This document shows positions 1 through 64,000 of a stretch of DNA of 64,000 nt, piece by piece. Position 1 is the stretch's first letter. Every line of letters starts with the position of its first letter. A program made the translations under genes and the position numbers. Under the pieces are notes generated by a model. The model was not told the origin of the DNA and did no database searches. It saw nothing but the letters and a program-made list of their open reading frames with translations. The stretch comes from Saccharibacillus kuerlensis DSM 22868 (GTDB lineage: Bacteria; Bacillota; Bacilli; Paenibacillales; Paenibacillaceae). Location: positions 1-64,000 of the forward strand of contig NZ_KB899277.1 of NCBI RefSeq assembly GCF_000378145.1, written 5' to 3'.

Positions 1-204
1 CTCTGATGCCAGAAAATGATGTATCCGGTATTAGCATCCGTTTCCGGAAGTTATCCCAGGGCTGAAAGGCAGGTTGCCTACGTGTTACTCACCCGTCCGC
101 CGCTAAGTTCGGTGGAACAAGTTCCACCTTACTCCGCTCGACTTGCATGTATTAGGCATGCCGCCAGCGTTCGTCCTGAGCCAGGATCAAACTCTCCATT
201 AAAG
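1..204 (-). rRNA. 16S ribosomal RNA, 5' end (partial)
   Basis: The reverse complement begins with the universal 16S start (AGAGTTTGATCCTGGCTCAG, primer-27F site) and continues through the conserved GACGAACGCTGGCGGCATGCC segment and GCGGACGGGTGAGTAACACG. The gene runs off the window at base 1, so only about the first 200 nt including variable region V1 are present. The exact mature 5' end is placed by analogy with other Bacillales, a few nt upstream of AGAGTTTG. Confidence 0.97.
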
Positions 205-534
205 TTGCGATTCCGAGGAATCGACTTATCTAGAAAGCACCATGTGCTCGTTAAAGCTAGACGCTGGAACTGCCAAATCACTTTGCCCAAAGGGATCCGT
301 GATTTTCGTTCCGGCTGGCGAGAATTTTCATTCTCTATATTCACTCGAACCGTCCAAGAGCAAAGGCAAAACCTTCTCGCTTGTCGCGGTTCCTCGAATC
401 ACTATGCCCGGCTGGGATAAGTGATTCTCGTTGCTCACTGTTCAGTTTTCAAAGAACAAACTCATTAATCCCAGTCCCTAACTCAACAGCTCTTCTAACG
501 AACAAGCGAGCTGCCGTTTGGCGACTAGGTTTAT
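205..534 (-). promoter_or_regulatory. rRNA operon leader
   Basis: This stretch lies between the rRNA promoter and the 16S 5' end and has no plausible gene; the short ORFs in it are chance. It holds the motif TTGTTCTTTGAAAACTGAAC, typical of Bacillales rrn leaders and spacers. Flanking segments CTGGGAT(T)AA and TTATCCCAG (412-474), and GAATCACT/AGTGATTC (396-427), can pair. I infer a processing or antitermination leader. Confidence 0.7.
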
Positions 535-563
535 AGATTACCATGCTCATTTTCATATTGCAA
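535..563 (-). promoter_or_regulatory. Probable rRNA operon promoter
   Basis: On the minus strand there is TTGCAA (558-563), a 17-nt spacer, and TAATCT (535-540), about 330 nt upstream of 16S. The -35 is good and the -10 only partly matches. An AT-rich tract lies upstream of the -35, as expected for an UP element. Confidence 0.5.
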
Positions 564-765
564 GCTTTTTTTATTTTCTGTTCGGAAAGATTTGAGTTAG
601 CCATCATGGACGTATCAAGTTTATTCATTTGGGTATAATGAGTAAAGAGAAGTTTTGCTGTATTGAAATTGGTGACCTATTATAGTAATAATCCATCTGC
701 ACCAGAATTGAAACGCTTTCTTTCCAGATTTACTCTTACTTTTTAAAGCGCTGAAGGAGGCTTAT

Positions 766-1875
766 ATGTTCAGGTCTGACCGTTTCACCCGAATCAGCTT
801 ACATATTATCTTTGTCCTGCTTATTCTATTCCTCTTAACTAAAATCCCAGGTATTCTCGCTCCACTTAAAGCAGCTTTCAGTCTTATCTTTTTCCCAATC
901 GCTTTATCGCTGTTCTTTTATTATTTATTTCGACCTACAATTCGTAAGCTGAATGAATGGAGAATTAAAAGGCCCTGGTCTATTCTCCTATTATATGTGG
1001 TCGCTGTCAGCGTCTTTGCAGGATGTGTAATCTGGGTATGGCCTATTTTCCGCTCACAATTTTTGAATTTTAGCGAAAATTTGCCTTCGCTGGCTCAAAC
1101 CTTTTCCGATCAGCTGCAAACGCTTTTGCTGCAAGTTCAAGAACAAGAAATTTGGGGAACACCTATTAATGACATCGACGTTGGAATTGATATCCCACAG
1201 CAGCTATCAGGCTATTTGGAAAATTTCATTAACTCGATCAGTAATTCTTTGACAAGCGTATTGTCAGTTGCAGCTTGGATTTTTCTGGTTGTCTCAACTG
1301 TACCGATGATTTTGTATTTTATGCTGAAAGATGATCGTAAAGGTTATGCTTTCTTGTTAAAAGCCGTTCCCATGAAATACCGTTCTATTTTTCGTCACAT
1401 GGCGAAAGATATTGACTCTGCACTTAGCAGCTTTATTGTAGGAAGAGTTTTTTTAGCAGCCTGCGTTGGTATTTTCGATCTGATCGGTTTTCTTGTTATA
1501 GACATTCCTTATCCGCTGCTGCTTGTGCTGTTTATTATTGCAACTGACATGATTCCTTATATCGGCGTTTATCTTGGAGCGATTCCGGCAGTTCTCGTAG
1601 GGTTTATCGATTCCCCTGCGAACGTACTATGGATTATTCTAGTTATTGCGCTTGGGCAAATGCTGAGAAACAATCTGCTCTCCCCTATTATTTATGGCTC
1701 AGCGCTGGATATTCATCCTTTGACAACTGTCTTCCTTCTGCTTGGAGGCGGAGCAATTGGAGGATTTATTGCCATCCTTATTGTTATTCCCACTTACATG
1801 GTAGTTAAGATTGTCGCGATCCATCTGTATCGTTTCTACCGCAGCAATAAGCTTGCTCGCCCTGATATTCAGTAA
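766..1875 (+). CDS. AI-2E family transporter (UPF0118/YtvI-type permease)
   Basis: The 369-residue protein is almost entirely hydrophobic, with about eight predicted membrane segments. It has the AI-2E/DUF20 layout: three N-terminal helices, a less hydrophobic extracytoplasmic stretch (about residues 100-160), then helices including the conserved region around P-Y-I-G-V-Y-L-G. Family members have been linked to export of small molecules or Na+/H+ exchange; the substrate here cannot be read. The start is supported by AAGGAGG five bases upstream of ATG. It is divergent from the 16S gene and stands alone, ending at a bidirectional terminator shared with odhB. It could equally be called a YtvI-like sporulation-associated permease. 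Confidence 0.85.
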   Translation: MFRSDRFTRISLHIIFVLLILFLLTKIPGILAPLKAAFSLIFFPIALSLFFYYLFRPTIRKLNEWRIKRPWSILLLYVVAVSVFAGCVIWVWPIFRSQFLNFSENLPSLAQTFSDQLQTLLLQVQEQEIWGTPINDIDVGIDIPQQLSGYLENFINSISNSLTSVLSVAAWIFLVVSTVPMILYFMLKDDRKGYAFLLKAVPMKYRSIFRHMAKDIDSALSSFIVGRVFLAACVGIFDLIGFLVIDIPYPLLLVLFIIATDMIPYIGVYLGAIPAVLVGFIDSPANVLWIILVIALGQMLRNNLLSPIIYGSALDIHPLTTVFLLLGGGAIGGFIAILIVIPTYMVVKIVAIHLYRFYRSNKLARPDIQ

Positions 1876-1893
1876 TTTCCTATGTATAAAAAA

Positions 1894-1940
1894 TTCAAAA
1901 CCCCCACTCGAACACAAAGTTCGATGTGGGGGTTCTTTGA
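1894..1940. terminator. Bidirectional terminator between transporter gene and odhB
   Basis: CCCCCACTCGAAC pairs with GTTCGATGTGGGGG (one bulge), with flanking ATTCAAA/TTTGAAT extending the stem. A T-rich run follows on the minus strand (TTTTTT), so it best serves odhB and probably also the convergent transporter gene. Confidence 0.8.
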
Positions 1941-1987
1941 ATGCCTACAAAAAATATCTACCGAGCAGCCAATAATATGCAGCTTGT

Positions 1988-3307
1988 TTAGCTTTCGATC
2001 AACAGCGATTCCGGATCTTCAAGCAGTTCCTTCACCTTAACCAGGAAGCTGACAGCTTCCGAACCGTCAATAATGCGGTGATCGTACGAAAGTGCAATAT
2101 ACATCATAGGACGGTTTTCCATACGCTCTTCGTCAATCGCAACTGGGCGAAGCTGAATTTTATGCATGCCTAGAATACCGACTTGAGGTGCGTTAAGAAT
2201 CGGAGTCGATAGCAGGGAACCGAACACCCCGCCATTGGTAATGGTAAACGTACCGCCCTGCAAGTCTGATAAAGCCAATTGGTTGCTGCGCGCCTTACCG
2301 GCGAGCTCGCCAATCTTGCGCTCGATTTCAGCAAAGCCCAAACGATCCGCATCACGAACGACAGGTACGACGAGTCCTTCCTTCGCTGCTACCGCAATAC
2401 CAATATCATAAAACTTCTTATATACGACATCGTCTCCATCAATCTCTGCGTTTACGGCCGGGAATGCTTTGAGTGCACCAACAACCGCTTTTGTAAAGAA
2501 TGACATGAAGCCGAGGTTCACTTCGTATTTCTGTTTGAATCCATCTTTACGGCGCTTACGCAGGTCCAGAATTGCCGTCATATCCACTTCGTTGAAAGTC
2601 GTCAGCATCGCAGCATTGTGCTGTGCCTCGACAAGACGAGTTGCAATTGTCTGACGGCGTCGCGACATACGCTGACGCTCAACCGGCTTTGACGGATCGG
2701 AAGCAGCCGGTGCTTTTGGTGCGGCAGCTGCAGGCTGTGGAGCCGATTGGGCAGGCTGCTGGGAAGTCGGTTGGGACTGGGCAGCCGAGCTGCCATTGGC
2801 GAACGATTTTACATCGTCGGAGTATACACGGCCGATTGGATCCGCGCTTGGTACACTGCCAAGCTCGACACCGCGTTCACGCGCCAATTTCCGCGCCGCT
2901 GGCGAGGCTTTCTTGGATGAATCGCCGCTTTCCGCAGGCGGTGGGCTGACTGCCTCTGCAGCTTTCGGGCTTTGAGGCAGCGAAGCTGACGGTGCAGCCG
3001 CTTCTGCCGGGGTAGAAGGTTTCTCCTCACCAAGCGGTGCGGAAGCCGTTCCCGTTGTCGAAGATGCCGCATCACCTGTACGAATACGTCCGATTACTTC
3101 ACCAACTTGAACGGTATCTCCTTCCTGCCGCAAACGGGTCTCGAGCAGTCCGCTCGATTCCGCGCTCACTTCCAGATTGACCTTGTCTGTCTCCAGTTCC
3201 AACAGGACGTCTCCCTGTTGAACAGCTTCGCCTTCCGCAACCGTCCAGCGCAGAATTGTGCCTTCGGTTACGGATTCTCCCATTTCCGGTACTTTAATAT
3301 CGCTCAC
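1988..3307 (-). CDS. odhB: Dihydrolipoyllysine-residue succinyltransferase (E2 of 2-oxoglutarate dehydrogenase)
   Basis: E2 core of the 2-oxoglutarate dehydrogenase complex: it transfers succinyl groups from lipoyl-lysine to CoA in the TCA cycle. The 439 residues show an N-terminal lipoyl domain (ETDKVNLEV lipoylation motif near residue 42), an Ala/Pro-rich linker, a peripheral-subunit-binding domain ([14 protein letters not shown]), a second linker, and the catalytic domain ending with [13 protein letters not shown], which carries the active-site His and Asp. The start is GTG, with GGAGG seven bases upstream; that ribosome binding site overlaps the odhA stop region, so the two genes are translationally linked. 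It is the last gene of the odhAB operon. Confidence 0.95.
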
Positions 3308-3311
3308 AGGA

Positions 3312-6191
3312 CTACCTCCCCAAACTCATTTGATTTTTTTTCGACGTATTTTGGCCCAGGGCCGTTTGGATAATCTTCTGCTGCTCAAAAGTATGGACAT
3401 GCTGGTAGCCGCTCGCCGGGCTGGAACGTTCAGGTCTACCCGTATAGGTAACTTCGATTCCTTTTGGTAAAACTTCACGGATGTTCGGTTCAATATAGCG
3501 CCAAGCTCCCATATTGCGAGGTTCTTCCTGAACCCAATAAACTTCTTCCAAATTTTCAAAGCGCTCCAGGAATTGGGCGACTTCACGTGCAGGGAACGGA
3601 TACAGCTGCTCGACTCTAAGAATATGCAGCCAGCTCCAGTCGGCGTCCGCGTCTTTCTCAATTGCATCTTCCAACTCGATCGCAATTTTTCCGCTGGCCA
3701 GCAGTACACGCGTTACACGATCTGACGAAGCACCAAGACCACGCTGTTCAATAGTGGCTTTGAAGCTGCCGTCCGTAAAGTCGGAAGCCGGCGAAGCGAC
3801 ACGCGGATTGCGAATCAGACTCTTTGGTGACATGACCACCAGAGGCTTAGCATCTTCACGGGTTGTCATTGCAGCCTGTCGACGCAGCAGATGGAAATAC
3901 TGAGCGGCACTTGTCAGGCTGACAACCGTACAGTTGTTTTCTCCGGCCAATTGCAGGAAACGTTCCAATCTGGCACTGGAGTGCTCAGGACCCTGACCTT
4001 CGTATCCGTGAGGAAGCAGCATAATGAGGCTCGACTTCTGCGCCCATTTGGAACGTCCCGGCATAACGAACTGATCGAGCAGCACTTGTCCGGCATTGGC
4101 GAAATCGCCGTACTGCGCTTCCCAGATGACCATCGTCTCCGGAGAAAATACATTATATCCGTATTCAAAACCGATGACCGATGCTTCGGACAACGGGCTG
4201 TTGTGAATGGCAAATGAAGCTTTGGCTTCCGGAAGTGCGTGCAGCGGACAATACGTTTCTCCGGTCTGGGCATCATGCAGCACCAGATTGCGATGAGCAA
4301 ACGTTGCGCGTTCGGCATCCTGTCCGGTGATGCGAATTGGCGTGCCGTCCGACAAAATTGTAGCGAAGGCCAGCGTTTCCGCTTGTCCCCAATCCACCTT
4401 TTCTCCTTCTTCAAGCGAGTTGCTGCGGCGCTGAAGAATGCGCTCAAGCTTTGGATATACATTGAACGTATCCGGACGCTTCAAGAGGTTTGCGTTAATC
4501 GACTGCAGTTTATCGTAATCGACGGACGTCGATACAGACTCAAGCGGCGTCTCATCGATGCTTGAAGCGAACGGGAACGGGTTGCTTTCCCCTTGCTTGC
4601 CGCTTTTCATCAGCTCGTATTCTTCTTTAAATACCGCTGTTATGCGATCGCGCAGTTCCTTCAGCCCATCTTCGCCAATCAAACCGCTTTGCTGCAGTTT
4701 TTTCGAAAAAACGGTTGCAGCAGTTTCATGCGCTCTAACTTTTTTGTAGATCAACGGCTGCGTAGTTTCCGGATCATCCGTTTCGTTATGACCGTAACGG
4801 CGGTAACCGACCAGATCAATCAAAAAGTCTTTTTTGAATGTCATCCGGTATTCGCAAGCCATACGTGCCGCTGCAATACAAGCTTCCGGATCATCCGCGT
4901 TCACGTGAACAACCGGAATTTCATAACCTTTTGCAAGGTCACTTGCATAATACGTAGAACGAGAATCGCCGCTTTCAGTAGTAAAACCAAGACGGTTATT
5001 GGCGATAATATGTACCGTCCCGCCGTTTTGATACCCTGGAAGCTGGTTAAAATTAAGCGTTTCCGCCACAACGCCTTCCCCCGGGAATGCGGCATCGCCG
5101 TGAACGAGGATCGCCGCTGCGCTGTTCGTATTTTGTTTCGGATATCCCGGTACGCTTCGGTCCTCCTGCGCCGCGCGCGCAAAACCTTCGACTACGGGAT
5201 CGACATACTCCAAGTGACTCGGGTTATTGGCTAGCATAAGACGCGTTGTTCTGCCTTCTCCAGCAATATCCCGTTTTTCTCCCAAATGATATTTAACGTC
5301 GCCAGTCCAACCGAAATTAATGCCCATAGAGCCTTCAGAAGGCATAATGTCTTTGTTCGGTGCATGATGGAATTCGGAGAAAATCCGGCTATAAGGCTTG
5401 CCCAAGACATGCGCAAGTACATTCAATCGCCCGCGGTGGGCCATTCCCATCAGAACGTGCTCCGCACCCGCTTTTGAAAATCCGCGCGCCAGCTCATCCA
5501 TTACCGGAACAAGCATATCAATACCTTCAATGGAGAAACGTTTTTGCCCTACGAACGTGCGGTGTAAAAATTCTTCGAACTGCTCCACCTGCACAAGACG
5601 TTCAAGCAGCGCTTTACGCTCGTCGGGATTCAGTTCTTTCGACGATGGTTGACGCTCGGCACGCCGATTCAGCCATTCGCGTTCCTTCTCGTCATGCACA
5701 TGTGAAAATTCATAAGCTGTTGTGCCCGTGTACACTTCCTGCAATCTGCGGATTGCGTCCAATCCTGTCGCAACATCATCCGGTGCATCTTCCCAAATCA
5801 GCGAAGCGGGCAAGGCAGCCAAATCTTGTTCGGTCAGACCGACTTCCTTCGGTTCCAGAAATGAAACTTGTGGTTTCTCATCCAGTCCAATCGGATCAAT
5901 ATCCGCAGCCAAATGGCCGTAAGTACGAATATTCCATACCAGCTTGCTTGCTGCAACCGCTTTCTTTAATGATTGCGAATCAGTCGCTGATACTCCCGTC
6001 TCCAAAGACACCGGTGCTTCCAAAATGCGATGCTGCGGCGGTGCGCCGAAGCGTTCGAACAGCTCCCGATAGGAAGGTTCCACCGATCCCGGGTCCTCCT
6101 GATAACGTTCATACTGCTCCTGTACGTATCCGAGGTTCGGACCGTAATACTTTTCCCATGGCTCATGCGTGTTCGAATTTTGTTTCGTCAT
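3312..6191 (-). CDS. odhA: 2-oxoglutarate dehydrogenase E1 component
   Basis: Thiamine-diphosphate-dependent E1 subunit that decarboxylates 2-oxoglutarate and succinylates the E2 lipoyl group. The 959-residue protein fits the Bacillus OdhA length. Visible landmarks are the N-terminal E2-binding segment ([16 protein letters not shown]), the [16 protein letters not shown] block, the cofactor region [17 protein letters not shown] and NNRLGFTT, and the C-terminal [20 protein letters not shown] block. The frame is open 14 codons further upstream, but GGAGG nine bases before the chosen ATG decides the start. It is four bases from odhB. A sigma-A-like promoter and a catabolite-response element lie upstream. 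Confidence 0.96.
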
Positions 6192-6278
6192 CGCTGCCAC
6201 CCTCCGTCTTGTGTTTGCAAAAGCCGATTCCAATAGAATACTTTTTTACAAATTAGTGAACAAAGCATTTACTCCTCG

Positions 6279-6307
6279 ATTGTACCGCTTTTTGCTAGCA
6301 AGTTCAA
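6279..6307 (-). promoter_or_regulatory. Promoter of odhAB
   Basis: On the minus strand, TTGAAC (6302-6307), a 17-nt spacer and TACAAT (6279-6284) stand about 90 nt upstream of the odhA start. A perfect 10-bp palindrome, GGAACGTTCC (6315-6324), sits just upstream of the -35 and could be an operator. Confidence 0.65.
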
Positions 6308-6356
6308 TTTATTCGGAACGTTCCTTGCTAAATTTTTCCCGAAACGTCGTTTGATG

Positions 6357-6370
6357 TGTAAGCGTTCACT
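6357..6370. promoter_or_regulatory. Catabolite-response element (cre) upstream of odhA
   Basis: TGTAAGCGTTCACT matches the CcpA consensus TGWAANCGNTNWCA at 13 of 14 positions. Its centre is about 90 bp upstream of the predicted transcription start. Carbon catabolite control of odhAB is established in B. subtilis; at this distance the sign of control is uncertain. Confidence 0.65.
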
Positions 6371-6499
6371 TTTTCGACTGTATTCGACACTATAATCACT
6401 CAAAAAACTTCTTTATCGGCTCTTCTTGCAAAGTTCAGAAAATAAACGAAATCTGCGGGTTTTGCTTGTCTCTTCCGTACTAACTCAATCGCTTTTATT

Positions 6500-7330
6500 T
6501 TAGTACTTTTTCTGCTCCTCATACAGCTTTGGAAGCAGATGCTGCAATTCCGGAACCGGAGGGGGAAAAGCAGGATCAAGCTTCTCCAACGTCTCGACTG
6601 CGATTTGCAGCACTGCAAGATCCCGCATCGTTCGATCGTCGGCAGGGACAACATACCAAGGAATCTTTTTGCTGGCACACTCGGTTAGTACGTCTTCATA
6701 GCAGGTCTGATATTTATCCCAATGTTCACGCTCCGCCAGATCGCTGGGGTCAAATTTCCAATTTTTGTTTGGGTTCTCGATCCTTGCAATAAGTTTGTTC
6801 AGCTGAAACCTTTTTGAAATATGCAAAAAGATTTTGACAACCGTTACACCGTTTTCCGACAGCATGCGTTCAAAGTCGTTGATCTGCTTAAAACGTTTCT
6901 GCGCAGTGGATTCCTTAATCGTGCCGTGTACCCGCGTAATCAGCACATCCTCGTAATAGGAACGGTTAAAGGCACCGATGTATCCTCGTTCCGGTACATA
7001 GCGGTGGGCTCGCCAAAGATAATCGTGATTCAACTCCTCATCCGTCGGCGCTTTGAAACTGTGCGTCAGCACGCCCTGCGGATTTACTTCAGAAAAAACA
7101 TGGTTTATCGTGCCATCTTTACCGCTGCAGTCCATGCCTTGAAAAACAAACAATACGGCGCGGCTTCCCGAAGCAAACAGTTTCTCCTGAAGATGTTCGA
7201 GTTTACGGCCGAGCTTTTTTTTCTCCGCTTTGATTTCTTTATCGTCCGGACGTTCTCCTGAACGATAATCCGTTTCAATTTGTTTTAGATGGATTTTTTC
7301 TCCGGTGCATAGCTGCGTTTTTAATTTCAT
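6500..7330 (-). CDS. Polyphosphate kinase 2 family protein
   Basis: PPK2 enzymes move phosphate between polyphosphate and nucleotides, usually making ADP or ATP from AMP/ADP. The 276-residue protein is a single P-loop domain: Walker A GMDCSGKDG at residues 65-73, then FNRSYYEDVLITRVH carrying the family's lid-module arginine and YEDV, then the FDPSDLAEREHWDKY block. The length fits single-domain class PPK2 enzymes; whether it prefers AMP, ADP or both cannot be decided by eye. A GGAG site lies about 13 bases upstream of ATG. Its 3' end lies about 310 bases from odhA with the odhA cre and promoter between, so it is a separate unit. Confidence 0.88.
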   Translation of the reverse strand: MKLKTQLCTGEKIHLKQIETDYRSGERPDDKEIKAEKKKLGRKLEHLQEKLFASGSRAVLFVFQGMDCSGKDGTINHVFSEVNPQGVLTHSFKAPTDEELNHDYLWRAHRYVPERGYIGAFNRSYYEDVLITRVHGTIKESTAQKRFKQINDFERMLSENGVTVVKIFLHISKRFQLNKLIARIENPNKNWKFDPSDLAEREHWDKYQTCYEDVLTECASKKIPWYVVPADDRTMRDLAVLQIAVETLEKLDPAFPPPVPELQHLLPKLYEEQKKY

Positions 7331-7531
7331 AGAAGATTATTCACTCCTTTATTAGGATCTTTTCGTCTTTTATTAATACCCGTTTCCGTCCTTTTTGCCG
7401 CGAAGCTTGAAAAGACCAAGGAGCTAACGACTATTTTCGCAAAAAAGTTTCAATAAAAAAGTCCGTGGTAATAGTTTGTCAAGAATAATTTTTATATAAG
7501 GTAATAAAGGATCTGCAAAGGAGGTTCGGTT

Positions 7532-7852
7532 ATGTTCTTGAAAAAAAGCTGCACATGCATCCATTGTTTCCGAACTTTCGAATGCACCGGTGCTTTTGGT
7601 CCCGACGGAGCCCGCTATATTACGGGAGCCGTTGCCTGGATGAAACTGCTTGTAAAAGAGCCAGACCGTCTGCTGCTCGAAGGCAGTACGTTTTGTACCG
7701 CTTGTACAGAACCCAATCGGTTTCTCGTAGAATACGACTGCGTTAATGACCGTTATATCGATATCGGTGAAGCTGCGGAAGAAGCCGCCATTCCCGTCAG
7801 TACTTCATACAGAACGGAACCTTATTACAGTACAGCCGGTTTCTCCAGATGA
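7532..7852 (+). CDS. Small Cys-rich protein, possible zinc ribbon
   Basis: I do not recognise this 106-residue protein. It has paired cysteines C-x-C-x2-C near the N-terminus (SCTCIHCF) and C-x2-C near residue 57 (FCTACTEPN), a spacing that suggests one zinc-binding site. There is no signal peptide or membrane segment, and the C-terminal third is acidic then Tyr/Ser/Thr-rich. AAAGGAGG precedes the ATG and a terminator follows, so it looks like a true monocistronic gene. The neighbours, PPK2 on the opposite strand and carA behind its own promoter, say little about function. Confidence 0.65.
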   Translation: MFLKKSCTCIHCFRTFECTGAFGPDGARYITGAVAWMKLLVKEPDRLLLEGSTFCTACTEPNRFLVEYDCVNDRYIDIGEAAEEAAIPVSTSYRTEPYYSTAGFSR

Positions 7853-7895
7853 TCTTTTATTCTCTGCCGATGCAATTCAGCTCTGCAAATAGTAA

Positions 7896-7923
7896 ACCAA
7901 ACGGGCGAACAGCCCGTTTTTTC
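7896..7923 (+). terminator. Terminator after the small Cys-rich gene
   Basis: AAACGGGC, loop GAACA, GCCCGTTT, followed by a T run. Confidence 0.85.
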
Positions 7924-7932
7924 ATTGAATAG

Positions 7933-7970
7933 TTTGCATATTTATTCTAAGTATTGTATATTTAATTAAA
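7933..7970 (+). promoter_or_regulatory. carA promoter overlapped by two ARG-box-like operators
   Basis: TTGCAT (7934-7939), a 17-nt spacer and TATATT (7957-7962) form the promoter. TTTGCATATTTATTCTAA (7933-7950) matches the ArgR/AhrC consensus WNTGAATWWWWATTCANW at 16 of 18 positions. A second copy, ATTGTATATTTAATTAAA (7953-7970), matches at 15 of 18. The copies are two bases apart (20 bp centre to centre) and cover the -35 and the -10. This layout predicts repression by arginine through ArgR. Confidence 0.6.
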
Positions 7971-8013
7971 CAAACTTGTGGAGTTGCAATTGGCCTTCAA
8001 TACAATAAGTTGA

Positions 8014-8062
8014 CCTAATATAACCTTTATAAATTAGGAAGACTTATTCCGAAGACTTATTC
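8014..8062 (+). repeat. Hairpin and short direct repeat in the carA leader
   Basis: CCTAAT and ATTAGG (8014-8038) can form a stem in the 135-nt untranslated leader. It is followed by two exact copies of GAAGACTTATTC at 8038-8049 and 8051-8062. No function is assigned. Confidence 0.5.
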
Positions 8063-8103
8063 TGCGACCCTAACGTAGACAGTAGTCCAAGGAGGGAAAC
8101 GCT

Positions 8104-9351
8104 ATGAAAGCCAGATTGATTTTGGAAGATGGAACATTATTTACAGGAACTTCATTCGGGAGTGATACACAAACATCAGGCGAAGTTGTATTCAACACAG
8201 GAATCACAGGCTATCAGGAGGTTTTGTCCGATCCGTCCTACTGCGGTCAGATTGTCACCATGACCCAACCGCTGATTGGCAATTACGGCATTAATCGGCA
8301 GGATTTCGAAGCGATCCGTCCTTGGATTCACGGTTTCGTTGTGCGCCGTCATGAGACTGCCCCAAGCAACTGGCGGTCCGAATACGATCTTGGCACAATG
8401 CTGAAGGAATATGATATTCCAGGAATTGCAGACATTGATACTCGAATGCTGACCCGTCTTCTTCGCAACCACGGAACACTTCGTGGTCTGATTACGACCG
8501 GTTCGGCAAGTACGGAAGAATTGTTGGAACAACTCCATGCAACCGCTGCGCCACGCGATCAAGTCAGCCGGGTATCCACACCTCGCGCTTACCGCGTTCC
8601 GGGTACCCGTCAAAGAATTGTAGTCGTCGACTACGGGAGTAAAGCTGGAATTGTACGTGAGTTGAGCGAACGGGGCTGCGATGTGGTCGTCGTTCCGCAT
8701 ACGGCAAGCTCTGCAGATATTGCTCGGTTCAACCCTGACGGCGTTCTGCTGTCGAACGGTCCGGGAAACCCGAAAGATGTACCAGAAGCGATCGAGACGG
8801 TTCGTCAGTTGATTGGCCAACTGCCGCTGTTCGGTATCTGTCTCGGCCATCAGCTGTTTGCACTTGCTTCGGGTGCCGATACGACAAAACTGAAATTTGG
8901 TCACCGTGGAGCGAATCATCCGGTGAAAGAAGTGGCCTCGGGTCGCTGCTTGATTACATCGCAAAATCATAGCTATTCCGTACTTGAAGACAGTCTGCAG
9001 GGAACCGAGCTGGCGATTACGCATATTAACAATAATGATGGCAGTATTGAAGGTCTTCAGCATAAAGGTGCGCCTGCCTTCTCCGTACAGTTTCATCCGG
9101 AAGCCGCTCCAGGACCGAGTGACAGTAATATGCTGTTCGATCGCTTCCTTGAAATGGCCTCCGCTTTTAAATCCCAGTCGAATACGTCCGGATCGGCCGG
9201 CACCCGTAAGCCTGCAGCAATTGCTAACAATACCGTGGCTGCCGAACTTTCCTCCAAAATTTCCGAGGCCGCCCTTCCTATTCCGCAGCACAAAGAAACG
9301 GACAGCGCCGCCCCTTCTGCTGAGAAAGTGCTTGCTCCGTCCGCTTATTAG
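8104..9351 (+). CDS. carA: Carbamoyl-phosphate synthase small (glutaminase) subunit
   Basis: CarA hydrolyses glutamine and channels ammonia to CarB for carbamoyl phosphate, used for arginine and pyrimidines. The N-terminal CPSase domain (LILEDGTLFTGTSFG ... NTGITGYQEVLSDPSY) is followed by a class I glutamine amidotransferase with the Cys nucleophile in FGICLGHQ (about residue 246) and the His-Glu pair in QFHPEA. At 415 residues it is about 55-60 longer than usual; the extra C-terminal tail is rich in Ala, Ser and Pro with no recognisable domain. No carB follows; the next gene is convergent. GGAGG is nine bases from ATG. Tandem ARG-box-like sites upstream suggest this is the arginine-regulated copy. 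Confidence 0.93.
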   Translation: MKARLILEDGTLFTGTSFGSDTQTSGEVVFNTGITGYQEVLSDPSYCGQIVTMTQPLIGNYGINRQDFEAIRPWIHGFVVRRHETAPSNWRSEYDLGTMLKEYDIPGIADIDTRMLTRLLRNHGTLRGLITTGSASTEELLEQLHATAAPRDQVSRVSTPRAYRVPGTRQRIVVVDYGSKAGIVRELSERGCDVVVVPHTASSADIARFNPDGVLLSNGPGNPKDVPEAIETVRQLIGQLPLFGICLGHQLFALASGADTTKLKFGHRGANHPVKEVASGRCLITSQNHSYSVLEDSLQGTELAITHINNNDGSIEGLQHKGAPAFSVQFHPEAAPGPSDSNMLFDRFLEMASAFKSQSNTSGSAGTRKPAAIANNTVAAELSSKISEAALPIPQHKETDSAAPSAEKVLAPSAY

Positions 9352-9367
9352 AATTCTTTATAAACAA

Positions 9368-10459
9368 TTAATCTTCATAACTCCAATGCTTGCTGCGCCG
9401 CTCCTTCTTGGTCTTCCTGCCCACTCCGGCAGGATGTCCGGAAATGGATCGGCTTTTTTCTTTGCGTTCAAGAAAGGCGAGTTCACGCTGCGTTTTACGA
9501 TAGCCTGTCAATCGGCCGGCATCCAATATCCCGCTGTCAACCGCTTCAAGTACTGCGCAGCCTTCCTCCCCATCCCAAAGCTGCAGTTCACGCATACCGG
9601 GGGTATCGATCAATATTCCACCTCCGGGAAGAAGGAACATTTGACGGTGTGTTGTCGTGTGACGTCCACGGCTGTCGTCTTCCCGAATACCGCTTGTATG
9701 CTGCAGTTCGCTGCCCATCAGCCAGTTAGTAAGCGTGGATTTGCCGCAGCCCGATGTCCCAACCAGTGCGCCGCTTTTTCCTTCCCTGAAATAAGAGGCT
9801 GCGGCCTCCATTCCCTCACCGGTCTGTGCACTGACGATATGAATTGGCACTCCGGGCGCTGCAAGCGAAACGTCAGCCAGTGCACGAAGACGAAAATCGG
9901 CGCTGCATAGATCGGCTTTACTCAGCAAAATAACAGGCTGCGTTCCCGCATTCCAAGCCATAATCAGATAACGCTCCAACCGACGGATATTCAGATCAAA
10001 ATTAAGTGACGTGACTAAAAACAGGACATCGATATTTGCAGCGATAATCTGTTCTCTGATAGGCGTACCTGCAGCTTTACGGGAAATGATACTCCGGCGA
10101 GGCAGCACACCATGGACACGGACACGCCGTTCGCCGGGAAGCAGTTCGGCCGCCAACCAGTCTCCGACGGCAGGGAGATCCGTTTCCTTTTCAATCAGAT
10201 GCCGCAGCCGTCCGCTGGTTTCGCCCTTATATTCGCCGCTGCCGGTCGCGACTTTGAATTGTTGGCCGTAATCCGCCGTCATACGTACAGGTAGAAGTCC
10301 TCTCTCTTCAAAGCCCGTTTCCTTCCAAACCTCTTTCCAATGATCATCCCAACCATAAGATTCGGGAAATGCCATAAAGTTCTTATAATCATTTGAAGAT
10401 ACAGATGACGATAATATACTAGAAATATTTCGTTCATTTTCATTTGTTGTTTTATTCAT
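9368..10459 (-). CDS. RsgA-like ribosome-associated GTPase lacking the zinc-knuckle segment
   Basis: RsgA/YjeQ proteins are circularly permuted GTPases that test 30S subunit maturation. The 363-residue protein has an N-terminal OB-like region, G4 (LLSKADL, residues 179-184), G1 (GTSGCGKST, 234-242) and G3 (DTPGMREL, 285-292). In normal family members some 27 residues with a C-x5-C-x-H motif separate the G3 block from GCAV. Here WDGEE runs straight into GCAVLEAVDSG near residue 299, so only one of the four zinc ligands remains. The frame is intact, so this is a deletion and not an assembly frameshift. GGAGG five bases before ATG sets the start. The leader has a terminator and a small ORF. It is probably a paralogue, not the housekeeping copy. 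Confidence 0.85.
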   Translation of the reverse strand: MNKTTNENERNISSILSSSVSSNDYKNFMAFPESYGWDDHWKEVWKETGFEERGLLPVRMTADYGQQFKVATGSGEYKGETSGRLRHLIEKETDLPAVGDWLAAELLPGERRVRVHGVLPRRSIISRKAAGTPIREQIIAANIDVLFLVTSLNFDLNIRRLERYLIMAWNAGTQPVILLSKADLCSADFRLRALADVSLAAPGVPIHIVSAQTGEGMEAAASYFREGKSGALVGTSGCGKSTLTNWLMGSELQHTSGIREDDSRGRHTTTHRQMFLLPGGGILIDTPGMRELQLWDGEEGCAVLEAVDSGILDAGRLTGYRKTQRELAFLERKEKSRSISGHPAGVGRKTKKERRSKHWSYED

Positions 10460-10542
10460 GTTTACCTCCGGAAAATGGGGTTTTGATAAATTGCAGCTCA
10501 ATTCACCGACTCTCCCCTGTACGTTCCGATTGAAAAGCACAC

Positions 10543-10571
10543 AAAAAGCCGGGGAGAACACTCTCCCCGGC
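10543..10571 (-). terminator. Intrinsic terminator in the leader of the RsgA-like gene
   Basis: GCCGGGGAGA, loop of four, TCTCCCCGGC (10-bp perfect stem), then five T on the minus strand. It lies between the leader ORF and the GTPase gene, about 85 bases before the latter's ATG, so it would stop transcription before the gene unless an alternative fold forms. Confidence 0.85.
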
Positions 10572-10575
10572 TGTC

Positions 10576-10627
10576 CTGCCGATGCACAACCGCTTTAGCA
10601 TCTAAAGGGTCATACACAGATCGGCAG
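10576..10627 (-). promoter_or_regulatory. Structured segment before the leader terminator
   Basis: On the minus strand CTGCCGAT and ATCGGCAG (8 bp) enclose an inner hairpin CTTTAG-ATG-CTAAAG (6 bp), immediately upstream of the terminator. The late part of the leader ORF (CTCTC...CCGGC) is partly complementary to the terminator's 5' arm. Together these can form mutually exclusive structures. Confidence 0.55.
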
Positions 10628-10703
10628 TCAGACATCATCCGCAAGCGAAAAAGCTTTAGAATACTACTCTTCCGTCTTTAAAAACAAGAAGACAGAAACG
10701 TAT

Positions 10704-10775
10704 TCAGTCCGTTCGCATCGCCGGAAGTCGAGAGAGTTTGCGACTAGTCCACACAATCGAATGTAAAGTACGCAT
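10704..10775 (-). CDS. 23-residue leader peptide (putative)
   Basis: An ATG preceded by AAGGGAGAG opens a 23-codon frame ending in TGA: MRTLHSIVWTSR then KLSRLPAMRTD. It starts about 30 bases after a strong promoter and ends before the structured segment and terminator. Position, ribosome binding site and complementarity of its last codons to the terminator arm fit a regulatory leader peptide. No homology is claimed and the peptide itself may have no function. Confidence 0.5.
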   Translation of the reverse strand: MRTLHSIVWTSRKLSRLPAMRTD

Positions 10776-10809
10776 AGCTCATCTCTCCCTTCAGCGGTAT
10801 TTGCCACTC

Positions 10810-10839
10810 ATTCTAGCCGAGCACAAAAAAGGTTGTCAA
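10810..10839 (-). promoter_or_regulatory. Promoter of leader ORF / RsgA-like gene
   Basis: On the minus strand TTGACA (10834-10839), an 18-nt spacer and TAGAAT (10810-10815). The -35 is a consensus hexamer and the -10 is five of six. Confidence 0.75.
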
Positions 10840-11001
10840 GCTCTTTTTATATAAATATTGTTAATTGATAGTAGTTTCAGGCTGTGAGTGTTGGACGAAA
10901 AAGAAGCTTTGCGCGATAATGGACGAAGAGGCCGCATGCCGGGTGCAGGCAGCCGCAAATATAGAGACTACGACCAATTCAAGGGGGAACGGACGAACAA
11001 T

Positions 11002-12009
11002 ATGGAAAAAGAAGATGTTCTGATTATCGGTGCGGGACCTTGCGGACTGGCCGCCGCTATTGAATGCGGCCGTTGCGGACTTTCCGTACGGATTATCGAA
11101 AAGTATAATGTCGTTCATTCGATTTATTTGTATCCGACGAATATGCAATTTTTCAGCACTGCCGAACTGCTGGAAATTGGCGATGTACCGTTTACTTCGC
11201 CGAACGAGAAGCCTTTCCGGCACGAAGCGCTGGCCTATTATCGCAAAGTTGCGAAACATTATAACCTTCGTATTTCGTCTTATGAAGAAGCGCTGGCTGT
11301 AAATCCTCAGTCTGACGGTTCCTTTCGTGTCGAAACCTGTGATCGCGCAGGAAATGTCCGCCAATACGAAGCCGGCAGCGTAGTTGTCTCGACAGGTTAT
11401 TTTGATCATCCCAACGAGCTTGGTATCCCTGGTGAAGAGAAAGATAAAGTTACCCATTATTTCCGAGAAGCGCATCCATACGCAGGGATGAATGTAGCGA
11501 TCGTCGGGGGAAGCAACTCTGCGGTTGACGCTGCACTGGAACTGATTCGTGTCGGTGCCAAGATTGATATGGTTTACCGCCGTACAGAAATTTCCCAACA
11601 TATCAAGCCTTGGGTTCGTCCATTGTTTGAAGGCATGGTCGCCAAAGGCAAAATCACACTGCATCTCGGCTCTCAATTGACCGAAATTGGCGAAGATTAT
11701 GCAATTGTCAAAGGACCGGAAGGCGAGTCACGTATTAAAAACGACTTCGTTCTCGCGATGACAGGCTTTCGTCCGGACCGTAAGCTGCTGACCGAAGCAG
11801 GCGCACAGATGTCGGATGAGCTTAATAAACCCGTATTCGACCCTGAAACGATGGAGACCGGCGTACCGGGACTCTATGTAGCAGGCGTTATCGCTTCCGG
11901 AAGCAATGCCAACGAAGTATTTATCGAAAGCGGCCGTCTGCACGGAGGTCTGATTGCCGCCCATATTTCCGCTCGGGCAGCCAAAGGGGAAAAGTCGGTA
12001 AAAAGCTGA
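11002..12009 (+). CDS. ypdA: YpdA/Bdr-type bacillithiol disulfide reductase (FAD/NADPH)
   Basis: YpdA proteins reduce bacillithiol disulfide with NADPH, keeping the low-molecular-weight thiol pool reduced in Firmicutes. The 335-residue protein begins with an FAD-binding Rossmann motif and the family's conserved cysteine (GAGPCGLAAAIECGR, residues about 9-23), has an NADPH-binding GGSNSAVDAALE near residue 170, and ends with the FAD-contacting GLYVAGVIASG block. The frame is open 38 codons further upstream, but homology begins at the ATG used here. The best upstream purine run (AAGGGGG) is about 14 bases away, a poor spacing, so the start is slightly uncertain. It is divergent from the RsgA-like unit. 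Confidence 0.88.
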   Translation: MEKEDVLIIGAGPCGLAAAIECGRCGLSVRIIEKYNVVHSIYLYPTNMQFFSTAELLEIGDVPFTSPNEKPFRHEALAYYRKVAKHYNLRISSYEEALAVNPQSDGSFRVETCDRAGNVRQYEAGSVVVSTGYFDHPNELGIPGEEKDKVTHYFREAHPYAGMNVAIVGGSNSAVDAALELIRVGAKIDMVYRRTEISQHIKPWVRPLFEGMVAKGKITLHLGSQLTEIGEDYAIVKGPEGESRIKNDFVLAMTGFRPDRKLLTEAGAQMSDELNKPVFDPETMETGVPGLYVAGVIASGSNANEVFIESGRLHGGLIAAHISARAAKGEKSVKS

Positions 12010-12101
12010 TTTCATCGGCCGCTTGTGCTATACTTCCCACATACAGGATTTGGCCGAACCCATTGCAGAATGCGGGCCGGCCGCTAGGAGGACCGCTGCT
12101 T

Positions 12102-12608
12102 ATGTCTCAACGTTTTGTCATTGAAGCCGTTATGGTCGCCATCTATGGGCAGCTGCTCTCGGTGAACCGTCCGGTCGAATATATTGTTCCTTATACTACG
12201 GTACTGGAACTTTACGAATTCGAAGAAGGTGCCGAGCCGCTAATGAACGAACCCGGCGACGACCATTATGTAAAAGAAAAAGTTAAAGAGCTGATCGCTT
12301 ATTTCGAAGAGCCGTTCAACAAGAAGAAGATTCAAAAGGCTCTGTCGATTCCATGGGCAAAAAGTGCCCCGATTCTGCTCGGCGATCAAATCAAACTTAC
12401 TATCGTTAATGCGGTAGACAATGCCCATTACGGTGAATTGTTTGATCCGATCGAGACGGAAGTACTGCTTTCGTCACTCAAGGAGGAAGCTCCCGTCCTG
12501 ACCGATCAGCTTGAGATGATCCAACGCATTATCTCGGCTTCCGTACCGGTACAGGTCTTTGATATCGACGATTTCGAATTCGCGTTGGAAGGTACAGCGC
12601 ATCTGTAA
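12102..12608 (+). CDS. Conserved hypothetical protein (Paenibacillaceae type)
   Basis: The function is unknown; I recall similar Paenibacillaceae proteins labelled 'ADP-heptose synthase', but nothing here resembles a nucleotidyltransferase or sugar kinase. The 168 residues contain no Cys cluster, signal peptide or P-loop. The N-terminal block MVAIYGQLL...NRPVEYIVPYTTVLELYE looks conserved, and the rest is acidic and mostly helical. GGAGG ten bases upstream of ATG decides the start. It follows ypdA by about 90 bases in the same direction and precedes a strong terminator, so the two may be cotranscribed. Confidence 0.7.
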   Translation: MSQRFVIEAVMVAIYGQLLSVNRPVEYIVPYTTVLELYEFEEGAEPLMNEPGDDHYVKEKVKELIAYFEEPFNKKKIQKALSIPWAKSAPILLGDQIKLTIVNAVDNAHYGELFDPIETEVLLSSLKEEAPVLTDQLEMIQRIISASVPVQVFDIDDFEFALEGTAHL

Positions 12609-12650
12609 GAGGCCGATTAACGGCAGATTTGATTTCTATCAGACCATAAA

Positions 12651-12693
12651 CAAAAAGACGAACGACCGGTAAACCGGTTGTTCGTCTTTTTTG
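12651..12693. terminator. Bidirectional terminator
   Basis: GACGAACGACCGGT pairs with ACCGGTTGTTCGTC (one G-T) with A and T tracts on both sides. It separates the convergent hypothetical gene and yneR-like gene. Confidence 0.9.
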
Positions 12694-12718
12694 CCGAGGA
12701 CTGCAAATTTCCACCGTA

Positions 12719-13012
12719 CTACTCCCGCTCGTAAGCGTATAAAATATCGTCGTGCTCCGGCAAATAAGTGACATTCAGCCGATAACCGTCCAGATACCAT
12801 AGATCTTTCTCTTCCATGTAGAAAGTTATACCTTCCGAAGACTGCGTAAGTCCCGGCTTGCTCGGATTTTCAGTCGTGATTCCGAGTGAAAATCCCGGAT
12901 GGATTTCGCTGGTGTTGCTGTAGCGGGCATAAAAACGGATGTAATCGCCGGATTGCAGTCCCAGCTCCTTCTTATACCAGTCGGCAGCCTGCTGCGTAAT
13001 ATTGAGACTCAT
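12719..13012 (-). CDS. HesB/YneR-family protein (IscA-like fold without cysteines)
   Basis: A 97-residue protein of the B. subtilis YneR type: it shares the HesB/IscA fold but has no cysteine, so it cannot be a standard Fe-S scaffold. Motifs visible are the N-terminal ITQQAADWYKKELGLQSGDYIRFYARY and central PGFSLGI. The function is unknown in the family. The ORF is open 32 codons further upstream, but AAGGAGGG ten bases before this ATG fixes the start. It stands alone, convergent with the preceding gene. Confidence 0.85.
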   Translation of the reverse strand: MSLNITQQAADWYKKELGLQSGDYIRFYARYSNTSEIHPGFSLGITTENPSKPGLTQSSEGITFYMEEKDLWYLDGYRLNVTYLPEHDDILYAYERE

Positions 13013-13181
13013 ACCGTGTTTCCCTCCTTTACCTGATAACGGAATGTGCTTTTCCGACATTCCGCTTACAGCCTTATCATACCTCAGAATGTCCTTCCCT
13101 ACAAACAAGCAGACAAGACCTTACAATACCGATGACCTACAAGCTGTGTTCACATTTTGTTCACAATCTAAAACTTTTTCG

Positions 13182-13211
13182 TTGACTTTTTCTGAAAGCG
13201 GATGCTAAAAT
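13182..13211 (+). promoter_or_regulatory. Promoter of the bmr-like operon
   Basis: TTGACT (13182-13187), an 18-nt spacer and TAAAAT (13206-13211), about 55 bases upstream of the leader ORF. Confidence 0.65.
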
Positions 13212-13265
13212 CGGAAGCATACGAGATCATTTTGCGATCATCAACTACAGGAAGGAGTGAATTCG

Positions 13266-13403
13266 ATGTATATGTTCAAGGAAAGCTTTGCCGTTCGTCT
13301 TCATACGACTTATTCTCAGCAGCGCGCCCTTTCCGAACTTCATATCGATGAAGCCTCCGTCCAAAATTTGTCGGCTTGTGCCCTCCGCTGCCCTGCAGTC
13401 TGA
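13266..13403 (+). CDS. BmrB-like 45-residue leader peptide
   Basis: ATG with GGAAGGAGTG just upstream opens a 45-codon frame (begins MYMFKESFAVRLHTTYSQQR, ends ALRCPAV) followed by a terminator and then two ABC exporter genes. In B. subtilis the bmrCD exporter genes are preceded by bmrB, whose translation controls a terminator in response to ribosome-targeting antibiotics; the arrangement here is the same. No sequence similarity to BmrB is claimed. The codons for HIDE contain CATATCG, complementary to the terminator's 3' arm. Confidence 0.65.
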   Translation: MYMFKESFAVRLHTTYSQQRALSELHIDEASVQNLSACALRCPAV

Positions 13404-13476
13404 GCGATACTTCTGCCTTCAACCAAAAAAGCGGCGTAGGCTTTGTCCTCATCGACCGCCATATGAATCGTTTTTT

Positions 13477-13508
13477 AGCATATCGCGCGCTGCGATATGC
13501 TTTTTTTT
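13477..13508 (+). terminator. Attenuator terminator upstream of bmrC
   Basis: AGCATATCGC, loop of five, GCGATATGCT, then eight T. GCGATA right after the leader-ORF stop (13404-13409) can pair with the 5' arm (TATCGC), and CATATCG inside the leader ORF (13341-13347) can pair with the 3' arm. Either pairing would prevent termination. Confidence 0.85.
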
Positions 13509-13566
13509 GCGATTTTCGCAAACATGATTGGTAAATCTATCACAAATGAAGAAAGGAAGTGATGGA

Positions 13567-15339
13567 ATGTTTTCCGTCCTTCGCAATCTCGGCTGGTTTT
13601 TCCAGCAGGAAAAACGACGTTATTTGATCGGAGTCTTTTTCCTCGTTCTGGTAGGCGTCATCGAACTGCTTCCCCCCAGACTAATTGGCCTCGCTGTCGA
13701 CGACATCGCCGGCGGATTGATCACAAGCGAACGATTGATCATGTACATTGGCGGCATTTTGGTTCTGCTTGTTGTTATGTATGGTATTACGTACATATGG
13801 ATGCGTCAGCTGTTCGGCGGATCAAATATCGTTGAACGACTGCTTCGCAGCCGCTTTATGGCACATCTGCTTCGGATGACGCCTCCGTTTTTCGAGCGAA
13901 ATCGAACCGGCGATCTGATGGCCCGGGCGACAAATGACTTGAGAGCCGTCGCTATGACAGCCGGATTCGGTATGCTTACACTGACCGACTCTACCTTATT
14001 CCTGCTGACGGTACTTCTCGCAATGGGATTCATTGTCAGTTGGAAGCTGACATTGGCGGCGTTGATTCCGCTTCCGTTTATCGCGATCGGCATGAGTATT
14101 TACGGGAAAATCATTCATAAGCGCTATACGATCGCTCAAGACTCGTTCGGTGATATGAATGACCAAGTACTTGAATCGGTTGCAGGAATTCGAGTCATTC
14201 GTGCTTACGTTCAGGAACGTCATGATGAGAAACGCTTCTCGGACATTACGAACGATGTTTATCGAAAAAACCTTGCAGTAGCCAGAGTCGACGCCGTATT
14301 CGAACCTTACATCCGCTTATGCGTTGGCCTTAGCTATCTGATCGGCCTCGCCTACGGGATTTATCTGGTTTTCCAAAGTGAACTGACGCTGGGCGATCTG
14401 GTCACGTTCAATATGTATCTCGGTATGATGATCTGGCCGATGTTTGCGATTGGCGAACTGATCAATATTATGCAGCGCGGCGGAGCCTCCTTGGACCGGG
14501 TAAACGAAGTGCTGTTTACAAAAGCCGATATTGAAGAACCGGAGACTCCGATCGATGTCGCTGCACCGGATTATATTGAATTCCGCGATGTCACGTTCCG
14601 TTATCCGACTTCTACAGTCAACAATTTGGAACACGTGAATCTGAAGCTGTATGCCGGACAGACGCTTGGCGTCGTAGGCCGGACCGGAAGCGGTAAATCG
14701 ACGCTGCTTAAGCAGCTGCTGCACGAATATCCGACAGGCTCCGGCGATATTCTGCTTAGCGATACTCCGATCGAATCGCTGAGTAAGGAAAGACTGCACA
14801 GCTGGATCGGGTATGTGCCGCAGGAACAAATTCTATTTTCAAAAACCGTGCGTGAAAATATCCAGTACGGCAAGCACAATGCAGACGATTCCGAAATTAT
14901 GGAAGCGATTCGGACCGCCGCTTTCGAAAGCGATCTTGAAACGCTGTCAGACGGCTTGGAAACCAAAGTCGGCGAACGCGGGGTCTCACTCTCCGGCGGT
15001 CAGAAACAGCGCGTTTCTCTGGCCCGAGCCTTTATCGCCGAACCGCAGATTCTGATTCTCGATGACGCATTATCCGCCGTCGATGCGCGTACCGAAGCAC
15101 GTATCATCCAAAATATTCGAGAGAAACGTGCAGGCAAAACGACACTGATCTCAACCCACCGCCTGTCTGCCGTCGAGCATGCCGATCATATTGTCGTGCT
15201 TGAAAAAGGACGTATTGTGGAAGAAGGCACGCATGCACAGCTGATTGCGCAAAACGGCTGGTACCGCGAGCAATACGAGCGGCAGCAGGTCGAATCCAAT
15301 CTCTCCTCCGAGGAGGTACGCAGCAATCATGGAAAATAA
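13567..15339 (+). CDS. bmrC: Heterodimeric multidrug ABC exporter subunit, BmrC-like
   Basis: Half-transporter with six membrane helices followed by an ATPase domain (590 residues). Walker A GRTGSGKST is near residue 371, signature LSGGQKQR near 475, and Walker B ILILDDALSAVD near 495. The residue after the Walker B Asp is Asp, not the catalytic Glu, so this subunit supplies the degenerate ATP site, as in B. subtilis BmrC. The frame is open from 13 codons upstream, but GGAAG seven bases before MFSVLRN marks the start. Its 3' end overlaps the next gene by 11 bases. It should pair with BmrD to export drugs. Confidence 0.9.
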   Translation: MFSVLRNLGWFFQQEKRRYLIGVFFLVLVGVIELLPPRLIGLAVDDIAGGLITSERLIMYIGGILVLLVVMYGITYIWMRQLFGGSNIVERLLRSRFMAHLLRMTPPFFERNRTGDLMARATNDLRAVAMTAGFGMLTLTDSTLFLLTVLLAMGFIVSWKLTLAALIPLPFIAIGMSIYGKIIHKRYTIAQDSFGDMNDQVLESVAGIRVIRAYVQERHDEKRFSDITNDVYRKNLAVARVDAVFEPYIRLCVGLSYLIGLAYGIYLVFQSELTLGDLVTFNMYLGMMIWPMFAIGELINIMQRGGASLDRVNEVLFTKADIEEPETPIDVAAPDYIEFRDVTFRYPTSTVNNLEHVNLKLYAGQTLGVVGRTGSGKSTLLKQLLHEYPTGSGDILLSDTPIESLSKERLHSWIGYVPQEQILFSKTVRENIQYGKHNADDSEIMEAIRTAAFESDLETLSDGLETKVGERGVSLSGGQKQRVSLARAFIAEPQILILDDALSAVDARTEARIIQNIREKRAGKTTLISTHRLSAVEHADHIVVLEKGRIVEEGTHAQLIAQNGWYREQYERQQVESNLSSEEVRSNHGK

Positions 15340-17464
15340 TACTCAACGCACCGAAGATCAACCTTCGGTGCCCAAGAAAAAAACGGCACGAAGGCTGTTC
15401 CAGTATGCTATGACGGCCAAAGGCACATTTATCGCCGCTATTATCGCACTGGCGATCGGCGTCGGAGCTGAACTGGCCAGTCCGTTCATCGCCAAAATGA
15501 TGATCGATGATCACATGATGGGCATCGAAAATCCGTTTTACGAAACCGACAGAGCAGGAGAAGGTGTTGTCGCTTATCAAGACTCTTATTACAAGCGGAG
15601 CGATCGCTTTGAAGAAGGTGAAGCGCATGGTGCAGAGGTCCGGATTCTGCAGGTCGGACGCGGATTCGTCTTTGTCGATCAGCCTGTCGAAACTCCGGAA
15701 GGCGACCGCAGCTTCGAAAACGGCACACTGACTATTCAAACGGCAGACGGCACGGATACCTACCCGGCACGTCAGCTGTCCAAAGGAGAACTGTTCAGCT
15801 TCTATGAACCGGAAATCCCCGGGATCATGCGGTTGATTCTGTTCTACCTCATGTTCCTGGCCATTTCGATCGTGATGGAATTCGGAAAAACGTACTGGCT
15901 GCAATCTTCGGCCAACCGCGTCATCCAGAAACTTCGTCTGGATCTGTACGCTCATATTCAGCGGCTTCCAGTTAACTTTTTCGATAATCTGCCGGCCGGT
16001 AAAGTCGTTTCCCGTGTTACCAACGATACGGAAGCAGTCAAAGATCTATTCATTGCCGTACTGTCAAATTTTACAACGGGCGTTGTATACATTACCGGCA
16101 TCTATATTGCGCTGTTTATACTTGATCCGCGTTTGGCGGCAGTCTCGCTCTTTATCGTGCCATTGATCGTTCTGTGGATTTATCTGTACCGCAAAGTGGC
16201 GACCAAATACAATACAATTATCCGTTCGCGTCTCAGCGAGCTGAATGCAATCATCAATGAGTCGATCCAGGGGATGTCGATCATCCGAGTCTTCCGTCGT
16301 GAAAAGCAAACACGCGACGAATTCGAGGAACTGAACGGCGACTACATGAAGCATCAGAACAAAATGCTCAACCTGAACTCGCTGACCTCTCATAATCTGG
16401 TAAACGTACTGCGCAACATCGCCTTTACCGTCGTGATCTGGTATTTCGGCTCTTCGACGATCGAAGGTGCCGCATCCATCATTTCACTTGGCGCACTGTA
16501 CGCATTTGTCGACATTCTCGGCCGCCTGTTCCAGCCGATTACAGGTATGGTCAACCAGCTTGCCGCGCTTGATTCCGCGATGGTGTCGGCCGGCCGTGTG
16601 TTCGAGCTGCTGGACGAAAAAGGAGAGAATGTTACCGACGGAAGCATGCCTCGTTATAAAGGTAACGTCAAGTTCGACAATGTATCTTTTGCTTACAAAA
16701 AAGATTATGTACTTAAAAATATTTCGTTCGAAGCAGCGCAGGGTCAGACAGTCGCACTCGTCGGCCATACGGGTTCGGGCAAAAGCTCGATCATCAACCT
16801 ACTGTTCCGCTTTTACGATCCGCAAAAAGGTACGATCATGATCGACGGCCAAAGCGTACGTGATCTGCCCAAGCAGCATATTCGCCAGCATATGGGCATT
16901 GTGCTGCAGGATCCTTATTTGTTCACCGGCACGATTGTATCGAATGTAAGTCTGGGCGACGAGCGGATCAGCCGTGAGCGTGCCGTGGAAGCACTTCGGG
17001 AAGTCGGTGCGGACAAAATTCTTGCGGATCTGCCCGGCGGCTTCGACGAACCGGTCATCGAAAAAGGAAGTACGCTGTCAGCTGGACAGCGGCAGTTGAT
17101 CTCGTTCGCCAGAGCTCTTGCTTTCGATCCAGCTATTCTGATTCTCGACGAGGCGACTGCCAATATCGATACAGAGACCGAAGCACTGATTCAATCGGCA
17201 CTGAACGTACTCAAACGAGGCCGTACAACATTCGTAATCGCGCATCGATTGTCGACAATCCGCAGCGCCGACCAAATTCTCGTCCTGCACCGCGGCGAAA
17301 TTATGGAACGCGGCAGCCATGACGAATTGATGGCACTCGGCGGACGTTACTTCCAAATGTACCAACTGCAGCAGGGCGGCGGCGATTCGATTACTCCGGT
17401 AATCGGCAAGCCGGAATCGGGTTTTGAAGCCAGTCCCGCCTTTGGAGGAGTGCGCGGCGACTAA
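15329..17464 (+). CDS. bmrD: Heterodimeric multidrug ABC exporter subunit, BmrD-like
   Basis: The 711-residue partner half-transporter. After the first membrane helix there is an insertion of about 100 polar residues (roughly 65-165), corresponding to the extracellular domain known in BmrD, then helices 2-6 and the ATPase domain. Walker A GHTGSGKSS is near residue 478. The signature is LSAGQRQL, deviating from LSGGQ, and Walker B ILILDEATANID has the catalytic Glu. This complementary asymmetry with BmrC is the hallmark of heterodimeric exporters. GGAGG lies inside bmrC, 12 bases before ATG, so translation is coupled. A strong terminator follows. Confidence 0.92.
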   Translation: MENNTQRTEDQPSVPKKKTARRLFQYAMTAKGTFIAAIIALAIGVGAELASPFIAKMMIDDHMMGIENPFYETDRAGEGVVAYQDSYYKRSDRFEEGEAHGAEVRILQVGRGFVFVDQPVETPEGDRSFENGTLTIQTADGTDTYPARQLSKGELFSFYEPEIPGIMRLILFYLMFLAISIVMEFGKTYWLQSSANRVIQKLRLDLYAHIQRLPVNFFDNLPAGKVVSRVTNDTEAVKDLFIAVLSNFTTGVVYITGIYIALFILDPRLAAVSLFIVPLIVLWIYLYRKVATKYNTIIRSRLSELNAIINESIQGMSIIRVFRREKQTRDEFEELNGDYMKHQNKMLNLNSLTSHNLVNVLRNIAFTVVIWYFGSSTIEGAASIISLGALYAFVDILGRLFQPITGMVNQLAALDSAMVSAGRVFELLDEKGENVTDGSMPRYKGNVKFDNVSFAYKKDYVLKNISFEAAQGQTVALVGHTGSGKSSIINLLFRFYDPQKGTIMIDGQSVRDLPKQHIRQHMGIVLQDPYLFTGTIVSNVSLGDERISRERAVEALREVGADKILADLPGGFDEPVIEKGSTLSAGQRQLISFARALAFDPAILILDEATANIDTETEALIQSALNVLKRGRTTFVIAHRLSTIRSADQILVLHRGEIMERGSHDELMALGGRYFQMYQLQQGGGDSITPVIGKPESGFEASPAFGGVRGD

Positions 17465-17536
17465 GCTGCTTTCCTTCTCCTTCTTTATTGAATTTCTCCC
17501 TATGCCTATTTAGTGCGTTTTAGGCCAAACTTTCCT

Positions 17537-17574
17537 CACAAAAAAGAGCGCTCCAATTGGAGCGCTCTTTTTTT
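17537..17574. terminator. Bidirectional terminator after bmrD
   Basis: AAAAAGAGCGCTCC, loop AATT, GGAGCGCTCTTTTT: a perfect 14-bp stem. It serves bmrD and the convergent PrcB-like gene. Confidence 0.92.
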
Positions 17575-17614
17575 CATCTCTAACCTTACTTTTCTAATCT
17601 TACTGCCTCTAATC

Positions 17615-18550
17615 TTACTGCAGCAGTTTGGCATCACTGCCACCGGTCGAACCGTCAATTGGCTGAGCTGCAACTTCCGTATGAGTTTCAGTCAAATAAG
17701 TCGAAACTTCAACGTCAGTAATAACTTGCGGATACATCATCCCCGGTTCCGGATTCGTTACACGGTACTCGATAATGGCTTTACCATTTTCGTACTTTAC
17801 GTTTTCGATCTTCAGTCCATAACCCGGATTCGGCATCGAAGCTTTCAGCGTCGCTTTGATCCGTCCGTCGGCTTCGGTCTTCGTCGTTACGTTCAAATCG
17901 TTCGCCCCCGTTCCGTCTTCGGTCTGGTTATCGCCTCCGACGTTATTGATGAACTCAAGAGCATTATATACCATTTCGGCAGCTTCCATTCGGGTAATCG
18001 GATCCTGCGGACGGAATTTGCTTTCGGTTCTGGACAAGATTCGCATATTGCCGAGCGTTTGTACCGCGCCCATATGAGTATCGGTAAATTCTTTTTCGTC
18101 TTCAAATGCAATGTACATTTTCGTTGTCGGATACTGACCTGTCGTGTTAATGCCTTCTAATAATAGACTTGCAAATGCTTCGCGCGTGATCTTAGCATTC
18201 ACGGAATCGCTCTTCTTCACCGTCTCAATTCCGTTATCCAGGGCCGCTTCATAAGCCGGAGCATACCAGGCATCCGTATTGAAAGAAGAAACCGGCTTAT
18301 CATCGGTTCCCGGATCGGTCTTCAAGTCAAAGGCATTGACGATCAGCTGAATCGCTTGGGCATTGGTCAGATCGGATTGTGGAGCAAAAAGGTCGGAACC
18401 GACACCTTGCATTACACCCTGCTGCTGCAGAGCTTCCGCAATTTTGGCATTACTTGCATCCGTTACATCACTAAATGCTGAAGCGGATGTGGCAAAAGCG
18501 AACGATCCTGCCATAACAAGAGCTGCACAAGCTTTTATTGTCTTTTTCAT
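17615..18550 (-). CDS. Secreted protein with S-layer homology repeats and PrcB-like C-terminal domain
   Basis: The 311-residue protein has a signal peptide (MKKTIKACAALVMAGSFAFA, cleavage likely after TSASA). Next come three S-layer-homology-like segments (AFSDVTDASNAKIAEALQQQ; ALDNG...KITREAFASLLLEG; FTDTHMGAVQTLGNM...QDPITRMEAAEMVYNAL) that probably anchor it to the cell wall. After a Gly/Asp linker, residues about 210-290 resemble the PrcB C-terminal domain (GYGLKIENVKYENGKAIIEY). PrcB was described as a component of protease complexes; activity here is unproven. GAGGTG before the ATG supports the start over the longer frame. It lies downstream of argS on the same strand. Confidence 0.82.
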   Translation of the reverse strand: MKKTIKACAALVMAGSFAFATSASAFSDVTDASNAKIAEALQQQGVMQGVGSDLFAPQSDLTNAQAIQLIVNAFDLKTDPGTDDKPVSSFNTDAWYAPAYEAALDNGIETVKKSDSVNAKITREAFASLLLEGINTTGQYPTTKMYIAFEDEKEFTDTHMGAVQTLGNMRILSRTESKFRPQDPITRMEAAEMVYNALEFINNVGGDNQTEDGTGANDLNVTTKTEADGRIKATLKASMPNPGYGLKIENVKYENGKAIIEYRVTNPEPGMMYPQVITDVEVSTYLTETHTEVAAQPIDGSTGGSDAKLLQ

Positions 18551-18642
18551 GGAAGTCACCTCTTCATAAGTTCTTATTCTCACCCTTTCAGACGGGAAAG
18601 CCTGTCTTAAAGTTGCAGTAAACTGCAAATTTAAGCTCTTGT

Positions 18643-20328
18643 TTAAATTTCTTCCGGAGTTCCGATTCCCAACAACCCTAGTGCCCAACGCAGTCTCTGT
18701 GCAGTCAAATGCGTAATCTGCAATCTGATCTTCCGTTCAATCGGCATGTCGGTCAGCACTTTATTGTAATGATAGAAGCGATTGAACAGTTTGGCTAAAT
18801 CCAGTGCATAACGGGCGATGACCGAAGGCTCGTACCGCAGCAGCCCCCGCTTGAGCTCCGTTTGATAATCGCACAGCCGCTTTAGCAGTTCCCACGATGC
18901 TTCATCCCAGACATAACCGGATAATGCATCGGATTCTATCGGCACTTTCCCCCTATAATCGTCTCCCGCTCTGCGCAGTACACTGCAAGCTCGGGCATAC
19001 GTATACTGCACATATGGTCCCGTCTCACCTTCAAATTGGACGGCTTCTTCAAGCGAGAAGTTGATCTCTCCGATCCGGTTGTTTTTCAGATCTCCAAAAA
19101 TGATGGCACCGATCCCTACCGCTTCCGCCACTTCTTTCCGATTTTGAAGCTCAGGGTTTTTCTCGTCAATAATGGCTGCCGCACGAGAGACCGCTTCATC
19201 CAATACTTCCTCCAGAAAAACGACTTTCCCCCGGCGGGTGGACATCTTTTTCCCTTCAAACTTCATCAGTCCAAACGGAATATGCATGCAGTGTTTTGCC
19301 CACTCTCTGCCCATTTTATGCAGAACTGCGAACACTTGACGAAAATGCAGAGACTGCTCCGCCCCTACCACATACAGCAGTTTGTCTGCTCCTAGCTGAT
19401 CGTGACGGTACATGGCTGTGGCAAGATCGCGGGTCGGATAGATCGTTGTGCCATCGGATTTAAGAATCAGACAGGGCGGCATCTCTTGATCATCCAACCG
19501 AACAACCTGCGCCCCGTCGCTTTCTTCCAGCAGACCTTGGGCACGCAGCTCGTCGACAACCGCTCCCATTTTGTCATTATAAAAGCTTTCTCCCAATACT
19601 TTGTCAAAATGAACACCAAGGCGATCGTACATCCGATTGAATTCTGTCAGGCTAACCTCGACAAAATAGCGCCAGAGCCGCAGCGCTTCTTCATCTCCAT
19701 TCTCCAGCCGGCGGAACCAATCGCGGGCTTCGATATCGAGTGAAGGATCCTGTTCGACTTCATCATGAAAACGAACATAGAGGCTCAGCGACTCACGGAT
19801 CGGCGAATCCTTCAGCTTCTCTTCACTGCCCCAATGCTTATAGGCCGTAATCATCTTGCCGAACTGGGTCCCCCAATCGCCAAGATGGTTGACACTGACC
19901 GGGTTATAGCCGGCTTCGGCATGCATCCGGTATAAAGCTGCTCCGATCACGGTCGAGCGCAGATGCCCCACACCGAACGGCTTGGCAATATTTGGCGAAG
20001 ACATATCGATAACGACCGTCTCTCCCGTTCCGGTAATCGGAGAGCCCTCGGCCTCCTGAAGCAGTCGCCCGGCATAAATCGCACGATCAAGCCGAAAATT
20101 CAGGTATGCTCCTGCCGCCGATGCTTCTACGCCTTCGAGCGTGAAGCGCTCGGCCAGTTCCGCAGCAATCTGCTGCGGCGGCTTTCGCAGTGTCTTCGCC
20201 AGCGTGAAGCATGGGAACGCCGCATCTCCCAGCTTCGGATCAGGCGGAAGTTCAATCATAGTCTCCGCAGTACCTTGTTCCCATTCCAGCAGCGCATCAA
20301 GCGCAGCGGCAATTTGCGATAACATCAT
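18643..20328 (-). CDS. argS: Arginyl-tRNA synthetase
   Basis: Class I synthetase charging tRNA-Arg. The 561-residue protein has the Add-1 N-terminal domain, the HIGH-like motif in PNIAKPFGVGHLRST, the KMSKS-like KKMSTRRGKVVFLEE and the C-terminal DALR anticodon-binding domain ending near LLGIGTPEEI. AAAGGAGG stands seven bases before tandem ATGATG; I use the first, though the second is possible. The upstream frame extension (12 codons) lacks support. A T-box leader precedes it, so expression should rise when tRNA-Arg is uncharged. Confidence 0.96.
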   Translation of the reverse strand: MMLSQIAAALDALLEWEQGTAETMIELPPDPKLGDAAFPCFTLAKTLRKPPQQIAAELAERFTLEGVEASAAGAYLNFRLDRAIYAGRLLQEAEGSPITGTGETVVIDMSSPNIAKPFGVGHLRSTVIGAALYRMHAEAGYNPVSVNHLGDWGTQFGKMITAYKHWGSEEKLKDSPIRESLSLYVRFHDEVEQDPSLDIEARDWFRRLENGDEEALRLWRYFVEVSLTEFNRMYDRLGVHFDKVLGESFYNDKMGAVVDELRAQGLLEESDGAQVVRLDDQEMPPCLILKSDGTTIYPTRDLATAMYRHDQLGADKLLYVVGAEQSLHFRQVFAVLHKMGREWAKHCMHIPFGLMKFEGKKMSTRRGKVVFLEEVLDEAVSRAAAIIDEKNPELQNRKEVAEAVGIGAIIFGDLKNNRIGEINFSLEEAVQFEGETGPYVQYTYARACSVLRRAGDDYRGKVPIESDALSGYVWDEASWELLKRLCDYQTELKRGLLRYEPSVIARYALDLAKLFNRFYHYNKVLTDMPIERKIRLQITHLTAQRLRWALGLLGIGTPEEI

Positions 20329-20405
20329 CTTGTTTCCTCCTTTGATAAAGCTGCAGCTATTCAACAGTCACATCTTTTTGCAAAAGCACGACAAAAAGCA
20401 CGACG

Positions 20406-20694
20406 AAAAGCTCCCGTCTCTATAAAGAGACGAGAGCTTTCGGTCCCGCGGTACCACTCTTATAGCCCGGCAGCGTCGCAAACAAACGGGCACAGACCTC
20501 TCGAGCGGCGGTAACGGCGCCGTAACCGGACGAATCTACACAGAACCAACCGCTCCTAGCGGAAGTTCATTCGAATCGCCATTTCCCGGGTGCGTTTCTT
20601 CGAAAGGTTTGGCGCCGGCTCTCACCCTCCCGGCTCGCTGCTCGCCTGTCCCCTTACAAATACTCTCCCGTTCATAAACGTTGTCGATTATCTT
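20406..20694 (-). promoter_or_regulatory. T-box riboswitch of argS
   Basis: The minus strand carries the T-box core AGAGTGGTACCGCG (20447-20460) followed by a terminator with arms AAAGCTCTCGTCTCT and AGAGACGGGAGCTTTT (20406-20440) and a T-rich tail. TGGT in the core would pair with an ACCA tRNA end. Upstream is a long stem-I-like region containing AGTA and GGGTGAGAGCCGG. The specifier should be an Arg codon; CGC at 20592-20594 is a candidate, but I could not fold the RNA to confirm it. Confidence 0.88.
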
Positions 20695-20700
20695 TTCGCT

Positions 20701-20729
20701 ATTATAGGACTTTAATTATTTTGAAGCAA
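20701..20729 (-). promoter_or_regulatory. Promoter of the argS T-box transcript
   Basis: On the minus strand TTGCTT (20724-20729), 17-nt spacer, TATAAT (20701-20706). Confidence 0.65.
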
Positions 20730-20830
20730 GCGGGAATTACACAATTTTCGACACTTATCATTTTTTTGCCAGCTTGAACACTTTAACGGATTCAACGATT
20801 TGCCGGCCGTTTAACCTCCCGTATAGTCTA

Positions 20831-21470
20831 ATCGGGTTCGGCAACTATACTCAGATATTCACGAGCAATCCTTTGTTCTAAAAATTTCTGTATCACACGC
20901 TCTATTACGTCGCTCTTATGGTACCGCTGACGACAATTGGTTCCGTACATGCTCAATGAAAGGATTGCAGGCATGCAAGTTTTCCGAACCATCTCTTATC
21001 TGCCTGCCGTTCTGTCGGATGTTGGCTTTTACTTTCTGTGGATTCAGCTGTTCAAACCGTCAACTAGTCTGATCAATACTATGCTCGGCTGGATCGACAT
21101 TGCCGGACCGGCTTGGCTCAGCGATCCAATGTGGACCAAACCCGCTATCATCATGATGAAGCTGTGGAGCGTCGGCATGCTGTTATACCTTGCCAGCCTG
21201 CAGGGTGTATCGTCACAGCTCTACGAATCGGCCAAGCTGGATGGCGCTTTCGCATTCCGTCGATTCTGTCATATTACCCTTCCTATGATCTCGCCGGTCA
21301 TCTTTTTTGACGTAGTTACGAGCTTTATCGGCGGATTCAGATTTTTCAGGAAGGTTATGTGATGACCGACAGTGGGAACGGAGGCCCGATGGGCCCACCG
21401 CTCTTCTACAATCTCTATATGTGGAATCAGGCATTCCAGCTGTTCAACATGGGTTATGCGATACAATTTC
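20831..21470 (+). pseudogene. Decayed carbohydrate ABC transporter permease
   Basis: Fragments of a binding-protein-dependent sugar permease (LacF/UgpA/LplB class) appear in order but in different frames: IGFGNYTQIFTSNPLF, then TLYYVALMVPLTTIGS, then RIAGMQVFRTISYLPAVLSD through KLDGAFAFRRFCHITLPMISP, then GGFQIFQEGYVMTDSG and FYNLYMWNQAFQLFNMGYA. A stop follows the first piece, a frameshift ends the second, and a lost T near 21330 breaks the third. The N-terminus and the last part are missing. The EAA-loop remnant (ESAKLDGA) is recognisable. No binding protein, second permease or sugar gene is nearby, so this is a remnant. Confidence 0.88.
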
Positions 21471-21474
21471 TCAT

Positions 21475-21503
21475 AAAAAAGACCGCCCTGTAAGGACGGC
21501 CTT
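21475..21503 (-). terminator. Terminator of the cobW-csp unit
   Basis: On the minus strand GGCCGTCC, loop TTAC, AGGGCGGTC, then six T. It is just after the Cys-rich gene and abuts the permease remnant. Confidence 0.85.
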
Positions 21504-21530
21504 CGATAAGCTTTTCGCGGACGTGGCAGA

Positions 21531-21875
21531 TTAAGCGGCTACCCGCACACCGCGGCAGATGCGGGCGCACTCTTGGCAGACGCGAACGCATTCCTGGCAG
21601 TGTTCATGCGGATGCTTCATGCATTCTTCCGCACATGCATCGCAGGCCTTGGCGCACAGTTCACAAATCTCGGCCACGAAAGGACTGTTGCGGGTCATGG
21701 CTTGAATAGCAACCCCGCACAAATCCGCACATTCACGATCAAGGCGCAGACACTCACGAAGTTCGAAAATCTCGAGTCCTTTGAGGCTTGAAACGTAGCT
21801 GACATTGCAGACGTTCATGCAGCGGATGCAGGCATCAATGCACTCTTTATATGTAGTCACGGTCAAATTTGTCAT
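21531..21875 (-). CDS. Cys-rich four-helix-bundle copper-binding protein (Csp/DUF326)
   Basis: The 114-residue protein contains 17 cysteines, mostly spaced C-x3-C or C-x2-C along predicted helices (KECIDACIRCMNVC; CAKACDACAEEC; CQECVRVCQECARIC). This is the pattern of cytosolic copper-storage proteins (Csp3/YhjQ), in which Cys lining a four-helix bundle bind many Cu(I). There is no signal peptide, so storage would be cytoplasmic. GGAGG stands eight bases before ATG. It lies 93 bases downstream of the CobW-type GTPase gene and shares its terminator, suggesting a metal-handling unit. No copper-responsive operator was recognised. Confidence 0.85.
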   Translation of the reverse strand: MTNLTVTTYKECIDACIRCMNVCNVSYVSSLKGLEIFELRECLRLDRECADLCGVAIQAMTRNSPFVAEICELCAKACDACAEECMKHPHEHCQECVRVCQECARICRGVRVAA

Positions 21876-21968
21876 GTTGTTTTCCTCCCAGTGTATAGTT
21901 AAGGCTTGCTAGCCTCTGATGCTTACTATTACCCGACAGATGACAAAATTGAAACCATTTTAGAATGC

Positions 21969-22955
21969 CTACTCGTCTGCCTCTGCTTGTTCGCTGTCCG
22001 CTTCCAGCTCCGTGAGCTTCTCAAACAGTTCCGATGCTGAGAAATGCTCACCGATAAAGACAGCTATGTCGTCCAACTGTCCCTGCGGAGTCACTTTGAT
22101 GAAATCCAGTTCTTGAAAAGCGTATTGGAACAGGAATCGGCTCGCCGTATCGGAAAAAGTAAGCAGTCCCTTTGCCCGATATATTTCACGCGGAAGATCC
22201 TTGATCATCGCTTGGAATCGCTCGCTGTCGACCGGACGGTTGAAGCGATGGGTGTAGGAAGTAACATGCTCATGTCCTGAACCCAGCATAGCGAAGCCTC
22301 CTGACGGCATCTTCTGCAGAGGTTCTTGTTCCTGACGCTCCGGCGAAAACCCTATATCCAGCAATATGCCAAGATCCGTTTCGCAGCGAACGGTACGGAT
22401 AATCGGTGCGTAAGCATTCCAACCTGAAATTGCCGATTCCAGTTCAGCCGCCTCTTCTTTGCTCACTCTGTCCATTTTGTTCAACACAATGACCGAAGCG
22501 CAGCGGATCTGATCCTGCATGAGCGCATAAGTTCTTCCTCCGCGATTCCGGTACATCTCTAACAGATGAGCGGCATCCGCTACCGTAATCAGACCTTTAA
22601 TGTTGATGCCGGCATACATCGCCGTTTCCGTCGCCGAATCGAGCAGATCGATCGGATTGGCGGCGCCCGTCGCTTCTATGACTACGACATCCGGTCGATC
22701 GCGCTCGACCAGCATAGCCAATTCTCCTGCAAGATCTTCACGAACCGTACAGCAGATGCAGCCGTCCAACAGTTCGGCTGTCGGAACTTCCGATTCGACA
22801 AGCAGACCGTCAAGATTAACATCTCCCAGCTCGTTGATGACGACACCCGGTTTCATTCCCTTCTCCTGCCAATAAGCCACGAGCCGCTGCAGCATCGTAG
22901 TCTTCCCGCTGCCGAGAAATCCGGACAGCAGATATACCGGTACTTCCGTATGCAT
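21969..22955 (-). CDS. CobW/ZNG-type GTP-binding metallochaperone
   Basis: G3E-family GTPase of 328 residues. It has the P-loop GFLGSGKTT (12-20), the metal-binding CICC (66-69), the switch region EATGAANP, the NKMD base-specificity motif and a CobW C-terminal domain. Such proteins deliver zinc or cobalt to target enzymes. The frame is open 48 codons further upstream, but GGAGG seven bases before this ATG sets the start. No Zur box of the usual Bacillus form is visible upstream; instead two direct repeats overlap the promoter. The metal cannot be assigned. It is followed by the Cys-rich copper-binding gene. Confidence 0.88.
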   Translation of the reverse strand: MHTEVPVYLLSGFLGSGKTTMLQRLVAYWQEKGMKPGVVINELGDVNLDGLLVESEVPTAELLDGCICCTVREDLAGELAMLVERDRPDVVVIEATGAANPIDLLDSATETAMYAGINIKGLITVADAAHLLEMYRNRGGRTYALMQDQIRCASVIVLNKMDRVSKEEAAELESAISGWNAYAPIIRTVRCETDLGILLDIGFSPERQEQEPLQKMPSGGFAMLGSGHEHVTSYTHRFNRPVDSERFQAMIKDLPREIYRAKGLLTFSDTASRFLFQYAFQELDFIKVTPQGQLDDIAVFIGEHFSASELFEKLTELEADSEQAEADE

Positions 22956-23047
22956 ATGTAGACCTCCTATATCGGTTGTTATTTTTATATAACTCCTTGT
23001 CGGATATGTGCTTCCGTTCAATCGGTGCACAAACCGTCCGATGTTTG

Positions 23048-23097
23048 AGTCTACTACAGCAAAAGACGAAGTGCAACGGCTGAAGACGAAGTGCAAC
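23048..23097 (-). promoter_or_regulatory. cobW promoter with tandem direct repeats
   Basis: On the minus strand TTGCAC (23071-23076), 17-nt spacer, TAGACT (23048-23053). The 15-mer AAGACGAAGTGCAAC (plus strand) occurs exactly twice, at 23063-23077 and 23083-23097, a 20-bp period. One copy covers the -35 and the other lies two helical turns upstream, as expected for a tandem operator. The regulator is unknown. Confidence 0.5.
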
Positions 23098-23289
23098 AAT
23101 AGAAGACAGTTGTCTAAGTAAAAAATTGTATAACCCAGAGCGTGTACGCAAAATCCTCAACTTTTTCGAATAGAAGATTTCTTCAACGCCTAGCTCCGGT
23201 TTTCCAATTTAAATGAAGACATTGAACGTGAAACACGAAGTTCATTATTGCTTCGCGTACACACCGTAATGGGACTTCTTCAATAAGAA

Positions 23290-23375
23290 AATGAATAAGC
23301 TGCATCCAATAAGAGACGATGAATAGGGTGCTTCTAAATGATAATAAACGATGAATAAGATACTTCAAATTAAAA
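23290..23375. repeat. Degenerate 28-32 bp tandem repeat
   Basis: Three imperfect units share AATGAATAAGCTGCATCC / GATGAATAGGGTGCTTCT / GATGAATAAGATACTTCA, starting near 23290, 23318 and 23350. The surrounding 23160-23480 is AT-rich with no credible gene on either strand. Confidence 0.45.
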
Positions 23376-23486
23376 AGCGACTAATAAGAAATACTAACGA
23401 AAACAACCAACGAAAAACAAGCAATGTGAAACCAATAATAAGATCTGATTAATAAAATCCGATCAATGAGATTCAACGCAAAGCCC

Positions 23487-23676
23487 AATAAGTGCTTATA
23501 TGCAATTATTTTTCGCAAAAGCTCACCAAATCGCATAATAAGTGCACAGGTGCAACTATTTCACGTGAAAATACAGTTAAAAACTCAAAAACGCTGAAAG
23601 AAGTGTATGGGAGCACTTATTTCAGCGAAAGTTGAAAATTCGGAAAAAATAAGTGTACAGGCGCACTTATTTTTTG
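23487..23676. repeat. Four-copy array of hairpin-forming AATAAGTG repeats
   Basis: Four units begin at 23487, 23537, 23598 and 23648 (periods 50, 61, 50). Each has an AATAAGTG-like arm (AAGAAGTG in the third), a 7-8 base loop and a GCA..TTATT or CACTTATT arm; three are followed by TTTC..CG(A/C)AAA. The last forms a perfect 12-bp stem (AAAAAATAAGTG/CACTTATTTTTT). The region between the CobW promoter and the YhdH-type gene holds nothing else coding. I infer an intergenic mobile or structural repeat. Confidence 0.6.
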
Positions 23677-23756
23677 CCCTCTTATACCTTCAATAGATTC
23701 TTTCGGATTTAGGCTGAAATAGGTTTGCATACAGGCCCTATTGAACCCTCATAAAA

Positions 23757-23787
23757 GAAGAACACGCAGAATTCTGCATGTTCTCCC
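23757..23787 (-). terminator. Hairpin downstream of the YhdH-type oxidoreductase gene
   Basis: AGAACA-C-GCAGAATTCTGC-A-TGTTCT is a near-perfect palindrome, followed on the minus strand by TTCTTTTATG. It is probably the terminator of the gene that ends about 50 bases upstream on that strand. Confidence 0.6.
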
Positions 23788-23838
23788 TGTTTATATCTGC
23801 TTATGTGCCTTATACCGAAGTATCCGTATTCCTGCGGA

Positions 23839-24840
23839 TTATTCGGCAGATATGCGAACCAACTGACGTCCAACCGCTTTACCTTTTAAAATACGGGCAA
23901 GCGCTTCAGGAAGCTGCTCGAGCGGCAGTTCGTGTACCGCCTGTTGGAATACAGCATCCGGCTTCCATTCGCCAGCCAGCTTGTTCCAGATATCCAATCG
24001 AAGCGGACGCGGACATTCTACAGAATCGATACCTGCCAGCGTTACGCCGCGCAGAATGAACGGATGAACGCTTGTTGCGAAGTCGCCGCCTCCCGTCAGA
24101 CCGGAGAGTGCCAGCACACCGCGATAACGAATCGCTTTGAGACGCTCACCGGTTCCCGCTCCTCCGACGGGATCAACGATTGCGACCCAAAGACTTTTGC
24201 CGAGCGGTCCTTTGGACGGATTCTGCGCTTCTTCGCGTGAAATGGTATGCGCAGCTCCCAGCTTCTTCAGCAGCTCCCACTCCTGTTCCTTTCCGCTGCT
24301 TGCTGTTACTTCAAAACCTAACTTGCTTAATATAGCGACAGCGACACTACCGACGCCCCCCGAAGCGCCGGTTACGAGCACAGGTCCGCTCTCGGGTGTG
24401 ACTCCGGCAGACAGGATCGCTTCGACCGACATACCGGCTGTAAAGCCTGCCGTACCGAGAACCATCGCTTCGCGCGTCGTCAATCCTTCTGGCAGCTTGA
24501 TCAACCAGTCTGCTGGCACTCTCGCCTGCTCACTGTAACCACCGAAATGCGATACTCCAAGTCCGTAACCGGTACACAGCACGTTGTCACCGACAGCAAA
24601 TCGTTGGTCCTCCGAAGAGATTACCTCGCCGGCCAGGTCGATGCCCGGTATGAATGGATACTCCCGAACGACACGGCCTTCCTTGATACTGGCTAATCCA
24701 TCCTTGTAATTGACGTCAGAATAATGAACGCGAATGAGCACCTCGCCCTGCGGTAAATGATCCGTTTCAATCTCTTTCAAGGAACCGGTAACTGCCCCTT
24801 CCGACTCTTCCAACCAGTAGGCACGAAATTTCTCTGTCAT
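23839..24840 (-). CDS. YhdH/AcuI-family zinc-free medium-chain oxidoreductase (acryloyl-CoA reductase type)
   Basis: The 333-residue NADPH-dependent enzyme has an N-terminal GroES-like domain (YSDVNYKDGLASIKEGRVVREYPFIPGIDLAG) and a Rossmann domain with GASGGVGSVAVAILSKLGFEV. AcuI/YhdH enzymes reduce acryloyl-CoA to propanoyl-CoA; many relatives are simply quinone-oxidoreductase-like, so the physiological substrate is not certain. The zinc-binding cysteines of alcohol dehydrogenases are absent. GGAGG eight bases before ATG favours this start over a frame 43 codons longer. It appears to be transcribed alone. Confidence 0.87.
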   Translation of the reverse strand: MTEKFRAYWLEESEGAVTGSLKEIETDHLPQGEVLIRVHYSDVNYKDGLASIKEGRVVREYPFIPGIDLAGEVISSEDQRFAVGDNVLCTGYGLGVSHFGGYSEQARVPADWLIKLPEGLTTREAMVLGTAGFTAGMSVEAILSAGVTPESGPVLVTGASGGVGSVAVAILSKLGFEVTASSGKEQEWELLKKLGAAHTISREEAQNPSKGPLGKSLWVAIVDPVGGAGTGERLKAIRYRGVLALSGLTGGGDFATSVHPFILRGVTLAGIDSVECPRPLRLDIWNKLAGEWKPDAVFQQAVHELPLEQLPEALARILKGKAVGRQLVRISAE

Positions 24841-25007
24841 ATGCTTTTCCTCCCGTACTTCGGTTTCTATGCGGACTATACAGAACTGCCGCCTCTTCTT
24901 CATCCTACTCCAATGAATTCCCGAATGCCAGAAACGTACAGATCCATGACTATACGTCGGGAACAACAATTCCGGAGCCTAATTTCAGAGCCTAATTCCA
25001 AAATATG

Positions 25008-25047
25008 CAAAGAAGAGGAATCCCTATTGAAGGACTCCTCTTCTTAT
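25008..25047 (-). terminator. Terminator of the NAD-salvage operon
   Basis: AAGAAGAGGA and TCCTCTTCTT pair across a 16-base loop; a weak T-rich tract follows on the minus strand. Confidence 0.55.
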
Positions 25048-25097
25048 CCGATTATCTTCTATTTTGAAGGTTCCTGCCCTCTAAAACTTTTAAGAGT

Positions 25098-26564
25098 TCA
25101 GCTTTCCGGCGAAGCTTCTATTTCCTCCATGTATCGGTCAATCAATCCCTGTTTGAGCTTCCATGCTTTTTCACTGATATTGACACGGTAGATTTCTGGA
25201 TTCAACTTACGCAGATACTGCGGCCAGAATAAACTTAACTGCGAAGCGTGATAGCTGCGGATCTCATCCAGCGAAGGCATTTCATACACAAGCCGGCCGT
25301 CTTCGAAGATTGGCGTCAGCATGCTGTGAGCATCGTAATTTTTCACATAACGACGAATATAAGTGTGCAGCGGGTTGAAGAGCTTCAATTGACGCCCTTC
25401 CTTCGGTTCCGTTTCGTCAGGGAAACAAATATAATCCGCTACGGCTTTGCCTGTTCCGCGATCGACAATTCGGTAAACGTCTTTCTTGCCCGGCGTCGTT
25501 ACTTTTTCCGGATTCGCCGAGATTTTGATTGTCGGCTGCATGGCTCCGTCCACTTCGCGCTCTACCAGCTTGTACACGCCGCCCAAGGAAGGTTGGTCAT
25601 GTGCCGTGATCAGCTGTGTGCCCACTCCCCAAACATCGATACGGGCATCCTGTGTTTTCAGCTCAGTAATCGTATGTTCGTCAAGATCGTTGGAAGCGAC
25701 AATCTTCACATACTGCAGCCCCGCTTCATCCAGCATCTTGCGGGCTTCAATTGACAAGTATGCAAGATCTCCACTATCCAAGCGAATCGAATTCAATCGC
25801 TTGCCGCGCTGCTCAAGCTTCTTCGCCGTTCGGATAGCATTCGGAACGCCGCTGTTGAGCGTATCGAATGTATCCACGAGCAAAGTCGAACCGTCGGGCA
25901 GTACTTCGGCGTATTTGTCGAATGCTTCCTGCTCACTCTCGAAGCTCTGAACCCAAGAGTGGGCATGCGTTCCCTTGGTCGGGATGCCAAAGCGCTTGCC
26001 TGCCATCATATTCGATGTGGCATGGAAACCGGCTACGTAAGCGGCGCGCGCCCCCCATACGGCAGCATCTGCTTCCTGAGCCCGGCGTGTACCGAATTCC
26101 AGCAGTGTATCTCCATCCGCCGCCTGCTTGATTCGAGCTGCTTTTGTGGCAATTAACGTCTGGAAATTCATAAAGTTCAGCAGCGCCGTTTCGACCAACT
26201 GTGCTTCAAAAATTGTACCTTCTACACGAATCAGAGGTTCATTAGGGAAGACTACGGCACCTTCACGCATCGAATACATAGTCCCGTTGAAACGGAACGT
26301 ACGCAGTTCTTCCAGAAAGCGGGAATCATATTGTTCTTCCTGTTCGGACAAATAGCGGATATCGTCTTCTTGGAATCGAAGGTTTGATACATAATTCACA
26401 ATTCGTTCGAGCCCTGCAAATACTGCATAGCCGTTGCCGAACGGTAATGTGCGGAAGTAGGCTTCAAACACCGCCTTGCGCTTATGCGTACCGTTCATCC
26501 AATGAGCATACATCATGTTGATCTGATATTTGTCTGTATGTAAAGCCATTCCGGGCATATCCAT
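25098..26564 (-). CDS. pncB: Nicotinate phosphoribosyltransferase
   Basis: It converts nicotinate and PRPP to nicotinate mononucleotide, with ATP hydrolysis, in NAD salvage. The 488-residue protein begins ALHTDKYQINMMYAHW, has the phosphoribosyl-binding EFGTRRAQEADAAVWGARAAYVAG with the histidine of FHATSNMMAGKRFG, and the IRLDSGDLAYLS block typical of the long Firmicute form. GGAGG seven bases before ATG sets the start. It is the third gene after nrtR and pncA on the same strand. Confidence 0.93.
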   Translation of the reverse strand: MDMPGMALHTDKYQINMMYAHWMNGTHKRKAVFEAYFRTLPFGNGYAVFAGLERIVNYVSNLRFQEDDIRYLSEQEEQYDSRFLEELRTFRFNGTMYSMREGAVVFPNEPLIRVEGTIFEAQLVETALLNFMNFQTLIATKAARIKQAADGDTLLEFGTRRAQEADAAVWGARAAYVAGFHATSNMMAGKRFGIPTKGTHAHSWVQSFESEQEAFDKYAEVLPDGSTLLVDTFDTLNSGVPNAIRTAKKLEQRGKRLNSIRLDSGDLAYLSIEARKMLDEAGLQYVKIVASNDLDEHTITELKTQDARIDVWGVGTQLITAHDQPSLGGVYKLVEREVDGAMQPTIKISANPEKVTTPGKKDVYRIVDRGTGKAVADYICFPDETEPKEGRQLKLFNPLHTYIRRYVKNYDAHSMLTPIFEDGRLVYEMPSLDEIRSYHASQLSLFWPQYLRKLNPEIYRVNISEKAWKLKQGLIDRYMEEIEASPES

Positions 26565-26677
26565 ACCGTTTCCTCCTTCAATCCGGTGCCTCCAGTACGA
26601 CCGCATAAGAGTCATGAATTATGCGGTCGGCCGATCACCCTTAGAATTTCCGTCCCCCAGGTATAACTCTGCCCCTG

Positions 26678-27217
26678 TCAGCCCGATACGACCTTCGCTC
26701 CCAAACTGCCTTTGAAGTGTTCCAACGCCCATTTGTGTCCGATCTCATTAAAACTGGCGACCGCATCCTCATGCACGACGATAGAAAAGCCCAAATTATA
26801 GGCGTCGACCGCCGTATGCAGAACACAAATATCGGTGCAAACGCCGATCAGATGAACTTCGGTGATTCCTCTTGCCCGCAAACGCATCGCCAGATCCGTA
26901 CCGGCAAAAGCACTGTATCTTGTCTTGTCCATCCAATAAATATTCGCTTGATGCTGCTCGTACACATCTTTAAGCCGCCCATACAGTTCTCTTCCCGCAG
27001 TTCCGCGGATATTATGCGGCGGGAACAGACTGCTTTCCGGGTGGTACCCATCATTCTCATCGTGAAGATCGACTGCCATGACCGTATAGTCGCCATCTGC
27101 AGCGAAACGTTCGGTCAATTGGACAATCCGATCTTCAATTGCAATACCGGGTTCTCCTACTGGCAGATTACCGTCTACAAAGTCGTTCGTATAATCAATC
27201 ACAATCAGAGCTTTCAT
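26678..27217 (-). CDS. pncA: Nicotinamidase
   Basis: Isochorismatase-fold hydrolase that deaminates nicotinamide to nicotinate. The catalytic triad is visible as D8 (VIDYTNDF), K98 (DKTRYSAF) and C131 (GVCTDICV); metal ligands come from the DLHDEND...H segment around residues 50-60. At 179 residues the length is normal for Bacillus-type enzymes. It sits between the NrtR regulator and pncB, whose product uses the nicotinate it makes, so the reaction order mirrors the operon. The start ATG has GAGGAGGAT just upstream. Confidence 0.92.
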   Translation of the reverse strand: MKALIVIDYTNDFVDGNLPVGEPGIAIEDRIVQLTERFAADGDYTVMAVDLHDENDGYHPESSLFPPHNIRGTAGRELYGRLKDVYEQHQANIYWMDKTRYSAFAGTDLAMRLRARGITEVHLIGVCTDICVLHTAVDAYNLGFSIVVHEDAVASFNEIGHKWALEHFKGSLGAKVVSG

Positions 27218-27264
27218 CGAACATCCTCCTCTTGTCTTATCCAGATCAAACTAAGCATAAGAAA

Positions 27265-28038
27265 TTAAGAGTAAATCGACAGACGAGGTACATTGTCCAA
27301 AAACCGGTACAACTGGGCTGGACGCTGCGAATACTGGTTCGAACTGACCGGATTTCCGTTTTCGTCCCTAACTTCCTCAAGAATGCCTTTTCGACTGCGT
27401 GTCGAAGTGATTTTACGGATAAAATTCGGTTCTTCAAAATCCGGAACAACCGCTTTGATTACTTGATACAATTCACTCAATGTAAATTCCTGCGGTAAAA
27501 ATTTGCGTGCAATTGTTGTCTGCAGCATTTTTTCCTGAATTCTTCGATAAGCGTCGGCAATGATATCGCGATGGTCGAAACCGAGATCAAGCTCTTCCAA
27601 CGCTTCTTCGATTGTGAACAATCCCACTTCCCCGGCATCGTCGGCGGCCTGGCGTTTCTCCAACACCTCTTCTTCAACAAGCGCGAAAAAGGCATGAGAG
27701 ATAATCCAGCCTCTGGGATCCCGTCCCGGGTCGCTGTATACGCTCAAATATTCCAAGTGCCGCCCTACGACGCCCGTTTCCTCTTTGAGCTCGCGCATAG
27801 CTGTTTCGTACAGGGATTCATCATCGCGAGAAAAGCCGCCAGGAAGCGCCCACTTACCGGCAAAAGGCCAGGCTCGGCGTCGGATCAGCATGACCCGCAG
27901 TTCTCGCAGAGGAAGCGTCTTAGTTACAGTCTTGCGCTCTCTCTTCGTCAATGTAAACATTACGATGTCAGCCGGTGCCCCATCGGGTGTCCGGTACTTC
28001 TTCACATCGTAATTCGATTGTTCATTCTGGTCGTTCAT
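27265..28038 (-). CDS. nrtR: NUDIX-domain transcriptional regulator of NAD metabolism (NrtR type)
   Basis: NrtR regulators bind ADP-ribose through an inactive or modified Nudix domain and repress NAD genes with a C-terminal winged helix. Here the Nudix box is GGFSRDDESLYETAMRELKE within residues about 60-85, intact enough that hydrolase activity is possible. It is followed by the wHTH part (FTLSELYQVIKAVVPDFEEPNFIRKI...). Its place upstream of pncA and pncB supports the role. The start is uncertain: several in-frame GTG/ATG codons occur and I chose the ATG with GGTGAT five bases upstream. Confidence 0.82.
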   Translation of the reverse strand: MNDQNEQSNYDVKKYRTPDGAPADIVMFTLTKRERKTVTKTLPLRELRVMLIRRRAWPFAGKWALPGGFSRDDESLYETAMRELKEETGVVGRHLEYLSVYSDPGRDPRGWIISHAFFALVEEEVLEKRQAADDAGEVGLFTIEEALEELDLGFDHRDIIADAYRRIQEKMLQTTIARKFLPQEFTLSELYQVIKAVVPDFEEPNFIRKITSTRSRKGILEEVRDENGNPVSSNQYSQRPAQLYRFLDNVPRLSIYS

Positions 28039-28088
28039 TGGCATCACCATCGCAGCATTTAATAAAATCGATTATACAAGTTTCAAAT

Positions 28089-28127
28089 ATGATAATATCA
28101 TTATGACACACTCGGTTTATTTGTCAA
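28089..28127 (-). promoter_or_regulatory. Promoter and palindromic operator of nrtR-pncA-pncB
   Basis: On the minus strand TTGACA (28122-28127), 16-nt spacer, CATAAT (28100-28105). A perfect 13-bp palindrome, ATGATAATATCAT (28089-28101), overlaps the -10 and the start site, as expected for an autoregulating NrtR operator. The -35 overlaps the last codons of the upstream GNAT gene. Confidence 0.55.
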
Positions 28128-29188
28128 CCCTGCCTTAGATGAATTGTACGCATATCGCAGCCCATCTGATACAAATCGATCGATTCGCCTTCAATGATTA
28201 ATGCACTGCGCATAATCCCTTCCAACTTGAATCCAATGGAGCGGTACAATCTATAGGCACGCTGGTTAGGCGCTTGAACGGTCAGCTCGGCGCGAAGAAT
28301 TTGACGTCTTGCTGCCCAATCGAACAGCTCTCTAAAAAACGTTCGACCGAGTCCCTGTCCAGTGTAGGGTTCCAAAATTCCAATGACTACATAGACCGTA
28401 TGCTGATTGCGCCGCACTTTGCCGCCGGTAGCTTCCAAATAACCGACGATTTGCCCTTCATACTCGGCGACCCACATCATTGAATTGGAACTTCGCAGCA
28501 GCATTCGAACTTGTTCAAGCTGGTCGCCGTCAGTCATGCGACGTTCTCCGGGCTCATAGAGCATGGAAGTCGTCTCCCGATCAAGCTGCTTTTTCATCGC
28601 AAGCAGCTTCTGGCTGTCGTGCAGCTCGATCCTGCGTACAATCGGGCCTGCTGCAGAACTGCCGGCTGAAATCCGGGTGTAGTCAACAGCTTTTTCTTGG
28701 AGATTTTCCGTCAGAAATTCGAGCATCAACCGATCCTGCTTCGGCAGGTCGTTCCCTTTTACGGGCTGCAGTCGGCTGTTTGTATAGTAATCCGGCTCGA
28801 CCGCTATTATACGAAATCCCGAACGCTGGTAAACTTTCGCAAGCTTTGTCTCCCAATTCCCTGTGTAAGCAACCAGACGGCGAACACCAGAATCGCGCAT
28901 CGCTGCAGCTGCAATCTGAAGGACCCGTCTGAGCTGCTCGACATTGTCGTCCTTCCAATTCATAATTGCCGCGTTAACGATTTCCGCTTCTTCCGCGCCC
29001 ATTCGAAGACAGCCTACGGCAGTCACAATCTGTCCATTCTCCCGCAGTGTCCACCAATCCGCTTCCTGTAAATAAGTTTCGATTCGCCACTTGAGCGGAT
29101 CGCCTTTTTCCAACAGTTCTATCGGCAGTCTTTCTGGATAGGCTTCATAGCCGATTTCTTCCGTTTCATCGATCTGATCACGTTCCAT
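28124..29188 (-). CDS. Protein with two GNAT acetyltransferase domains
   Basis: The 354-residue protein is a tandem GNAT. The N-terminal half (about 1-150) is a degenerate domain with WTLRENGQIVTAVGCLRM and RRLVAYTGNWETKLAKVYQRSGFR. The C-terminal half (about 185-350) is complete, with the acetyl-CoA loop ILEPYTGQGLGRTFFREL and the ending NQRAYRLYRSIGFKLEG. The substrate is unknown. It lies downstream of ricA on the same strand, separated by a likely terminator, and its 3' end carries the nrtR promoter -35. The start has AGAGGGG about ten bases upstream. Confidence 0.82.
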   Translation of the reverse strand: MERDQIDETEEIGYEAYPERLPIELLEKGDPLKWRIETYLQEADWWTLRENGQIVTAVGCLRMGAEEAEIVNAAIMNWKDDNVEQLRRVLQIAAAAMRDSGVRRLVAYTGNWETKLAKVYQRSGFRIIAVEPDYYTNSRLQPVKGNDLPKQDRLMLEFLTENLQEKAVDYTRISAGSSAAGPIVRRIELHDSQKLLAMKKQLDRETTSMLYEPGERRMTDGDQLEQVRMLLRSSNSMMWVAEYEGQIVGYLEATGGKVRRNQHTVYVVIGILEPYTGQGLGRTFFRELFDWAARRQILRAELTVQAPNQRAYRLYRSIGFKLEGIMRSALIIEGESIDLYQMGCDMRTIHLRQG

Positions 29189-29236
29189 AAGGCCCGCCCC
29201 TCTTCGATCTTACGATTTATCCCAAGCTCCGAAAGA

Positions 29237-29270
29237 CAAAAGACGCGGAAACATTCGCCCGCGCCTTTCG
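29237..29270 (-). terminator. Terminator of ricA
   Basis: On the minus strand AAAGGCGCGG pairs with CCGCGTCTTTT across a ten-base loop, followed by T-rich sequence. Confidence 0.7.
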
Positions 29271-29292
29271 TTTTCTTCCGCTTCTTCCGACT

Positions 29293-29751
29293 TTAACCGC
29301 AGGAAGATGGCGGAGTATCCGCCCCTTTTTCCACGGCAATCTTCTCGGATACGGTAGAATGAATGGCCGAAACGACCATTTGCAGCAAATCGTTGATCTC
29401 GACTTGTCCCTGCTGATAATCGCCGACAATCGGAATTCCATCAAGTTCTTCCTGAAACTCCTGCATTTCCGCTTCAATCATTGCAGCCATTTTTGCATTT
29501 TTCATGGCTTCGAATGCTACAATTTCTTTTTGCTTCTTTTTAATCGCGGAAATAAGGAATTGAATCCGTTCATGTCCTTGAATTTGTCTCTCCGCCTGTT
29601 GGAACACGCGTACTTCTTCACTGGAAGAGATCAAATCCGCCAATTCTCGACTCTTGTTCAAAATATCTTCCCGGCTCCAAACTGCTGCGGGAACGCCGGC
29701 TGCTGCGTGTTCCCGAATATTTCCCGGTTCCTCGTGCTGTTGTGTATTCAT
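29293..29751 (-). CDS. ricA: RicA/YmcA family regulator of RNase Y and sporulation/biofilm development
   Basis: RicA works with RicF and RicT as an Fe-S-containing complex that guides RNase Y in mRNA maturation and promotes Spo0A phosphorylation, biofilm formation and competence in B. subtilis. The 152-residue, mostly helical protein matches the YmcA pattern: EDILNKSRELADLISSSEEV, then FQQAERQIQGHERIQFLISAIK, then EELDGIPIVGDYQQGQVEIN, then DLLQMVVSAIHS. There is a short extra N-terminus and a single Cys near the end (SSCG). GAGGAG precedes ATG. RNase Y, its functional partner, is encoded 4 kb away. Confidence 0.85.
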   Translation of the reverse strand: MNTQQHEEPGNIREHAAAGVPAAVWSREDILNKSRELADLISSSEEVRVFQQAERQIQGHERIQFLISAIKKKQKEIVAFEAMKNAKMAAMIEAEMQEFQEELDGIPIVGDYQQGQVEINDLLQMVVSAIHSTVSEKIAVEKGADTPPSSCG

Positions 29752-30123
29752 TTTCGCGCTCCTCTTTGTATATATTCAAACCGTTTGCTGCGGCTATTTA
29801 TCTTCATGATCTTAAATCCCATCATTGTCGCATCATCCCGTATAAATCATCAGTTCTACTAAACTTTCCGCGCCTCATACATCCTATTAAATCGAAATGA
29901 TCTTGAGGCTCGTCTTCATTTCCAACCTTCTCGATACCCGTTTCATACTTTATATCTTTTTTCTCTGCTGCAGCTGTATAGACATTCCTTGTACGATAGA
30001 AAATTATATCACACTGCCTTCTTTCATTCCATTTGTTTTCCTTCTCGCAGTCATTTTACGTTATACTTAGGCATACACGAGTCGCTTGCTGGCTCGCATA
30101 CACTTTGCAGGGGGAAACACCAG
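29752..30123. other. Intergenic region between ricA and the transglutaminase-like gene
   Basis: An AT-rich 372-base stretch between two divergent genes. I see no convincing ORF, RNA gene or strong promoter; TATACT at about 30061-30066 could be a -10 for the plus-strand gene but lacks a matching -35. Confidence 0.5.
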
Positions 30124-31194
30124 TTGAAGAAGAATCGTATCGCTTTATACCTGTCTGCAGTACTTATCGGATTTTCCGCCGTACTGCCGATCGCTCCGCA
30201 AGTTGTAGTCGCCGCTTCATCCGACGCGTCGGTAATTGCATCCATCACGACCGCTATTGAACAAAAGAAGCCGACATTTACGTTAAAGATGACTAAAGTC
30301 CAATTTTCGCGGGTAAATGCTCTTCTAGCCAGTGCCGCAGCTAAAGCCGAGCCTTACTCGCGCTATACAATTGACCGGATTGATACACGGGCCACTCTTA
30401 CAGGTTCCCAGGCTTCGGTTCGCTTTACTGCCGTTTATTTGGAAAATAAACAGCAGATGGAATACGTAACTGCCCAAGCTAAAGCCGCACTTAAGAAAAT
30501 TATTAAGCCCGGTATGAGTCAAGAGGAAAAAGTAAAGGTCATTCACGACTACATTGTCAAACGCTTCGCTTACGATGAATCCATGACCCGCTATTCGGCT
30601 TATCAAGGTCTGACCAAAGGTACAACCGTATGTCAAGGTTATACGCTTCTTGGTTACCGGATGCTGACGCTCGCAGGAATCGATACACGAATTGTCGAAG
30701 GAAGAGCCGGCGGACAAAGTCATGCATGGAATAAGGTCAAAGTAGACGGCCGCTGGTATAATCTTGACTTGACTTGGGACGACCCGACTCCGGACCGTAA
30801 AAATGAAGTTTCGTACGCCTACTATCTCGTCAACGATGAACTGCTGAGCCGTGATCATACATGGACGAAAAAAACTGTTCCGGCTGCCGTTTCCGATTAC
30901 CGGGCACAGCTGGCACAGAAAGCGAAAAGCAGCGCCAAGCACCGTAATATGCTGGCCGCTATCGGCGGAGAAATCACTTCCACGACCGCTTCGCTGCAGC
31001 AAAAAGTAATCGGCGCTATTGAAAAACAAAGAGAGAGTCTGACCTTGATTCACGATTTCGGTTCTTTTTCGCCGAAAACTCAATTGGATCGAATTATGAA
31101 AGCCTGCTCCAATACGGTAGTGAAGCAAGTTCGTTACGCTTACCGAACTGCCGACAACGGGACTGCAACTTTGGTATTCACATTCACTTATTGA
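30124..31194 (+). CDS. Secreted transglutaminase-like (cysteine protease fold) protein
   Basis: The 356-residue protein starts at TTG, preceded by CAGGGGG; the next residues KKNR and a hydrophobic stretch form a signal peptide cleaved near VVAA-SS. Residues about 130-225 are a transglutaminase-like domain with the triad Cys170 (TTVCQGYT), His200 (QSHAWNKV) and Asp215 (YNLDLTWDDP). Such domains act as proteases, amidases or cross-linkers, and the activity cannot be read. The C-terminal 130 residues contain a helical stretch and a beta-rich end of unknown role. A terminator follows, so the gene stands alone. Confidence 0.85.
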   Translation: MKKNRIALYLSAVLIGFSAVLPIAPQVVVAASSDASVIASITTAIEQKKPTFTLKMTKVQFSRVNALLASAAAKAEPYSRYTIDRIDTRATLTGSQASVRFTAVYLENKQQMEYVTAQAKAALKKIIKPGMSQEEKVKVIHDYIVKRFAYDESMTRYSAYQGLTKGTTVCQGYTLLGYRMLTLAGIDTRIVEGRAGGQSHAWNKVKVDGRWYNLDLTWDDPTPDRKNEVSYAYYLVNDELLSRDHTWTKKTVPAAVSDYRAQLAQKAKSSAKHRNMLAAIGGEITSTTASLQQKVIGAIEKQRESLTLIHDFGSFSPKTQLDRIMKACSNTVVKQVRYAYRTADNGTATLVFTFTY

Positions 31195-31235
31195 ATATGA
31201 GCTGCTTCAGCGCTGTAACAAGAAAAGCTGTAATA

Positions 31236-31272
31236 AGAAAAAAGGAACCGCCCTTGGGCGGTTCCTTTTTCA
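31236..31272. terminator. Bidirectional terminator
   Basis: AAAAAGGAACCGCCC and GGGCGGTTCCTTTTT form a perfect long stem between two convergent genes. Confidence 0.93.
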
Positions 31273-31298
31273 TTATGCAGATAAAATCCGTACGGATC

Positions 31299-31871
31299 TT
31301 AATCGATGATTTCAGCTGTATCGCCTGTTTTTGCCAGTACCGCATTCGCTTCGTCGGTATCGATATGCATATCGAGTGCGAACGAATCAGAAACGCGTGC
31401 TACAACATTTTCGAATACAACGCCGCGGTCGCCGCCGAAACGAACTTTCAGCAGCTGCTTGTCCTGGATGTTCCACTTTTCGGCATCGGATGTGTGGAAG
31501 TGAATATGACGAGCGGCTACAATAACGCCTTCCTCAATCGTCACTTCGCCAGCCGGTCCCTTAAGCGTAATTCCTGGAGTTCCATCAATATTACCGGATT
31601 CGCGAACCGGAGCTTTTACGCCCAATGCGAACGAGTCTGTCTGCGAAATTTCCAGTTGGGTTGCAGGACGAGCCGGGCCCAGAATACGAACTTTTGGGAA
31701 AGTGCCTTTGGAGCCGACAACTTCAACCGTTTCATTGGCTGCGAATTGTCCAGGCTGCGACAGAGGCTTCATTTCAGTCAGTTGGTATCCTTGTCCGAAC
31801 AATGTTTCCACATGTTCTTGAGTGAGATGGATGTGACGTGCGGACACGCCAACAGGTACGATTTTACTCAT
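31299..31871 (-). CDS. pduL: Phosphate propanoyltransferase (PduL-type phosphotransacylase)
   Basis: PduL exchanges acyl-CoA and phosphate to form acyl phosphates. The 190-residue protein consists of two beta-barrel repeats with metal-binding histidines in GVSARHIHLTQEHVE and AARHIHFHTSDAEKW. No microcompartment shell or aldehyde dehydrogenase gene is nearby and there is no clear N-terminal encapsulation helix, so it is likely a cytosolic housekeeping type, perhaps acting on acetyl-CoA. A frame 62 codons longer exists; AGGAG ten bases before MSKIVPVG decides the start. It is downstream of spoVS on the same strand. Confidence 0.88.
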   Translation of the reverse strand: MSKIVPVGVSARHIHLTQEHVETLFGQGYQLTEMKPLSQPGQFAANETVEVVGSKGTFPKVRILGPARPATQLEISQTDSFALGVKAPVRESGNIDGTPGITLKGPAGEVTIEEGVIVAARHIHFHTSDAEKWNIQDKQLLKVRFGGDRGVVFENVVARVSDSFALDMHIDTDEANAVLAKTGDTAEIID

Positions 31872-32144
31872 TTGCGAGTCACTCCTCTTCTTTTCTCTAT
31901 CTTTTCTGCGCCGATCGATAATCAGGCATTCTCTATAAAATACCCGCGCATCCTCCATTATACACCTTACACGGGAAAAGAAAAAGCACGATACCCGAAC
32001 AGTCATACGATTGTTGGTCAGTGAGGGAGAAGTCGTTAATCGAAAACTGATCATCAAAAAACAGACACTGCAAAAAGGAGATACTCTCCACCGTTCGGCA
32101 GAAAGATACCCCCTTCGCTATAACCCGCGTGCATGCTGCAAAAA

Positions 32145-32405
32145 CTATCTCGGCTCCACAATCAATTTGATTGCTGTTCGTTCCTCTCCATCGATGACGA
32201 CGTCGGTAAAGGCCGGAATACATATCAGATCGACCCCTCCCGGCGCCACAAATCCCCGGGCGATGGCTACTGCTTTAACCGCTTGGTTGAGCGCTCCCGC
32301 ACCAATCGCTTGAAGCTCGGCGGCTCCTTGCTCGCGCAGTACGCCTGCAAGCGCGCCGGCAACGGAATTAGGATTGGACTTGGCAGAAACTTTTAATACA
32401 TCCAT
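32145..32405 (-). CDS. spoVS: Stage V sporulation protein S
   Basis: The 86-residue AlbA-fold protein is highly conserved among spore formers (MDVLKVSAKSNPNSVAGALAG ... GALNQAVKAVAIARGF). In B. subtilis it affects engulfment, coat formation and septation. AGAGGAGGT precedes ATG. A textbook sigma-H promoter lies about 100 bases upstream, matching the known early-sporulation control of this gene. It follows ymdB on the same strand, as in B. subtilis. Confidence 0.95.
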   Translation of the reverse strand: MDVLKVSAKSNPNSVAGALAGVLREQGAAELQAIGAGALNQAVKAVAIARGFVAPGGVDLICIPAFTDVVIDGEERTAIKLIVEPR

Positions 32406-32510
32406 GAGCAGGTACCTCCTCTGGGAAGAAGTGATAGACAGTAGTACGGTGTATAGTGATGGCGAGCAGCGGATCAGTCTTTCAAAGAATTTGCTGTTTG
32501 AACGATTATT

Positions 32511-32539
32511 CTATTCGCTGTACTTCCGTAAAATCCTTC
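32511..32539 (-). promoter_or_regulatory. Sigma-H promoter of spoVS
   Basis: On the minus strand GAAGGATTT (32531-32539) matches RNAGGAWWW exactly. After an 11-nt spacer, AGCGAATAG (32511-32519) matches RNNGAATWW at all but the last position. Confidence 0.7.
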
Positions 32540-32593
32540 TTTTTTAAGAGGCCATAGCAAAATATTACGGCTGTATCAAAAGTTTGCGTCCGT

Positions 32594-33391
32594 TTACTCC
32601 ATCCGCCATTCGTCTTCCATCAGACGGATCTTTTCAATCTTCCGCGCATGTCCCGTCTCTTCATCAATGTCTACATAAACGCCATGAAAATGCCATTTCC
32701 CCTCTTCGTCCACATTAAAACGGGAAGGCAGCTGAGTTTTAAAACGATACAAAACGCCTTCCTGCTGCATGCCGAGAATTCCATCGCGCGGTCCGACCAT
32801 GCCGGCGTCAGTCAAATAAGCTGTTCCGCCTGGCAAAATTCGATCGTCGTTACTCTGTACATGCGTATGTGTTCCAACGACCAGCGATGCCCGTCCGTCC
32901 AGATGCCAGCCCATAGCAATCTTCTCCGAAGTTGCTTCAGCATGGAAATCGACAAGAATGCACTTGTGATTCTGACGCAGCTCATCCACAATCTCATCCG
33001 CTGCACGGAACGGACAATCGATTGCTGGCAAGAATGTTCGTCCCTGCAGATTAACGATTGCCAACTCTTTGCCATTCGCTTTAATTACAGTGTAACCGCG
33101 GCCCGGCGTACCCGGCGGGAAGTTGGCAGGACGAATCATACGCGGCTCATCGTCAATAAAATCGAATATTTCTTTGTTATCCCAAGTGTGGTTGCCCATT
33201 GTAATCCCGTGTATCCCCTGTTCGAACAATTGTCTGGCAATCGCATGGGTAATTCCTCGTCCTGAAGCCGAATTTTCAGCATTGGCAATAATGATATGAG
33301 GATTATATTTGGATTTTAAGTATGAAAGTTTTTCTTTGATGGCGCGGCGTCCCGGACTTCCAACAATATCGCCGATAAAAATCAATTTCAT
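32594..33391 (-). CDS. ymdB: Metallophosphoesterase YmdB (2',3'-cyclic nucleotide phosphodiesterase)
   Basis: YmdB hydrolyses 2',3'-cyclic nucleotides and influences biofilm and nanotube formation in B. subtilis. The 265-residue protein carries the metal-binding set in order: GDIVGSPGRR (residues about 6-15), NAENSASGRG, GNHTWDN, VDFHAEATSEK and GTHTHVQSND. GGGAG six bases before ATG favours this start over one nine codons upstream. It is separated from rny by a terminator-like stem, although the two are neighbours as in B. subtilis. Confidence 0.92.
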   Translation of the reverse strand: MKLIFIGDIVGSPGRRAIKEKLSYLKSKYNPHIIIANAENSASGRGITHAIARQLFEQGIHGITMGNHTWDNKEIFDFIDDEPRMIRPANFPPGTPGRGYTVIKANGKELAIVNLQGRTFLPAIDCPFRAADEIVDELRQNHKCILVDFHAEATSEKIAMGWHLDGRASLVVGTHTHVQSNDDRILPGGTAYLTDAGMVGPRDGILGMQQEGVLYRFKTQLPSRFNVDEEGKWHFHGVYVDIDEETGHARKIEKIRLMEDEWRME

Positions 33392-33420
33392 TTTGTTCTC
33401 CCTTTCTGTAACAAGCAAGA

Positions 33421-33463
33421 AGAAACGGCTGCTCCGTCCCGTGAAGGAAAAGCAGCCGTTTCT
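33421..33463 (-). terminator. Terminator after rny
   Basis: GAAACGGCTGCT and AGCAGCCGTTTC pair (12 bp) across a 17-base loop; TTTCTTCTTG follows on the minus strand. Confidence 0.75.
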
Positions 33464-33525
33464 CTACTGTCTTGGCATTCCATACGATTTACGCTATTCA
33501 GCCGATTTGCCCAAGGCGTCCCGGT

Positions 33526-35070
33526 TTACTTCGCGTATTCGACCGCCCGTGTTTCACGGATAACGGTGACTTTGATGTGCCCCGGATAATCGAGCTCATT
33601 TTCGATCTTCTTGGTAATATCTCGTGCCAATTTAAAGCTTTCGGTGTCGCCAATTCGATCAGGCTGCACCATAACTCGAACTTCGCGTCCCGCTTGGATC
33701 GCGAAAGACTTTTCGACTCCTTCGAAGGACTCGGAAATCTCTTCCAGCTTTTCGAGTCTGCGAATGTAGGTCTCCAGCGTCTCGCGCCGTGCTCCCGGTC
33801 TTGCCGCGGACAAAGCATCTGCCGCTCCGACCAGCATGGCAATAATCGAAGTCGCTTCGGTATCTCCATGGTGAGAAGCAATACTGTTGATAACAACCGG
33901 ATGCTCCTTGTACTTTTTGGCCAATTCGACGCCGATTTCGACGTGCGAACCTTCCACTTCGTGATCAAGCGCTTTGCCGATGTCATGCAGCAGCCCCGCT
34001 CTTCTTGCAAGCGTAACGTCCTGACCCAATTCTCCGGCCATCAGACCGGCCAAATAAGCCACTTCCATCGAATGCTTGAGTACGTTCTGTCCGTAGCTTG
34101 TACGGAAGCGCAGACGGCCCAGAATCTTAATCAGATCCGGATGCAGTCCGTGAGATCCGACTTCGAACGTCGCCTGTTCGCCGTATTCGCGAATACGCTC
34201 GTCCACTTCCTTGCGCGATTTCTCCACCATTTCCTCGATTCGAGCCGGGTGAATACGTCCATCTGCAACGAGCTTCTCGAGCGCAGTACGGGCAATCTCG
34301 CGGCGAATCGGATCGAAGCCTGACAAGATAACGGCTTCCGGCGTGTCATCGATGATCAGATCAATCCCCGTCAGCGTCTCCAGCGCACGAATATTCCGTC
34401 CTTCGCGGCCGATTATTCGGCCCTTCATTTCTTCGTTCGGCAGAGCGACAACGGACACCGTTGTTTCAGCCACATGGTCGGCGGCGCAGCGTTGAATCGA
34501 GAGCGAAATGATCTCTCTCGCTTTGCGGTCCGCTTCTTCCTTAGCCTGCATTTCGATGTCTTTCATCATCTGTGCAGCTTCGTGGCGCGTCTCCTGCTCC
34601 ACACTACTTAAAATGATGCTTCTTGCGTCTTCGGTGGTCAAGTTAGAAATGCGTTCCAACTCTTCCAACTGCTGAGCAAGTGTCTTTTCAATCTGCTGTT
34701 TGGTCTCTTCAATGCGTTTCTCTTTGCTCGTCACTTGTTCTTCTTTACGTTCGAGCGATTCCAATTTTTTATCCAGCGACTCTTCTTTCTGCAACAATCG
34801 TCTCTCTAGTCGTTGATTTTCATTCCGACGTTCACGAATGTCTTTTTCAGCCTCAGTTCTGATCCGGTGGACTTCGTCCTTCGCTTCCAGAACCGTTTCT
34901 TTTTTCAGCGCTTCCGCGTCTTTTTTCGCATTTTGTACGATTTGTTCCGCAGCTTGTTCCGCACTGGAAATCTTAGCTTCAGCAAGAGATTTGCGAATAA
35001 AATATCCGATCACGAACCCAAAGAATAATGATGCGACTGCAACGAGAATCGCGACCCAGAAATCTAACAT
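33526..35070 (-). CDS. rny: Ribonuclease Y
   Basis: Membrane-anchored endoribonuclease that starts bulk mRNA decay. The 514-residue protein has an N-terminal membrane helix (about 3-23), a long charged coiled coil (about 30-200), a KH domain with [15 protein letters not shown], and an HD domain with [15 protein letters not shown]. The length is within a few residues of the B. subtilis protein. The start follows GGAGGTGAG. A promoter lies about 250 bases upstream, leaving a long leader with no clear gene in it. Confidence 0.96.
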
Positions 35071-35316
35071 TTCTGCTCACCTCCTCGTTGTTTCCTCCAA
35101 GGTATTCCTCGGGATGAAGCCATTGGTTTTTCATACCCTCATTCGTCCATTCAAGGATCGATCAAGACCGTTCCCATAAGGCAAGGCGGCGTAACAAACA
35201 CCGACTGCCGAGCCCGACTTTTACAAGCGGGGGAGAGTCAATTAGGCAGAACATGGGGATGTAAAAGCGCGATTTTGGAAGGAAAAAGGCTTTCTACCCA
35301 CCGACGTTCCTCATTT

Positions 35317-35346
35317 ATTGTAGTCTTGGTCAAAAGTTATTGTCAA
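35317..35346 (-). promoter_or_regulatory. Promoter of rny
   Basis: On the minus strand TTGACA (35341-35346), 18-nt spacer, TACAAT (35317-35322). Confidence 0.65.
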
Positions 35347-35381
35347 GCTATTGCCAAATTTGCTTGAGCATTCTTTTATCT

Positions 35382-36182
35382 TCAATCAAATTCCGTTCCC
35401 AGGTCTTCCGAGTCTTCTCCTTCATGACTCAAAACACGATCCACCGCTTTGCGTGCAATGTCGCTGGAAAAGCCGCGGCGCATAATAAAAGCTGCAGTCT
35501 TGCGCTTGCGATCCCACGTATCTCCCTTGGTCGTTCTCCACTTCTTGGCAGCCAGTTCTTCTGCACTTTGCATCTCGTCGTCATCATCCAAAGCATCCAA
35601 CGCATCGTCAATCAGCTCCTGATCGATCCCTTTGCGGCGCAGCTCCTGTTTCACCAAAACTTTTCCTTTCTTGCGGCCGGTCACCCTCTGGTACGCCCAT
35701 TCCTGCGCATACGCGGCATCGTCGACCAGTTTCTCTTCCTCCAGACGACGAACCGTATCTGCTGCGGCTTCGGGATCAATCTCCTTCTCAAGCAGCTTTT
35801 GTTCGATCTCTCCGGAGGTACGAGGTTTGAAGCTCAAATAATTAATGGCTTGTGCATAAGCGATCTGTCGTTCGTTATCACGGACAATTTCATGAACCAT
35901 ATCTTTATTAAAGAAGCTGCCTTTGGTCATCCCATACCGAATCATAGTGGATTCATGTACCGTTACATAATGGGGACCGAAATAAATGCGGTAGGAATGA
36001 CGAGGACGCTGCAGCAGTTCAACAAGTGTAACCTCCTGCGGTTCTTCTTCCGGGAATTCAAAAAGATGGTGAAGCTGCTCTTCACGCGAACGACTGCGCT
36101 TCTGTTCTCCGTCTTCCCCATCCTGACTTCCGCTGCGTCTGCCGCCTTGCGACTTCCCATACGGTTTTCTTCCGAAGCTCAT
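35382..36182 (-). CDS. recX: Regulatory protein RecX
   Basis: RecX modulates RecA filaments. The 266-residue protein has a charged, low-complexity N-terminus (about 1-40, rich in Arg, Gly, Ser, Asp) and then three-helix RecX repeats (AQAINYLSFKPRTSGEIEQKL; TVRRLEEEKLVDDAAYAQEW; GKVLVKQELRRKGIDQELI) plus another C-terminal repeat. GAGGG six bases before this ATG is the better ribosome binding site; an ATG ten codons upstream is possible. It directly follows recA on the same strand, as in many Firmicutes. Confidence 0.88.
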   Translation of the reverse strand: MSFGRKPYGKSQGGRRSGSQDGEDGEQKRSRSREEQLHHLFEFPEEEPQEVTLVELLQRPRHSYRIYFGPHYVTVHESTMIRYGMTKGSFFNKDMVHEIVRDNERQIAYAQAINYLSFKPRTSGEIEQKLLEKEIDPEAAADTVRRLEEEKLVDDAAYAQEWAYQRVTGRKKGKVLVKQELRRKGIDQELIDDALDALDDDDEMQSAEELAAKKWRTTKGDTWDRKRKTAAFIMRRGFSSDIARKAVDRVLSHEGEDSEDLGTEFD

Positions 36183-36271
36183 ATCATCCCTCTTTTCATA
36201 TAAAGTATTCATCCGTCCTCAAGCATCGTCCAGTTCTTCTGCCCACCACACCGTGGGCTTCATCACGCTCA

Positions 36272-36314
36272 TAAAAGAAAGAGCTCCGGCCGCATACGGG
36301 CCGAAGCTCTTTCA
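36272..36314 (-). terminator. Terminator of recA
   Basis: GAAAGAGCTTCGGCC and GGCCGGAGCTCTTTC (minus strand, one mismatch) with a following TTTCTTTTATG. A separate hairpin, GCCCAC/GTGGGC (36241-36258), lies in the recX leader. Confidence 0.75.
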
Positions 36315-36341
36315 CTTATTTAAACGGCCTGTGAGCCATTC

Positions 36342-37403
36342 TTATTCAAGTTCCAGCAGTTCCTGCTCTTCCCGTTCTTCGGCTTTCTTTTGTGCCTCTG
36401 AAGGAGGTTCAACCGCCGTTACCAGGTTGCTGGCCTCACGGATCTTCGATTCAATCGCAAACGCGATGTCTTTGTGCTCTTTCAGGTACTGCTTCGCGTT
36501 TTCACGGCCTTGACCGAGACGCTCTCCCGAATACGAATACCAAGCGCCGCTCTTTTCGACGATGTCCAAATCGGTCCCCATGTCGATCAAGCTTCCTTCT
36601 TTGGAGATGCCTTCTCCATACATGATATCAACTTCCGCTTGTTTAAACGGAGGAGCTACCTTATTTTTGACAACTTTGATCCGCGTACGGTTACCGACAA
36701 CGTCGTTACCCATCTTGATAGATTCAATCCGACGCACGTCAAGACGTACAGTAGAATAGAACTTCAGAGCGCGTCCACCCGGTGTTGTTTCCGGATTGCC
36801 GAACATAACGCCGATTTTTTCGCGAAGTTGGTTGATGAAGATCGCGATCGTATTCGACTTACTGATCGCACCGGACAGCTTACGGAGCGCTTGAGACATC
36901 AGACGAGCCTGCAAGCCGACGTGAGAGTCGCCCATCTCGCCTTCAATTTCCGCTTTTGGAACAAGAGCTGCTACAGAGTCGACAACGATGATATCGACTG
37001 CGCCACTGCGTACAAGGGCTTCAGCGATTTCCAGGCCTTGTTCGCCCGTATCTGGCTGGGAGAGCAGAAGCTCATCAACGTTAACGCCGAGCTTCTGAGC
37101 ATATTTAGGATCAAGTGCGTGCTCTGCGTCGATGAATGCAGCTTGTCCGCCAGCTTTTTGTACTTCGGCTACTGCGTGCAGAGCTACTGTCGTTTTACCA
37201 GAAGATTCCGGTCCGTAGATTTCGATAATACGACCTCGCGGCATACCGCCTGTGCCGAGAGCGACGTCCAATGCGATCGAGCCGCTAGGCACGACTTCGA
37301 CGTTCATGTGTGTCGATTCTCCGAGCTTCATGATGGAACCTTTTCCGAATTGTTTTTCTATTTGGCGAAGCGCCATATCCAGCGCAGCACGACGATCTGA
37401 CAA
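36342..37403 (-). CDS. recA: Recombinase RecA
   Basis: ATP-dependent strand-exchange protein and LexA co-protease. With start codon TTG the protein is 353 residues and begins [20 protein letters not shown], matching the N-terminus of Bacillus RecA; a GTG three codons earlier lacks proper spacing, while AAGGG is about ten bases before the TTG. Walker A GPESSGKT is at residues 64-71; other landmarks are the [11 protein letters not shown] block, [10 protein letters not shown] and the L2-region [15 protein letters not shown]. It is preceded by an SOS box and followed by its own terminator before recX. Confidence 0.97.
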
Positions 37404-37453
37404 TATATCCACACCCTTTTATATTATTGGTTTTGTATCTCTTCTGTATATCT

Positions 37454-37505
37454 ATCATACCGCTTTTCAACGGGTTTGCCAAGCATTTTTTCGAACATAC
37501 ATTCG
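37454..37505 (-). promoter_or_regulatory. recA promoter with LexA (SOS) box
   Basis: On the minus strand TTGGCA (37477-37482), 17-nt spacer, TATGAT (37454-37459). Upstream, CGAATGTATGTTCG (37492-37505) matches the Gram-positive LexA/DinR consensus CGAACRNRYGTTYC at 12 of 14 positions. Confidence 0.75.
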
Positions 37506-37581
37506 TATTTTTTTCGAACAGCTGCCTAACGCCTTTCCCCCGTTTTACGGTCAAATCTGTTAAAAAAACCCCTCATGTCCA

Positions 37582-37626
37582 CAAAAAAACCGCGAGCGAG
37601 TCATAGGTATCGCCGCGGTTCTTCCG
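37582..37626 (-). terminator. Terminator of cinA
   Basis: AACCGCG and CGCGGTT (minus strand) enclose about 19 bases with some inner pairing, followed by seven T. Confidence 0.7.
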
Positions 37627-37676
37627 TACTCTTATTATATCAAAATGTACAGTTGCGGTCAAACAAATAGCACAGT

Positions 37677-38942
37677 TTAATGCTGCTTTTCCGCTTCTAC
37701 CAATCGCCGCCACAGTCGGTACAAAAGGGTCTTTGTAGAACGTTTCCGAACAGTATCCCGGTTGCCTTTGATGCGCAGTTCGAACACTTCTGTTGCCCCG
37801 CCGCGTTCTGCAATACCGATGTAGACAAGCCCTACGGGCTTACGCTCCGAATAGCCGGGGCCTGCAACGCCTGTAACGGACAAACCAAAATCCGTATCGG
37901 CAATCATACGCACTTGTTCGGCCAATACTTCGGCCACTTCGCGGCTGACGGCGCCCGGAGCATTCTCGCCTTCCAGATAATCACGCGGCACGTTCAACAT
38001 TTTCTCTTTCATCTCGTTGGAATAGCATACGATACCGCCTTTGAGCATCGATGCGCTGCCGGGAATAGTGGTCAAACTCTCCATCACCATTCCCCCTGTG
38101 CAGCTCTCCGCAGCACTTACAGTCAAGCCAAGATCGGCCATCATTTTAACGATCGTGTCCTCGATCGGTACGTCTTCGCTCGCATACATGTGTTCAGGCA
38201 GACGACTTTGGATCTGTACTTCCAACGCAGTCAATTTGTTGTTCGCTTCCTGAATATTGGCGGCTTTCGTTGACAAGCGAATCGCGACTTCCCCTTCTTT
38301 TGCATAAGGCGCAATAGTAGGATCGGTCTGAGCGTCAATCAGGTCGATCAGCTTGTCTTCAAGAGTTGATTCACCGATACCCGCAAACTTCAGAATTCGG
38401 GAGTAAAGAGGCATCTCTTCCGTCAGTACTTGATGCAGAAGCCACGGCTTCGCTTCGTTTTCAAACATCGGCTTCAATTCGCTCGGAGGCCCCGGCAGCA
38501 CGATATAATGATGCTCCCCGTCACTTAGTGCCAAACCTACCGCAAGACCCGTAGCATTGGGGAGAGGGGCACATCCGTCGATAACTAGCGCTTGACGTTT
38601 GTTGTTCTCTGTCATTTCCACGCCGCGGTCTGCGAAAAATTCGGTAAGCTTGTCCATAGCCGGCCGATCCGTTCTGAGCTCTCGACCTAGAAGTTCGGCA
38701 ATAGCATCTTTCGTTAAGTCGTCTTGAGTCGGTCCGATGCCTCCCGAGAAGACAAGCACATCCGCCCGTTCCTGCGCCTGCCGAATCGCCTGCTTAAGAC
38801 GTTCTTTGTTGTCTCCGACTACGGTCTGGAAGTAAACGTCGATACCGAGAGCCGCCAATTCCTGAGACAAATACTGAGCATTGGTATTTACAATTTGGCC
38901 GAGTAAGAGTTCGGTACCTACTGCGATGATTTCGGCTTTCAT
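37677..38942 (-). CDS. cinA: CinA-like competence/damage-inducible protein (NMN deamidase family)
   Basis: A two-domain protein of 421 residues. The N-terminal MoCF/COG1058 domain (about 1-170: AVGTELLLGQIVNTNAQYLSQ, FSGGIGPTQDDLTKDAIA) is linked to ADP-ribose pyrophosphatase activity. The C-terminal CinA domain (about 255-415: TVSAAESCTGGMVMESLT, GVAGPGYSERKPVGLVYIG) is the NMN deamidase or PncC part. Thus it may recycle pyridine nucleotides, which connects with the nrtR-pncA-pncB operon in this window. It precedes recA as in B. subtilis. GGAG lies upstream of ATG. Its terminator separates it from recA. Confidence 0.93.
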   Translation of the reverse strand: MKAEIIAVGTELLLGQIVNTNAQYLSQELAALGIDVYFQTVVGDNKERLKQAIRQAQERADVLVFSGGIGPTQDDLTKDAIAELLGRELRTDRPAMDKLTEFFADRGVEMTENNKRQALVIDGCAPLPNATGLAVGLALSDGEHHYIVLPGPPSELKPMFENEAKPWLLHQVLTEEMPLYSRILKFAGIGESTLEDKLIDLIDAQTDPTIAPYAKEGEVAIRLSTKAANIQEANNKLTALEVQIQSRLPEHMYASEDVPIEDTIVKMMADLGLTVSAAESCTGGMVMESLTTIPGSASMLKGGIVCYSNEMKEKMLNVPRDYLEGENAPGAVSREVAEVLAEQVRMIADTDFGLSVTGVAGPGYSERKPVGLVYIGIAERGGATEVFELRIKGNRDTVRKRSTKTLLYRLWRRLVEAEKQH

Positions 38943-38980
38943 TATGCGTCACACTCCAATTTTGAAGAATAGGGTCTCGC

Positions 38981-39568
38981 TTACGCGTTCGACAGTTTCA
39001 GTAATCGACGGTTACGTATAAAGTAATCTACACCTGAATAGATGGTGACAATCACAGCGGCCCAAACGAAGATCGTATCGGCTGGGATGCCCCAGAGCTC
39101 GAACGGAAGGTTATTGAGCAGCAGCAGGACGATTGCAACGATCTGCAGCACGGTTTTGATCTTACCGCCTGCTCCGGCTGCCATCACGGCTCCTTCGAGC
39201 AGTGCAATTTGGCGAAGTCCGGTAACGGCAAATTCTCGGCTGATAATAACGATTGCCATCCAGGCAGCCATTTTGTCCATTTGAACAAGCGAGATGAACG
39301 CAGCTGACACCAAGAGCTTGTCTGCAAGAGGGTCAAGCAGCTTGCCCAAACTTGTGACAAGATTGCGGCTGCGCGCGATGTACCCGTCGATTCCATCCGT
39401 ACACGCCGCAACAACAAAAATTATGCAGGCAATAAGCTGCCCCCAGTCCAGCTCTACTCCATACCAGATGATCGGCTTCGGCAGAAAGGGCAGTTCCGCC
39501 AGAAGAAAGATCATCATAATCGGAATCAACAGAATCCGGCTCACTGTAATACGATTGGGAAGATTCAT
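38981..39568 (-). CDS. pgsA: CDP-diacylglycerol--glycerol-3-phosphate 3-phosphatidyltransferase
   Basis: Integral membrane enzyme that makes phosphatidylglycerol phosphate, the committed step to phosphatidylglycerol. The 195-residue protein starts MNLPNRITVSRILLIP. It has the CDP-alcohol phosphotransferase signature in DGIDGYIARSRNLVTSLGKLLDPLADK (Asp-rich motif D-G-x2-A/G-R-x-L-G-x3-D-x3-D), and several membrane helices. Upstream in-frame ATGs exist, but homology to other PgsA proteins begins here; AAGGA is about 12 bases away. cinA follows 38 bases downstream, probably cotranscribed. Confidence 0.93.
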   Translation of the reverse strand: MNLPNRITVSRILLIPIMMIFLLAELPFLPKPIIWYGVELDWGQLIACIIFVVAACTDGIDGYIARSRNLVTSLGKLLDPLADKLLVSAAFISLVQMDKMAAWMAIVIISREFAVTGLRQIALLEGAVMAAGAGGKIKTVLQIVAIVLLLLNNLPFELWGIPADTIFVWAAVIVTIYSGVDYFIRNRRLLKLSNA

Positions 39569-39754
39569 TTGTGCATCCATTCCTTCCAGTCGGGAAAAAC
39601 CCGATTTTCTCATTTCAACATTGCTGTGCCTTCAAACTTTTTAAATCTTTAATGTAAGCCGAAAGTTAGAAGCCACGACGTTACAAGTATAATATCCGAA
39701 AGTTTTAGTGTCAAAACGCTTGCCCGCTTATTCCCCGTTTACAGCCACCGCATA

Positions 39755-39791
39755 AAAATACCCTTCGTTTCCGTAAAAGAAACGAAGGGCA
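39755..39791 (-). terminator. Terminator after yajQ
   Basis: CCCTTCGTTTC and GAAACGAAGGG form a perfect 11-bp stem; TATTTTTATG follows on the minus strand. Confidence 0.85.
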
Positions 39792-39808
39792 TCTATATTC
39801 GGAACCTC

Positions 39809-40300
39809 TTATTTGAAATTGGTAAACTGTAATTCGATCGGCAGATCCGCTTCACGCAGCAGTTTCATCACAGCTTGAAGATCATCTCGACTTTTGGACG
39901 TAACACGAATTTGATCGCCTTGAATCTGACTCTTCACTTTCAGCTTGGAGTCTCTGATCAGCGTATTGATTTTCTTCGAGCTGTCCGATTCAATGCCCGA
40001 TTTGAGTCCCAGCTTCTGGCGGACAGTGTTCAACGAAGCGGATTCGATCTTGCCGAACTCCAAATTTTTGAATGGTACTCCGCGTTTGATCATTTTCGAC
40101 TGCAGAACATCGATAACGGCGCCCAGCTTATACTCGTCGTCCGACATAATTGTCAACGAATCTTTGTCCAATTCAAAACTTGTTTTGCTGTCTTTAAAAT
40201 CGAACCGACTCGCGATTTCACGCTCTGCCTGATCGATCGCATTTTTCAATTCCTGCATATCCATTTTGGATACGATATCCATCGAATTTTCCGAAGCCAC
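39809..40300 (-). CDS. YajQ-family nucleotide-binding protein
   Basis: The 163-residue protein of the YajQ/DUF520 family has two ferredoxin-like halves (SMDIVSKMDMQELKNAID... and SSKKINTLIRDSKLKVKSQIQGDQIRVTSKSRDDLQAVM). Members bind nucleotides or cyclic-di-GMP in some bacteria; the role in Firmicutes is unproven. The start is GTG with AAGGAAGAGG upstream, giving MASENSMDIVSK in register with other members. It sits between rodZ and pgsA, where B. subtilis has no such gene. Confidence 0.9.
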   Translation of the reverse strand: MASENSMDIVSKMDMQELKNAIDQAEREIASRFDFKDSKTSFELDKDSLTIMSDDEYKLGAVIDVLQSKMIKRGVPFKNLEFGKIESASLNTVRQKLGLKSGIESDSSKKINTLIRDSKLKVKSQIQGDQIRVTSKSRDDLQAVMKLLREADLPIELQFTNFK

Positions 40301-40328
40301 AATTCCTCTTCCTTTCCGGGTAAAAGAT

Positions 40329-41489
40329 TTAGTTCACCAGGTTAACCTGGAATCGGGAAGTAACCTTCCCATCGGTGATCGGCTGTCCGTCAATCCGAAT
40401 ATCGGTATATGGCGAATAGCCGGCCTTAATGTACAGACCCTGCGAGTCAAGATCGAACGCCAATGATTCGCCTTCCTGCGTATTCTGATAATACAACCGC
40501 TCTCCGCTTGTGCTGCCACGATAGACTTCCAACCAGCTCAAGCCGCTTGCATTGATCGTAACTTTGACTGTATCGCCTGGTGCAGGTTGAGCATTGTACA
40601 CGGTAGTTTTACCCTGCTGTCCGGCAGGTGTCACGATTGTCGAACCTGTTGTATTTTCGGTGCCAGCTTCTTCACCAGAGGCTTCTTCACCATTTTCCGT
40701 TTCTGTATCCGTTTCTGTATCCGTTTCTGTATCCGTTTCTGTATCCGTTTCTGTATCCGTTTCTGTATCCGTTTCTGTATCCGTTTCTGTCTCTGTGGCA
40801 GGATCTTCGGTTTGCGTTCCTTCCGCAGATTCGGTTCCAGCCGGGTCCGTCGATTCGGCTCCAGTATCGGTCGGAGGTGTCGCTGTTTCGCTCTCGTTTG
40901 CGGCACCTTCGTTTTCGGCTGTTTCTTCCGTTCCGGCTGGCGGAGTTGTACCAGGAGTTTGTGTACCGCCGCCAGTTGTGTCGGTCGATTCCGCATCGTT
41001 GGCAGCCGTTCCACTATCCGCCGGCTGCTGCGCAGTAGTCGGAGTCTCTTCTGCTCCGTTGTCTGCAGTTTGCTTATTCTGATTGTTGAACCAGACAATC
41101 GCTACAATCAGCAGAATCAGAATCGGAAAAGTCCACATTAATGCCGTTGACAATCCCTTACTACCTTCGCCACGTCCACCGCCAGCCGATCCTGCTCCGG
41201 ATGTGCGGGAGGAACGTTTGGTCAGTACAGGTTCCATCACGCTTTCCGATTCAACCGCCGGTACGTCTTTCGGATGACTTTGCAGCAGCGCCTCGGGGTC
41301 AAGTCCTACCGCCTCGGCATAAGTTTTAATAAATGCTCTTACATAAAAACTTCCTGGCAGGACTTTAAAGTCTCCCTGCTCGATTGCTTCCAAATAACGT
41401 TTGCGGATCTTGGTCATTTCCTGCACATCTTCAAGTGACAGCCCTTTTTGCAAACGGGCTTCTTTTAACTGCTGCCCCAGATCGGACAT
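40329..41489 (-). CDS. rodZ: RodZ-like cell-shape protein (HTH + membrane helix + DUF4115)
   Basis: RodZ links the MreB elongation machinery to the membrane. The 386-residue protein has a Cro-like HTH domain (about 1-75, LKEARLQKGLSLEDVQEMTKI), a Gly/Ser-rich segment, one membrane helix (about 113-133, LMWTFPILILLIVAIVWF), a long acidic Thr/Glu/Ala/Ser linker, and a C-terminal DUF4115 domain (about 300-386). Inside the linker is an eight-copy TETD-type repeat encoded by an exact 12-bp DNA repeat. ATG has GGAGG upstream. The neighbour order ymfK-rodZ-pgsA matches B. subtilis. Confidence 0.88.
   Translation of the reverse strand: MSDLGQQLKEARLQKGLSLEDVQEMTKIRKRYLEAIEQGDFKVLPGSFYVRAFIKTYAEAVGLDPEALLQSHPKDVPAVESESVMEPVLTKRSSRTSGAGSAGGGRGEGSKGLSTALMWTFPILILLIVAIVWFNNQNKQTADNGAEETPTTAQQPADSGTAANDAESTDTTGGGTQTPGTTPPAGTEETAENEGAANESETATPPTDTGAESTDPAGTESAEGTQTEDPATETETDTETDTETDTETDTETDTETDTETDTETENGEEASGEEAGTENTTGSTIVTPAGQQGKTTVYNAQPAPGDTVKVTINASGLSWLEVYRGSTSGERLYYQNTQEGESLAFDLDSQGLYIKAGYSPYTDIRIDGQPITDGKVTSRFQVNLVN
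40697..40792. repeat. Eight tandem copies of a 12-bp repeat inside rodZ
   Basis: The plus-strand unit CCGTTTCTGTAT occurs seven times exactly and once ending TCT, with no interruption. Read on the minus strand it encodes repeating Asp-Thr-Glu-Thr in the extracytoplasmic linker. Because 12 is a multiple of three, copy-number change would alter linker length and keep the frame. Confidence 0.97.
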
Positions 41490-41553
41490 TCCGTTGATCC
41501 CTCCTTGTCGTATTCAAAAGCCGCTTCCGTTTGTGCCGGTGCGGCCCAGATTC

Positions 41554-42321
41554 CTAGATATCGTCGGTATAACTCGTGGCGAACGTGTCGTAAACGATCT
41601 CTTCGTCCGGTGTGCTGCGCAGTTCAATAATCATGTCGAACTGAGCATAGTCGTAATCCGACTCGCGCATAAAGATGTCCGGATGTTCAATAACCTTCGT
41701 ACACGGCATCGCCATAATTTCTTTGAGCAGTTGGTAGTGCTTTTCATTCGATCGAATCGTGCTTACAATGCCATCAATAATAAAGACATTGTTCGGATTT
41801 AATTCGTCTTCCGACATCTGACTGCGAACGGTCTGGCGCAGCAGTGTCGACGAAACAAACGTCCAATGCTTCATGGCACAGACGCTGCCTGCAATAATCG
41901 ATTCGGTTTTGCCGACCCGTGGCATACCGCGCAGCCCAATCACCTGATTGCCCTCTCGTTTGAACAGCTCACCCAAAAAGTCAACCAGCAGTCCGAGCTC
42001 GTCGCGCGTAAAGCGAAACGTCTTGCGATCGTCCGAATCCCTATCGATATAACGCCCGTGACGTACAGCCAAAATATCGACCAGCTTTGGAGGGCGCAGA
42101 GCCGTTACCGTAACGCTGTCAACTTTTTTGAGCATGGCACCAACCAATTGAATTTTTTCATCATCGGTCGTTTCCAACAGCATTCCCCGGGTACGGCCTT
42201 CTACACCGTTAATTGTAATAATATTGACTTCCAGCATGCCTAGAATCGACGCGATATCTCCCAGCAGACCCGGTCGATTCTTATGTATGCGATATTCCAT
42301 ATACCATTGTTTCGTTTCCAT
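41554..42321 (-). CDS. ymfK: YmfK-like DUF3388 protein
   Basis: The 255-residue protein has unknown function. The N-terminus (MEYRIHKNRPGLLGDIASIL ... VNIITINGVEGRTRG) looks like an ACT-type regulatory domain. The second half carries a P-loop-like GMPRVGKTESIIAGS, and a stretch ending in acidic residues. The family is conserved in Bacillales between ymfI and rodZ. An upstream frame of 35 codons is open but the ATG after GAGAGATGG fits the family start. Confidence 0.83.
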   Translation of the reverse strand: METKQWYMEYRIHKNRPGLLGDIASILGMLEVNIITINGVEGRTRGMLLETTDDEKIQLVGAMLKKVDSVTVTALRPPKLVDILAVRHGRYIDRDSDDRKTFRFTRDELGLLVDFLGELFKREGNQVIGLRGMPRVGKTESIIAGSVCAMKHWTFVSSTLLRQTVRSQMSEDELNPNNVFIIDGIVSTIRSNEKHYQLLKEIMAMPCTKVIEHPDIFMRESDYDYAQFDMIIELRSTPDEEIVYDTFATSYTDDI

Positions 42322-42474
42322 GATCCATCTCTCTTCCGTGTCCGCGCGATTTTGAGGCCTGAATTCAGGCACATTCATGGACTTTAACCTTCGTCTAATG
42401 ATATTAAAAATGCCGTTTAAACGCAAGGAACAGATTCTTCATCTTTCATCAACCGCAAATCTGACGTGATTTCG

Positions 42475-43248
42475 TTAGGTGACCCATCCGCCATTTGGGC
42501 TTAAAATTTGTCCGGTCATGTATCCCGATTCCGGTAGCGCCAGAAAACGGACCGTCTCCGCAATTTCTTTCGGTTCGGCCAGACGACCGGCCGGAATCTC
42601 CTCCGCGATCGCTTCGATCTCCTCGGAAGACAGTGCATCCAGCATCGCTGTTCGCACAGCTCCAGGAGCCACCGCGTTTACCGAAACGCCCGACAAAGCG
42701 AGTTCTTTGGCAAGCGCCTTGGTAAAGGCGTTGATTCCTCCTTTTGCTGCGGAATAAACGACTTCGCACGAAGCTCCGGTTAAGCCCCATATAGACGAAA
42801 TATTAATAATCCGTCCGTATTTTTGCGACACCATTTCTTCCATAAAAGCTTGGCTGCACAGAAATGTTCCTTTTAGATTCACATCCATCACACGATCCCA
42901 CTCTTCATCCGTTACGTCGCACAGCATACCGTAATGCGCAGCTCCGGCATTGTTAACAAGCACATTGGGCACAAATCCCGCTGCTTTGAGTTCGTCGCGC
43001 ATACGCAGCACTTCCGCACGCTTGCGCACGTCTGCGCGCGCCGTCAGCACCTGGGACGCTCCCAGTGACGCACAGCGGTCAGCCGCCGCATGAACCGCTG
43101 CCTCCGACGCCGAGTAATGCAGAGCCACCCGGCATCCGTCGGCAGCGAACCGTTCAGCAATCGCAGAACCGATTCCGCCCGAAGCTCCGGTAACGAGAAC
43201 GGCAGTATCGGACGGCTTTCGCCGTCCTTTAGCAAGTCCGTCCGTCAT
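42475..43248 (-). CDS. ymfI: SDR oxidoreductase YmfI (EF-P 5-aminopentanone reductase type)
   Basis: A short-chain dehydrogenase of 257 residues with the NADP-binding TGASGGIGSAIAERF (about 20-34), NNAGAAHYG, the catalytic Ser (INISSIWG) and Y-x3-K (YSAAKGG). In B. subtilis YmfI is needed for the final 5-aminopentanol modification of elongation factor P, and position next to ymfH and ymfF supports that over a role in fatty acid synthesis. Its ATG overlaps the ymfH stop as TAATG, so the genes are translationally coupled. Confidence 0.88.
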   Translation of the reverse strand: MTDGLAKGRRKPSDTAVLVTGASGGIGSAIAERFAADGCRVALHYSASEAAVHAAADRCASLGASQVLTARADVRKRAEVLRMRDELKAAGFVPNVLVNNAGAAHYGMLCDVTDEEWDRVMDVNLKGTFLCSQAFMEEMVSQKYGRIINISSIWGLTGASCEVVYSAAKGGINAFTKALAKELALSGVSVNAVAPGAVRTAMLDALSSEEIEAIAEEIPAGRLAEPKEIAETVRFLALPESGYMTGQILSPNGGWVT

Positions 43249-44528
43249 TAAGCGCCTCGTACGATCGATACGGCGCGGCGATCCCAGCGAACATGTTCCC
43301 GCAGACGCGCATTGACTTCGTTCAACGTCATATTTTCATAGATGCCCAGCACCGTAAACAGGTCGCCTCCGCCAAACTTGTAGCGGGTAAACTCATGGGC
43401 AATATTTTCCGGAGAATTCAGCATCCGCAAATAGTTCCCGATTTTTTTCTTGCGCGCCCGTTCGAAAGCTTTCTCGTCAAACCCGGTCTCGACCAGCCGT
43501 TCGGACTCTTCGCGAATACGCTCCATCAGCAGATCGGGATCGCGGGTGTCGCCTCCGATCACAGAGAATGCATACTGGCTAGTCGCACGGAAGTCTCCGC
43601 CAAATCCGTCGGTAATCAGAGCTTCGTCGTACAGCTTCTGGTACAGGGGCGTACTGCTGCCGAGCAGCAAATCCAGCATTACCTCTGTTGTCAGGTCCAT
43701 TTTAATTAGTTCTGGTCCGCTTACATTAGGTGCCGGCTCTTTGAAACCAAACAGACATTTCGGCAGCGATACCGGCAGATTCAGCTCTTTGCGCTCCTGC
43801 GCGACCTGATCCGGTTCCGGATCGAAGAAACGCTCGATCTCGGCTTGAGGACCGTAATTTTTCGTAGCTTGATTGGCTTTTACCTGCTCGATGACCTTTT
43901 CCGGATCGACGCCGCCTACTACAAACAGCAGCATATTACTCGGATGGTAAAACGTATTGTAGCAGGTGTACAGCGTCTCCTTCGTGATTTCGCTGATCGA
44001 TTCGATTGTTCCTGCAATATCGATATGCACCGGGTGCACTTTGTACAGCGCTTCGATCAGGCCGTAATAGACGCGCCAATCGGGATTGTCCTGATACATT
44101 TGAATTTCTTGACCGATAATCCCTTTTTCCTTCTCTACGTTTTCATCAGTGAAATAGGGATTCTGCACGAAATTGACCAGTGTCTCCAAGTTTTCTTCGA
44201 TGTTCTCTGTTGCCGAAAACAGGTATACCGTCTGGTCAAAGCTCGTGAACGCGTTGGACGAAGCACCCTGCGAAGAGAATTTCAGAAATACGTCACCTTC
44301 CGGTTCTTCGAATACTTTATGTTCCAGAAAGTGGGCAATGCCATCGGGTACACGATGTTCTTCCTGCCCTGCGACGCGGAAACGGTTATCGACCGAGCCG
44401 TAGTTCGTCGAGAACGTCGCATACGTCTTCTGAAAGCCTTCTTTGGGCAGAACATAGACACTTAGTCCGTTATCCAACTTCTCGTGATACAGTGTCTCCT
44501 GCAGATGTTCGTAAACAATGCGCTCCAT
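43248..44528 (-). CDS. ymfH: M16-family metallopeptidase-like protein YmfH
   Basis: The 426-residue M16 (pitrilysin) protein keeps the zinc motif HFLEH (residues 66-70), so it may be the catalytic partner in a pair with YmfF. Sequence databases link ymfF and ymfH with EF-P 5-aminopentanol modification because of their genetic linkage with ymfI; the actual substrate is unproven. GAGGGGG precedes the ATG, overlapping the end of ymfF, and ymfI overlaps its stop. Confidence 0.9.
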   Translation of the reverse strand: MERIVYEHLQETLYHEKLDNGLSVYVLPKEGFQKTYATFSTNYGSVDNRFRVAGQEEHRVPDGIAHFLEHKVFEEPEGDVFLKFSSQGASSNAFTSFDQTVYLFSATENIEENLETLVNFVQNPYFTDENVEKEKGIIGQEIQMYQDNPDWRVYYGLIEALYKVHPVHIDIAGTIESISEITKETLYTCYNTFYHPSNMLLFVVGGVDPEKVIEQVKANQATKNYGPQAEIERFFDPEPDQVAQERKELNLPVSLPKCLFGFKEPAPNVSGPELIKMDLTTEVMLDLLLGSSTPLYQKLYDEALITDGFGGDFRATSQYAFSVIGGDTRDPDLLMERIREESERLVETGFDEKAFERARKKKIGNYLRMLNSPENIAHEFTRYKFGGGDLFTVLGIYENMTLNEVNARLREHVRWDRRAVSIVRGA

Positions 44529-44530
44529 CG

Positions 44531-45820
44531 TTATTCCCCCTCTTTTCCCGTCAAAAAGTAAATGGTGTCGAGCCGGAAGTTTTGTGCAGCTTCGGCCACC
44601 TGTTCCAGCGTCATGCTCTCCACCTGCTCGATCAATTCGGATACGGCGCGCACACGACCGGAAAGTCTGCCTCCAAAGTCCTGATGAATCATCTGGAAAG
44701 CGGAATCGCGAACTTCGCGCAGATCGTTGCCGAGCATGGCTTTGGTCTGGCTCAGCTCCGTTTCGGTAATTTCGCCAGCTTTTATCGCTTCGAGCTGCAG
44801 GCGAATAATTTCGAGCGCACGATCATAGTTGCCGATCTCAATCCCCGATTGAATGGTACCAAACGCTTTATGAGGCTCGTATTGGGAAGAAGCATAATAA
44901 GCCAGACTCGCTTTTTCGCGTACATTCTGGAACAATTTCGAATGCGGATAACCGCCAAGTATGCCATTGTATACGAGAGCAGCGGCATAACGGTCATCGA
45001 CATAGTCGATCGACGTCTTGAAGCCGATGTTCAGCTTGCCCTGCGAGACATCCATTGTTTCAGTGACGATATGAGGATTGCCTACCCCTTCGTTCTTGGA
45101 GCTTCTCGAATATTCATACGGCGAATGTCCAGGTCCGGCGATATCGAAATGTTTGTGTACAATACCGCGAACTTCATCCAGCGTCGTATCGCCGACCACA
45201 TATAGATCCAGCGACGCTTCGGACAGCCACTTGCGATAGGAGTCGTGCAGAGCGGAAGCATCCAACTCCTCCAATGCTTCCCGTTTGCCGAGCGCGTTCA
45301 GACGATAAGACTCGCCTGCAAACATCTCTTCTACGCAGCGTGCACCGGCATAACGAACTTTATTGTTGATTACAGCATCAAGCTTCTTGCGTACGTTGTC
45401 GCGTTCGGCATCGACGAATTTGCTCTTGAACACGCCGTTCTCAAGCGCAGGCCGGGTAAGCGTTTCTCCCAAAAAAGCCAGCGAGTTCTCAAGCAGCGGT
45501 TCGTCATTGTTTACAAAAGCATCGTTGATCGTATCCATGCGGAACTGCACAATCTGAGCTCCGTCTCGCTTGTACACGTCAAATCCGAAGCCGGCTCCAT
45601 ACAGCTCTTCCAGACGCTCGCGAAACAGAATTGTCTCCGGATAGGAGGCATTGCCGCGGCGCAATACAAAAGGTGTCAGCGCGATCGGCGTTACAGTATC
45701 TTCATGGAGCGGCGCTCCGGCATATAAAGAAACGGCAAACGTCTTGAAACGCTTGGTCGGCAGCACATGAATGCGAATCCGTCCTTCCGCTGCCCGTTCA
45801 AATCCCGTAGTACTCATCAT
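44531..45820 (-). CDS. ymfF: M16-family protein YmfF, without zinc motif
   Basis: The 429-residue protein has the two-repeat M16 fold. At the place where HxxEH should stand the sequence reads TPFVLRRGNAS, so it is likely an inactive partner of YmfH, as in other M16 heterodimers. There is no signal peptide. AAGGAG is eight bases before tandem ATGATG. It is the first gene of the ymfF-ymfH-ymfI group. Confidence 0.9.
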   Translation of the reverse strand: MMSTTGFERAAEGRIRIHVLPTKRFKTFAVSLYAGAPLHEDTVTPIALTPFVLRRGNASYPETILFRERLEELYGAGFGFDVYKRDGAQIVQFRMDTINDAFVNNDEPLLENSLAFLGETLTRPALENGVFKSKFVDAERDNVRKKLDAVINNKVRYAGARCVEEMFAGESYRLNALGKREALEELDASALHDSYRKWLSEASLDLYVVGDTTLDEVRGIVHKHFDIAGPGHSPYEYSRSSKNEGVGNPHIVTETMDVSQGKLNIGFKTSIDYVDDRYAAALVYNGILGGYPHSKLFQNVREKASLAYYASSQYEPHKAFGTIQSGIEIGNYDRALEIIRLQLEAIKAGEITETELSQTKAMLGNDLREVRDSAFQMIHQDFGGRLSGRVRAVSELIEQVESMTLEQVAEAAQNFRLDTIYFLTGKEGE

Positions 45821-46113
45821 TAATCACTCCTTAGGCTGTCGGCGGATTCCGCTCGATATAAGTATCCTTTAACTCTTTAACCATTCTTAATTATTCTATA
45901 CTACTGTCAAGAGGGGAATCAACTTAAGTGCCGCTCACGATTCACACACAGACTTCCTGCACATAAAAAATCCGGCGGCCGCAAAAGACGCTGGATGCGT
46001 CAAATGCGAACGACGGAATTTTCTTGAACATAAATCAAACATAAATTGAATAAAAAGTTGAACAAAAAATGGCACCTGAAGCTCTACAGAGCATTTCGCC
46101 AACATTCAAGACA
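45821..46113. other. Intergenic region between spoIIIE and ymfF
   Basis: AT-rich with no credible gene. A small hairpin GACGC-GGAT-GCGTC region (45983-46001) followed by TTTT on the minus strand may end the spoIIIE transcript; no other structure is convincing. Confidence 0.4.
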
Positions 46114-48903
46114 TCAATTGGGTGAATTTGCTGCACGACTGGCCTGAAGCTGCTCGATGGAGATTAAGACCTCGCGAGGCTTACTGCCTTCATACGGGCC
46201 GACGATGCCACGAGCTTCCATTGCATCAACCAGGCGCGCTGCACGTGTATAACCGACCCGCATGCGCCGCTGCAGCAGCGATACAGATGCCTGCTTAGCC
46301 TCGACAACGATTTGTACCGCTTGATCGTACAGCTCGTCCATCGCTTCTTCGGGTGCAGCGGCGTTGTCGTCGATCTCCGGCACCAAGTCCGTATCGTACT
46401 GCGCTTCCGCCTGACCACTGCAGTAAGCGACAATCTCCTCAACTTCGTTATCGCTGAGGAAAGCTCCCTGTACCCGTACAGGCTTGGAAGCCCCCATTGG
46501 CATAAACAGCATGTCTCCTCGCCCAAGCAATTTCTCGGCCCCGCCCATATCCAGAATTGTGCGCGAATCGACCTGCGACGAAACGCCGAATGCGATCCGG
46601 GACGGGATGTTCGCTTTGATAACCCCTGTAATAACATCGACGGACGGCCGCTGCGTAGCAATGATCAAGTGGATACCCGCGGCACGCGCCATCTGGGCAA
46701 GGCGCGCTATCGCATCTTCCACATCGCCTGCGGCCACCATCATCAGGTCAGCCAACTCATCGACGATGACTACGATATACGGCAAAATGGCAGACGGATT
46801 GTCCTTCATCAACGTATTGTAGCCCTCAATGTTTCGAGTCGACGACTTGGAAAACAGCTCGTAGCGTTTTTCCATCTCAACCACGATCTTTTTAAGCGCA
46901 AGCGAAGCGCGGCGCGGATCCGTGACGACCGGAGCCAACAGATGCGGAATACCGTTATAGACGTTGAGCTCAACCATTTTAGGATCGACCATCAAAAATT
47001 TCACTTCATCCGGCTTAGCCTTGTATAGAATACTTGCTATAATGCCGTTGATACAGACCGATTTGCCTGAACCGGTGGCACCTGCGACAAGCAAATGGGG
47101 CATACGCGCCAGATTACCGACAATCGTCTGACCGGAAATGTCCCGGCCGAAAGCAACCGTCAATTTGGAGGGTGCTTCAGCGAACACAGGCGAATCCATT
47201 ACCTCGCGCATTGTAACCATTGATACTTCATTGTTCGGTACTTCAATGCCGATGGCGGACTTGCCCGGAATCGGTGCTTCCATCCGAATATCTTTGGCTG
47301 CAAGGGCCAGGGCGATATCATCGGTCAGGCCAACGACCCGGCTCACCTTTACACCGACATCGGGCTGAATCTCATATCGGGTAACTGCAGGTCCCCGCAC
47401 AACTTCCAATACACGCGCCCGAACACCGAAACTTTCCAGCGTCGTTTCAAGCTTGCGAGCCGTTTGCATATAATCCGCTTGGCTGGTTGAAGAAGGATCT
47501 TCCTTCGGCATCGCCAGCAGCTTCAGCGGCGGAAGCTTGTAAGGTTTTGGCGGAGGCTTGATCTTCTCGCCTTCGGCAGTTTCCAGCAGTTCGCCGGCCG
47601 CTGCCGGAATAGATGGATCTCCTTCCGGCAGCAGTGAAGCCTCGCTTATATCGGAAGTTGGGTCCACTGCCAAACGTGCGGCTTCCGAACCCGCAAGCTT
47701 GGCAGACGAAATGACGGATGCTTCTTCAAAATCCTCTGCATCGTCTGTCGACAGGGCCGCTCCGCTTCCGGGCTCCTCTTCAATCCGCTTTTCCGAGCGA
47801 ATATGTTCGAAGAAATCGCGAATAATCGGCGCATGACGGTTGTTGTCCGAAATTGCTTCATTGCCTTTGTCGGAATGAGCTGATAAATTGTCCTTCTCTT
47901 GAGAACCATCAAGCTCTGCCGCTTCATTGTCAGTGCTACCCTGACCACGAAGCTCGCTCGGCACGCGGTAGACTCCGGTAACTTTAAATTCTTCTCGCGG
48001 TGCTGCTTCTTCTTCCACCTCTTCGACAGCCGTTCGACGTCGCCCACGCAAAGCCCCGCTCAAACTGCGTTTCTCCTGCTCGTCTTCGCCCGTTTCCGGC
48101 CGTGCAGCGCGTCTTCGCTCTGCAGCTTCCGCCTTCTCTTGGGCGCGAATCTCGGCACGCTGTTCGGATTCGATCCGGCGCTGCTCGGATGCCTTACGCT
48201 CTTCCTTTAGTCGTTCTCCTGCCGAGCGTGCCGCTTCGCCTGCTCTTCGGCGAATCAAATTCATAAGATCAACATAAGACATCTGCGTGACAAGCATAAC
48301 CCCAATAATCAGCAGCACAGCAGAAGCAAGCTTAGCTCCAGACATACCAAACATCAAGAACAACAAGGACAGCAGCAGTCCTCCGAAGTAACCGCCGCCG
48401 ATCGGACGAAGAAATGGCGTTGTACGGCTCATCGTTTCATCCGGCGAAATCAAAGAACGATGAAGGTCCCCCTGCACAGCGGATAGAATGCCGCCTGCGC
48501 TCATCTGCCCCTTAAGTTCAGGGTGACTCTGCGCCTCGCCGATCGACAGCATCAGTATGCCTGCCAAAGCAACCAAAAGCAGTCCCGATTTGCGCGAACT
48601 CCACCCATAAGGCATCCCTCGTCTGATCATCAAATACAGGCCCGTATATATGCCGAGCAGCGGAATGATTGCATAAGCCTTACCCAGTACAAAGCCGAAC
48701 CCGGCCGAGAGCAGCTGACCAATAAAAGCCTGGCCGGATAATCCGATGACAGACAGCGTAATGAGCACAATACCGTAAATTTCATATTTAAGAGCGCTTG
48801 CCAGCGAACTCTGCTTTTTTTTCTTGCCTTTAGCAGGCGTACGACCGCCGCCTGAACGGGCTGTGCTCCCGCTTCGTGTTCCTGCACCTTTTTTCTGTGC
48901 CAC
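46114..48903 (-). CDS. spoIIIE: DNA translocase FtsK/SpoIIIE
   Basis: Double-stranded DNA pump that clears the chromosome from the division septum and, in spore formers, moves it into the forespore. The 929-residue protein starts at GTG (AGGGGGG upstream). It has a basic Gly-rich tail, four membrane helices (about 35-165), a long charged linker (about 200-450), the motor with Walker A GATGSGKS and Walker [14 protein letters not shown], and a C-terminal winged-helix gamma domain ([21 protein letters not shown]) that reads orientation sequences. It is longer than the 787-residue B. subtilis protein, owing mainly to the linker. Confidence 0.95.
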
Positions 48904-49001
48904 TTTTAATCCCCCCTGCCATTGACACACTCTCCCCATAATAGCACATAAGTTCGCCAAAAGGCAGAGGAAAACAGGCTCTACCGTTTCTCTTCCACAA
49001 C

Positions 49002-49053
49002 AAAAAACCTCTTTCCGAAAACGTTCACTTTAACGTTTGGGAAGAGGTTTTTA
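49002..49053 (-). terminator. Terminator of the RNase J gene
   Basis: AAAAACCTCTT...AAACGTT pairs with AACGTTT...AAGAGGTTTTT across a small loop, with a long T tract on the minus strand. Confidence 0.9.
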
Positions 49054-49108
49054 AGCTATCTCTATATTTTCGCAGTGCTGTAAAGCATTCCCGCGGAATA
49101 TACGATAT

Positions 49109-50791
49109 TTATACTTCCATAATAATCGGCAGAATCATTGGACGACGGCGGGTCTGATCGAACAGGAAGCGTCCGAGCGAATCTTTGACACCCGACTTAA
49201 GCGAAGCCCATTCATTCACATTTTCACTCATCAGGCGCTGCAGCGTACTCGTTACGACACGGTTCGCTTCATCGAGCAGCCCTTCGGATTCCCGTACGTA
49301 CACGAAACCGCGCGAAATGATATCCGGACCGGAAACGATGCGTCCATCCTGTTTGCTGAGCGTAACTACAACAACCAGAATACCGTCCTGCGACAGCAGC
49401 TTGCGATCTCGCAGTACAATATTGCCAACGTCACCAACGCCAAGGCCATCGATCAGAACGTTGCCAGAAGGCACTTTGCCCGCTTTGCGTGCTTCGCCAT
49501 TATGGATTTCAACGACATCACCGATATCGACCAGGAAAATATTGTCTGGATCAACGCCAACGGATTCGCCCAACTGTGCGTGCTTGCGCAGCATGCGGTA
49601 TTCACCGTGGATTGGAATAAAGAACTTTGGACGCATCAGATTGAGCATCAGCTTCAGCTCTTCCTGGGAACCGTGACCCGATACGTGTACGCCTTTGTTC
49701 GAACCGCTGTAGATGACTTCTGCTCCAAGGCGGAACAAGGCATCAATCGTGCGGCCGACATATTTTTCGTTACCCGGTACTGGCGTTGCGGCGATAATTA
49801 CCGTATCGCCCGGCAGAATGTCCACTTTACGATGCGTAGAGCGTGCCATGCGGCTCAATGCCGACATCGGCTCGCCCTGGCTGCCTGTGCATAAAATGGC
49901 AACGCGGTCTGCGCCGATTCGGTTGATTTCTTCAGGCTCGATGATCATGCCTTCCGGAATTTCCAGATAACCCAGTTCCGAAGCGATAGACACGACGTTA
50001 ACCATACTGCGTCCTACTACGACAATTTTCCGGCCGGTAGCGTCGGCAGCATTGACAACCTGCTGAATCCGGTGAACGTTGGAAGCGAAAGTTGCAACGA
50101 CAACGCGCTGACGGGCTTTGCGGAAAATATCTTCCAATACGATTCCTACGCTTTTTTCCGAAGGGGTAAAGCCAGGTTTCTCGGCGTTGGTACTATCCGA
50201 AAGAAGCGCCAATACGCCTTTTTGACCAATTTCAGCCATACGCTGCAGATCCGCGAACTGATCGTTGACCGGCGTATGATCAAACTTAAAGTCACCCGTA
50301 TGAACCACGTTGCCTTCCGGCGTATCGATGCAGACCCCAACGGAGTCCGGGATGCTGTGGTTTGTTTTGAAAAATGTTGCTGTCAGCGTGCTTCCCAGCT
50401 TCAGCTCGGAATCTGCGTTGATCAGAATACGTTTTGTTTCGCCAAGCAGGTTTGCTTCACGCAGCTTGTTTTCGATCAGACCGAGGGTCAGCTTCGTCGC
50501 ATACAACGGCACATTCAGATGCTTCAGAACATAAGGAAGTCCGCCGATATGGTCTTCGTGACCGTGAGTGACAATAATGCCTCGGACTTTATCGCGGTTC
50601 TCTGTCAGATAGCTGATATCCGGAATGACAAGATCGATTCCGAGCATATCTTCTTCCGGGAACTTCAATCCGGCATCCACGACAACAATGTCATCATCAT
50701 ACTGAACGACATACATATTTTTACCAATTTCGCCGACGCCGCCAAGTGCGAAGATCATCAGCTTTTCTGAGTTGTTACTTTTCTTTGCCAA
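49109..50791 (-). CDS. rnj: Ribonuclease J
   Basis: Metallo-beta-lactamase/beta-CASP ribonuclease with 5'-exo and endo activity in RNA decay and maturation. The 560-residue protein begins at TTG, decided by GGAGG ten bases upstream; the longer frame has no homology. Landmarks: LGGVGEIGKNMYVV, the zinc motif HGHEDHIGG (residues 76-84), HTGDFKFD, SDSTNAEKPGFTPSE, GSQGEPMSAL and the C-terminal IHGEYR and SGPDIISRGFVY. Position between dapA and spoIIIE corresponds to B. subtilis rnjB (RNase J2), but assignment as J1 or J2 needs a tree. Confidence 0.93.
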   Translation of the reverse strand: MAKKSNNSEKLMIFALGGVGEIGKNMYVVQYDDDIVVVDAGLKFPEEDMLGIDLVIPDISYLTENRDKVRGIIVTHGHEDHIGGLPYVLKHLNVPLYATKLTLGLIENKLREANLLGETKRILINADSELKLGSTLTATFFKTNHSIPDSVGVCIDTPEGNVVHTGDFKFDHTPVNDQFADLQRMAEIGQKGVLALLSDSTNAEKPGFTPSEKSVGIVLEDIFRKARQRVVVATFASNVHRIQQVVNAADATGRKIVVVGRSMVNVVSIASELGYLEIPEGMIIEPEEINRIGADRVAILCTGSQGEPMSALSRMARSTHRKVDILPGDTVIIAATPVPGNEKYVGRTIDALFRLGAEVIYSGSNKGVHVSGHGSQEELKLMLNLMRPKFFIPIHGEYRMLRKHAQLGESVGVDPDNIFLVDIGDVVEIHNGEARKAGKVPSGNVLIDGLGVGDVGNIVLRDRKLLSQDGILVVVVTLSKQDGRIVSGPDIISRGFVYVRESEGLLDEANRVVTSTLQRLMSENVNEWASLKSGVKDSLGRFLFDQTRRRPMILPIIMEV

Positions 50792-51129
50792 GATAGGTAA
50801 ACCTCCTAAAATGTAGTATTGTGTTTGTTCTATAAAAGTTGGACGTTTGCTATTTTTCCGGTTTTTGGCATAGCTCGAACAAGGACTTTCATCGTTGACG
50901 ATTCGAGAGGGCTTTTTATACACAAAAGCCGCTCGATATCATCCGATCAAGCCGATGCACGAACCTCCGTCAAATATGGTTCGTGTTGTTTTTCTATAAC
51001 CCGCACCCAGTCACTTGCGTTCATTATACATGAATGAAAACCCAAAATACAAGTCGAAAGCCCTCTCATTCCCTGCCTTCTCGCTTTATCCTTTTATTTG
51101 AACCACGCTTTCGAGGCTTTTTAGACATG
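50792..51129 (-). promoter_or_regulatory. Long leader region of the RNase J gene
   Basis: A stretch of about 340 bases with no convincing ORF. It contains an 8-bp perfect stem CACGAACC/GGTTCGTG (50957-50984) and a second hairpin of GGCTTTT/AAAAGCC type (about 50911-50933). These could belong to an RNase-sensitive leader, but no clean promoter hexamers were found. Confidence 0.35.
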
Positions 51130-51165
51130 AAAAAAGCGCCGTTTCCCGGAAGAAACGGCGCTTGC
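51128..51165 (-). terminator. Terminator of asd-dapG-dapA
   Basis: AAGCGCCGTTTC and GAAACGGCGCTT form a perfect 12-bp stem followed by six T on the minus strand. Confidence 0.92.
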
Positions 51166-51202
51166 TGACTTTATAAGACGTTAACGGACACTTATCCTTT
51201 AA

Positions 51203-52084
51203 TCAGGTGAAATCGGCCATAAATCGTTCGATATACGTTTTTTCCTCTTCTGTCGCATCCACCAGCGGTAGGCGGACTCCGCCTACCTGATAACCGCGCA
51301 GCGTCAGAGCATACTTAACGGCAACAGGATTCGGCACTGGATGGGGGCAGGAGAACAATCCTTTGAATACAGGCAGCAGCGAATGATAAATACGCGTCGC
51401 TTCAGATGCGCTTCCGCTAACGTGAGCGGCAAGCATCTCGCTCATTTTTGTTCCTACGACATGGCTGGCTACGCTGACAATACCATATGCACCGACAGAC
51501 AGAGCCGGCAGTGAGGCCGCATCGTCTCCCGAATAAACGCGAAACCCTTCCGGCGCACGGGAAGCAATATACGCGACTTGATCGGCTGGAGCACACTCCT
51601 TAACTGCCACAATATTCGGCAGCTGCGCCAACCGCAGCGTCGTTTCTCCTTCAAGATTGGAAGCTGTTCGACTCGGAACGTTATAGAGCATAACCGGAAG
51701 CGACGTTGCCTGCGCAATTGCAGCAAAGTGCGCGTACAATCCGTCCTGATTCGGTCGGTTGTAATAAGGCACGACCAGCAGAACACCGTCCGCTCCAGCT
51801 TTTTCCGCAGCTTTTGTCAGCTCAATACTGTGATGGGTATCGTTGCTGCCGGTACCGGCAATAATGCCGCAGCGGCCGTTCGCATGACGCACCGCAATTT
51901 CCAATAATCGAATTTTCTCTTCATCGGTCAGCGTAGGCGACTCTCCCGTCGTACCAAATACGACGATCGACTCGGTTCGCTGCTCAATCAACATGTCGAT
52001 CAACACAGGAATCTGATCCCATGCCACTTCCCCCTGCCCGTCGAAAGGAGTGACCATGGCGGTTATCAGTCGTCCGAAATCCAT
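51203..52084 (-). CDS. dapA: 4-hydroxy-tetrahydrodipicolinate synthase
   Basis: It condenses pyruvate and aspartate semialdehyde, opening the lysine/diaminopimelate branch. The 293-residue TIM-barrel protein has the pyruvate Schiff-base lysine K162 (NIVAVKEC), the proton-relay Y134 (VMLYNVPSRT), and GTTGESPTL near residue 44-52. GGAG ten bases before ATG sets the start; the longer frame has 13 extra codons. It is third in the asd-dapG-dapA operon. Confidence 0.95.
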   Translation of the reverse strand: MDFGRLITAMVTPFDGQGEVAWDQIPVLIDMLIEQRTESIVVFGTTGESPTLTDEEKIRLLEIAVRHANGRCGIIAGTGSNDTHHSIELTKAAEKAGADGVLLVVPYYNRPNQDGLYAHFAAIAQATSLPVMLYNVPSRTASNLEGETTLRLAQLPNIVAVKECAPADQVAYIASRAPEGFRVYSGDDAASLPALSVGAYGIVSVASHVVGTKMSEMLAAHVSGSASEATRIYHSLLPVFKGLFSCPHPVPNPVAVKYALTLRGYQVGGVRLPLVDATEEEKTYIERFMADFT

Positions 52085-52152
52085 TATCCATTCTCTCCTT
52101 CTTCGTGGCTTTGTGCAATTCACTGCATTTTAGGCTAATCATTTAGTAGCTT

Positions 52153-53373
52153 TTAAAGATGAAGCTCAAAACGGGTATGCAGCGCCTTCAGTGCTTTGAC
52201 CATATCTTCTTTTTTCACCAGCACCCAAATTGTCGTATTGGAGTCCGCCGATTGCAAAATCTGTACATTTTGAAGCGTTAGCGCTTCGACAATGTGCGAC
52301 ATAATGCCGGGAACGCCATTAATACCTCCACCAATGACGGACACTTTGGCGCATCCGCTCAGCGCGCGCGGCTCATAACCGATATCCCGAAGGGCAGTCA
52401 GGGCACGTTCCGCTTCGGAGTCGAACACGGTATACACTGCGCCAACCGGAGTTACATTGATAAAGTCGACGCTAATCGCATTTTCTGCCATCGCTTTGAA
52501 TACGTTCAACGACAGCTGTCCACTCGGATCCGGCTGTTCAACCGTAATTTGCGTTACGTTGCTTACATATGCAATTCCGGTTACAAAACGATCTACTACG
52601 CCGGCCGATACGTCCGCAAAGTTTTCCGGATGTGTAACCAATGTTCCTTCGTCTTCGGAAAATGTTGAACGTACGCGAACCGGAATCTGAGCCTGCATAG
52701 CGATTTCCACAGCACGCGGATGGATGACTTTCGCTCCTTGGTAGGCCATGTTGCAAATTTCGGTATAGCTGACGACCTCAAGAGGTTTGGCATCTTCCAC
52801 CAAACGGGGGTCAGCGGTCAAGATGCCATTGACGTCTGTATAGATATCGACGATTTCAGCATGCAGCGCGGCGCCTAACGCCGTTGCAGACGTGTCGCTG
52901 CCACCTCTTCCAAGCGTAGTGAGGTCTCCGTATTCGTTCTGCCCTTGGAAACCGGTCACAATAATAACGCTGTGGTCCTGCAGCTCGCGCAAAATCCGCT
53001 CCGGGCGCATCTCCAGGATGCGCGCATTGCCGAAGTGACTGTCTGTCATAAATCCGGCTTGTGCTCCCGTCAGAACAGTTGCATCAATGCCTTCCTGATG
53101 TAAAATGCCGCAAAGCGTAGCTGCGGAGATGATTTCTCCGCAGCCCATGAGCAAATCTTTCTCTTTGGCCGGCAGCGACTTGCCGCTTGTCGACCCTGCC
53201 CATCCGAGCAGTGTATCGGTAGCATAAGGGTCGCCGCTGCGCCCCATAGCGGAAACAACGACTACCAATTGATAGCCGGAATTCAGCTCACGCTGGATAT
53301 GACGGACGACGTGCGCTCTCGCTTCTTCCGAAGACAGCGACGTTCCGCCGAATTTTTGAACCCGAATAGCCAT
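52153..53373 (-). CDS. dapG: Aspartate kinase (DapG type)
   Basis: It phosphorylates aspartate, the first step toward lysine, threonine, methionine and diaminopimelate. The 406-residue protein has the N-terminal kinase signature VQKFGGTSLSS (5-15), the RGGSDTSATALGAALHAE block, and two C-terminal ACT domains (DVSAGVVDRFVTGIAYVSNVTQITV; AKVSVIGGGINGVPGIMSHIVEAL). In B. subtilis the dapG enzyme is the meso-diaminopimelate-sensitive isozyme; synteny supports the same here. It is 15 bases downstream of asd. Confidence 0.93.
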   Translation of the reverse strand: MAIRVQKFGGTSLSSEEARAHVVRHIQRELNSGYQLVVVVSAMGRSGDPYATDTLLGWAGSTSGKSLPAKEKDLLMGCGEIISAATLCGILHQEGIDATVLTGAQAGFMTDSHFGNARILEMRPERILRELQDHSVIIVTGFQGQNEYGDLTTLGRGGSDTSATALGAALHAEIVDIYTDVNGILTADPRLVEDAKPLEVVSYTEICNMAYQGAKVIHPRAVEIAMQAQIPVRVRSTFSEDEGTLVTHPENFADVSAGVVDRFVTGIAYVSNVTQITVEQPDPSGQLSLNVFKAMAENAISVDFINVTPVGAVYTVFDSEAERALTALRDIGYEPRALSGCAKVSVIGGGINGVPGIMSHIVEALTLQNVQILQSADSNTTIWVLVKKEDMVKALKALHTRFELHL

Positions 53374-53388
53374 GGTCTCTTCCTTTCG

Positions 53389-54432
53389 TTATGCCTGCCG
53401 CAAACGCGCCGCAATAATTTCTGCAATTTGCACAGCGTTCCACGCTGCGCCTTTAAGCAAGTTGTCCGAAACGATCCACATATTGAGGCCGGTCGGCGAA
53501 TCGAGGTCGCGGCGCAGCCGTCCTACAAATACGTCGTTTTTGCCTGCCGCATCGGTAGCCAGCGGGTAAGCCTGATTGGCCGGATCGTCGACAACGGTAA
53601 TTCCCGGTGCCTGTTCCAGCAGCGAACGCACTTCTTGAAGATCGTATTCCGATCCCAGTTCCACATAGACGGATTCCGAATGGCCGTAGACGACCGGAAT
53701 GCGCACGCAGGTTGCCGTAACCTGAATCGATTCGTCACCCATAATCTTTTTGGTCTCGTTAACCATTTTCATTTCTTCATACGTAAAACCGTTGTCCATG
53801 AACTTATCGATCTGCGGTACGGCATTAAATGCGATCTGATGCTTTACCGGCAGCGAGGCAACAGGCAGCACGTCGGGATTGACCGGCTCTCCGTTTACGA
53901 TCGCTTTGGTCTGACGTTCCAGCTCAGCGATTGCTTTGGCACCCGAACCGGATACCGCTTGATAAGTCGATACAATGATCCGTTTGAGTCCGTAGCGCTT
54001 CTGCAGAGGTTTCAGTGCAGCGACCATCTGGATCGTCGAGCAGTTCGGATTGGCAATAACGCCGTTATGCTCGAAAATTTTCTCTTCATTGACTTCCGGT
54101 ACGACAAGCGGAGCGGTCGGATCCATCCGGAAAGCACTTGTATTGTCGATACATACTGTTCCGCGCTTGATGGCTTCCGGCACAAGTGCCTTACTTACAT
54201 CTCCGCCTGCGCTGAACAATGCAATTTGTACATTTTCAAAACTCTCGGGTGTTGCTTCTTCAACCGTAACGTCAACGCCTTTGAACTTAAGCTTCGTTCC
54301 TGCGCTTCTCGCGGACGACAACAATTTCAAGGTATTGACAGGAAAATCGCGCTCTTCAAGCAATCTGAGAATTTGTTCACCGACCGCACCGGTCGCGCCG
54401 ACGACGGCAACATTAAACGTTTCATTCGACAT
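53389..54432 (-). CDS. asd: Aspartate-semialdehyde dehydrogenase
   Basis: NADPH-dependent reduction of aspartyl phosphate to aspartate semialdehyde. The 347-residue protein has the Rossmann motif VVGATGAVGEQILRLL (about 10-25), the catalytic Cys131 (NPNCSTIQM), and the His-containing LPVKHQIAFN/ETKKIMGDE segment of the second domain. AAGGAGAG lies upstream of ATG. It opens the asd-dapG-dapA operon. In B. subtilis the dipicolinate synthase genes stand directly before it; here they are absent. Confidence 0.96.
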   Translation of the reverse strand: MSNETFNVAVVGATGAVGEQILRLLEERDFPVNTLKLLSSARSAGTKLKFKGVDVTVEEATPESFENVQIALFSAGGDVSKALVPEAIKRGTVCIDNTSAFRMDPTAPLVVPEVNEEKIFEHNGVIANPNCSTIQMVAALKPLQKRYGLKRIIVSTYQAVSGSGAKAIAELERQTKAIVNGEPVNPDVLPVASLPVKHQIAFNAVPQIDKFMDNGFTYEEMKMVNETKKIMGDESIQVTATCVRIPVVYGHSESVYVELGSEYDLQEVRSLLEQAPGITVVDDPANQAYPLATDAAGKNDVFVGRLRRDLDSPTGLNMWIVSDNLLKGAAWNAVQIAEIIAARLRQA

Positions 54433-54548
54433 CTGGGTCTCTCCTTTATATGGAAAAAATCGCTAAACATCAAGGTTTGCATTGTGAATATCATAGTTTG
54501 TATCGGGGTAAAAAGCAAGACGTTCACTTTCGATGTCAGGGTTTTGAA

Positions 54549-54597
54549 ACAAAAAAAGCCCACGGCTTTCTTCACTATTGAAGAAGCCGTGGGCATA
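54549..54597 (-). terminator. Terminator of dut
   Basis: GCCCACGGCTT(T)CTTCA pairs with TTGAAGAAGCCGTGGGC, followed by seven T on the minus strand. Confidence 0.92.
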
Positions 54598-54632
54598 CGG
54601 CAAAGCCGTCTCGGCTTCCCGCAAAGTCCGAA

Positions 54633-55085
54633 TTATTTACCGGTATGTCCGAAGCCGCCGGCTCCCCGAACGGTCTCGGAAAGTTCCTCGACTTCCGCCA
54701 AAACAGTTTCCGGTACCTCTTGGAATACCATCTGCGCAATCCGCTCTCCTCGAGCAATTGTAAACGGCTCTTGCCCAAAATTGATCAGAAGAACTTTGAT
54801 TTCGCCGCGGTAGTCTGCATCAATGGTACCCGGTGTATTCAAACAGGTAATGCCATGCTTGTATGCCAGTCCGCTGCGCGGGCGAATCTGTGCTTCAAGT
54901 CCGCCCGGCATAGCGATAGCTATTCCGGTAGGCACAAGGGCACGTTCCATCGGTGCAAGCACGATCGGTTCCAATACAGCAGCCTGCAGATCGTATCCTG
55001 CGGCCAGTTCCGTCATTTTTCGCGGCAGAGCCAAATCTTCATTCCCAGCGAATCGTTTAATTTGTACCAGGTGGGACAAGTTCAT
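54633..55085 (-). CDS. dut: dUTP diphosphatase
   Basis: Homotrimeric enzyme that hydrolyses dUTP to dUMP and keeps uracil out of DNA. The 150-residue protein has the five trimeric dUTPase motifs in order: [48 protein letters not shown], and the C-terminal [10 protein letters not shown] arm. Its start (AAGGAGAG upstream) overlaps the 3' end of the M16 protease gene by 29 bases, so the two are cotranscribed. Confidence 0.95.
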
Positions 55086-56322
55086 CTCTCCTTAATGCAT
55101 TTAGCGCACGATCGGAATTCCCGACCATCGCGACTGCGAACGGTTGTGCAAACAAATGATCAAGTGCAAGCCGGACGTCAGCTTCCGTTACGGCCTCGAC
55201 TTTGGCGATTGTCTCATCAATCGTCTCATGGCGTCCGATCATCAACTCATTTTTCCCTAAACGGTTCATTCGACTGCCGCTGCCTTCGAGTCCCATGATT
55301 AGACTGCCTTTAAGCTGCTGCTTGCCTTTGTGAATCTCCATTTCGGTTAGTCCATTTGTGCGGACGTCATGCAAAACTTCTTGTGTCAGTTTCAACACGT
55401 CGGACGTTTGTTTAGGTGCAGCACCTGCGTAAATTGTAAAATAGCCGCTGTCCGCATGCGCGCTGTGGTAAGAATACACGGAATACGCGAGTCCGCGTTT
55501 TTCGCGAATTTCTTGGAACAGTTTCGAACTCATTCCTCCGCCAATCGCATTGTTCAGCAGCGCCATCGCGTACTGACGAGGATCGTCATAGCCAAAACCT
55601 TGGAATGCCAAACAGATATGGTTCTGTTCGGTTTTCTTTTTGCGGTAAACCAGTCCGCCCCCGAAGGACGGCAGAGTAATCGGAGATTCGGTCCCTTTCC
55701 GATTGAAGGAACCGAAATGACTTTCCAACATCTCCCGAAGATTCTCTCCGAGATTGCCGGCAATTGCCACGATCGTATTGTCCACCGTATAGTGATCGTT
55801 CATATAACGTCGAAGATCGTCGGATGCCATTGCCGCCAAATGCTCCTGCGTACCAAGAATCGGCATGGCCAGCGCATGGCCTTCATAGGCCGCTTCCACA
55901 ATCAGATCATGTACGAGATCATCTGGATCATCGAGATACATTGAAATCTCTTCGAAAATAACGTTTTTCTCCCGTGCCAGTTCCTCCGGATCAAACTTGG
56001 AGTTAAAGAACATGTCGGACAAAATGTCCATTGCGATCGGCAAATGTTCATCGAGTACCTTTGCATAATAGCTCGTGTACTCTTTTGAAGTAAAAGCATT
56101 GACATTGCCTCCAATTGCATCGAACTGCTCGGCAATATCCCGCGCATCATGCCGCTCTGTGCCCTTAAACAGCATATGTTCGATAAAATGCGAAATGCCG
56201 TTATCGGCTTCTTTTTCGTTTCGCGATCCATTTTTCACCCAGATGCCGAACGAAACGGAGCGCGAACCCGGGATATGCTCGGCCACCACCCGCAGGCCGC
56301 TGCTCAGTGTATATTTTTCCAA
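55057..56322 (-). CDS. ymxG: M16 zinc peptidase (YmxG/MlpA)
   Basis: The 421-residue processing-peptidase-like protein has the complete zinc site HFIEH (residues 45-49) with the downstream Glu in the [15 protein letters not shown]...E region. In B. subtilis the gene lies downstream of pnpA, as here; the substrate is not known. There is no signal peptide. Its 3' end overlaps dut. The start follows GGGGGGAGTAACG. Confidence 0.92.
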
Positions 56323-56494
56323 AGCGTTACTCCCCCCTACGTCCTTCCGATAGCTATCGGTTCAATGAACGTGCAGACTCTATCCTAGCAAATTTCCGGT
56401 CCATGCTCAACCGGATAAGCTCTCAAACCTTAGTCCGCACAACATGGACATGCATCCACTGAAAAATTTGCTGCTGTCATTTCTATCACACAAA

Positions 56495-56533
56495 CAAAAA
56501 AAGAGCCAGAAGCGAATTCTGTCTCTTTTTTAT
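56495..56533 (-). terminator. Terminator of pnp
   Basis: AAAAAAGAG-c-CAGAA and TTCTG-t-CTCTTTTTT form a nearly symmetric stem with T tracts in both directions. Confidence 0.85.
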
Positions 56534-56552
56534 ATGTTTAATCATCAACTAC

Positions 56553-58655
56553 TTAAGAATTTGCCGGCGTTTCGGAAGTCAACAAAATTTTATGCGACAG
56601 GTTAACCCGTCCTTGACCGTCGATTTCCGTAACTTTCACCTGCAGTTTGTCCCCGATCGCTACGACGTCTTCGACCTTGGCTACACGCTCGGCAGCAAGC
56701 TGCGAAATATGCACCAATCCGTCTTTGCCCGGCAAAAGCTCAACGAATGCGCCAAACTTCTCGATCCGTCTTACCGTACCTTCGTAGACTTCGCCGACAA
56801 CCACTTCACGCACGATGCCCTGAATGATTTCGGAAGCTTTGTTGATCATATCTTCGTCGTTAGAAGCGATGAACACGCGGCCATCCTGCTCGATATCAAT
56901 CTTGACGCCGGTTTCTTCGATGATCTTATTGATAATCTTACCGCCCGCTCCGATAACATCGCGAATCTTCTCCGGCTTGATGTTAATGATCATGATCTTC
57001 GGTGCGTATTTCGACATTTTCGTTCTCGGTTCTTGAATCGCCTGCAGCATTTGATCAAGGATATGAAGGCGTCCTTCACGAGCCTGCGTTAGCGCTTCGG
57101 CCAGGATTTCGCGGCTGATGCCGTCGATCTTGATATCCATCTGGATTGCGGTTACGCCGTCCTTGGTTCCCGCAACCTTAAAGTCCATATCGCCAAGGTG
57201 ATCTTCCATGCCCTGGATGTCCGACAGGATAGATACATGCTCGCCATCTTTGATCAGACCCATCGCTACACCGGCCACCGGAGCTTTAAGCGGTACGCCT
57301 GCGTCCATCATAGCCAGCGTGCTGGCACAGATACTTGCCTGCGATGTAGAGCCGTTTGATTCCAGTACTTCGGAAACAAGGCGGATCGTATACGGGAATT
57401 CGGTTTCCGAAGGAAGAACCTTCATCAGCGCACGCTCGCCAAGTGCTCCGTGCCCGATTTCGCGGCGTCCCGGTGCTCGCAGCGGACGGGCTTCGCCTAC
57501 GCTGAACGGCGGGAAGTTGTAATGGTGCATGAACCGCTTGGTTTCTTCCGGTGCAACGCCGTCAAGCATCTGTGCGTCGCCCAGTACGCCGAGTGTACAA
57601 ATGCTGAGCGCCTGCGTTTGTCCGCGAGTAAACAGACCCGAACCGTGAACGCGCGGCAGCAGGGCCACATCGGAGCTGATCGGACGAATTTCGGCAAGAC
57701 CGCGTCCGTCCGGACGCACTTTGTCATGCGTAATCAGGCGGCGTACTTCTTCTTTAACGATATCATGCAGGATTTCTTTAACGTCGTCCATTTTGTCCGG
57801 CGTCTCCAGATATTGTTCAGCGAAATGCGCAACGGTCTCCTCGTTGATCGCATCGATGGCATCCTGACGAGCATGCTTTTCGGCAATCCGTACTGCTTCT
57901 ACCAGACGATCGCCAACGAATGCGCGGACAGCCGCACTTACTTCAGCGTCAACGGCATGCAGTTTCACTTCCATTTTCGGTTTGCCTGATTTCTCAACAA
58001 GCTGTTCAATAGAAGCTACGATTTCTTTGACCGCATCATGTCCAAACATAATAGCTTCCAACATGATTTCTTCCGGTACTTCGTTACCTTCCGCTTCGAC
58101 CATCATAATCGCGTCTTTCGTACCGGCAACAACCAGATACAGGTCGCTGACTTCCTGCTGGGCAAGTGTCGGATTTACGACGAACTGACCTTCTACACGT
58201 CCAACGGCAACTCCGCCGATTGGTCCGTCAAATGGTACATCGGAGATGCTCAGCGCTGCGGATGTGCCGATCATCGCGGCGATTTGCGGTTCATTGTCCT
58301 GGTCCACGCTCATGACGATATTTTGAATTTGAACGTCGTTGCGGAAACCTTCAGGGAACAGCGGGCGAATCGGGCGGTCTGTCAACCGGGAAGACAGAAT
58401 CGCTTTTTCGCTTGGGCGTCCTTCCCGTTTGATAAATCCTCCGGGAATTTTGCCTACAGCGTACATTCTTTCTTCGTAGTTAACAGTCAGCGGGAAAAAG
58501 TCAAGATCCTTTGGCTGTGTCGATGCGGTTACCGTGCACAGCACAACCGTTTCGCCGTAATGGACCATAACTGCCGCGTTCGCCTGTTTGGCCAAGCGGC
58601 CGGTCTTCAGCGTGAGGGTCCGTCCCCCCAGCTGCATTTCTACTTGCTGTTCCAT
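56553..58655 (-). CDS. pnp: Polyribonucleotide nucleotidyltransferase (PNPase)
   Basis: 3'-5' phosphorolytic exonuclease in RNA decay. The 700-residue protein has two RNase PH domains (first: [19 protein letters not shown]; second: [34 protein letters not shown]), an all-helical linker, a KH domain ([19 protein letters not shown]) and an S1 domain ([33 protein letters not shown]). GGAGG eight bases before ATG sets the start; the ORF is open 24 codons further. It follows rpsO as in most bacteria. Confidence 0.97.
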
Positions 58656-58750
58656 GAAATTCCTCCTCGAATGTTCTTCGATCATTCTTAAGTATATAAA
58701 GATCACATGCTTATCCCTAAACAACATTCAGGGTAATCACGGTTACAAAA

Positions 58751-58772
58751 ACAACCCGGCTGCTGCCGTCGG
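58751..58772 (-). terminator. Weak hairpin between rpsO and pnp
   Basis: CGGC-AGCA-GCCG followed by GGTTGTTTTT on the minus strand. It may be a partial terminator or a processing site between the two genes. Confidence 0.35.
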
Positions 58773-58828
58773 CTCCAAAAAAGACCATACGGTTCACAAC
58801 CAGGCTGCTTGTGCAAGACTGTTTAGTT

Positions 58829-59095
58829 TTAGCGACGCAGACCGAGCTTTTCGATCAGGGCGCCGTAGCGCTTAACGTCTTTGTTTTTCAGGTAAGCCAG
58901 CAATCTGCGGCGTTGTCCGACCATTTGCAGAAGACCGCGACGCGAGTGGTTGTCTTTCTTGTGCGTACGCAGGTGGTCTGTCAAATTGTGGATGTTTTGC
59001 GTCAGGATAGCGACTTGAACTTCCGGAGATCCTGTATCGGACTCGTGAGTTCTGTGCTCTTCAATCAGCTGCTGTTTACGTTCTTGAGTCAATGC
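58829..59095 (-). CDS. rpsO: 30S ribosomal protein S15
   Basis: The 88-residue primary 16S-binding protein ([20 protein letters not shown] ... [19 protein letters not shown]). The AGGAGGTG nine bases before this ATG fixes the start; an in-frame GTG four codons earlier lies inside that ribosome binding site. Its leader may be an S15 autoregulatory element. It is followed by pnp. Confidence 0.97.
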
Positions 59096-59239
59096 CATCC
59101 TATTCACCTCCTAATTCGTTATATAATCGCCGATAGCCTCGTAGCGGCTGGTGAAAGCCGACAACCAAGCCATGGTTAAGTTGCTTACGCGAACGTGAGC
59201 AACGTAATTCAGTATAACAAAGGTTCGCTAAAAAGTAAA
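59096..59239 (-). promoter_or_regulatory. rpsO promoter and structured leader
   Basis: On the minus strand TTTACT (59234-59239), 17-nt spacer, TATACT (59211-59216). The roughly 110-nt leader contains GTTGCT-x-ACG/CGT-x-AGCAAC (about 59180-59203) and smaller stems AACC/GGTT and CGGC/GCCG. Bacillales S15 is known to bind its own leader; equivalence here is inferred. Confidence 0.5.
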
Positions 59240-59264
59240 CTCTTCGTTTACTTGAAATTTATGG

Positions 59265-60206
59265 TCATCCCTTTAAGATTGCCCGCGCTTCTTCAGCATC
59301 TTTTGCAATCTGCGCAACCAGTTCGTCGATTCCCGAAAATTTACGTTCCGGACGGATAAAGCGCACGAAGTCCATCCATACTTTTTCGTCGTAAATACTG
59401 CGATCGAAATCGAACAAATGCGTTTCAAATGTCGGCTTGACCTTGCCATCGGTAAACGTCGGCTTGACGCCCACATTCATTACACCTTCGAAGATCTCGT
59501 CCTTTAGACCGAATCGAACGGCATATACACCCTTCGCCGGCAGCACGTATGGACCCGACGGAGCGACGTTCGCTGTTGGAAAACCGATAGTGCGCCCACG
59601 CTTATCACCGCCCACTACCGTTCCCCGTACCCGGTATGGACGCCCCAGCCATCGTTGTGCTTTCTCCGCATCACCAGCTTTGAGTGCGATGCGAATTCCC
59701 GAACTTCCGACTTTTTCTCCGTCCAGCAGAAACGCCGGGATTGTCTCGACCGCAATGCTGCCGCCGCTGAGCGGACCGATCGCTTCAGGAGTACCTTCCC
59801 CCATAAAGCCAAAGCGGAAGTCAAAACCGATTACAGCTGTCGCCACTTTCAAAGGCACCAACATTCCGTTTACAAAATCACTGGGCAGTACTTTGGAAAA
59901 TGCCGATGTGAATTCGACTACGTACAAATAATCGATGCCCAACTGTTCAAGAATTTGCTCCTTGTCGCGCAGCGGCGTCAGATAACCTTCGTAGTCGCCT
60001 TTTCCCATAACTTCCTTCGGATGGGGATAGAACGTCAGCACCGCAACCGGCAGTCCTTGACTGCGTCCCAACTCGATTGCATGCTGAATGACGCTGACAT
60101 GCCCGAGATGAAGACCATCGAACTGTCCGATAGCCACGATCTGGCGCTGGACGGGAATTTGATCTTCATTCCCGGTTAAAGGATAAGTTAGCGTTACCGT
60201 CTTCAC
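59265..60206 (-). CDS. ribF: Bifunctional riboflavin kinase / FAD synthetase
   Basis: It makes FMN and then FAD from riboflavin. The 313-residue protein has the N-terminal nucleotidyltransferase domain (IGQFDGLHLGHVSVIQHAIE with HxGH; GFDFRFGFMGEG) and the C-terminal riboflavin kinase domain (GTVVGGDKRGRTIGFPTANV; MNVGVKPTF). The start is GTG with AGGTGATC upstream. It lies 70 bases after truB on the same strand, matching B. subtilis truB-ribC. Confidence 0.95.
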   Translation of the reverse strand: MKTVTLTYPLTGNEDQIPVQRQIVAIGQFDGLHLGHVSVIQHAIELGRSQGLPVAVLTFYPHPKEVMGKGDYEGYLTPLRDKEQILEQLGIDYLYVVEFTSAFSKVLPSDFVNGMLVPLKVATAVIGFDFRFGFMGEGTPEAIGPLSGGSIAVETIPAFLLDGEKVGSSGIRIALKAGDAEKAQRWLGRPYRVRGTVVGGDKRGRTIGFPTANVAPSGPYVLPAKGVYAVRFGLKDEIFEGVMNVGVKPTFTDGKVKPTFETHLFDFDRSIYDEKVWMDFVRFIRPERKFSGIDELVAQIAKDAEEARAILKG

Positions 60207-60276
60207 TTTTCGATCACCTGCATTTCCGCCGGATCATCGTCCTCAACATCCGCCATCCTCCCCCTTCGCTGTACGC

Positions 60277-61191
60277 TTAGGGAAGGAAAACTTTAACCGG
60301 GACGACTTTGCCGGCTTCTTCATCCCATCTGTATATTCCGATAAACCGATCATCCGGAGCATATAATCTGAATTGACCGGCATAACCTTCTGCGGAAGGC
60401 GTAACGGCCCATGCCGCCAGTTTCTGCCCACGCAGCGCGTTCTCTAACCTGCTCTCGTCCACTGTATGTTCCGGCATATGCAAAGCGGCCTTGTCCGCGC
60501 GAATCAGAGCTGATTCCAGCGTACCGGCTTCTACCCTCTCCGCAATTTCTTCAAAGGTTAAGCACCGGTCGATTCCGATTCCTGCCGATAATGTACGCTC
60601 CAACTTCGCCATCGTCGATGGTACGCCCAGCTTGGCACCCAGATCAACACACAATGTACGGATATAAGTTCCTTTGGAACACAATACGCGCAGCGATACC
60701 TCAGGCTGATCGCCGTCCTCAAAACCTGTAATTTCCAGTTCATGAATGACAACTTCACGGGCTTTGCGTTCAACTGTCTTACCTTCTCTCGCCAGCTCAT
60801 ACAGCCGCTTGCCGTCGACTTTGATTGCGGAGTACATAGGCGGTGTCTGCATAATCGGACCAATAAAGTCTGATAGCACTCCCCGCACGTGTTTCTCCGT
60901 TATACCGGTCTTTGGCATCTCCTGAATCACGGTTCCGGTCAAATCTTCAGTATCCGTCGAAATCCCGAACTTAAGTACGGCTCGATATTCTTTCGGCATT
61001 TCCTGTAAATACTCGACCATCCGTGTGGCCCGCCCCAAACAAAGCGGAAGTACACCTGTTACGGACGGATCCAGCGTACCGGTATGACCGATACGTTTCA
61101 TTTGCAGCAGCCTGCGGCATTTGGAGACGACATCGTGGGACGTCATTCCAGCCGGCTTGTGTACAGGCAGTACACCGTCAAAATCATTCAT
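60277..61191 (-). CDS. truB: tRNA pseudouridine(55) synthase
   Basis: It forms pseudouridine 55 in the T-loop of tRNAs. The 304-residue protein has the conserved GVLPVHKPAGMTSHDVV, the catalytic Asp41 (HTGTLDPSVTGVLPL), YSAIKVDGKRLYELAREG and a C-terminal PUA-like region. Its ATG overlaps the nrnA stop by four bases (ATGA), so translation is coupled within the infB operon. Confidence 0.96.
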   Translation of the reverse strand: MNDFDGVLPVHKPAGMTSHDVVSKCRRLLQMKRIGHTGTLDPSVTGVLPLCLGRATRMVEYLQEMPKEYRAVLKFGISTDTEDLTGTVIQEMPKTGITEKHVRGVLSDFIGPIMQTPPMYSAIKVDGKRLYELAREGKTVERKAREVVIHELEITGFEDGDQPEVSLRVLCSKGTYIRTLCVDLGAKLGVPSTMAKLERTLSAGIGIDRCLTFEEIAERVEAGTLESALIRADKAALHMPEHTVDESRLENALRGQKLAAWAVTPSAEGYAGQFRLYAPDDRFIGIYRWDEEAGKVVPVKVFLP

Positions 61192-62165
61192 AGCGATTGT
61201 CTGATCCTTTCGAGAACAAGCTCGGTCACTTCCTCAAGCGAGCCTTCCAGCCGGCAGCCGGCAGCACGCACATGTCCGCCTCCGCCAAATTCAGCAGCGA
61301 TCGCTGCTACATCCACTCTGCCGGCCGAACGCATGCTGGCCTTGACCGCCTTATCGTTAATTACCTTGAACAGGACGCCAACTTCAACACCCTGAATATT
61401 TCGCGGATAATTGACGATACCTTCCAAATCTTCGTTGGAAGCTTCTGCTTGAAGCATATGCTCCGGCGTCACATGAACCCATGCGACTTTTCCGTCGTCC
61501 GACATCCGCAGTGTACCAAGTGCCATCGTCAGCACATCGAACTGCGGTTTGGTCAGCTGCTCCAGAAGAGAGTCGGCCAGATCCGGACCATTGACCCCCA
61601 ATTCCAGCAGATGTGAAGCAATCTGCATTACTTTGGGCGACGTACTGGAGTAACGGAAACCGCCTGTATCCGTTAAAATACCGGTATACAGCATTTCTGC
61701 AACGTCACGATCCCACCCTATTTCGAACGCTGCCAGCAAGTCATACAAAATCTCCGCTGTTGCAGCCGCATCCGACTTGATGAGCGTCTGTGTGCCATAA
61801 CCGTTATTGGTTGGATGATGGTCGATATTCAGCATATTCGATTCCTTATCCATCCACTCCGAGACGAGACCTACGCGCTGAAAATCTGCACAGTCTACAC
61901 AGATGACGTTACTGTAAGTTCGCGTACGTTCAGTTAAACTCATATTGAGAATCCGATCGGCTCCCTGCATATAAGTCATCCGCGGCGGGATAGGGCCTTC
62001 ATTGATCATTGTGAAGGTTTTCCCTAAACGCGAGAGAAGCCAGCCCACCGCAAGGGTGGAACTGACTGCGTCTCCGTCGGGCTGTACATGCGCCACAACC
62101 AGGAAGTCATCGTGCATTTCGATAAATCGTCGGGCATCGATTAAATCCTGCTTATACGTCTGCAT
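61188..62165 (-). CDS. nrnA: Bifunctional oligoribonuclease / PAP phosphatase NrnA
   Basis: DHH/DHHA1 phosphoesterase that degrades short oligoribonucleotides and 3'-phosphoadenosine 5'-phosphate. The 325-residue protein shows the metal motifs VVAHVQPDGDAVSST, VICVDCADFQR and NIDHHPTNNGYG, and the DHHA1 C-terminus with GGGHVRAAGCRL. AAGGAG precedes the ATG, which lies inside the end of rbfA (14-base overlap); the much longer open frame is the rbfA shadow. In B. subtilis nrnA is located elsewhere; here it sits between rbfA and truB. Confidence 0.95.
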   Translation of the reverse strand: MQTYKQDLIDARRFIEMHDDFLVVAHVQPDGDAVSSTLAVGWLLSRLGKTFTMINEGPIPPRMTYMQGADRILNMSLTERTRTYSNVICVDCADFQRVGLVSEWMDKESNMLNIDHHPTNNGYGTQTLIKSDAAATAEILYDLLAAFEIGWDRDVAEMLYTGILTDTGGFRYSSTSPKVMQIASHLLELGVNGPDLADSLLEQLTKPQFDVLTMALGTLRMSDDGKVAWVHVTPEHMLQAEASNEDLEGIVNYPRNIQGVEVGVLFKVINDKAVKASMRSAGRVDVAAIAAEFGGGGHVRAAGCRLEGSLEEVTELVLERIRQSL

Positions 62166-62547
62166 CGCCGTCTCCTTTATTGCTTTGCTTCTCTTTTCCC
62201 GGTTCGTCCGTCTTGATCTGCCCAAGCAGGCTTTCGATCTTGCTTCCATATTCAATCGACTGATCGATATGGAACAGCAGCTCCGGCGTATGCCGAAGGC
62301 GGATTCGTTTACCGATCTCGCTGCGCAGGAATCCTGTTGCTTTAGAAATACCTGCAAGCGACTTTTCTTTCTGCTCATCGTCGCCGAAGATACTCAAGTA
62401 TACATTTGCTTGGGACAGGTCGCCCGTCACCTCTACATCGGTGACGGTAACAAACCCGATCCGGGGATCTTTCAGTTCGCTTTGGATCAGCTGACTGAGT
62501 TCCTTTTTGATTTCTTCCGCAACCCGGCCTACTCTAATCTTAGCCAT
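62152..62547 (-). CDS. rbfA: 30S ribosome-binding factor RbfA
   Basis: The 131-residue KH-like cold-shock factor helps 16S 5'-end maturation (MAKIRVGRVAEEIKKELSQL ... DPRIGFVTVTDVEVTGDLSQA ... LRHTPELLFHIDQSIEYG). It lies between infB (18-base gap) and nrnA (overlap). There is no ylxP between infB and rbfA, unlike B. subtilis. Confidence 0.96.
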   Translation of the reverse strand: MAKIRVGRVAEEIKKELSQLIQSELKDPRIGFVTVTDVEVTGDLSQANVYLSIFGDDEQKEKSLAGISKATGFLRSEIGKRIRLRHTPELLFHIDQSIEYGSKIESLLGQIKTDEPGKEKQSNKGDGDADV

Positions 62548-62565
62548 TTGTCTTCACCCCATCTT

Positions 62566-64000
62566 TTAGCGTTCGACGGCTTCCATGACGAATGCCTCGA
62601 TGATATCGCCTTCTTTGATGTCGTTGTAATCCAGCGTAATGCCGCACTCGTAACCCTGCGCGACTTCCTTGGCATCGTCTTTGAAGCGTTTGAGCGAGTC
62701 GATCTTACCTTCGTAAATAACGATACCGTCTCGAATCAGGCGTGCTTCCGCGTTACGAGCCATTTTACCCTGAATAACCATCGAACCAGCAATTACGCCG
62801 ACTTTGCTGACCTTGAACGTGCTGCGAACTTCAGCTTGTCCGATAACCGTTTCTTTATAAACCGGATCGAGCATGCCCTTCATAGCTTGTTCGATTTCTT
62901 CGATTACGTTGTAAATAACGCGATGCAGACGAATATCAACTTTCTCCTGCTCTGCCGTAATCGAAGCCTGGTTATCCGGACGAACGTTGAAGCCGATTAC
63001 GATAGCATTGGAAGCTGCCGCAAGAATAATATCGGATTCATTGATTGCGCCGGCACCGCTGTGGATGATCTTGACGCGAACGCCTTCGACTTCAATCTTC
63101 GCAAGCGATCCTTTAAGCGCTTCGACAGAACCCTGCACGTCGCCCTTGATGATTACGTTAAGATCTTTGATCTCGCCGTCTTTAATGTGCTTGAACAAGT
63201 CATCCAGTGTAACGCGGGTATTTGCTCCCATATCGGACTCGCGCTGCGTGATCGCGCGCTTGTCGGCAATGCTACGTGCTTTACGCTCGTCTTCGAATAC
63301 CATGAACGGATCGCCTGCAAGAGGCACTTCCGTCAGACCCGTAATTTCAACCGGAGTCGATGGGCCGGCTTCCTTCAGACGACGTCCCTTATCGTTGACC
63401 ATTGCGCGTACGCGGCCAAAGCAGTTACCTGCTACGAAGGCATCGCCAACTTTCAAAGTACCATGTTGAACGAGAATCCGAGCTACCGGTCCGCGGCCTT
63501 TGTCCAATTCGGCCTCGATGACCGTACCACGGGCACGCTTGTCCGGATTGGCTTTATAATCGTTAACTTCCGCAACGAGCAGAATCATCTCGAGCAGATC
63601 TTCAAGACCCATTCTTTGTTTGGCAGATACATTCACGAAAATCGTATCGCCGCCCCACTCTTCCGGTACCAGACCATATTCGGTCAGTTCCTGCTTGACG
63701 CGATCCGGATCAGAGCCCGGCTTGTCGATTTTGTTAACCGCTACAATGATCGGCAGATTAGCCGCTTTTGCATGGTTAACCGCTTCGACCGTCTGAGGCA
63801 TAACGCCATCATCTGCTGCGACTACAATGATCGTCATATCGGTAACTTGCGCACCGCGGGCACGCATCGCTGTAAACGCTTCGTGACCCGGAGTGTCCAG
63901 GAACGAAATTTTCTTACCGTTAATTTCAACTTGATAAGCGCCGATATGTTGGGTAATACCACCAGCTTCGCCACCGGTTACATTTGTAGAACGAATAGCA
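62566..64000 (-). CDS. infB: Translation initiation factor IF-2 (C-terminal part; 5' end outside window)
   Basis: The frame is open to the right edge of the window and continues past any internal ATG, so the gene is cut by the window. The visible 478 residues start inside the G domain: [18 protein letters not shown]3 DTPGHEAF, G4 NKID ([10 protein letters not shown]), then domain II ([20 protein letters not shown]), domain C1 ([21 protein letters not shown]) and the fMet-tRNA-binding C2 domain ending ...[20 protein letters not shown]. The N-terminal region and the Walker A are beyond base 64000. Confidence 0.97.

Follow-up and report, generated by a model that had tools for sequence, protein, structure and literature searches.

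The locus studied here raises the question of why a GTPase gene of the RsgA type should be preceded by a short open reading frame (ORF) and a transcription terminator, and whether the progress of a ribosome on the former could decide what happens at the latter. The window, i.e., the entire 64,000-nucleotide stretch of DNA that was analysed, is derived from the soil bacterium Saccharibacillus kuerlensis DSM 22868; part of a 16S rRNA gene, in minus-strand orientation, lies at its edge (positions 1-202). The leader under consideration occupies positions 10460-10839 and is read on the minus strand, as are all of its elements described below. It starts with a predicted promoter at 10810..10839 (TTGACA-18-TAGAAT, matching the consensus at 11 of 12 bases), followed by a leader ORF of 23 codons at 10704..10775, which encodes MRTLHSIVWTSRKLSRLPAMRTD before its stop codon and possesses its own Shine-Dalgarno (SD) sequence, GGGAGAG, at 10783-10789. 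Further downstream, direct reading reveals a nested stem, CTGCCGAT/ATCGGCAG with CTTTAG/CTAAAG inside (10627-10620 / 10583-10576), which is also present in the predicted fold, and then a putative intrinsic terminator at 10543..10572, consisting of a G+C-rich hairpin (10572-10547) and a U tract. The GTPase gene, whose SD sequence GGAGG at 10465..10469 was likewise identified by direct reading, extends over 9368..10459 with its ATG at 10459, and specifies an RsgA-type paralogue of 363 residues without the zinc-binding segment. A sequence-only reading of this DNA had listed the promoter, the 23-codon ORF with its own SD, the nested stem, the terminator and the GTPase gene with its SD, and all of these were recovered where it had placed them.

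The 264-nucleotide leader folds with a predicted energy of -103.7 kcal/mol, compared to a mean of -74.8 kcal/mol for 200 shuffles (z -6.3). A search of the whole window against Rfam at gathering scores returned no leader family match, and at E values up to 0.1 no match was obtained in the paralogue leaders of 15 loci; by these searches the leaders of the window and of the 15 loci do not correspond to a riboswitch, a T-box or another Rfam leader. A symmetrical terminator DNA pattern, outside of which the window hairpin itself falls, gave zero matches in the own genome.

The GTPase domain PF03193 scores 169.8 bits in the gene product (cut-off 30) and TIGR00157 scores 102.6 (cut-off 100), and the solved structure closest in sequence is that of RsgA (6h4d). 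A canonical rsgA gene is present on contig 2 of the same genome, behind a reading frame that we take to be the end of a PASTA-type kinase, and its product is 33% identical to the window GTPase. In a tree of 29 canonical proteins and 36 paralogues, the latter chosen from 84, the two sets separate at 100/100, with the window GTPase on the paralogue side. This split, together with the canonical copy elsewhere in the genome, rules out a canonical Bacilli RsgA orthologue, and by its sequence the window GTPase is a dedicated RsgA paralogue rather than the housekeeping copy. The paralogue side also includes, again at 100/100, copies from a Streptomyces plasmid, Listeria, Enterococcus, a Lysinibacillus plasmid, Roseomonas, Vibrio (a long entry, translated from an internal start) and a KSB1 MAG. 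Matches were obtained in 186 of 398 Bacilli genomes at E values up to 1e-45, and in 80 of 398 Bacillota genomes at E values up to 1e-40. Of note, the Listeria record (L227) is labelled as a plasmid but, at 2.9 Mb, is probably a chromosome, and on the Lysinibacillus fusiformis plasmid (L228, 1462-2984) the paralogue is located directly upstream of a fosfomycin-resistance-type gene (fosM).

The zinc motif CxnCxHxnC is absent from the window GTPase; it is present in 83 of the 84 Bacillota paralogues compared and in six of seven further copies, the Vibrio entry being the one without a match. Relative to L012, the gap at the zinc ligands measures 28 residues and is in frame. By descent, the window GTPase belongs to the clade but appears to have lost its zinc-binding feature; the gap may be real or may stem from an error in the assembly, and the function of the protein could suffer from it. 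Many paralogue copies outside the genus carry a TTG start behind a very strong SD sequence (AGGAGGAAT), and in such copies the weak start codon may contribute to the control.

Absence of the ORF and the terminator from relatives had been named by the sequence-only reading as an observation that would count against its interpretation. Both elements are conserved, as is the promoter: in the window and nine close orthologues from the same genus, a TTGACA and TAnnAT/CT promoter, the upstream ORF (uORF) layout behind a purine-rich SD and an equivalent terminator hairpin were each found in 10 of 10 leaders. The leader peptides themselves are weakly conserved; Ser-Ile-Val occurs within residues 6-9 in nine of the ten genus leaders, and the pN/pS of the leader ORF is 0.63-0.68. 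A covariance model returned one strong match in each of the ten genomes whose leaders had been used to build it, and which therefore match by construction, and no strong match in the other six of the 16 genomes of the genus that were searched, the three extra matches having E values of 0.35-0.92. In those six genomes (L021-L026) the close orthologue is missing; they possess a more distant paralogue, the leader of which is different and has no terminator, e.g., MVTYQFFRSHKPYMTNFKSGVVSG; the L022 paralogue groups with the Listeria copy in the tree.

Across the Bacillota, a single fixed rule for a uORF of 12-35 codons with an SD returned such a uORF in 145 of 165 paralogue regions, compared to 23.4 expected from shuffles, and found none at the remaining 20. 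The same rule identified a uORF at one of 30 canonical rsgA loci (and a terminator was present at five of the 30), a control that lacks matched context since canonical rsgA follows other coding sequence at a short distance. Of 139 paralogue upstream regions, 86 contain a strong terminator within 350 nt, compared to 2.3 expected from shuffles. This count is based on uncorrected script-called gene starts, several of which are wrong (L067, L069-L081 and some others), and some of the terminators in it may be those of the gene located upstream. With regard to sampling, 80 regions were hand-picked for spread, L041-L081 and L162-L187 represent the best-scoring loci returned rather than a random draw, and seven gene starts were set by hand when the leaders were read. 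When the same scan was applied to the seven further copies, the Listeria copy was seen to possess a clear leader and the Enterococcus copy a possible one; nothing convincing was found for Roseomonas and Vibrio, and no leader for the Streptomyces plasmid, Lysinibacillus and KSB1 copies. From one family to another the leader peptides vary, whereas the RNA logic persists. Two tandem terminators between the uORF and the gene are frequent in Paenibacillaceae leaders (L042-L066, L082-L100), and at locus L076 (2696-2903) a purine riboswitch match overlaps a below-threshold guanidine-I match on the same strand.

The RNA logic referred to here involves three segments of the window leader. Segment 1 (10770..10798) covers the leader SD region, including the SD itself, and the start codon, segment 2 (10715..10742) is the end of the leader ORF (CTCTCTC ... 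CCGGC), and segment 3 (10562..10572) is the terminator 5' arm, AGCCGGGGAGA. The partial complementarity between the ORF end and the terminator 5' arm, proposed from the sequence alone, was borne out by a duplex energy of -17.9 kcal/mol compared to a swap mean of -12.1 kcal/mol. The leader SD region was found to pair with the ORF end as well, an element absent from the earlier reading, so that segment 2 may pair alternatively with segment 1 (1:2) or with segment 3 (2:3).

Both pairings are supported by comparison among relatives. For the 1:2 helix, tested in a 13-pair version composed by hand from the sequences, the alignment of the ten genus leaders has 86% paired cells, 10 cells changed on both sides and a covariation of 0.248 versus 0.149 when shuffled, values that none of 500 shuffles reached; 65 of the 500 shuffles did reach the count of five pairs in which both sides had changed, and 215 reached the number of pair types. 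When the partner was slid by 1-3 columns, all 1:2 values fell, except for pair types at +3, which were equal and where covariation was 0.202. Furthermore, a swap test in which segments were reassigned between leaders was performed on 43 divergent leaders, kept from 79 in which a terminator follows the uORF, on the basis of less than 60% peptide identity (scored without gaps), with manual selection of the uORF in L015, L020 and L052, and L056 dropped. This yielded a z of -7.3 for 2:3 and -11.0 for 1:2, neither being reached by any of 20000 reassignments, and the outcome was the same with 34 leaders retained under a stricter divergence cut. The controls (1:3, 2:gene, 3:gene and 2:middle) were null, with z between -0.5 and 1.0, and 2:3 was weaker than the swap mean in eight of the 43 leaders. 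These comparisons indicate that the pairing of the ORF end with the terminator arm co-evolves.

A corresponding arrangement is seen in leaders that are devoid of a terminator. Leaders in which the gene SD could not be recognised, or in which the spacing was unusual, were excluded, the gene SD being sought separately for nine rows, which left 42 leaders, or 33 after removal of similar peptides; this set retains L056, whose uORF is doubtful, and L174, whose energy is outlying. In the 33 nonredundant leaders, where the gene SD lies within segment 4, the pairings 1:2, 2:3 and 3:4 were each reached by 0 of 20000 swaps, and the control pairings 1:4, 1:3 and 2:4 by 18200, 1477 and 16454 swaps, respectively. 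Individually, 19 of the 33 leaders beat their own swap mean for 1:2, 25 for 2:3 and 28 for 3:4. The Listeria leader is, by eye and by its fold, a short version of this terminator-less kind. These leaders display an erm-like layout in which the gene SD is hidden, which suggests that attenuation is translational in many relatives.

It might be argued that the hairpin is a plain premature terminator that constitutively dampens transcription, the ORF being incidental. Such a reading would be in line with the weakly conserved leader peptides and with equilibrium folding of the complete leader, which retains the terminator at 0.96-0.97 in all three ribosome states computed. It is nonetheless very improbable, as it does not account for a uORF at 145 of 165 paralogue loci (versus 23.4 by shuffles) and at only one of 30 canonical ones, for the co-evolution of 1:2 and 2:3, or for terminator-less leaders that retain the uORF and hide the gene SD instead. 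If the leader is indeed a switch, its retention of the terminator at equilibrium means that antitermination must be kinetic, being decided during transcription.

We consider it probable that the leader is a ribosome-stall attenuator of the drug-resistance-leader type, with a transcriptional output here and a translational one elsewhere. The attenuator logic of the sequence-only reading is thereby strengthened by the conservation of the leader and by the co-evolution of the ORF end with the terminator arm, and it is completed by segment 1 and by the translational variants. From sequence-based evidence, i.e., the leader elements, their conservation, the competing co-evolving pairings and the paralogue clade, we infer the following kinetics. 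During normal translation, the ribosome would reach the stop codon and cover segment 2, upon which the terminator (3:4) would form and the gene would be off. A ribosome stalled within roughly the first 12 codons would release segment 2 from segment 1, and the released segment would pair with the terminator 5' arm before the 3' arm exists, allowing RNA polymerase to read into the GTPase gene. On a leader free of ribosomes, the gene should be held off by 1:2 in this genome, a step that is doubtful for some relatives.

The scheme was modelled by folding the leader with ribosomes at various positions. In a strong-mask model, in which RNA polymerase is placed at the terminator loop and all RNA up to the ribosome is masked, the probability of 2:3 in the window is 0.58-0.74 for codons 5-12 and at most 0.02 from codon 14; under a wider definition of segment 2, values of 0.19 and 0.33 remain at codons 14 and 16, respectively. 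Averaged across 79 leaders, the probability rises from 0.27 with no ribosome to 0.53-0.54 for codons 1-8, then drops to 0.26 at codon 14 and to 0.00 at the stop. In a milder model that masks the ribosome alone, window 2:3 is 0.57-0.58 at codons 1 and 3, 0.03-0.18 at codons 5-7 and 0.35-0.41 at codons 8-10. The earlier suggestion that an early stall frees the ORF end is thus upheld by the strong-mask model for codons 5-12, with later positions covering the segment, and is clear in the milder model only for codons 1-3 and 8-10. These ribosome-position results are the weakest computed links of the case.

Without a ribosome, window 2:3 is 0.03 in the milder model and 0.16 in the strong-mask model, in which the mean of the genus leaders is 0.40; in six of the ten genus leaders (L013, L015, L017-L020) it already amounts to 0.53-0.79. 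In those six, 1:2 does not clearly hold off 2:3 according to the model, so some of these relatives may fail to keep the gene off when the leader carries no ribosome, and our confidence in the stall-attenuator reading is lowered for this reason. The same observation bears on a different proposal, namely that the leader serves autoregulation or the sensing of ribosome quality, with faulty or slow 30S initiation or elongation altering leader occupancy in the absence of any drug and matching the GTPase to a defect in subunit assembly. In its favour are the product, a GTPase of the 30S-assembly type, the TTG behind a very strong SD with which the gene begins in many relatives, and the six genus leaders that favour 2:3 when ribosome-free. 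Against it, the low ribosome-free 2:3 of the window leader implies that poor initiation should keep the gene off here, and we regard this proposal as unlikely.

The nature of the signal has to be considered against a further alternative, i.e., an attenuator of the trp type in which the leader senses amino acid starvation through charged tRNA and tunes the GTPase to nutrition. The arithmetic of the competing segments would be identical, and Thr and Val are, by eye, abundant in Paenibacillus-type leaders. However, inspection by eye of the leaders examined revealed no conserved run of a single codon, the peptides vary between families while the RNA logic is constant, the GTPase gene is not biosynthetic, and there was no match to a T-box or other Rfam leader, all of which render this alternative quite unlikely. 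Membership of the trp-type attenuators was rejected, as the leader peptides, inspected by eye, lack a regulatory codon run for a pathway product.

For the ribosome-stall attenuator, the likeliest inducers would be antibiotics, or compounds acting like them, that halt ribosomes during elongation when the peptide is only a few residues long. Three considerations point to such elongation-stalling antibiotics: the logic of the leader, which requires a stall a few residues into the peptide; the precedents of HflXr and of a Streptomyces RsgA pair, which are discussed below; and the dipeptides IV or VV, which recur at residues 4-12 in 28 of 83 leader peptides (9.7 in shuffles), an exploratory count for which the motif was chosen after looking and in which some uORFs are doubtful. 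The recurrent IV/VV recalls the stall sites of Erm leaders, and it is this likeness that points to the inducer.

As to the product, the RsgA paralogue probably helps small subunits or stalled ribosomes to cope; both the inducer and this protective role are what we infer from the findings above. The presence of similar switches in many relatives suggests that the GTPase may be an overlooked ribosome-protection factor, and the co-evolving leader segments that precede this RsgA paralogue across many Bacillota flag it as a likely new factor of ribosome protection or rescue. It also appears that one regulatory idea can shift between transcriptional and translational output, with peptide and RNA sequences being replaced. 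More tentatively, the whole paralogue clade, which is Bacillota-wide and includes Streptomyces and proteobacterial plasmid records, might represent a dedicated antibiotic-response, 30S-directed GTPase that is made upon ribosome stalling and that clears drugs from ribosomes, recycles them or matures them anew, having long been under leader-peptide attenuation in Bacillota with outputs and peptides repeatedly replaced between lineages. This broader reading, to which we lean somewhat less than to its opposite, is weakened by the copies from Streptomyces, Lysinibacillus, Roseomonas and KSB1, for none of which a leader was found.

Stall-sensing leader-peptide attenuators often precede genes that protect the ribosome against drugs, such as those for Erm, ABC-F and HflXr proteins. 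At the level of individual segments, the terminator-less relatives resemble the ermC-type attenuators in that the gene SD is hidden by 1:2 together with 3:4 and freed by 2:3. They differ from them in their target, an RsgA paralogue rather than a 23S rRNA methylase, and the window version differs in acting on transcription. Translational attenuators of the ermC type are described in the accessible part of PMC10219788. The vmlR leader of Bacillus subtilis combines transcription and translation attenuation of a resistance factor but, unlike the window leader, controls an ABC-F protein, according to the portion of PMC9226507 that was available.

Control of an RsgA paralogue in connection with antibiotics has a counterpart in Streptomyces coelicolor, where the RsgA/EngC pair SCO6149 and SCO5211 is mentioned among WblC-activated genes and their paralogues, the transcription of the two differing in a tetracycline-linked manner, with the first named appearing to be the activated one (PMC7157823, in the sections available). 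The homologue on the Streptomyces plasmid falls in the same clade as the window protein. In contrast to the window, the WblC/WhiB7-dependent RsgA paralogue of S. coelicolor is controlled via a transcription factor and not a leader, as far as the same sections of PMC7157823 indicate, and our scan found no uORF before the Streptomyces plasmid copy. The open-licence PMC full texts, a scope outside of which most subscription papers lie, yielded no account of an RsgA gene under the control of a leader, and the names rsgA, yjeQ and engC have zero occurrences in the available part of PMC8632094.

The closest parallel is that of hflXr (lmo0762) of Listeria monocytogenes, in which HflXr, a ribosome GTPase, is under uORF attenuation; as in the window, its leader combines a uORF and a terminator with an antiterminator and an anti-antiterminator, and its target is a ribosome-associated GTPase that represents a second copy beside another (PMC6310831, as far as accessible). 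The two systems differ in that the hflXr product belongs to the HflX family, acts on the 50S subunit and splits ribosomes, that the hflXr leader peptide has 14 residues with an RLR motif (which is, by eye, absent from the window leader peptide), and that induction and resistance were measured for hflXr, again according to the accessible part of PMC6310831. By its architecture, the window leader is, as its sequence indicates, an attenuator of the drug-leader type, and what is new compared to these systems is its target, an RsgA paralogue.
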